A stretch of DNA of 25,486 nucleotides. Origin: Lachnospiraceae bacterium (GTDB taxonomy: Bacteria; Bacillota_A; Clostridia; Lachnospirales; Lachnospiraceae). Of the stretch, positions 1 to 25,486 are shown piece by piece. The notes under the pieces were generated by a model. It was not told where the DNA came from and searched no databases. It was given only the letters and a program-made list of their open reading frames with translations. The DNA is taken from assembly GCA_017416055.1 (NCBI GenBank), contig JAFQDI010000080.1, forward strand, positions 1 to 25,486. The letters run 5' to 3'. Position 1 is the first letter of the stretch. The number at the start of each line of letters is the position of its first letter. A program made the position numbers and the translations under genes.

Positions 1-1
1 A

Positions 2-409
2 TCGAAAGATGATAAATTCGCTTGTGCTATTGCTGATAAAATCATATCCGAGAGTCAAGATACCGATGAATGGTATGGGCACTTTGATATCTTTGCCTCG
101 TTGCTTAATCATCCTAAATCATTGGTAAGAAATCGTGCATTGCATATTCTTGCCGCCAATGCTCAGTGGGATGATAATAACCGCTTCGATGCCATTCTAT
201 CAGAGTATCTTTCACATGTTACGGACGAAAAACCGATCACTGCCAGACAATGTATCAAGGCTCTTGTACAAGTAGGTATGGCAAAACCACAATACATTCC
301 AAGGATACTATCATGTTTTCATGGCGCTGATTTGTCGAAGTACAAAGACAGTATGCGTCCGCTGATTGCAAAGGACATGGAAGAAACTGAAAGATTACTA
401 ACTAAGTAA
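2..409 (+). CDS. HEAT-like repeat protein, 3' part (often labelled 'SufBD protein')
   Basis: The reading frame is open from the left edge to a TAA at 407-409, so about 135 C-terminal residues are visible and the start lies outside the window. The sequence is all-helical in character, with motifs VRNRALHILAANAQWD and DEKPITARQCIKAL. I recognise these from a small helical-repeat family common in Clostridia that databases often call 'SufBD protein', although it shows nothing of the SufB/SufD cysteine-desulfuration machinery. The function is unknown; helical repeats usually mediate protein contacts. Base composition is more AT-rich than in the genes from 2.5 kb onward, which suggests accessory DNA. 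Confidence is high that this is coding and moderate for the family. Confidence 0.7.
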   Translation, partial: SKDDKFACAIADKIISESQDTDEWYGHFDIFASLLNHPKSLVRNRALHILAANAQWDDNNRFDAILSEYLSHVTDEKPITARQCIKALVQVGMAKPQYIPRILSCFHGADLSKYKDSMRPLIAKDMEETERLLTK

Positions 410-412
410 ATT

Positions 413-520
413 TCAATTTATCGAACAGGACAGGTACATTACTTTTGGGTAGTTTTCACCTAATCCTGCTCCGTTTAGGTAGTCTTTCGCAAAATAGAAG
501 GCAGAGTTTAGTTTGGGTTG
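413..520 (-). pseudogene. possible 3' remnant of an unidentified minus-strand gene
   Basis: On the minus strand the frame ending in TGA at 413-415 reads as natural-looking protein for about 35 residues (core NSAFYFAKDYLNGAGLGENY, then PKVMYLSCSIN). Further upstream it runs into the antisense of the AEC permease gene and loses that character. It has no start codon or ribosome binding site of its own. I infer the tail of a gene whose 5' part was lost when the present neighbours became adjacent. I cannot name the family, and it may be chance. Confidence 0.3.
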
Positions 521-542
521 GTATCGAAGGAGGAGACTCACC

Positions 543-1475
543 GTGGATTCAAGCAATGTATTGAATGTCCAGTTGATGATGTTTATTGAGATCGCAATTG
601 GATTCTTTTTAAAGAGAAAAAGGATCATTTCGGAGGAGGGAAAGCAGCAAATCACATCTTTGGTCGTGAATCTGCTCTTGCCCTGTAATATTATTTCATC
701 CTTCTATATCCCCATGGACGGCTCGGTCATCAGGAAGGGAATACAGGTGCTGATTATCTCTGTCGTGATCCAGGTGTTTTATGCGATCATCAGTGCCACC
801 TGTTATAACTGGATCAAGGACCGGAAGAAGTCGGTGCTTCAGTACGGGACGGTTTGTTCCAATGCCGCCTTTTTGGGAAATCCGGTGACAGAAAGCCTTT
901 ACGGATCCATTGGACCGCTGTATGCGTCGATTTATCTGATCCCGCAGCGGATCGTAATGTGGACTGCAGGACTGACGTACTACACCGTGGATCCGAACCA
1001 GAAGAAGAAGGACGCCATCATGAAGGTGCTCACCCATCCGACGATTATCGCAGTTGGGATTGGCCTGATCCTGATGGTGACGCAGATTCGGCTACCGAAC
1101 TGCGTGGAACGTGTCGTGAACGGGCTGGGCGGATGTTGTACGCCTATCGTGATGCTGGCGATTGGTATGACTATGGCGCAGGCCGACTGGAAGACACTGG
1201 TGAGTCGCGAGACCATCTATTTTTCTGTGCTTCGTCTGCTGTTAATTCCTCTGGTAGTATTTGCCGGGTGCCTTTTGGCCGGAATTGACGGGACCGCAGC
1301 CGGGATTTGTACTATTTTGGCGGCAATGCCTGCGGGAAGTACGACGGTAATTCTGGCCGCCCGCTATCAGGTGGAGGAGGAGTTTGCCGGAAAGTGCGTC
1401 GTGTTCAGCACATTGTTGTCCATGGTGATGATACCGGTGTGGAGTATGATCCTGAATTTGGCGTTTTGCGGGTAG
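543..1475 (+). CDS. AEC-family (auxin efflux carrier-like) permease
   Basis: An integral membrane transporter of about 310 residues with eight to ten hydrophobic segments, typical for the AEC family (PF03547), which moves small organic acids such as malate. The family signature with a mid-protein Asn and Gly/Pro (SNAAFLGNPV) is visible, and a later MLAIGMTMA segment fits the second half-repeat. I chose GTG 543 because AAGGAGGAG at 527-535 lies seven bases upstream; a TTG at 513 would extend the frame but has no ribosome binding site. The gene stands alone and nothing nearby fixes the substrate. It ends about 150 bp before the next gene. Confidence 0.85.
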   Translation: MDSSNVLNVQLMMFIEIAIGFFLKRKRIISEEGKQQITSLVVNLLLPCNIISSFYIPMDGSVIRKGIQVLIISVVIQVFYAIISATCYNWIKDRKKSVLQYGTVCSNAAFLGNPVTESLYGSIGPLYASIYLIPQRIVMWTAGLTYYTVDPNQKKKDAIMKVLTHPTIIAVGIGLILMVTQIRLPNCVERVVNGLGGCCTPIVMLAIGMTMAQADWKTLVSRETIYFSVLRLLLIPLVVFAGCLLAGIDGTAAGICTILAAMPAGSTTVILAARYQVEEEFAGKCVVFSTLLSMVMIPVWSMILNLAFCG

Positions 1476-1625
1476 GTTTTGGCAAAAAGCAAGAAGATGT
1501 TTTGCCTTAGTTGTAATAAAAAGGGATTTGTGATATCCTCAAGTAACCTTATGTAAAAATAGTATATCTTTTTTGAATGGAGATGTACTGTTTTTCGCAG
1601 AACGAAAAAACAGGAGGAAAAAGAA

Positions 1626-2354
1626 ATGCGTAAGAATTTCAAAAAGTTTTTTGCAGTATTGGTTGCAGCAGTACTTTGCCTGACCGCAACGATGGGTATG
1701 ATTGCACAGGCAGCAGACGAAGTGGTTTACAAGCAGGTTACTGATGTGGCAGATGTGTTGGATGGCGGTGAGTTTGTTATCGTTGCAAAGTACAACAAAG
1801 ATGGCAGCGGCGATAAGTACTACGAGATTGATGCCAGCACTCACGCAAAGAAGATTGATCCCAAGGAAGTTACCGTAGCAGACGGTATCGTTACCGGAGA
1901 TCTCTCCGTGTGGACCGTGGAGCCTATGAACACCGGTGTCAGCATCAAGGGAGAGTTGGGCTATATCAGCTATAAAGGAGAGACTGATTTCGAAAATGCG
2001 ACGAACGGCAAGGCAGATAAAGCTTGGGAGTGGCAGGTAGAAGCGAAGGATGGCGGACTGTTCCGTATCTACTGGGTTGGACAAACCGATACCGTTGTTG
2101 TAGGTTTCCGTGATAACATCAAGGATGGCGGCAGCATTCTGAAATTTGCTCCGTTCCCGCTGTTGAGTGTAGAAGGAAGCTCCAACATTTTTGTTCTTGA
2201 CCTGATGCTTTTCGAGAAGACTACCGTTTCCGGAACCCCTGTACCCGGCCCCGGCATCGACGATACCGCTGATATCAACGCTGCACCTCTGTATGCAGTG
2301 CTGGTTCTGGGTATTGCAGTAGTTGCATTTGCAGCTAAGAAGAGATTTGCATAA
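1626..2354 (+). CDS. secreted protein with C-terminal membrane anchor
   Basis: The 242-residue product has a clear signal peptide (MRKNFKKFF, hydrophobic core, IAQAA cleavage-like site near residue 30). A globular, beta-rich body with many Trp and Gly follows, then a Pro/Gly linker (TPVPGPG, about residue 203). It ends in one hydrophobic segment (about 218-236) closed by KKRFA. No LPXTG is present, so it is probably held by the membrane helix rather than by sortase. The start is supported by AGGAGGAAAA at about 1612-1621. Bodies of this kind occur as repeat units in large Lachnospiraceae surface proteins, but I cannot assign a function. A strong terminator follows at 2381. A degenerate copy of its 3' end lies at 4486-4551. 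Confidence 0.8.
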   Translation: MRKNFKKFFAVLVAAVLCLTATMGMIAQAADEVVYKQVTDVADVLDGGEFVIVAKYNKDGSGDKYYEIDASTHAKKIDPKEVTVADGIVTGDLSVWTVEPMNTGVSIKGELGYISYKGETDFENATNGKADKAWEWQVEAKDGGLFRIYWVGQTDTVVVGFRDNIKDGGSILKFAPFPLLSVEGSSNIFVLDLMLFEKTTVSGTPVPGPGIDDTADINAAPLYAVLVLGIAVVAFAAKKRFA

Positions 2355-2380
2355 TTTTAGATTAGACAACTGAATCAATC

Positions 2381-2419
2381 AAAAAATTGCGGGATGGTGT
2401 TCATCTCGCAATTTTTTTG
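2381..2419 (+). terminator. intrinsic terminator after the secreted-protein gene
   Basis: AAATTGCGGGATG (2384-2396), loop GTGT, then CATCTCGCAATTT (2401-2413), continuing directly into a run of T to 2418. One G·T pair interrupts an otherwise continuous stem. It lies 27 bp after the stop codon. Confidence 0.9.
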
Positions 2420-2466
2420 AAAAAACCTTTACAAATGCTGGCGGAGGAGCGAAAATAGAAGAAGAC

Positions 2467-2483
2467 GGCCGATTGAGTCGGCC
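2467..2483 (+). other. short hairpin just upstream of the lipoprotein ribosome binding site
   Basis: GGCCGA (2467-2472), loop TTGAG, TCGGCC (2478-2483) form a perfect 6-bp GC-rich stem six bases before the GGGAGGT ribosome binding site. It could affect translation or stabilise the 5' end; there is no T tract, so it is not a terminator. Confidence 0.4.
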
Positions 2484-2501
2484 GGAATGGGAGGTATAGT
2501 G

Positions 2502-4454
2502 ATGAGAAGGAAAATAGCGATGATAATGTTGTGCGGGTTGTTAGTCGGGGGTCTGACAGGCTGCAAAGATGTTCCGGTGAACCAGACCGGGGAACCGACC
2601 ACAGAGATTGTGGGCACAGAGCAGGAGTCCCCGGAGGAGACAGAGGGAACAACAGAGTCGGAAAGCGAGTCGGAGAGTAGTGCGAAGCCGTTGCACCTTG
2701 GAATACTCGGGAATAAAGTGGCGCTGCAGGAGAGCGAGAGCCTTTTTTACATCCCCAATGAGATTATTGAGGGCGTAAGCGGGCAGGAGCTCCATCGGTT
2801 TGGCAACAATCTGTTAGTTTCTTACATGAGGTATGATTTGGAAGCCAAGTCGTCCTCCCACTATCTGAAGGTGGTGAGCGTCGAAACCGGTGAGCTTCTC
2901 TGTGAGACGGTAATTCCTCAGGTCACTTACACGGGGATTCAGGTGCTGGAGGACCGGGTTTCGGTGTATGACCATCGCACAGGGGCACTCTGGCTATTGG
3001 ATGAGACGCTTCAGATCGTTGAAGAATATCAGACCCCGGGAGGAACTGTCTACCTCGATTCATCGGCAACGAAAGCATATTGCTACCAAGCGGGAGAAGG
3101 AATGGTGATGGTGGAGCTTGCCACCGGAAGGACAGAACGTGTGCTTGAGGGGCATCACGATGTTGCGGCAGGGAATCTCAACGGGAACTGTGTGGTACTC
3201 ACTTATATTGATGGCCGGTCATTGCTCAGCGAATGTGCGGTACTTGATTTGTCGACCGGAACGATTTCTGAAGTTGATCTGGGATTTTCCCTGGTGGGCG
3301 CGGAGACGGATGGATCGGTTTGGCTGGCAAATGCGTACACCGGACGGGCGGAGTACATGATCGGACGGCCGGAGGACAAACAGGGCATTGCGATGACCGG
3401 TGGAGTGGGAATTCCCAGACTTGTGGGTGACAGTGGATATATCATGTTTACGGTCACGGACGAGACCGGAAATCCGGAAATGAAACTCTATGACGAAGAA
3501 GGAACATTTATTTCTTCCTGTAAGAAGAATGATGCGCCGGGAGGATTGTCTTATGATCCGGTATGGTTTGCGGAAGGAAATGGATACTTTTTTACGTTGA
3601 CGAACAGTGCCGGAGAGGATCGGCTTTATTTCTGGGATTTGTCTGTGGAGCAGGAAGGTGCGTCGCTTGAAACGGTGAAGTTAGGGCTGGAAACGCTTCC
3701 GGGGACGACGAGAGTCTCGGAGGAGCTGTATCAAAGGGCGAGAGAGTTGGCTTCGAGATATGGAGTGACCGTGAAGATCGCGGATGAATGTGACACAGAA
3801 TTTCCTTCGTACACCGCACAGCAGACGTATGATGAGACGATGATTGCGAATGCGTTGAGTACATTGGAGAATGTTCTGGCCGCATATCCGGAAGGATTCT
3901 TTGACCAGTTACATTACAGAGAAAATCGGGAAGTGGAGTTTCAGTTTATTCTGAATCTGAGCTATAAATTCTCCTCGAATTGGTATGTGGGCTTTATGGA
4001 GGAGAACCGGGGAACCAATGTGATCGGTGTGAACATTGACAATGCGACGTTGGACAGGACGCTGCATCATGAAATCTCGCATGTGATTGAGAAAAAACTG
4101 GAACATGACGCGACTTACCGGGAGGATGCACTGTTCTCGGAGGAGAAATGGGTGAGTTTCAATCCGGAGTGGTTTGCGTATTTTGGAGATGAGGGTGCTT
4201 ACCCGGAGTTTACCCAGTCATATGAGTACAGTCTGTATTTTGTGGATGGGTACGCGGGAACGGACTCCAATGAGGACCGCGCACGGATTTTTGAGCGCGC
4301 AGCGACAGGGCACACACCATCGTTTATCGGATATCCGGGTATTCAGAAAAAACTGGAGTATTATTGTCAGTGTATTCGCGATGCGTTCGACACGACCGGA
4401 TGGCCGGAGGTAACGGTGTGGGAGCAGACACTGACAGAGGTGAAGGGGCGCTGA
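2502..4454 (+). CDS. lipoprotein with propeller-like region and HEISH metallopeptidase-like domain
   Basis: The start is ATG 2502, with GGGAGGT six bases upstream; the in-frame ATG 2487 lacks such a site. The 650-residue product begins with a lipoprotein signal whose lipobox is GGLTGC (Cys about 21). A Glu/Ser/Thr-rich linker runs to about residue 65. Residues 70-410 alternate short beta strands with recurring Gly/Asp turns, suggesting a WD40- or PQQ-like propeller. The C-terminal third carries HHEISHVIE with HEISH at 523-527, the HExxH zinc signature, followed by an acidic helix (EDRARIFERA) that could give a third ligand. I infer an extracytoplasmic zinc peptidase or peptidase-like protein anchored to the outer face of the membrane. 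Substrate unknown. Confidence 0.8.
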   Translation: MRRKIAMIMLCGLLVGGLTGCKDVPVNQTGEPTTEIVGTEQESPEETEGTTESESESESSAKPLHLGILGNKVALQESESLFYIPNEIIEGVSGQELHRFGNNLLVSYMRYDLEAKSSSHYLKVVSVETGELLCETVIPQVTYTGIQVLEDRVSVYDHRTGALWLLDETLQIVEEYQTPGGTVYLDSSATKAYCYQAGEGMVMVELATGRTERVLEGHHDVAAGNLNGNCVVLTYIDGRSLLSECAVLDLSTGTISEVDLGFSLVGAETDGSVWLANAYTGRAEYMIGRPEDKQGIAMTGGVGIPRLVGDSGYIMFTVTDETGNPEMKLYDEEGTFISSCKKNDAPGGLSYDPVWFAEGNGYFFTLTNSAGEDRLYFWDLSVEQEGASLETVKLGLETLPGTTRVSEELYQRARELASRYGVTVKIADECDTEFPSYTAQQTYDETMIANALSTLENVLAAYPEGFFDQLHYRENREVEFQFILNLSYKFSSNWYVGFMEENRGTNVIGVNIDNATLDRTLHHEISHVIEKKLEHDATYREDALFSEEKWVSFNPEWFAYFGDEGAYPEFTQSYEYSLYFVDGYAGTDSNEDRARIFERAATGHTPSFIGYPGIQKKLEYYCQCIRDAFDTTGWPEVTVWEQTLTEVKGR

Positions 4455-4485
4455 TTGGTCTGATTTTGACGATTCGTAGACATGG

Positions 4486-4551
4486 ATTGATGCATCGGTT
4501 CCGGGTATTGCGGTAGTTGCATTCGCGTCTAAGAAGAGAGTTGCGAAATAA
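4486..4551 (+). pseudogene. remnant of the 3' end of an anchored-protein gene
   Basis: After a stop at 4477-4479 the frame reads IDASVPGIAVVAFASKKRVA and a last Lys before TAA 4549-4551. It matches the C-terminus of the protein at 1626-2354 (INA, about seven residues missing, then VLGIAVVAFAAKKRFA) at both protein and DNA level; for example GGGTATTGCNGTAGTTGCAT is shared. No start codon, signal peptide or body is present. It is best read as the leftover of a duplicated or recombined sister gene. Confidence 0.75.
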
Positions 4552-4573
4552 TTGAATATTGTATCTTAGTTGA

Positions 4574-4600
4574 TGAGGCACGGGAGTTTCCCGTGCCTCA
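4574..4600. terminator. inverted repeat between convergent genes (possible terminator)
   Basis: TGAGGCACGGG (4574-4584), loop AGTTT, CCCGTGCCTCA (4590-4600) form a perfect 11-bp GC-rich stem between the lipoprotein region and the convergent LacI-type gene ending at 4617. No good T tract follows on either strand, so it may act as a transcript-end stabiliser or a weak bidirectional terminator. Confidence 0.55.
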
Positions 4601-4616
4601 TGGATATTTCCGAAGA

Positions 4617-5630
4617 TTATTTTTTGACTTCTGAACAGGACTCTCGCTGAACGAGCACACCGGAAATCAGAACTTTGGCCGGAAGCTTGTGCCCTCCGTT
4701 AATGCGGTCGATCAGAAGCTTTGCGGCGTGCTTACCCATTTCAGTCATCGGAACTGCGATCGCGGTGAGCATGGGATCTAAGTAGCGGACGGTTTCCATG
4801 TCATTGATACCGATGACGGAAATATCCTGAGGAACACGAATCTTGCGTTCCTTTAAAGCCTTTAAAACACTTCCTGCGATCAGATCGCTGGCACAAAAGA
4901 TAGCGGTGCAGGGAATCTCCCGGTCGATCAGCTGCCGGACGGCGGCATATCCTCCGTCGGAGGAAAAGGAGGTTTCGACAATATAAGGGGCGGTCTCGGA
5001 AATGCCAATCTCAGCCATGGCAGCCAGGTAGCCGTCATAGCGCTGCTCGTTCCGGGTCTCGCCGAAATAACAGATTTTTGTATGGCCGAGGGAATGGAGA
5101 TAATGGATGCACTCCTTGGCGGCATCATATCCTCGGCAGAGGACCTGATCTACGGACAACGGTTTGTCCTGCAGCCCCATGCAGATCAGGTGGCGGTAAT
5201 ATTTTTTCAGAAGAAGGATTGATGCTTCATCCACGCGCCCGAGAACGAGGGCGGCCTTCGTCTGGCTGTCCGGTGCCGGCGGACGCTTTTTTTGTATTTC
5301 TTCGATTGAATATTGGCGACGCAGATGATAACCGTGATTCAACGCCTCGATCTCTGCCTCGTGCATCAGAATCGTGAAAAACGGATCCAATTCAGCACCG
5401 GCGAGCCTTGCGTATATGCAGTCGAAAAACTGGCCCTGCGGCGCAGCGGAGGAGGTGCCGCACTTTAAATTGCGGGCATTCTGGTTGGGGATGTAACCCT
5501 GCTCGCGCACGGCTTCCCAGATTTTTTGCTGTGTTTTCGGACTAGCGGCAGAACGATCACCACTGTTGATCACGCGGGATACAGTGGAGGGGGATACACC
5601 GGCAGCTTTTGCAACATCTTTTATGCTCAT
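4617..5630 (-). CDS. LacI-family transcriptional regulator
   Basis: The 337-residue length is typical for the family. An N-terminal LacI helix-turn-helix (MSIKDVAKAAGVSPSTVSRV, then a YIPNQNARNL hinge helix around residues 46-56) precedes a periplasmic-binding-protein-like sensor domain with family motifs such as FCASDLIAGSVLKAL and ISVIGIND. It is transcribed divergently from the LarA-like gene. The shared intergenic region contains the palindrome GCAAACGTTTGC, the classic operator form for this family. I infer that it senses a sugar- or sugar-acid-type ligand and controls the LarA-like/TIM-like genes and perhaps itself. The effector cannot be read from sequence. Confidence 0.93.
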   Translation of the reverse strand: MSIKDVAKAAGVSPSTVSRVINSGDRSAASPKTQQKIWEAVREQGYIPNQNARNLKCGTSSAAPQGQFFDCIYARLAGAELDPFFTILMHEAEIEALNHGYHLRRQYSIEEIQKKRPPAPDSQTKAALVLGRVDEASILLLKKYYRHLICMGLQDKPLSVDQVLCRGYDAAKECIHYLHSLGHTKICYFGETRNEQRYDGYLAAMAEIGISETAPYIVETSFSSDGGYAAVRQLIDREIPCTAIFCASDLIAGSVLKALKERKIRVPQDISVIGINDMETVRYLDPMLTAIAVPMTEMGKHAAKLLIDRINGGHKLPAKVLISGVLVQRESCSEVKK

Positions 5631-5662
5631 GGTTGTACTCCGAATGATTTTTAGATGATTTC

Positions 5663-5691
5663 AGTGTAACAGAAATGTGAAAAAAACTCAA
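5663..5691 (-). promoter_or_regulatory. promoter of the LacI-type regulator gene
   Basis: Read on the minus strand, TTGAGT (5686-5691) and TACACT (5663-5668) are separated by 17 bases. The start codon lies about 33 bp further downstream. Confidence 0.6.
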
Positions 5692-5712
5692 GAGAATCAA
5701 GCTTGTTTTTAC

Positions 5713-5724
5713 GCAAACGTTTGC
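5713..5724. promoter_or_regulatory. LacI-type operator palindrome
   Basis: GCAAACGTTTGC is a perfect 12-bp palindrome with a central CG, the standard LacI/PurR/CcpA-type half-site arrangement. It lies upstream of both divergent -35 boxes (21 bp from the regulator's, 11 bp from the LarA-like gene's). The adjacent LacI-family gene is the likely binder; CcpA is a less likely alternative. Confidence 0.8.
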
Positions 5725-5735
5725 TCATTTTTTCG

Positions 5736-5765
5736 TTGACGGAGGCAATTTACTCATGATATGAT
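5736..5765 (+). promoter_or_regulatory. promoter of the LarA-like operon
   Basis: TTGACG (5736-5741) and TATGAT (5760-5765) with an 18-bp spacer. The transcript would have a leader of about 90 bases before ATG 5860, which includes AAAAGGAGAG as the ribosome binding site. Confidence 0.75.
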
Positions 5766-5859
5766 TAACAAGAAAGAGTGAACGATAACTTATCAGCAAA
5801 GGGCAGTATCGACCCTGCGCCATGATGAGTAAAAACTTAGAGAAAAGGAGAGTACGACG

Positions 5860-7347
5860 ATGAAATTGGAATTTGAATACGGCAATGGCCTGATGAGCGC
5901 AAATCTGCCCGATAACACCGATGTGTTTATTCCCGGAAAGACACTGCCCGACCCTGAGTGTCTTCCTCAGGATTGGGACACCCTGTACAATCTGACCCTG
6001 GAGAGCATCCGCAACCCGATCGGTATGCCCGCACTGCGGGAATTGGCGGCACCCGGAAAGACGGTAGTGTTTGTCATTCCCGACATTGTAAAGGGAGGCT
6101 GTCAGCCTACGTCTCACCGCAAGGTATCCATCCGTGCGTGCCTGGACGAGCTGTATGCAGGCGGCGTTGAGAAGAAGGACATCCTGCTGCTGATCTCCAA
6201 CGGTCTGCATCCCCGTGCGACGGTGCCGGAGATGAAGCAGATCCTGGGCGATGAACTGTTCAACGAGTTCTATTACACCAATCAGATCACCAGCCATGAC
6301 TCCGAGGACTACGAGCACATGGTAGACCTGGGGCTGACCGATCGCGGCGACCCTGTTCTGATGAATAAATATGTTTTCGACTGTGATATTCCGATTATGA
6401 TCGGCCATACGCAGGGCAATCCTTACGGCGGATACTCCGGCGGATACAAGCATTGTGCGACCGGTATCACCCACTGGAGATCTATCGCCAGCCACCATGT
6501 ACCGAAGGTTATGCATCGCCCTGACTTCACCCCCGTATCCGGAAAGAGCCTGATGCGTACGAAGTTTGATGAGATCGGTATGCACATGGAGAAACACATG
6601 GGTCATCCGTTCTTCTGCTGTGATGCGGTTTTGGACACCTACTCCCGCCAGATTGCAATCTTCTCCGGTTATGCGGCAGAGATGATGCCTGAGAGCTGGA
6701 AAGTTGCGGATAAGCGTACGTACGTGCCTTTCGCAGAAAAGAAGTACGATGTGATCGTATTCGGTATGCCTCAGAATTTCCATTACGGTGATGGTATGGG
6801 AACCAACCCCATCCAGATGATGCAGGCATTGTCCGCACAGGTTATCCGTCACAAGAGAATCATGAGTGACCGCTGCGTATTTATCGTATCCTCCATTTGC
6901 AACGGCTACTTCCACGATGAGAGATGGCCTTATCTGCGCGAGGTTTATGAGCTGTTCCAGCATGATTATATGAATATTCTTCCGGATATGGATCGCTATG
7001 GCGAGTATTTCGCGACCAACCAGGAGTATATCCGCAAGTATCGTTTCGCAAATGCGTTCCATCCTTTCCACGGTTTCTCCATGATGTCCTGCGGACACAT
7101 CGCCGAGATGAACACTTCCGCGATCTACATCGTTGGTGCTCAGGAGCCCGGAATCGCCCGCGGTATGGGTCTGAAGACCAGAGCGACCTTTGAGGAGGCA
7201 CTGGAGGATGCAAAGAAGAAGTTTGTCGGCGAGAACCCGAATATTCTGGCACTGCCGATGACTTTCAAGATGGGTGCGGTTCACCTTTGCATGAAGGACG
7301 AGGTTTACGACGGAACGAACGGCTGGCAGCATGCATGCGTTGACTGA
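5860..7347 (+). CDS. LarA-family nickel-pincer 2-hydroxyacid racemase/epimerase
   Basis: The 495-residue protein belongs to the lactate racemase family (LarA/DUF2088). Lactobacillus LarA uses H108, H174, K184 and H200 for catalysis and for binding the nickel-pincer nucleotide. Residues at matching spacing are visible here: H117 (GLHPRAT), H183 (IGHTQG), K197 (GYSGGYKH) and H213 (SHH), so the active site looks intact. The usual phosphate-contact DxTRP stretch reads DIVKG. Family members racemise or epimerise lactate, malate, phenyllactate, hydroxyglutarate or gluconate, so the substrate is open; LacI control suggests a sugar-acid-like compound. Cofactor genes larB, larC and larE are not in the window and would have to be elsewhere. 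Start supported by AAAAGGAGAG. A hairpin follows before the TIM-like gene. Confidence 0.85.
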   Translation: MKLEFEYGNGLMSANLPDNTDVFIPGKTLPDPECLPQDWDTLYNLTLESIRNPIGMPALRELAAPGKTVVFVIPDIVKGGCQPTSHRKVSIRACLDELYAGGVEKKDILLLISNGLHPRATVPEMKQILGDELFNEFYYTNQITSHDSEDYEHMVDLGLTDRGDPVLMNKYVFDCDIPIMIGHTQGNPYGGYSGGYKHCATGITHWRSIASHHVPKVMHRPDFTPVSGKSLMRTKFDEIGMHMEKHMGHPFFCCDAVLDTYSRQIAIFSGYAAEMMPESWKVADKRTYVPFAEKKYDVIVFGMPQNFHYGDGMGTNPIQMMQALSAQVIRHKRIMSDRCVFIVSSICNGYFHDERWPYLREVYELFQHDYMNILPDMDRYGEYFATNQEYIRKYRFANAFHPFHGFSMMSCGHIAEMNTSAIYIVGAQEPGIARGMGLKTRATFEEALEDAKKKFVGENPNILALPMTFKMGAVHLCMKDEVYDGTNGWQHACVD

Positions 7348-7376
7348 TTTTGATAGAAGTACATTGAAACCTTACG

Positions 7377-7405
7377 GTGCGCCGCTGCTTTTGCGGCGCA
7401 CTTTT
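7377..7405 (+). terminator. intrinsic terminator/attenuator between LarA-like and TIM-like genes
   Basis: GTGCGCCGC (7377-7385), loop TGCTTTT, GCGGCGCAC (7393-7401), then TTTTG. The 9-bp GC-rich stem lies 30 bp after the LarA-like stop. It would limit read-through into the next gene, lowering its expression relative to the first. Confidence 0.75.
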
Positions 7406-7466
7406 GTAAAAGAGGACGGGATTTCTGCTAGAGAAGGATGCATTTGATAGTGAAAGGCGAGAAACA

Positions 7467-8303
7467 ATGAAACATATCTATTTGAATTTAAAACGTTTTG
7501 ATGTTCCGGTGGAGCTTGGCGGTGTGAATCGCATTGCGCCCATGCAAAGCTGGGGAAGTTATATCGTGGTAAATACGCAGGAACCGTTAAAAAATTATGA
7601 CTCGGCTGAGGTGGAATTTGTCCAGTACTTCCCGGAAGCGCACCTTTTGGGTGCGGTGGCGGCTCAGTGCGAAAACAGTCCGGTGCAGATCGGCTGCCAG
7701 AGTGTGTACCGCATGAATACCGCGGTGGGCGGCAATTTTGGCGCGTTCACGACCAACCGTCCGGTTTCGGCGATGAAGGCGATGGGAGTTGGACATGTGC
7801 TGATCGGTCATTGCGAGGAGCGCAATGACAAGATGGGAATCCTGGCGGAAGCGGGAGTGGTTGACACGAAGGCGGTGAATCGTCTGCTGAATCAGGAAAT
7901 CCGTCTGGCGACGGAAGCCGGGATGAAGGTGCTCTACTGTATCGGCGAGAAGAGCGAGGAGATGGAGAACTGGCAGGAAGTCCTTAGAGAACAGCTGGAG
8001 ATTGGTCTTGCCGGTGTGGACAAGGAAAAGGTCGTGATTGCCTATGAGCCAATCTGGTCCATCGGGCCGGGAAAAACGCCCGCAGGAAAGGAATACATTA
8101 CAAAGATTGCCCGCTTCGTCAAGGAAGTGACAGGCGGTTTGGATGTGGTGTACGGAGGAGGGCTGAAGGTAGATAATGCCAAGATGCTCGCTTCCATCGA
8201 TGAGATCGATGGCGGCCTGATCGCCCTGACACGGTTTTCCGGTGAGATTGGGTTCTATCCGGACGAGTATGTGGAGATCATTCGGACGTATTTGGGGAAG
8301 TAG
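7467..8303 (+). CDS. divergent triosephosphate-isomerase-like protein
   Basis: The 278-residue TIM-barrel protein keeps the triosephosphate isomerase catalytic set: Lys in NLK (K9), His in IGHCEER (H115), and Glu in AYEPIWSIGPGKTP (E194, loop 6 largely canonical). The C-terminal phosphate-binding loops differ from ordinary TpiA: the usual GGS reads GGG (230-232), and the GALVGGAS-type loop is replaced by GGLIALTRFS (249-258). It is about 25 residues longer than typical TpiA. TpiA relatives of this kind include tetrulose-phosphate isomerases such as EryH, so a substrate other than glyceraldehyde 3-phosphate is likely. It lies downstream of the LarA-like gene with a terminator-like hairpin between. 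GGCGAG is a modest ribosome binding site. Confidence 0.85.
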   Translation: MKHIYLNLKRFDVPVELGGVNRIAPMQSWGSYIVVNTQEPLKNYDSAEVEFVQYFPEAHLLGAVAAQCENSPVQIGCQSVYRMNTAVGGNFGAFTTNRPVSAMKAMGVGHVLIGHCEERNDKMGILAEAGVVDTKAVNRLLNQEIRLATEAGMKVLYCIGEKSEEMENWQEVLREQLEIGLAGVDKEKVVIAYEPIWSIGPGKTPAGKEYITKIARFVKEVTGGLDVVYGGGLKVDNAKMLASIDEIDGGLIALTRFSGEIGFYPDEYVEIIRTYLGK

Positions 8304-8309
8304 GCGGTT

Positions 8310-8328
8310 TGATGCGGAAATCGCATCA
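8310..8328 (+). other. short intergenic hairpin
   Basis: TGATGCG (8310-8316), loop GAAAT, CGCATCA (8322-8328): a perfect 7-bp stem between the TIM-like stop and the next ribosome binding site, with no T tract. Possibly a processing or stability element. Confidence 0.4.
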
Positions 8329-8348
8329 TAAAGCGGAGGGAAAACCAA

Positions 8349-9200
8349 ATGAAAAAGATAAGCTTGATCGTCATTGGGTGCATGCTTTTAGGAGGCATCA
8401 TCGTCATGGGGTTTTTCGGCATCAGAAAAGCGATGGATTACCGAATAGAAGCTCTTCAAACAGAAACGTCAGAGTCTCCGGCTTTTGTGGCTTATGATAC
8501 GCTTTATTATCGTGGTAACCGGATTGAATTTGATCAATTGACCGGTAAAAACACAGAAAGCGTTGCATTCAAAGAAGTTGTCGTGATTAAGGATGAACGC
8601 ATTTGGTTCGTTTGTCAGGGCTGGAAAAAAGACACAGAGGAAGAACGTTGGCATCTTGCTTCGGTCGCACAAGATGGAAGTGATTTTCAGACTCACTATT
8701 GTGCGGAGTTCGGAGGTGCGGAGGACAGATGGTTTTATAATGACGGACAAATTGTGTTGAGTGATGGGATCAAGCTGGTCGAATATGACATGGAAAGTGG
8801 AACGGCAGAGGAAAGGACCGCATCAGACCACGCTTTTCCAACCGAATTGATCACAGCAGAGATCAAGGATGCTGAGACGATCGTTTTTGCTAATCAAGGG
8901 GAAAATAAGCAGTTTACCGTAGCGGATGGCGAAAAAGGCAGTGCGGTATTTCGAACGATGATGACATGGCGCGGAAAGAAGACCGCTGTCGGAGATTCAT
9001 ATTTAGTCGACCTTTTTGATAACGTTCAGATGGTTGGAGAAAAAATATATATCATCTGCAGAGTCTTGAATTGGCATGGAGAGACCTATGCGTTGATCTA
9101 TGAATATGATATCGAGACGAACACCTGTAAATACGCGGGAAGTTATTTTATGGGTGATGTGATTGGTTCGCACTTGTATCTTGTGGAAGAGGTTGAGTGA
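8349..9200 (+). CDS. membrane-anchored extracytoplasmic protein of unknown function
   Basis: The 283-residue product starts with one hydrophobic segment (about residues 4-25, ISLIVIGCMLLGGIIVMGFF), probably an uncleaved anchor. The body is soluble and rich in beta strands and aromatic residues. Repeated short strand-turn units (for example IWFVCQGW, WFYNDGQIVLSDGIKLVEYD, EKIYIICRVL) resemble blades of a small propeller, but I see no catalytic motif and do not recognise a family. GCGGAGGG lies eight bases upstream of the ATG. It follows the TIM-like gene by 45 bp and may be co-transcribed, although its lower GC and different style suggest it is a separate unit. Confidence 0.65.
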   Translation: MKKISLIVIGCMLLGGIIVMGFFGIRKAMDYRIEALQTETSESPAFVAYDTLYYRGNRIEFDQLTGKNTESVAFKEVVVIKDERIWFVCQGWKKDTEEERWHLASVAQDGSDFQTHYCAEFGGAEDRWFYNDGQIVLSDGIKLVEYDMESGTAEERTASDHAFPTELITAEIKDAETIVFANQGENKQFTVADGEKGSAVFRTMMTWRGKKTAVGDSYLVDLFDNVQMVGEKIYIICRVLNWHGETYALIYEYDIETNTCKYAGSYFMGDVIGSHLYLVEEVE

Positions 9201-9220
9201 GTAAAATCCATAAAAAATTC

Positions 9221-9249
9221 TTGAAAAAGTAAGGCGTTTATAGTACAAT
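9221..9249 (+). promoter_or_regulatory. strong sigma-A-type promoter
   Basis: TTGAAA (9221-9226) and TACAAT (9244-9249) with a 17-bp spacer, starting 20 bp after the preceding stop codon. It would start a transcript near 9256. Confidence 0.75.
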
Positions 9250-9255
9250 AAAAAT

Positions 9256-9380
9256 GCAATTAAACAAATCATCTTAACCGAAAAACCCGACAGCGTATGG
9301 TTACGATTGCCGAGGAGATGGATTGAATTGAGTGGAGAGGCACATACGAAGGGCAGGGTTCTTTCGTATGTGCTTTTTAT
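9256..9380 (+). ncRNA. structured leader or small RNA ending in an intrinsic terminator
   Basis: From the predicted start near 9256 to the terminator there is about 120 nt without a credible ORF. Pairing candidates are CATCT (around 9269) with AGATG (around 9316), enclosing a CGTA-TGGT-TACG hairpin. The unit ends in GCACATACGAA (9340-9350) / TTCGTATGTGC (9363-9373) followed by a T run. A ribosome binding site and GTG start come directly after, which fits an attenuator or riboswitch as well as a free small RNA. I do not recognise a known riboswitch consensus. Confidence 0.45.
9340..9379 (+). terminator. intrinsic terminator closing the leader RNA
   Basis: A perfect 11-bp stem, GCACATACGAA (9340-9350) with TTCGTATGTGC (9363-9373), followed by TTTTTA. 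It sits just before the GGGGAGGA ribosome binding site at 9382-9389. Confidence 0.85.
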
Positions 9381-9393
9381 TGGGGAGGACAAA

Positions 9394-9614
9394 GTGGTAA
9401 ACACTATGAACGTGCAGGGCTATGTATGCGGAAATGAAAGGCGATCTATATTTAAACCAGGTATGGTGACAATGGTTTTTACGTGGGCTTTTTTCTGCTG
9501 ATGCCTATGCCGTTGCCGGTAGATCTCGCATGGACGCTTCTCACCTTATATATAATCAAAGTAGGACTTGCAGGTGAATGTAGATACATCCGGGGTTGCC
9601 GTTTCTGCTTGTAG
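9394..9614 (+). pseudogene. frameshifted small membrane-protein gene
   Basis: GGGGAGGA precedes GTG 9394, which opens a frame that stops at 9499-9501 after 35 residues (MVNTMNVQGYVCG...). Near 9483 a second frame takes over with a better continuation, GFFLLMPMPLPVDLAWTLL, a plausible membrane segment, before losing sense and stopping at 9612-9614. I read this as one small gene broken by a frameshift. I do not recognise the family. Its expression would have depended on the terminator directly upstream. Confidence 0.4.
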
Positions 9615-9944
9615 AAGAACTATCAGAAGAAAATATTCAACGGCTGATTGATAAACTGTTGGAGTCGGAAGAGTGGATTCTTCGGATTTATGGAATATTG
9701 TCCGTGGGGCGGGAAGAAGCTTCCTGAAAGCAAGCGGGAACAGTGATTTGAGGAACTGGAAAGACTGGGGTTTGAACTGAAAAAGGGGGTCAAAAGAGTA
9801 GCATTTATTACGTGTGCACTGGCACTGTTATTCGAAATCGTTCTGTGCGCTCTGTGGTTAGCTGGTCAGCCGACAAACGGTCCGGTTCTGTGTGTACCGC
9901 TTGGCGTGGTGCTTTTTGGAGTAGTTGCCGAAGGTGTTAAGTGA
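9587..9944 (+). pseudogene. decayed small gene(s): zinc-ribbon-like remnant plus membrane segments
   Basis: Two frames contain consecutive pieces of real-looking protein. Residues LVEELSEENIQRLIDKLLES (about 9608-9667) run in one frame. From 9690 another frame reads MEYCPWGGKKLPESKREQ, then an in-frame TGA at 9744, then FEELERLGFEL. The pattern CPWCGKKLP...W..ELE.LGF is familiar from small zinc-ribbon proteins of Firmicutes (DUF6980-like, as I recall it). Here the second Cys is Gly and the expected Trp codon is TGA. The same frame then continues into two hydrophobic segments and ends at 9944. Several independent lesions make a working gene unlikely. Confidence 0.55.
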
Positions 9945-9959
9945 GAGGAGATGAAAATA

Positions 9960-10487
9960 ATGAAACAGCATGATCAGCTAGTGATCAAATCTGGAAATGG
10001 ATATGTTTTAATGATGATTTATGGGTTTTCAATCATCTTACTAGGTGGTGTGGTATTTGCAATCGCTGAAAAGAGCATTGTCGGTGCCGTGCTAGTTTTT
10101 GGGTTGCCACTATTGCTTATGATTCGCTATTGGGTTGCTACAGGGCGTACAATTAAATTGGATAGATACGGATGTGAAGTAACGTTTTTGGGGTACCGAA
10201 AAAAATATTTATGGGAAGAAATGAAATACCGAAAATATGAAAACGCAGAGTCATATCGTTTCTATAAAACCCTGTTTCTGGAGTCAGTATTTTTTTCTCG
10301 GAAAAACATCCGAAAGCCAATATGGATGAGCCCGGAATGGTATTGCATATGGAGACATCCGTTTTCGACGTTTTTTGTATATTTTCGGCCAAAGGCGAAA
10401 GTGAGACGGTTACCTGTGTTTATTTATTGTGTCGAGGAGGACGAATTTAGGCAGCATTTGGCGGAATGGGGAGTAGAGATAAACTAA
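9960..10487 (+). CDS. two-TM protein with cytosolic PH-like tail, unknown function
   Basis: I prefer ATG 9960 because GAGAGGAG (9943-9950) lies nine bases upstream; ATG 9951 abuts it directly. The 175-residue product has two adjacent hydrophobic segments (about 13-57) followed by a basic, aromatic-rich soluble domain (RTIKLDRYGCEVTFLGYRKK and onward). The domain resembles the bacterial PH-like fold seen in small membrane proteins that accompany toxin-immunity arrays. That link is an inference from fold and neighbourhood (decayed small genes directly upstream). Low GC and many Trp/Tyr set it apart from the flanking chromosomal genes. Confidence 0.6.
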   Translation: MKQHDQLVIKSGNGYVLMMIYGFSIILLGGVVFAIAEKSIVGAVLVFGLPLLLMIRYWVATGRTIKLDRYGCEVTFLGYRKKYLWEEMKYRKYENAESYRFYKTLFLESVFFSRKNIRKPIWMSPEWYCIWRHPFSTFFVYFRPKAKVRRLPVFIYCVEEDEFRQHLAEWGVEIN

Positions 10488-10504
10488 GCAGAGGACTCAA
10501 TAAT

Positions 10505-10539
10505 GAAGAAACGAATGCCCCTCAGGCGTTCGTTTCTTC
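10505..10539. terminator. bidirectional terminator between convergent genes
   Basis: GAAGAAACGAATGCC (10505-10519), loop CCTCA-like, GGCGTTCGTTTCTTC (10525-10539): a 15-bp stem with one G·T pair. It overlaps the last codons of the minus-strand PHP gene and follows the plus-strand two-TM gene by 18 bp. Confidence 0.75.
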
Positions 10540-11265
10540 GTTAAGCATCTTTTTCAAAAACGGTATATACTCCGCCGCCACTTCCAGGGAACGATTCACC
10601 ACCAGTTCCTCGGGAAAGTCGATCTCCTGCAAAAATGCGTGGGCGAGGCTGTGATTTGCCACGTCCACCTCGCAGTGCGCGTCACTGTCGAGGATGATCG
10701 GAACCTGATATTTCTTGCAGTAATCCAGCATGGTCAGATAGTTTTCGCGGGCGCCCTGGCGGACACAGCGGGGGTTCAAGGAGTTATTGTTAACCTCCAG
10801 CAGGACTTTGTGCTCCTTTGCGCCACAGACCAGTGCTTCGTAGTCGAGAGGGAAACGGTTATCATCGGGATGGCCGATGATGCAGACCTTCGGGATCTTC
10901 ATCGCGCCCAGGTAAGCCGCAGTGTTTTGGGCGGCTGTTCCCGGCTCATAGCAGGGGCGATGTATGCTGGCGACCGCATAATCCAGCTTATCTAAAATAT
11001 TTGAGGGGAGATCAACGTGACCTTCATAGTCAAGAATATTTAGTTCTGCACCGAACATCATCTTTACTCCGTAAAGTTTACGGGGAATATGCTTGAAATT
11101 GCCAAAATAACTTTGTGGAACGGAAATCGGCATACTCGGAGTGTGGTCGGTAATGCCCAAAAGCGGGAGACCCTTGTCCGCTGCGGTTCGCGCCATCTCA
11201 TAGATGGTATTGTAGGCGTGGCCGCTGGCAAGTGTATGGGTGTGGAGATCCATTACATCGATCAT
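10522..11265 (-). CDS. PHP-domain phosphoesterase (YcdX-like)
   Basis: The 247-residue protein carries the metal-binding motifs of the PHP phosphoesterase family in order: DLHTHT (H8, H10), H16, TDH (D40, H41), GAE (E74), SIH (H102), GHPDD (H132) and SDAH (D195, H197). All ligands of the trinuclear metal site seen in E. coli YcdX appear present, so it should be an active cytosolic phosphatase. The natural substrate of this group is not settled. The ATG is supported by AAGGAAGGGA upstream on the minus strand. It faces the degV gene divergently. Confidence 0.9.
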   Translation of the reverse strand: MIDVMDLHTHTLASGHAYNTIYEMARTAADKGLPLLGITDHTPSMPISVPQSYFGNFKHIPRKLYGVKMMFGAELNILDYEGHVDLPSNILDKLDYAVASIHRPCYEPGTAAQNTAAYLGAMKIPKVCIIGHPDDNRFPLDYEALVCGAKEHKVLLEVNNNSLNPRCVRQGARENYLTMLDYCKKYQVPIILDSDAHCEVDVANHSLAHAFLQEIDFPEELVVNRSLEVAAEYIPFLKKMLNEETNA

Positions 11266-11304
11266 AGTGAAAATCCCTTCCTTTCGATGAAGTTGATGAA
11301 TAAC

Positions 11305-11333
11305 AGTTTATCATGAAAATCGGGAAAAGACAA
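11305..11333 (-). promoter_or_regulatory. promoter of the PHP gene
   Basis: On the minus strand, TTGTCT (11328-11333) and TAAACT (11305-11310) with a 17-bp spacer, about 40 bp before the start codon. Confidence 0.55.
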
Positions 11334-11372
11334 GGCGGCAACAATGAAACAGCAATAAATTTCAAACGAAAC

Positions 11373-11388
11373 CTCAACAATTGTTGAG
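11373..11388. promoter_or_regulatory. perfect 16-bp palindrome, probable operator
   Basis: CTCAACAA (11373-11380) is followed directly by its reverse complement TTGTTGAG (11381-11388). It ends just before the -35 box of the degV promoter. No loop and no T tract, so a protein-binding site is more likely than a terminator. The binder is unknown and no regulator gene is adjacent. Confidence 0.65.
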
Positions 11389-11418
11389 TTGATTCTGTAT
11401 CCCTGATTATGGTATAAT
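11389..11418 (+). promoter_or_regulatory. promoter of the DegV-family gene
   Basis: TTGATT (11389-11394) and a consensus TATAAT (11413-11418) with an 18-bp spacer. A leader of about 60 nt precedes ATG 11484. Confidence 0.7.
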
Positions 11419-11483
11419 CATCTTAACATGGATAAGTGTAGTTACCGGGACGATGGCCCCGGAGACAGAGGAAGGAAACGGGT

Positions 11484-12332
11484 ATGATTAAGATTATTTC
11501 AGACAGCACTTGTGACTTGTCAAGAGAGCTTCTGGAAAAGTATGATGTGACGATTTTACCGCTGCATGTTCATTTGGGTGAGGACGAATTTCAAGACGGA
11601 GTGAATGTCACACCCGAAGAACTGTATACGTGGGCAGACGCAAACAAGACAACGCCAAAGACATCATCTGCATCAATAACGGAAGTGATGGACCTGTTCA
11701 AGGCAAAACTGGGAGACGGAGATGAACTGATCTGTTTTGCGGTGTCGGCAAGTATGTCCTCCTGCCATCAGGTGATGTGTCTGGCAGCACAGGAGATGGA
11801 GTGTGAGGATCGGATCCATGTAATCGATTCTGCGAATCTTTCTACCGGCATTGGGTTATTGATTCTCGAAGCGGCAGTGATGGCGCAGGAGGGAAAGCAT
11901 GCGATGGAGATTGTGGCAGAGATTGAGAGATTGAAACCGAGAGTGCGAGCGAGCTTCGTGGTGGACACCTTGACGTATCTGCACAGAGGCGGACGCTGCA
12001 GCAGTGTTGCGGCACTGGCAGGCGGTGTTCTGCAGCTACATCCCCAGATTGTTGTTGAAAACGGAAAGATGGACGCGAAGAAGAAATATCGCGGAAAGAT
12101 TGCAAAGGTCATCATGGCTTACGCAAAGGATATGGAGGACGCGCTGAAGACGGCGAAGCCGGATCGTGTGTTCATCACTCATTCGGGATGCGACGCAGCA
12201 GTGATCGCGGAGGTGCGTGCATATCTGGAGAGTCTGAATGTGTTTGGAGAGATTCTGGAGACCAGAGCGGGCGGAGTGATTTCCAGCCATTGCGGTCCCG
12301 GAACGCTGGGCGTGTTGTTTATTGCTGGCTGA
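11484..12332 (+). CDS. DegV-family fatty-acid-binding protein
   Basis: The 282-residue product has the DegV signature pattern: ISDSTCDLS at the N-terminus, TSSAS near residue 60, a second lipid-contact stretch ASMSSCHQ, and LHRGGRCS in the C-terminal half. DegV proteins bind a single fatty acid; members of the FakB group hand it to the kinase FakA for phosphorylation and entry into phospholipid synthesis. No fakA is in the window, so whether this copy is a working FakB cannot be told. GAGGAAGG lies upstream of the ATG. The gene stands alone between its own promoter and a terminator at 12374. Confidence 0.92.
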   Translation: MIKIISDSTCDLSRELLEKYDVTILPLHVHLGEDEFQDGVNVTPEELYTWADANKTTPKTSSASITEVMDLFKAKLGDGDELICFAVSASMSSCHQVMCLAAQEMECEDRIHVIDSANLSTGIGLLILEAAVMAQEGKHAMEIVAEIERLKPRVRASFVVDTLTYLHRGGRCSSVAALAGGVLQLHPQIVVENGKMDAKKKYRGKIAKVIMAYAKDMEDALKTAKPDRVFITHSGCDAAVIAEVRAYLESLNVFGEILETRAGGVISSHCGPGTLGVLFIAG

Positions 12333-12341
12333 GGCGAAAAA

Positions 12342-12364
12342 ATATCGGAAACCGATATCGGTTT
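12342..12364. repeat. nested palindromes after degV
   Basis: ATATCGG-AAA-CCGATAT (12342-12358) overlaps a second perfect palindrome, AAACCGATATCGGTTT (12349-12364), so the sequence can fold in two ways. It may be a first, weak degV terminator (TTTT follows) or a protein-binding site. Confidence 0.4.
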
Positions 12365-12373
12365 TAATACAAA

Positions 12374-12400
12374 TGCACCCCTTTTGATGTAAGGGGTGCA
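12374..12400. terminator. bidirectional terminator
   Basis: TGCACCCCTT (12374-12383), 7-nt loop, AAGGGGTGCA (12391-12400), a perfect 10-bp stem. AAGTTATTTT follows on the plus strand (degV side) and TTTGTATTAAAA on the minus strand (mini-ORF side). Confidence 0.75.
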
Positions 12401-12439
12401 AAGTTATTTTAAGGGGTAGAACGTGAAAACTAATCCCAG

Positions 12440-12529
12440 TCAAAAGAGGAATATCCCTGCATCGTCTACTTCCTGGATATTGGTTAATGGAAGTGTAATT
12501 GAAGTTCTATCGTGGGTGTTGAATTTCAT
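12440..12529 (-). CDS. 29-residue mini-ORF, second gene of a small minus-strand unit
   Basis: On the minus strand ATG at 12527-12529 follows GGCGGTGA and reads MKFNTHDRTSITLPLTNIQE and nine more residues, to IFLF and a TGA at 12440-12442. Dropping one T from the TTTT run at the end would give FDWD and a stop, so the true end may have suffered a one-base insertion. Function unknown. It shares a transcript with the mini-ORF at 12549-12656 and ends before the shared terminator. Confidence 0.35.
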   Translation of the reverse strand: MKFNTHDRTSITLPLTNIQEVDDAGIFLF

Positions 12530-12548
12530 AGTATCACCGCCATGCATT

Positions 12549-12656
12549 TTATTCTTTTATTTTGGGTAATCGTACATTATGTACATCATGTAAATATTGT
12601 TCAAATATGTGAAAGAAAGACTCCAGTTCATTAAATTCTCTTTCTATGTTTGTCAT
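12549..12656 (-). CDS. 35-residue mini-ORF, first gene of a small minus-strand unit
   Basis: On the minus strand ATG at 12654-12656 has AGGTGG four bases upstream and lies about 16 nt after the predicted transcription start. The product MTNIEREFNELESFFHIFEQ... is amphipathic and helical, with a TAA at 12549-12551. Promoter, ribosome binding site, coding frame and downstream terminator are all present in under 340 bp, which supports a real small-protein gene. I do not recognise the family. A regulatory peptide or a toxin/antitoxin piece are possible but unproven. Confidence 0.4.
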   Translation of the reverse strand: MTNIEREFNELESFFHIFEQYLHDVHNVRLPKIKE

Positions 12657-12678
12657 AAAACCACCTGCCTTCAAGATA

Positions 12679-12707
12679 ATTATACCCGCAAAAGCAATAT
12701 CTTTCAA
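12679..12707 (-). promoter_or_regulatory. consensus promoter for the mini-ORF unit
   Basis: On the minus strand, TTGAAA (12702-12707) and a perfect TATAAT (12679-12684) with a 17-bp spacer. Confidence 0.8.
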
Positions 12708-12730
12708 TGCTTTGACACCCATCAGTTAAG

Positions 12731-12779
12731 CAGGAAGGTTCTTGAGTTGTGAAAGGTAGAAGCCAAGAACTGCTTCCTG
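12731..12779 (+). other. long imperfect hairpin upstream of the Rpn-like fragment
   Basis: CAGGAAG-G-TTCTTG (12731-12744) pairs with CAAGAA-CTG-CTTCCTG (12764-12779), giving 13 paired bases around a small internal loop and a 19-nt apical loop. It sits just upstream of AAAGGAGGT and ATG 12804, and no T tract follows. It could be a translational control element or the scar of a mobile-element end. Confidence 0.5.
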
Positions 12780-12803
12780 TAAATCAAAAAAGGAGGTAGC
12801 ACG

Positions 12804-13025
12804 ATGACAAGATCAAAAGAGTTTGCTCAAGATCATCCATTGGCAGAAGCGGTGGAAACGGCGATTACATATTGTATTCAAAACGATATTTTGGCAGAAT
12901 TTCTTACGAAACATCGTGCGGAGGTGATGAGTATGAGCATTTTCGAGTATAATCAAGAGCAACATTTCCGCCGGATTGCAACGGAAAATCAGGCAGTTGG
13001 CCGGGAAAAGGGAAGCATGGATTAG
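12804..13025 (+). CDS. stand-alone C-terminal region of an Rpn/PD-(D/E)XK nuclease-family protein
   Basis: The 73-residue ORF matches what I recall of the C-terminal tail of Rpn-type recombination-promoting nucleases common in Lachnospiraceae: a helical LAEAVETAITYCIQNDILAEF followed by LTKHRAEVMSMSIFEYNQE. The N-terminal nuclease domain is missing, yet the ORF has a good ribosome binding site (AAAGGAGGT) and its own ATG. After the TAG at 13023 another frame continues with plausible sequence (LAAKVEEPALFAEELSKATT, ending about 13113), so a frameshift near 13010 has probably cut the original tail. It is either a decaying remnant or a small C-terminal protein of the kind known to be translated from internal starts in E. 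coli rpn genes. Confidence 0.6.
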   Translation: MTRSKEFAQDHPLAEAVETAITYCIQNDILAEFLTKHRAEVMSMSIFEYNQEQHFRRIATENQAVGREKGSMD

Positions 13026-13090
13026 ACTGGCAGCGAAAGTGGAGGAACCGGCTCTGTTTGCAGAGGAACTAAGCAAAGCTACAACTATCA

Positions 13091-13142
13091 AAAAGAGACT
13101 GTCGCTTGGCTAATAATTTAGCCGGTGTGACAGTCTCTCTTT
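13091..13142. terminator. bidirectional terminator between Rpn-like fragment and FAD gene
   Basis: AGAGACTGTC (13094-13103) pairs with GACAGTCTCT (13129-13138), enclosing an inner GGCTAA/TTAGCC stem. CTTTTA follows on the plus strand and CTTTTTGATAG on the minus strand, so it can serve both converging genes. Confidence 0.85.
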
Positions 13143-13172
13143 TATCACATTATTCCATCACGGTCGTGTCGC

Positions 13173-14471
13173 CTATTCTTCCTCCAAATACGCTCCCCAC
13201 TCGATCAGCTTCGCCCTCAGGCGCCGGATATCTGCATCAAGCACACTCCGTCCATCTTCGTGGCACATGGCGGCAGCCGCTCCGGCTGCCTGCCCGAGCC
13301 CCATCACGCTTGCCTGTACCCGCGCGGAAGCGAAGGCCTCGCGATCTGCGGAGAAGCAGCGGGAGGGCACCAGCAGATTGGGAAAGCCCTCGGCGATGAT
13401 AGAGCGGTAGGGCAGATAAGCCGCTTTTTCCAAGTAAATGCAAATCTGCGAATTGTCCACATTGCTGTGAATATCAATCGGGTGTGAGCAGCGCGCGATG
13501 GAATCAGGGAAGAATTTCGCGACTTTGTACTCATCCCCGGTGAGGATATGAACGCCGTGAATATGGCGGGTCTCACGGATGCCCACCTGCGTTCCGGTGG
13601 AGATGAGATGTGCGTTGGCGAATTCCTCGAAATGCTCACGCAGCAGGGCCACCAGACGGGTTACATTCTCGCGAAGGAGACACTCGGCCTTGGTGGCATC
13701 GGCCTCGTTGGTCCAGTCAAGCGCTGTGCGGCTCATATTCATGACAGCGATGCCGTCACCCATTCCGGCCATGCACCAGGGGCCGCCGAACTGGGGAACA
13801 TCCTGTGTCTTACTCAATTCATTCAAAAACTCACGGACGTGTTTCATGCTGCTTCCTGCGTGGGAAGGATAATATCCGGGAACCATGTCTGTTTTTACGC
13901 CTCCCAGGACAAAATAGAGGGTAGAGGGCTGCAGTGGACAGTGATAATCGAGCATAGGGACGCCGGCTCGGGCCGCAATATCACCGTCTCCGGTAGCATC
14001 AATCACATAATCTGCTTCCAACGCCTGAGTACCGCTTTTGCTCTCAAAGACAATGTGGGTGATCTTTCCGTTTTCTACCACACAGTCGGAAATATACGCG
14101 TGAAGAAACAGCTCTGCTCCAGCCTCCAGAACCATGCGCTGAGCCTCCAGTTTATAGCCTTCCGGATGGAAGACAACATTTCCACGCGGGGCACACATGG
14201 TACCGTGACCGCCCTCCTCAAGGCGGCGAACAAACTCCAGTGGGATGCCGCCCACAACCAGCCTTCCCTCGTGCATGAATTCGGTGATGGGAGCTACGTT
14301 TGCCGCAGTTGCCATGCCTCCGAGAAATCCGTAGCGCTCGATCAGGGCAACTTTCGCGCCACATCTCGCCGCCGCTACCGCGGAGACAAAGCCGGCGGGG
14401 CCGCCGCCGCAAACGACAACATCATAGTGGCCGATCACAGGGATTTGGTAAGTTCGAGTCAAATTGTTCAT
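13173..14471 (-). CDS. FAD-dependent oxidoreductase (PF12831-type)
   Basis: I chose the ATG at 14469-14471, giving 432 residues, because GAGGAG lies eight bases upstream; the upstream ATG options have no such site. The N-terminus holds a Rossmann FAD motif, VVVCGGGPAGFVSAVAAA (22-27 GGGPAG) with the ribose-binding Glu at 45 in LIERYGFLGGMAT. A second family marker, VIDATGDGDIAARAG, lies near residue 165, and a C-terminal GLGQAAGAAAAM closes the FAD site. These fit the 'FAD dependent oxidoreductase' family, soluble flavoproteins with largely unassigned substrates. The gene is divergent from the alpha/beta hydrolase gene, with which it might share regulation. Confidence 0.9.
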   Translation of the reverse strand: MNNLTRTYQIPVIGHYDVVVCGGGPAGFVSAVAAARCGAKVALIERYGFLGGMATAANVAPITEFMHEGRLVVGGIPLEFVRRLEEGGHGTMCAPRGNVVFHPEGYKLEAQRMVLEAGAELFLHAYISDCVVENGKITHIVFESKSGTQALEADYVIDATGDGDIAARAGVPMLDYHCPLQPSTLYFVLGGVKTDMVPGYYPSHAGSSMKHVREFLNELSKTQDVPQFGGPWCMAGMGDGIAVMNMSRTALDWTNEADATKAECLLRENVTRLVALLREHFEEFANAHLISTGTQVGIRETRHIHGVHILTGDEYKVAKFFPDSIARCSHPIDIHSNVDNSQICIYLEKAAYLPYRSIIAEGFPNLLVPSRCFSADREAFASARVQASVMGLGQAAGAAAAMCHEDGRSVLDADIRRLRAKLIEWGAYLEEE

Positions 14472-14532
14472 GGAAGATCTCCTCACAATCATTTTGTGGC
14501 GAGTTTGCGCAACACCGCTGTCCGATAAAGAT

Positions 14533-14561
14533 ATTATAGTTTGTTTCACAGAAATAGGCAA
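14533..14561 (-). promoter_or_regulatory. promoter of the FAD oxidoreductase gene
   Basis: On the minus strand, TTGCCT (14556-14561) and a perfect TATAAT (14533-14538) with a 17-bp spacer, about 60 bp upstream of the start codon. Confidence 0.7.
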
Positions 14562-14658
14562 TGAAATTGTGCTTTAAAGTTTGATAAAAAGGTGGTATAG
14601 TTAAAGTGGTGGAATGTGGTATTGCGCTACAGATGGGCGAAGACAAGGAGGTGTCCAA

Positions 14659-15618
14659 ATGATCTTTAACAAACTTGAAGAGATGTATAAAAAGATGGTC
14701 TATACCCGGGCGGATGATAACGGCTGTGTGGTTTACTTTTCGGCGGACGATTTTGTTGGGCTGCGGAAAAAAGCGTATCCGTTTAAGTCGTCAAAAGGAC
14801 ATGCGCTACAGGGATATTTTTACTATTATGACAATTACATTCCGGGACGCATCGTGATGTTTGAGCACGGTATGGGGTCCGGTCACCGCGGATATATGAA
14901 GGAGATCGAACTGCTTGCCCGCCGCGGATATTTGGTGTTCTCCTACGATCACACCGGATGCATGGAGTCCGGCGGAGAGACGACAGGGGGATTTATCCAT
15001 TCGCTGATTGATCTGAATGACGCGATCAATGCACTTCAGGAAGACCCGGAATACCGGGATATGGAGATTTCTGTGGTCGGCCATAGCTGGGGAGCACTGT
15101 CCACCATGAACATTTCCGCGCTTCACCCGGAGGTGCGTCATCAGATCGCACTGGCTGGACCCCTTTCCGTGGAGCATATGCTGAAACAGTCCTTTGGCGG
15201 ACTTCTCTCACGCGTGGGCAAGCGCATTCTGGAAAATGAACGGAAGGCTAATCCGGATTTTATCGGCTATGATGCGATCACCGCATTGACGAACACGTCC
15301 GCGCAGGTGCTGGTGATCCATTCCGACGATGACCCTACAGTAAAATGTTCCGCAAGTTTTGATCTGTTGGAAAAGGCTGTTTCCGGCAGAAAAAATATTA
15401 CGCTTGTGAAAGTGACCGGAAAGCGTCACAACCCGAACTACACAGAGGATGCGGTGAAGTACAAGGATGCGTTCTTTGCGGAGTACCGGAAAATGATGAA
15501 GAAGGGGTTGCTTACGACAGAGAGCGCGAAGCAGGAGTTTAAAAGCCGCTATGATTGGAACCGGATGACGGCGCAGGATGAGGCGATTTGGGACCTGATT
15601 TTCAAAATATTGGACTGA
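14659..15618 (+). CDS. alpha/beta hydrolase
   Basis: ATG 14659 follows AAGGAGGTG; the open frame reaches back to 14614 but without a ribosome binding site. The 319-residue product shows a complete hydrolase triad: nucleophile Ser143 in VVGHSWGAL, an acid in HSDDDPTV (Asp223-225) and His257 in GKRHNP. An oxyanion-hole type HG sits at 70-71 (FEHGMGSGH), and YDHTGCMESGGE follows the family's usual YD.RG pattern. It has no signal peptide, so it is cytosolic, probably an esterase, thioesterase or peptidase-like acylhydrolase. The substrate cannot be read. A weak -10 (TATAGT, 14596-14601) lies upstream. Confidence 0.88.
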   Translation: MIFNKLEEMYKKMVYTRADDNGCVVYFSADDFVGLRKKAYPFKSSKGHALQGYFYYYDNYIPGRIVMFEHGMGSGHRGYMKEIELLARRGYLVFSYDHTGCMESGGETTGGFIHSLIDLNDAINALQEDPEYRDMEISVVGHSWGALSTMNISALHPEVRHQIALAGPLSVEHMLKQSFGGLLSRVGKRILENERKANPDFIGYDAITALTNTSAQVLVIHSDDDPTVKCSASFDLLEKAVSGRKNITLVKVTGKRHNPNYTEDAVKYKDAFFAEYRKMMKKGLLTTESAKQEFKSRYDWNRMTAQDEAIWDLIFKILD

Positions 15619-15666
15619 TGTCACAGAATTGTAACACTTATTTAAGAAAAAGATGCAGAATAGCCC

Positions 15667-15695
15667 TCGAAATTTTTTCTATTGTATGTTATAAT
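15667..15695 (+). promoter_or_regulatory. promoter of the cda/glycan gene run
   Basis: TCGAAA (15667-15672) and a perfect TATAAT (15690-15695) with a 17-bp spacer. A second -10-like TATGAT lies at 15703-15708. All genes from 15738 to the window end run in the same direction with short gaps, so this may serve a long transcript. Confidence 0.6.
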
Positions 15696-15737
15696 AAAGT
15701 GCTATGATAGGAAAATCTGTCTGAATGGAGGAAATCC

Positions 15738-16175
15738 ATGGTAAATCAGAAAAAAGTTCGCCTGATGGCGCGGACTGAACAGTACAGACGGCGGGAAAAA
15801 CGCGGGGCATTGTGGATCAATCGCTACTCCCGCGGTACGTACGTGTTAGAGCATATCGTCAAGTCATTGATCTTTTGTACCGTGGGTACATTGTGTGCCG
15901 TGATGATGTGGGCGATCTATCACTCGGACGAGCTGCTGTCGATCTATGATATGGATATTATGGTGGCGCTCGGAGAGAAGGCGCTGGCCGGATACGGGAT
16001 CGCGCTGGCGGTTACCGCAGTGGTTTCCTGGCGGACGTACAGACGCCGATATAAGCAGGCGCGCAGCAGTGTGAAGCGATATTATGTCATGTTGAGGAAG
16101 CTGGACGATTTTTATGAAAAGAGCCGGAAGCGGCTTACCGGAAAGCTGCCGTTTGGAAAGGATGGTGAGCAGTGA
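15738..16175 (+). CDS. two-TM membrane protein of unknown function, first gene of the cdaA operon
   Basis: The 145-residue product has a strongly basic N-terminus (MVNQKKVRLMARTEQYRRRE), two hydrophobic segments (about 44-64 and 84-103) and a long basic, helical C-terminal tail (RTYRRRYKQARSSVKRYYVM). Both ends should face the cytoplasm. GGAGGAAAT precedes the ATG. Its TGA overlaps the next gene's ATG (TGATG), so the two proteins are translationally coupled and probably form one complex. I do not recognise the family. Its position two genes ahead of cdaA suggests a role in c-di-AMP synthesis or envelope control. Confidence 0.7.
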   Translation: MVNQKKVRLMARTEQYRRREKRGALWINRYSRGTYVLEHIVKSLIFCTVGTLCAVMMWAIYHSDELLSIYDMDIMVALGEKALAGYGIALAVTAVVSWRTYRRRYKQARSSVKRYYVMLRKLDDFYEKSRKRLTGKLPFGKDGEQ

Positions 16176-17182
16176 TGATGGAAAATCTGCTGCTGATTAG
16201 AGAGAATATCCGTGGTTTCTACGGAAAATATTCGATGGTCATCAAACCGCTTGGTCGATTTGCGGCGATGTATAGCGCACTGTTAGTGATGAATGACAGT
16301 ATCGGGTTCGGTGAGGTGGCCAATCCGCTGCTTCTGTTAGCGGTGAGTTTGATCGGAGCATGGCTTCCCACCGGGCTGGATATCTTTTTGGTCGGTGTTG
16401 TGGCTTTGCTGAATTTATACAGTTTGTCGATGGAAGTGATGCTGGCAGTTGGGGCGATGATGGTCGTGATGTTCTGTGTGAATTATGCGGTGCGCCCGGA
16501 GATGAATCTGTTGGTGTTACTGTTGCCGGTATTTCACTACCTGAAGATACCTTATGCGGTGGTATTGTTTGTGGGAATGACCGGAACACTGATCGAGTTG
16601 TTGCCTATTGTGTCAGGAACACTGTTTTACTATGTTTTCACGTATATTGGAAAGAACGCGAACGCGTTTTCTGCGACAACGTCAGATGAGCTAATGCAGA
16701 AATTTACGCAGCTGTTGAACGGCTTGATGAACCATACGGAGATGTGGTTAATGTGCGTTGTGTTGTGTGTGATGTTTATCGTTGCCCGCATTATTGGCTG
16801 TCTGAAGCTGGATTATGCGAAGCAGATCGCTCCGGGAGCCGGACTGGCGGCCGGAGTTTTGGTGGCGCTCATCGGCATTTTTACAATGGACGTCCGAATG
16901 TCTGTGGTAACGTTGCTGCTGGGAGCGGCGGGATCGGCACTGTTGGCTTATGTGGCGCAGTTTATGCTGCTGCCGCTGGACTACCTTCAGACGGAGTATG
17001 TGCAATTTGAGGATGATGAATATTACTATTATGTAAAAGCGGTACCAAAGATGGCGATCAGCCGTCCGGATGTGCAGGTGAAAAAGCTGAACATTCGAAA
17101 GGAGCTGGAAAACACGTCGGCAATTCCGGAGGTATCGGCGGTGGACATAACGAGAGAGTTACCGGAATTAGAGGAACGGTAA
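16175..17182 (+). CDS. polytopic membrane protein of unknown function upstream of cdaA
   Basis: ATG 16175 overlaps the previous stop by one base; GTG 16172 and ATG 16178 are alternatives. The 335-residue product has about eight to ten hydrophobic segments between residues 25 and 275 and no ATP-binding or known transporter motif. A soluble acidic/Tyr-rich stretch follows (EDDEYYYYVKAVPKMAI, about 285-301), then a cytosolic tail. It is often given a vague 'ABC transporter permease' label, which I see no support for. It sits 14 bp ahead of cdaA and is likely co-transcribed, so a membrane partner of CdaA is a reasonable inference. Confidence 0.7.
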   Translation: MMENLLLIRENIRGFYGKYSMVIKPLGRFAAMYSALLVMNDSIGFGEVANPLLLLAVSLIGAWLPTGLDIFLVGVVALLNLYSLSMEVMLAVGAMMVVMFCVNYAVRPEMNLLVLLLPVFHYLKIPYAVVLFVGMTGTLIELLPIVSGTLFYYVFTYIGKNANAFSATTSDELMQKFTQLLNGLMNHTEMWLMCVVLCVMFIVARIIGCLKLDYAKQIAPGAGLAAGVLVALIGIFTMDVRMSVVTLLLGAAGSALLAYVAQFMLLPLDYLQTEYVQFEDDEYYYYVKAVPKMAISRPDVQVKKLNIRKELENTSAIPEVSAVDITRELPELEER

Positions 17183-17196
17183 AGGGGAGGAAGTAG

Positions 17197-18078
17197 ATGG
17201 ATCGGCTTGTGGCATTTTTTGAGGGATACATGAATGTGTCATTTGCAGATATCTGGGTCACAGATGTGGTAGAGATGGCGATTATTGCCTTTCTGCTGTA
17301 TGAGATTATGCTTTGGATCAAAAACACCAGAGTGTGGATATTGTTAAAAGGATTCTTGGTGCTGATTGGTTTTATCATCGTGGCCGCTGTTTTTGAGATG
17401 AACACGATTCTATGGATCGCGGACAAGGTGTTCAATATCGGAATCCTTGCATTGGTGATCATTTTCCAGCCGGAGCTGAGAAAGGCGTTGGAGCAGCTTG
17501 GCCAAAACAATGTGTTCTCGCATTTTCTTCAGAATGGAAACGGAAAGAATCGTCAGGATAAGATGAGCAAGGCTGTGGTGGAGGGAATCGTGCACGCGGC
17601 ATTTGAGATGAGCAAGACCCGCACCGGAGCATTGATCGTATTGGAGAAAGATATTCCGCTGACAGAGTATATTGCGACCGGTATTCCCATCGACGGTGTG
17701 GTGACCAGTCAGTTACTGTTGAATATTTTCGAGCACAACACACCGCTCCATGACGGTGCAGTGATTATCCGAGGAAATCGCGTGGTTTCGGCGACCTGTT
17801 ATCTTCCGTTGTCTGACAGTATGAAGATCAGCAAAGCGTTGGGAACGAGACATCGTGCGGGGTTGGGTATCAGTGAGATCACCGACAGTATTACGGTGAT
17901 TGTGTCTGAGGAGACCGGTTATGTGTCTGCCGCATTGGAGGGAAGATTGGTACGCCACATGAATGCAGAGGGATTGACTGCTCTGCTGATGCAGAATTTG
18001 GTGGAGAGTGTGGAAGAACAGCCCAAGCGCAGACTGCTGAAGGGAAGGCATAAGAATGAGAAAAAGATTGACAAATAA
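17197..18078 (+). CDS. cdaA: diadenylate cyclase CdaA (c-di-AMP synthase)
   Basis: The 293-residue protein has the CdaA architecture: three N-terminal membrane segments (about 27-45, 48-66 and 70-90), a short coiled linker, then a DisA_N cyclase domain. The catalytic DGA motif (LHDGAVII, residues 186-188) and the nucleotide-binding GTRHRA (216-221) are both intact, so it should condense two ATP to c-di-AMP at the membrane. The IFQPELRKALEQLG segment after TM3 is a family hallmark. GGGGAGG supports the ATG. It overlaps cdaR by 23 bases, the usual gene order for its regulator. No glmM follows, unlike many Firmicutes. Confidence 0.97.
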   Translation: MDRLVAFFEGYMNVSFADIWVTDVVEMAIIAFLLYEIMLWIKNTRVWILLKGFLVLIGFIIVAAVFEMNTILWIADKVFNIGILALVIIFQPELRKALEQLGQNNVFSHFLQNGNGKNRQDKMSKAVVEGIVHAAFEMSKTRTGALIVLEKDIPLTEYIATGIPIDGVVTSQLLLNIFEHNTPLHDGAVIIRGNRVVSATCYLPLSDSMKISKALGTRHRAGLGISEITDSITVIVSEETGYVSAALEGRLVRHMNAEGLTALLMQNLVESVEEQPKRRLLKGRHKNEKKIDK

Positions 18079-19480
18079 CTGGGGATTAAAACTGATTGCA
18101 GTCATCGCGGCGGTGATGATCTGGCTGCTGATTATGAATACGAGTGATCCGGTGACGACATTTACCATCAGCGGGATACCGATTGAGTTCCTCAACGAGC
18201 AGAGCGCGATCACGGACAATGAGATGATCTATGAGGTAATCGGTAAAAAGACCGCGACGGTTGAGGTGACAACACGAACCAGAGATAGAGATAAGATTAA
18301 GGCCGGAGACTTTAAGGCGACAGTGAATCTGAACGAGATTTACGGCGTGACCGGAAACGTCGGTATTAATGTACAGTTGGTGAATAACGTTTCACTGGTG
18401 AGAAGCTGGCGACAGACGAATTTCTTTGTCGAGATCAAGACGGAAAAAATCATCAATAAGACATTTGAGGTCGAGGCGGTTCAGGAAGGCCAGATTGAGG
18501 ATGGTTATGTATACCGTCAGTGTACGCTGTCCCAAAATACGGTGACCTTGAGAGGTCCGGAGTCTCAGATCGCCAAAGTTGCTTCGGTCAAGGCGATCGT
18601 GGATGTTTCCCAGAGTTTGGATGATGAGCAGATCTCGGTGAAACTGCGCTATTTCAATGCAAATGGGACTGAACTGAACATCCGAAATCTGGATATTGGC
18701 ACGAATCACGAAACTGTGGATGCTCACATTGTGGTGCAGAAGACCAGTCCGGTGAGCATTGACGTTGTGGTAAAGAACAAAGATAACGTGGCGGAAGGAT
18801 ATCGCTATATCACCTACCGCATCAGCAATCAGTCCATCTCCGTGATCGGAAGCAAACAGTCGGTTGCTGGCCTGGATAAGATACAGATCGAGATGGATGC
18901 CTTTGGCGCGGAGGGAGATATCGTGAAAGAGATTGACCTCACCTCTTATCTGCCTGAAAATGTGAGTGTTGCCGGAGGCAATACGAAGGTTACCGTCACG
19001 CTGGTGGTTGAAGCGGAGGGAACACTGGAACTGGAGGTCCCTGTAAAGAATATCGAGATCATTGGCCGGGACGAGGAAAAGAACTATCTTATCGCGCAAA
19101 AGATGATCAAGGTCAGCATTTTTGGTTTGATGAGTGACTGGGAGAACATCACCAATGAGGACGTTAAGCTCAGTGTAGATGTGAGCGAGCTGGATGAAGG
19201 CGAATACAGCCTTGTCCTTGAGGTAGAGGAGATCGATGGTCTTCAGATTGATGTGCTGGACAAACTGGAAATTACCGTAGAGAGGGTCGAAGAGGAAACC
19301 ACTGAGCCGGAGGAAACTACCGGCGAGGACATGACTGACGACGAGACGACCGACAGTGAGACAGATGAATCTGAGGATGCGACCGAAGTAGGGGCGACGG
19401 AAGCACCGTCGGAAGAAGGAAGCGAAGAGGAGACCGGGGAGGAATCCTTCGAGGAAACGACTGCAGGAGCGGTAGAGTGA
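18056..19480 (+). CDS. cdaR: CdaR-like YbbR-domain regulator of CdaA
   Basis: The 474-residue protein has one N-terminal membrane anchor (about 10-28, LKLIAVIAAVMIWLLIMNT), then an extracytoplasmic chain that appears to hold four YbbR domains. Their typical cores, such as YVYRQCTLSQNTVTLRGPES and YITYRISNQSISVIGS, recur about every 90-95 residues to about residue 405. It ends in an unusual acidic Glu/Thr/Asp tail of about 65 residues. CdaR proteins bind CdaA and adjust its activity from outside the membrane. The tail could contact wall components. The start overlaps the end of cdaA, implying coupled translation. Confidence 0.93.
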   Translation: MRKRLTNNWGLKLIAVIAAVMIWLLIMNTSDPVTTFTISGIPIEFLNEQSAITDNEMIYEVIGKKTATVEVTTRTRDRDKIKAGDFKATVNLNEIYGVTGNVGINVQLVNNVSLVRSWRQTNFFVEIKTEKIINKTFEVEAVQEGQIEDGYVYRQCTLSQNTVTLRGPESQIAKVASVKAIVDVSQSLDDEQISVKLRYFNANGTELNIRNLDIGTNHETVDAHIVVQKTSPVSIDVVVKNKDNVAEGYRYITYRISNQSISVIGSKQSVAGLDKIQIEMDAFGAEGDIVKEIDLTSYLPENVSVAGGNTKVTVTLVVEAEGTLELEVPVKNIEIIGRDEEKNYLIAQKMIKVSIFGLMSDWENITNEDVKLSVDVSELDEGEYSLVLEVEEIDGLQIDVLDKLEITVERVEEETTEPEETTGEDMTDDETTDSETDESEDATEVGATEAPSEEGSEEETGEESFEETTAGAVE

Positions 19481-19505
19481 CCTGCAAAAGAATTGGAGAA
19501 GAAAC

Positions 19506-19769
19506 ATGGTTAAGGGAACAATAACGATTGTCACGCCCGGCGGGCTGCATATGCGGCCGGCAGGAGTGTTGTGTAAGCATGCGACGAAGTATTTATCCAA
19601 AATTGAGTTTAAATACAAGGATTCGATGATCAATGTAAAGAGTGTGCTTAGCGTACTCGGAGCATGTATCTGTGCCGGTGAGGAAGCAGAGCTGATCTGC
19701 ACCGGAACGGACGAGGAAAAGGCGTTTGCGGAGCTGAGTCAGCTGATCGCGGGCGGACTGAGCGAGTAG
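19506..19769 (+). CDS. HPr-family phosphocarrier protein
   Basis: The 87-residue product has the HPr active-site stretch GLHMRPAG with the phosphorylatable His at 15, and NVKSVL with Ser at 46, both at the canonical positions used by EI/PTS and HPr kinase. The motif differs slightly from the common GLHARPA, and the region after Ser46 (SVLGACICAG) lacks the usual MGVMSL. It could therefore be the general PTS carrier or a regulatory paralogue like Crh (which lacks His15, unlike this one). It lies 25 bp after cdaR. No other PTS gene is in the window, so a regulatory link between carbon status and c-di-AMP is a possible but unproven reading. Confidence 0.9.
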   Translation: MVKGTITIVTPGGLHMRPAGVLCKHATKYLSKIEFKYKDSMINVKSVLSVLGACICAGEEAELICTGTDEEKAFAELSQLIAGGLSE

Positions 19770-19787
19770 AAAATGAGGAAATCATAC

Positions 19788-20852
19788 ATGAGCAACTACT
19801 ATGTAAATGAAGAGATCAAAAACTGTGTCCGGGTTTTTTCCGAGGAAGGCAGAGCGGAATATCTTCGGATGGATATGAATGAGAATCCGGAAGGCTTGCC
19901 GAGGGAGTTTGTGGACAGTGTTCTTGCGGAGATAACGCCTGAGATATTAGCGACCTATCCGGAGCCGGGACACTTTTGCAGGAAATATGCAGCACTTTTG
20001 GGTGTGAAGCCCGGACAGATTTGTGCCACCAGTGGTTCGGATACCGCTATCCGATATATTATGGAGACGTTTGTACAAAAAGGAGCAAAGGTTGTGACAG
20101 TAACCCCTACCTTTGAGATGTATCGGGTCTACTGTAACATGTACGGATATGAGCACGTCGGAGTACCTTACAATAGTGAGTTCAAAATCGAGATAGAAGA
20201 CATTCTGAATACCATCGACGACAGAACAGATCTCGTGGTGCTGTTGAATCCGAACAACCCCATCGGAAGAACCTTTACCGAGGGTGAGGTTCGCGCAGTG
20301 GCCGAGAGGGCTGCGCAGTGCGGAGCGGTTATGGTGATCGATGAGGCGTACCACTATTTTTATCCGAATACCTTCATCAGGCTGATTGATGAATACGATC
20401 ACTTGTTATTACTGAGAACGTTTTCTAAGTTGTTTTCGCTGGCCGGATGCCGATTGGGTGCGGTCATCGGCTCAGAGCAGCTGGTAGAATATATCAATCA
20501 CGTCCGCTCCTCCGCGGAGGTAAATACAGTGGCGCTTCTGTTTGGAGAACGTCTGATGGATCATCCGGAGTTGATCGATGAGTTGATCCGAGTCGAGAAA
20601 GAAGGACGAAGATTTCTTTTGGAATAGCTGGAGAAGCACGGCTATACCTGTCATGATCAGGAGGGTAATTTTCTGTTTATCCTGCCGAAGACCGATTCGG
20701 CGAAGGTGGCAGCGCGCTTGAGAGAAGAACACAAAATTCTGATTAAGACTTACGGCAATCCGCTTTTGAGCAAATATATCCGCATCACTACCGGATCCAA
20801 ACGTGTGATGGATAAGTTTCTGAAGGCATTTTTGGCAGCGGACCGCGATTGA
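19788..20852 (+). pseudogene. HisC-like PLP aminotransferase interrupted by an in-frame amber codon
   Basis: Start at ATG 19788 is preferred, with GAGGAA seven bases upstream; ATG 19773 is an alternative. From 19788 the fold-type I PLP enzyme has NPNNP (about 154-158), Asp185 in VIDEAY, the PLP Lys214 in TFSKLFSLAG and Arg222. A TAG at 20625-20627 (codon 280) stops it, but the same frame continues for 74 more residues with perfectly family-like sequence, including the substrate Arg332 in YIRITTG, to TGA 20850-20852. The total of 354 codons is the normal HisC length. CAG to TAG is the simplest lesion. Next to a LicC-like gene, it probably made an amino-alcohol phosphate (as the HisC-like serinol/ethanolamine phosphate enzymes of Campylobacter do) rather than histidinol phosphate. 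Confidence 0.85.
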
Positions 20853-20864
20853 CGGAAAAGAGAG

Positions 20865-20881
20865 GCAGGCTATCAGCCTGC
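20865..20881 (+). other. short hairpin between PLP-enzyme and nucleotidyltransferase genes
   Basis: GCAGGC (20865-20870), loop TATCA, GCCTGC (20876-20881): a perfect 6-bp stem just upstream of TTGGAGGAAG. No T tract; perhaps a transcript-processing or translation element. Confidence 0.4.
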
Positions 20882-20894
20882 GATTGGAGGAAGT

Positions 20895-21599
20895 ATGCGA
20901 GCAGTGTTAATGGCAGCCGGGGTGGGCAGCCGAATCAGCAGAGAAATTTCCAAACCGAAGAGCCTTTTGGATGTAGGTGATGGAAAGACGTTGATCCGTC
21001 ATACCGTGGAGCTGTTGATGGAACATGGGATCGAAGTGACCATCATCGTGGGATATAAAAAAGAACTGTTCTTTGAAGAATTGGCAGGGTTGCCAGTGAA
21101 CTTTGTGGTAAACCCGTTCTATCGGGTGACGAACAGTGTGGCATCTCTTTGGTTCGCGCGGGATTTTCTGAAGGATGATACTGATTACCTGTTTGGAAAT
21201 GCGGATGTGTTTTTCGAGGAGGAGATTCTAAATCTTCTTTTGGACAGTCCGGAAGAGACGGTTTTGCTGTCCGATACAAGACGTGCGCTGGAGGGAGATT
21301 ATCTGTTTGGCCTTGAGGACGGATATATCCGTAAATACGGAAAGGAACTTCCGGCGGAGGATCGCGACTGTGAGTATGTGGGCTTTGGAAAAGTGAAGAG
21401 CTCTTACATGAAGCGCTTCAAAGAGATTCTGGAACAGATGGTGGACGAGGGCAACTACCAAACCTGGTGGGAAGTGATCTTGTACGATCATTGCTTGGAG
21501 CAGCAGGTTCGGGCGCTTGATGTGGCACCGTATTTCTGGTCTGAGATTGATTACATCGAAGACTATATGAAAATCGTGAACTACACGAAAAAGCAGTGA
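20895..21599 (+). CDS. LicC-like nucleotidyltransferase
   Basis: The 234-residue sugar-nucleotidyltransferase-fold enzyme opens with AVLMAAGVGSRISRE and KPKSLL (Lys22), the NTP-binding loop. A metal-binding Asp follows in GNADVFF (about residue 98) and a C-terminal EIDYIEDY. This pattern is that of LicC, the CTP:phosphocholine cytidylyltransferase group, whose members also activate phosphoethanolamine, serinol phosphate or aminoethylphosphonate. Together with the PLP enzyme gene directly before it, I infer a CDP-activated amino-alcohol donor for decorating a surface polymer. TTGGAGGAAG supports the ATG. The transferase that would use the donor is not obvious in the window. Confidence 0.85.
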   Translation: MRAVLMAAGVGSRISREISKPKSLLDVGDGKTLIRHTVELLMEHGIEVTIIVGYKKELFFEELAGLPVNFVVNPFYRVTNSVASLWFARDFLKDDTDYLFGNADVFFEEEILNLLLDSPEETVLLSDTRRALEGDYLFGLEDGYIRKYGKELPAEDRDCEYVGFGKVKSSYMKRFKEILEQMVDEGNYQTWWEVILYDHCLEQQVRALDVAPYFWSEIDYIEDYMKIVNYTKKQ

Positions 21600-21656
21600 A
21601 TAGCCTCAGAGCGAATGGGGTTTGAGGCCGGAGATAACAATAGAGTGGGGTGTGAA

Positions 21657-22661
21657 ATGGTTGTAGCATATGCGTCCAATGACGGGTACGCCAGACATCT
21701 GGCGACCAGCATGTGTTCTCTGTTTGATCGAAATCGGGCAGAGGAGACGATACGTGTCTATATTTTATCGAATCAGCTGTCAAAAGAACAGATCGCGAAG
21801 CTTGAGCGTATCGCGGATCAATATGGCAGAGAGTTGGTTGTGCTCGAGTTGGGGGATGTGCGCAGCCGTTTTCCTTACGAGATCGATACCAGAGGTTTTG
21901 ATGTCAGCGCACTGAGCCGATTTTTCATGGCAGAGATGATTCCGTCATCAGAGCAGCGCATTCTATATCTGGACTGTGACACTGTTGTGTGCGATTCACT
22001 GTCTGAGTTGTGGGAGACGAGCTTGGAGGGATATGCGATCGCTGCGGTGGCTGAGCCCACTGTCGGAATGAAGATCAAGGAACAGATCGATCTGGAAAAA
22101 GAAGAGATTTATATTAATTCAGGCGTTTTACTGATCAACCTGGCATACTGGCGACAGGAAAATGTCCAGGCAGAGTTGATCGAATTTTATCGTAAGAAGG
22201 ACGGAAGACTGTTTGCTTGCGATCAGGACACATTAAACGGTGCGCTTCAGGGCAGGATTAAATTGTTGGAGCCGAGATATAATTTTTATACGACGCTTCG
22301 CTATTTCCCTTATTCGTCGCTGGTTTTGAGAACTAACGAATATGCGGTCGTTCCCGCAGAGCAGCTGCGCAAGGCGAAGAAAAATCCCGCGATCCTTCAT
22401 TTTTTGGGAGATGAGCGCCCTTGGAAGAGGGGGAATCTGAACCCTTATCGCAAATGGTATGAGAAGTATCTGGAAATGACACCCTACGCAGGGACACCGA
22501 AGGAGAAAGGACAGGAGCTTTATCTGTTTTTCTTCCATATGCTGGAGTGGATCACGATGATCTGCCCGGAATTTCGGTTCGCAGTCAGCGATGGTTTAGG
22601 GATGTGGGTGATCGACAGAAGAAGTCGAAAGAGAAAAAAACGCAGCAGCAAGGATAGATGA
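21657..22661 (+). CDS. glycosyltransferase family 8 protein
   Basis: I start at ATG 21657 (MVVAYASNDGYARHL), the normal beginning for the family; the frame is open from ATG 21615 without a ribosome binding site. The 334-residue retaining transferase has the metal-binding DCD (106-108, YLDCDTVV), NSGVLLINL (154-162), CDQD (188-191) and the C-terminal HFLGDERPWK (248-257), all hallmarks of GT8. The donor is probably UDP-glucose or UDP-galactose. It is soluble with a basic C-terminus (RRSRKRKKRSSK) that may touch the membrane. It lies in the glycan run and ends 10 bp before the next transferase. Confidence 0.9.
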   Translation: MVVAYASNDGYARHLATSMCSLFDRNRAEETIRVYILSNQLSKEQIAKLERIADQYGRELVVLELGDVRSRFPYEIDTRGFDVSALSRFFMAEMIPSSEQRILYLDCDTVVCDSLSELWETSLEGYAIAAVAEPTVGMKIKEQIDLEKEEIYINSGVLLINLAYWRQENVQAELIEFYRKKDGRLFACDQDTLNGALQGRIKLLEPRYNFYTTLRYFPYSSLVLRTNEYAVVPAEQLRKAKKNPAILHFLGDERPWKRGNLNPYRKWYEKYLEMTPYAGTPKEKGQELYLFFFHMLEWITMICPEFRFAVSDGLGMWVIDRRSRKRKKRSSKDR

Positions 22662-22671
22662 GAGGTTTGTT

Positions 22672-23694
22672 ATGGCGTCGGTGGATGTGATCATTCCGAT
22701 TTATCACCCGGATGAAAAAGTAAATAGACTGCTGACGGCATTGAAGACGCAGACGCTTACACCGGAACGGATTATTCTAGTGCATACCGGTGAGGTCCGG
22801 AAAGATGAACCGGAGTATGAGGCGGATGCGGTGATTCGTTGTGACGAGAATGGAAAGCCGATGAAAAACTGTCCGTCGGAAGCGAAGAAGATCCTTTGTG
22901 AGATACCGGAGGAGCGATTTGATCACGGTGGGACCCGCAATTTGGGGGCATCGTTTTCCCGGGCAGAAGTGATGGTGTTTATGACGCAGGACGCGGTACC
23001 GGCGGATGATCGGCTACTGGAGGTGTTGGTCCGGGCGGTTACCGACGGTTCTGTCGGCGCAGATGGAACCAACGGGAAACTTTCCCGAAATGATGCGGTC
23101 ACTGTGGCAGCAGCTTATGCCCGCCAGCTCCCGTATGAGGATTGTCGGGCGGTTGAGCGGTATATCCGGGAGTTCAATTACCCGGAAGGCAGTGAGCTTC
23201 GCACGGCGAAGGACATTCCGATCCGAGGAATCAAGGCTTTCTGCAACTCCAATGTGTGTTCAGCCTATCGCAGAGATGTGTTTGACCGGCTGGGCGGGTT
23301 TGCGGAAAAAACCATATTTAATGAGGATATGTTGTTCGGTGCGGCTGCGATACTTGGCGGGTACGGAGTGGGTTATGCTGCCGATGCGAAAGTGTATCAT
23401 TCCCACAATCTGGGGCTTTCGGATCAGTTTCACCGCAATTTTGACAATGCAGTCTCTCAGGCGGAACACCCGGAAGTGTTTGCGGCGGTTTCCTCCGAGA
23501 AAGAGGGAATGAAGCTGGTGAAGTATTGTCTGTCCCGGATGCGGGAGGATGGCAGACTTTATCTGGCACCTTACTTTATGTTGAATTGTGCATGCCGATA
23601 TGCAGGATTTTTCCTGGGCAAACGGTTTAGGAAGCTGCCGGGTTGGTTAGTGCGGGCATGTAGTCTGAACAAGAGGTATTGGGATGTTCGTTAA
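22672..23694 (+). CDS. glycosyltransferase family 2 protein (rhamnosyltransferase-like)
   Basis: The 340-residue GT-A enzyme opens with VDVIIPIYHPDEKV, then FDHGGTRNLGA (about 83-93), and has the nucleotide-sugar/metal motif TQDA (105-108) in place of a plain DxD. The catalytic-base acid lies in FNEDMLFG. HGGTRN plus TQDA is typical of GT2 enzymes annotated as rhamnosyltransferases in polysaccharide clusters; the actual sugar is not known. AGAGG precedes the ATG. It is part of the surface-polymer gene run. Confidence 0.87.
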   Translation: MASVDVIIPIYHPDEKVNRLLTALKTQTLTPERIILVHTGEVRKDEPEYEADAVIRCDENGKPMKNCPSEAKKILCEIPEERFDHGGTRNLGASFSRAEVMVFMTQDAVPADDRLLEVLVRAVTDGSVGADGTNGKLSRNDAVTVAAAYARQLPYEDCRAVERYIREFNYPEGSELRTAKDIPIRGIKAFCNSNVCSAYRRDVFDRLGGFAEKTIFNEDMLFGAAAILGGYGVGYAADAKVYHSHNLGLSDQFHRNFDNAVSQAEHPEVFAAVSSEKEGMKLVKYCLSRMREDGRLYLAPYFMLNCACRYAGFFLGKRFRKLPGWLVRACSLNKRYWDVR

Positions 23695-23733
23695 TCGGAT
23701 AAATTATTGAGTGAAAGGTACAGGGTAATCGAG

Positions 23734-24426
23734 TTGGCAAAGGTACTGGTTATCATTCCTGCATATAATGAGGCGGAAAATATCGAACGAGTCGTGAAGA
23801 GCCTTGAGAACGCAGGAGATTGGGATTATGTGATCATCAATGACGGATCGGTGGATGACACGGCGAAGATCTGCAGACAAAAGCATTACAATCTGATCGA
23901 TCTTCCGGTAAACTTAGGTTTGATGGGTGCATTTCAGACCGGTCTGCGCTACGCATACGAAAACGGATATGATTATGCGCTTCAGTTTGATGGAGACGGC
24001 CAGCATCAGCCGGAATATATTGACGGAATGGTGGAATTGGCGACAACGGAAAATCTGGATATTGTGATCGGATCTCGGTTCGTGACGGAGAAGAAGCCGT
24101 TTACGCCACGCATGATGGGAAGTAGAGTGATCGGGGCGCTGATTTGGATGACAACCGGAAAGAAGATCAATGACCCTACGTCCGGAATGAGACTGTTTGG
24201 CAGAGACGTGATTAAAAAAATGGCCTACGACTCAAGCTTCGCTCCGGAGCCGGAAACCGTGTCCTACTTTTTGAAGTGTGGGCACACCGTAAAAGAATAT
24301 CAGGTGACGATGAAGGAGAGAGAGGCCGGGGAGAGCTATCTGAACTTTGCCAACTCTGTCAAGTACATGAGTGTGAGGTGCTTCTCCATTCTGATTCTTC
24401 AGTTGCTGAGAAAGAGGGGAAAGTGA
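23734..24426 (+). CDS. DPM1/GtrB-like GT2 (polyprenyl-phosphate glycosyltransferase)
   Basis: I place the start at TTG 23734 (MAKVLVIIPAYNEAEN), which fits family N-termini; TTG 23707 would add nine residues. The enzyme has IINDGSVDDT (34-43), the metal motif DGDGQHQ (86-92), IGSRF and NDPTSGMRLF, the standard pattern of dolichol/undecaprenyl-phosphate hexose synthases. There are no large membrane segments, only a hydrophobic C-terminal patch (CFSILILQLL). It should charge undecaprenyl phosphate with a sugar at the cytosolic face. The DUF2304 gene starts one base after its stop, the usual partner arrangement. Confidence 0.9.
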   Translation: MAKVLVIIPAYNEAENIERVVKSLENAGDWDYVIINDGSVDDTAKICRQKHYNLIDLPVNLGLMGAFQTGLRYAYENGYDYALQFDGDGQHQPEYIDGMVELATTENLDIVIGSRFVTEKKPFTPRMMGSRVIGALIWMTTGKKINDPTSGMRLFGRDVIKKMAYDSSFAPEPETVSYFLKCGHTVKEYQVTMKEREAGESYLNFANSVKYMSVRCFSILILQLLRKRGK

Positions 24427-24427
24427 T

Positions 24428-24766
24428 ATGTCGCTGACGTTGAGAATCATTTTGATTATTGCTTGTGTGTTTACGCTGGTTTATATCCGGGGCAAAATCA
24501 AAAAATCAAAATTCAAGGCAGAAGAGTCCATGTTTTGGCTAACCTTTGTGTCGCTTCTGCTACTGATCAGCATCTTCCCTCAAATTTTGACACTGATTGC
24601 CCGGGTTTTGGGAATCCAGTCGGAAGTGAACTGTATCTTCATGATCATCATTTTCCTGCTGTTGATTAAAAACTTTTTGCTGTCAAGGCAGCTGTCCGAT
24701 TTAGATGACAAGGTAAAGAAATTGGTGCAGTCCACCGCGCTTCGGGATAAGCAGAAAGAAGAGTGA
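24428..24766 (+). CDS. DUF2304 small membrane protein
   Basis: The 112-residue product has three hydrophobic segments (about 5-22, 36-54 and 66-84) and a charged C-terminal coil (QLSDLDDKVKKLVQ), matching DUF2304. This family is almost always encoded directly after a DPM1/GtrB-like GT2, as here, and probably tethers the enzyme to the membrane or helps flip its lipid-linked product. AGAGGGGAAAG in the end of the previous gene serves as the ribosome binding site. Confidence 0.88.
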   Translation: MSLTLRIILIIACVFTLVYIRGKIKKSKFKAEESMFWLTFVSLLLLISIFPQILTLIARVLGIQSEVNCIFMIIIFLLLIKNFLLSRQLSDLDDKVKKLVQSTALRDKQKEE

Positions 24767-24789
24767 CCGGGACGGAGCAGGAGAACGCT

Positions 24790-25486
24790 ATGTACACAGA
24801 GAAAGACCATACCTTCGTAGTATGTGCGTATAAGGAGAGCCAGTATCTTGAGGAAGTAGTTCGCTCGTTGCGTGCACAGACGGTAAAAAGCCGTATTTTG
24901 GTTTCCACATCGACACCGAATGCTTGGATTGAGGCGATATGTGCGAAATATGAGCTTCCACTGGTGGTCAATCGGGGGGAATCCTCCATCGCCAGAGACT
25001 GGAATTTCGGATACGATGCGGCAAAGACACCGCTGGTGACGATTGCCCATCAGGATGATATTTATGAGCCGGATTTTTTAAGCCGGACGATAGATGCGCT
25101 GAACCAGCATCAAAATGAGCGGGTACAAATTGCGTTTACGGATTATTACGAACTGAAGAACGGACGGAAGGTGGAGAAGAACCGACTGCTTACCATCAAG
25201 AGGATCTTGCTGTTCCCGTTGCGTTTGAGTCGGTTGGGTCGGTATTCTTTTATTAAGCGAAGAGTACTTTCTCTGGGAAATCCTATTTGCTGTCCGTCAG
25301 TGACTCTGGTGAAGGAGCATCTGAGCCCCGGCGTTTTCGATGTGCAGTATGTGAATGGCTGTGATTATAAGACTTGGGCCGGCCTTGCCGGAAAGAAAGG
25401 TATGTTTTTATATATCCCCAAGCGGTTGATGGGGCACCGTATTCATGCTGAGTCCACGACGACGAAAAATGTTGCGGACGGAACCA
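24790..25486 (+). CDS. glycosyltransferase family 2 protein, 5' part (runs off the window)
   Basis: ATG 24790 follows GGAGCAGGAG and opens a frame with no stop to the right edge, about 232 residues. It reads MYTEKDHTFVVCAYKESQYL, then SSIARDWNFGYDAAKT (about 67-82) and the metal-binding motif HQDDIY (about 88-93), clear GT2 features. A later RIHAEST fits the C-terminal His region of this subgroup. It continues the glycan gene run, 23 bp after the DUF2304 stop. The C-terminus and exact subgroup are outside the window. Confidence 0.88.
   Translation, partial: MYTEKDHTFVVCAYKESQYLEEVVRSLRAQTVKSRILVSTSTPNAWIEAICAKYELPLVVNRGESSIARDWNFGYDAAKTPLVTIAHQDDIYEPDFLSRTIDALNQHQNERVQIAFTDYYELKNGRKVEKNRLLTIKRILLFPLRLSRLGRYSFIKRRVLSLGNPICCPSVTLVKEHLSPGVFDVQYVNGCDYKTWAGLAGKKGMFLYIPKRLMGHRIHAESTTTKNVADGT

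Follow-up and report, generated by a model that had tools for sequence, protein, structure and literature searches.

A probable recent nonsense allele of a HisC-like PLP enzyme gene in a Lachnospiraceae glycan operon

Does an amber codon inside an apparently sound enzyme gene mark the loss of a function, a means of regulation, or an error in the sequence? The question is raised by a stretch of 25,486 nucleotides, here called the window, from contig JAFQDI010000080.1 of a Lachnospiraceae bacterium assembly (GCA_017416055.1). A reading frame for a HisC-like PLP enzyme runs there from ATG 19788 to TGA 20850-20852, with TAG at 20625-20627 (codon 280) as its sole interruption. The frame (19788-20852) comprises 279 codons, the stop and 74 further codons, and an intact product would have 354 residues. 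Its start is backed by a GAGG Shine-Dalgarno sequence and by an intact 354-residue protein, P0001, that begins at the same residue.

19775..19778, forward strand: Shine-Dalgarno sequence GAGG, 9 nt 5' of ATG 19788
19788..20624, forward strand: pre-stop part of a HisC-like fold-type I PLP enzyme, 279 codons, including the FSK lysine; assigned by profile, relatives and model
20625..20627, forward strand: in-frame TAG, codon 280, near the end of helix 261-283 in the P0001 model
20628..20852, forward strand: tail of the PLP enzyme, 74 codons and TGA, forming the C-terminal small domain; Arg of YIRITTG at 20781-20783

Frame, homology and intact relatives bear out the earlier note on this DNA, which had described a HisC-like PLP frame split by this TAG and continuing for 74 family-like residues, the YIRITTG Arg among them, to a normal total length, that of P0001. 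In profile searches the part before the stop matches Aminotran_1_2 (E 5.6e-37) and TIGR01141 (E 4.2e-60) by itself, and the 74-residue tail by itself matches positions 283-346 of TIGR01141 (E 2.3e-7) and Aminotran_1_2 (E 3.8e-4). The length of the open tail is weak evidence, because 63 of 3000 simulated 222-base stretches were also without an in-frame stop; homology is the proof. Nor is the tail plausible as a separate gene, since its first in-frame start codon, GTG at 20706, lies 78 bases in and nowhere near the stop, which speaks against an independent downstream ORF.

The coding sequence around the stop has little other damage. Among columns conserved in at least 90% of the best 120 relatives (of 2552 proteins found with the part before the stop), the window copy keeps 17 of 17 in the tail and 97 of 104 up to the stop, where five of the seven departures precede the true start and two are real. 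Compared with the three nearest genome loci (L001-L003), the pre-stop part has a dN of 0.12-0.13 and the tail one of 0.18-0.23, and dS exceeds 1.3 or is saturated. Against 22 relatives the window copy averages 83.4% identity before the stop and 70.1% after it, and P0001 82.3% and 71.3%. At the seven sites substituted between these two, the window carries the majority residue at four, with one tie, one site at which neither does and one, residue 288, at which P0001 does; it is this retention of the majority residue at four of seven that argues for little other damage. Residue 288 of the window differs from that of 21 of 23 relatives, a point against a recent null allele. The tail is not decayed, in agreement with an earlier claim, and a recent stop or a sequencing or assembly error therefore fits.

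Intact relatives are close at hand. The nearest protein among those listed, P0001, is identical upstream of the stop at 273 of 279 residues and downstream of it at 73 of 74. The 24 closest listed proteins have E (22) or Q (2) in the stop column and never a stop, a count biased by a protein database that favours unbroken frames and is clustered at 90% identity. Over the best 120 of 2552 proteins the column holds E in 64, many other residues and one gap. P0052 (189 residues, 83% identical over its part) is not counted as a second truncated copy, as it breaks at DEAYH, possibly at a contig end. The comparison with sister strains that had been proposed earlier gives the same picture: L001-L003, from three genomes of one genus in records named Lachnospiraceae bacterium, share 80-83% protein identity with the window and all three carry a sense codon there. 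More widely, we compared the best 80 of 173 loci confirmed in genome contigs, some of which share a genome. The gene reaches a stop at the normal place in 75 (including L001, and L056, which begins at a contig start), is cut by a contig end in three (L016, L035 and L070) and is disrupted in two. At a threshold of E<=1e-100, below which a badly broken copy could fall, the gene was found in 18 of 250 genomes of the same family, with an internal stop in 0 of 18. The two disrupted copies are distant relatives with lesions of their own, an in-frame TAA in the tail at L019:2748 and a frameshift at L064:10001-10912.

These comparisons bear on the main rival to a genuine stop, namely that the gene is truly intact and that the TAG comes from a wrong consensus base or from a metagenome assembly that merged strain variants into a chimera. 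A near-identical intact protein exists, the remainder of the gene is undamaged, and L019 and L064 each have one disruption in a gene that is clean elsewhere, as can happen in draft assemblies. Against this, single wrong bases that create a stop are rare in short-read consensus, and most of the other Pfam-matched genes in the window cover their profile nearly end to end. We regard such an error as a possible but doubtful explanation.

What would the stop cost the enzyme? A model of P0001 built from 40 aligned sequences (pLDDT 91.8, pTM 0.89) matches HisC and CobD structures and places the protein in the HisC-CobD group of fold-type I PLP enzymes. Residue 280 lies in helix 261-283, and beyond the helix come strands 287-290, 295-299 and 331-334 and helices 304-315 and 338-351. 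The FSK lysine, which we take to be the PLP lysine, occupies a column nearly invariant in 40 relatives and is present in the window copy. Arg332, the YIRITTG Arg, is located in the C-terminal small domain and is invariant in the 40 aligned sequences; by analogy with the HisC family, it presumably binds the substrate carboxylate. The truncated product should be inactive, because the stop removes the small domain together with this Arg.

Resemblance to HisC (TIGR01141) extends to the fold, and the best PDB sequence and Foldseek matches of P0001 are HisC, but with 244.7-256.5 bits the orthologues in the three sisters stay under the cut-off of 276.55. Taken singly, the window's two parts fall short of that cut-off as well (203.5 bits before the stop, 30 bits for the tail). 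A separate HisC above it (297-298 bits) is present in sister genomes G001 and G003 and was not found in G002 (2.1 Mb). The orthologue scores in all three sisters and the separate HisC in two of them speak against a housekeeping HisC, and with the latter, loss of the PLP enzyme would be tolerable.

The gene stands in an operon whose members help to interpret the stop:

17197..18078, forward strand: diadenylate cyclase CdaA, by profile
18056..19480, forward strand: YbbR-domain protein, by profile
19506..19769, forward strand: HPr family phosphocarrier, by profile; stop codon TAG, in frame with the PLP gene
20895..21599, forward strand: LicC/PntC-like cytidylyltransferase (NTP), by profile and PDB match; motif GVGSR-x7-PK
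21600..21656, forward strand: junction, by locus comparison; LicD lies here in sister genome G001, none in the window
21657..22661, forward strand: GT8 glycosyltransferase, by profile; start 21657 likelier than 21615
22672..23694, forward strand: GT2 glycosyltransferase (a), by profile; immediately preceded in G001 by a flippase-like gene that the window lacks
23707..24426, forward strand: GT2 glycosyltransferase (b), polyprenyl-phosphate type, by profile
24428..24766, forward strand: DUF2304 protein, by profile
24763..25485, forward strand: GT2 glycosyltransferase (c), by profile, cut by the window end

The later GT8 start is preferred because TGGGGTGTGAAATG, 14 bases ending in the start codon, is identical in G001. 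In the window, as in L001-L003, the CdaA-YbbR-HPr genes (17197-19769) lie directly 5' of the PLP-cytidylyltransferase pair.

Could the TAG be read through? A suppressor tRNA, pyrrolysine or a leaky UAG would yield some full-length enzyme, and the stop would just lower expression. The clean tail and the purifying selection across the clade, seen in the dN and dS values above, would suit this, and it has been proposed, with conservation cited in support, that certain in-frame stops within low-dN/dS bacterial genes are read through and may act as regulators (PMC7918605). An equally clean tail is, however, expected of a recent null allele, and a stop found in none of the 24 closest listed proteins and none of the three sister loci is not a conserved device. 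TAG closes five of the 24 tabulated frames in the window, those of the pre-stop part of the PLP enzyme, a transporter, TIM, an FAD oxidoreductase and HPr, the last four being Pfam-supported genes; read-through past the transporter, TIM and FAD stops would add 26, 2 and 4 residues. In the stretch 19506-19790, only AAA separates the TAG of HPr from an upstream ATG (19773) that is in phase with the PLP frame, and efficient amber suppression would therefore join HPr to the PLP enzyme. The HPr genes of L001, L002 and L003 end in TAA, TGA and TGA, and programmed read-through was dropped as a lead, neither the stop nor the HPr-TAG arrangement being common to the three sister loci. PylS was not found above the cut-off in any of the three sister genomes, where weak matches lay far below it, and no tRNA was found within the 25.5-kb window. 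Amber recoding, pyrrolysine included, which had been raised as an explanation, is unsupported, TAG being the terminator of other conserved genes in the window, and read-through of codon 280 is very unlikely.

A reversible switch is less probable still. Phase variation, also suggested before, would turn the enzyme on and off, as do the poly-G tracts that make Cj1437 of Campylobacter jejuni, a functional analogue, phase variable (PMC8437040). No tandem repeat and no homopolymer longer than six was found in the gene. One 12-base inverted pair (20139-20150 and 21325-21336, 92% complementary) flanks the stop on both sides, but it is short, imperfect and judged to be due to chance, and an inversion would neither create nor erase a point stop. 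Nor is a substitution a lesion of the switching kind, and we give this possibility almost no weight.

The operon itself was said to be otherwise intact, a description that does not hold. Eight of the best 80 loci (L002, L047, L049, L051, L053, L054, L058 and L071) share the PLP, NTP, GT2a, GT2b and DUF2304 genes with the window. All eight have LicD and all eight have a flippase-like protein of a family we call X/Y, although seven of these operons are closely related, with X genes 62-78% identical, and the eight are not independent cases. The X/Y protein, with nine hydrophobic segments in each of two members examined and no Pfam match, is one that we take to resemble a polysaccharide flippase. 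Neither LicD, sought by iterated profile and locus comparison, nor the flippase-like gene was found in the 25.5-kb window. In G001, LicD lies between the NTP and GT8 genes and Y between GT8 and GT2a. In G003, contigs break off within both genes: 49 N-terminal residues of LicD remain after NTP, and 61 C-terminal residues of Y precede GT2a; G002, whose contig ends inside NTP, was left out of this comparison. Both places are closed in the window (21600-22672), where GT8 and GT2a follow directly, and no clear deletion scar was seen in the NTP-GT8 junction when aligned to the two intergenic stretches of G001. A second LicD lies about 26 kb downstream of the first in G001, and both the missing LicD and the flippase-like gene may lie beyond 25486 in the source genome.

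The absence of these genes is an independent sign of module loss and counts against a sequencing or assembly error. With LicD and the flippase-like gene, both present in sister operons, missing from the window as well, the source lineage is probably losing the decoration. Pointing the other way, the cytidylyltransferase gene keeps an open frame, with 87% identity to the L002 and L003 copies. As to the earlier expectation that loss of the enzyme would leave this cytidylyltransferase idle, the cytidylyltransferase may already have been without a local partner, the LicD and flippase-like genes being absent.

LicD is by no means present in every locus, which weighs against its absence as a sign of loss: pairs of PLP and NTP genes without LicD occur elsewhere, in L004 and L056; L005 is too short to judge. 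A DUF1919 protein, a possible alternative transferase, is encoded 3' of the PLP-cytidylyltransferase pair in both (L004:11902-12543 and L056:1634-2335).

Other parts of the window were also surveyed. Scans of viral contigs confirmed no relative, plasmids gave no match and phages a single 47-base match in one record, leaving a viral or plasmid origin unsupported. No RNA family was found in the window at the gathering threshold. Between DegV and the FAD oxidoreductase, about 840 bases (12333-13172) hold short frames only, and a 73-residue frame among them (12804-13025), without a Pfam match, looks to us like a transposase-nuclease remnant.

Which reaction the intact enzyme catalyzed may be approached through its neighbors. 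The NTP gene, a predicted cytidylyltransferase, carries GVGSR-ISREISK-PK, in keeping with the consensus GXG(T/S)RX4-8PK (PMC6697681), and its nearest PDB match is LicC (1jyk), PntC (6pd1) being second at nearly the same score. The pairing recurs. In the 66 of the best 80 loci with a callable downstream neighbor, the gene directly 3' of the PLP gene matches CTP_transf_like in 33, GFO_IDH_MocA in 33, NTP_transf_3 in 17, IspD in 14 and NTP_transferase in 10, where Pfam matches may overlap in one protein; the first two lie in one protein in both examples scanned singly, L006 and L015. The gene upstream matches LicD in 16 of 72, and 41 of the best 80 loci contain a LicD-like gene by iterated profile, within up to 10 kb on each side. 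Downstream cytidylyltransferases of two unrelated folds, with LicD in 41 of 80 loci, support the prediction that the PLP product is activated as a CDP derivative. The recurrent pairing thus lends support to the earlier CDP-amino-alcohol reading, with the substrate itself putative. The fusion in L006:3955-5271 and L015:11093-12439 is of a TagD-like cytidylyltransferase to a Gfo/Idh oxidoreductase domain.

Three known systems offer analogies. Cj1437 and Cj1436 of C. jejuni likewise supply an amino-alcohol phosphate in a surface-glycan cluster, Cj1437 forming serinol phosphate by transamination of DHAP and Cj1436 ethanolamine phosphate by decarboxylation of serine phosphate (PMC11800397); as described, their product is joined by ATP-dependent amidation rather than CDP activation, and the likeness drawn here is one of function. 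By this analogy, a small amino-alcohol phosphate is the probable product of the intact enzyme, be it serinol phosphate, ethanolamine phosphate or another. The LicC/LicD phosphocholine pathway shares the LicC-like protein and, in sister operons, LicD, but here the PLP enzyme replaces choline kinase beside the LicC-like gene and the window is without LicD. PntC, a phosphonate cytidylyltransferase-transaminase, also combines a cytidylyltransferase with a PLP enzyme (PMC6697681), but its partner domain is an aminotransferase of class V by its PDB name, whereas the window's partner is HisC-like. A phosphonate route is unlikely, PEP mutase being found in none of the three sister genomes by a search that lacks a positive control (0 of 14 control genomes above the cut-off).

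Taken together, the evidence leads us to judge it probable that the TAG marks a nonsense (null) allele of recent origin, one that is probably tolerated because the transferase of the decoration module has gone. Null alleles of this age are common among accessory surface-glycan genes. The intact PLP enzyme would make an amino-alcohol phosphate, as Cj1437 or Cj1436 does, the neighboring cytidylyltransferase would activate it with CTP, and LicD, to go by gene order, would attach the CDP-activated group to a glycan in sister species. TAG at codon 280 would cut off the small domain with the substrate Arg and inactivate the enzyme, and in a module that by then presumably lacked LicD and the flippase-like gene this loss would be tolerated, in a lineage related to uncultured Lachnospiraceae.

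Beyond this locus, we tentatively propose, at less than even confidence, a widespread pathway, mainly in gut bacteria, in which the HisC-like PLP family supplies an amino-alcohol phosphate that would be CDP-activated by cytidylyltransferases of two folds (LicC/IspD-like, or TagD-like fused to Gfo/Idh) and passed to glycans by LicD, the window being a decaying copy. Judged from listings of the open-access literature, we found no paper that combines a HisC-like enzyme with a cytidylyltransferase and LicD. The stop codon by itself is an ordinary event and matters little. That the PLP enzyme recurs together with LicD and with cytidylyltransferases of two folds points to a possible route to CDP-amino-alcohols, of which, if the stop is confirmed by reads, the window would be a natural loss-of-function case.
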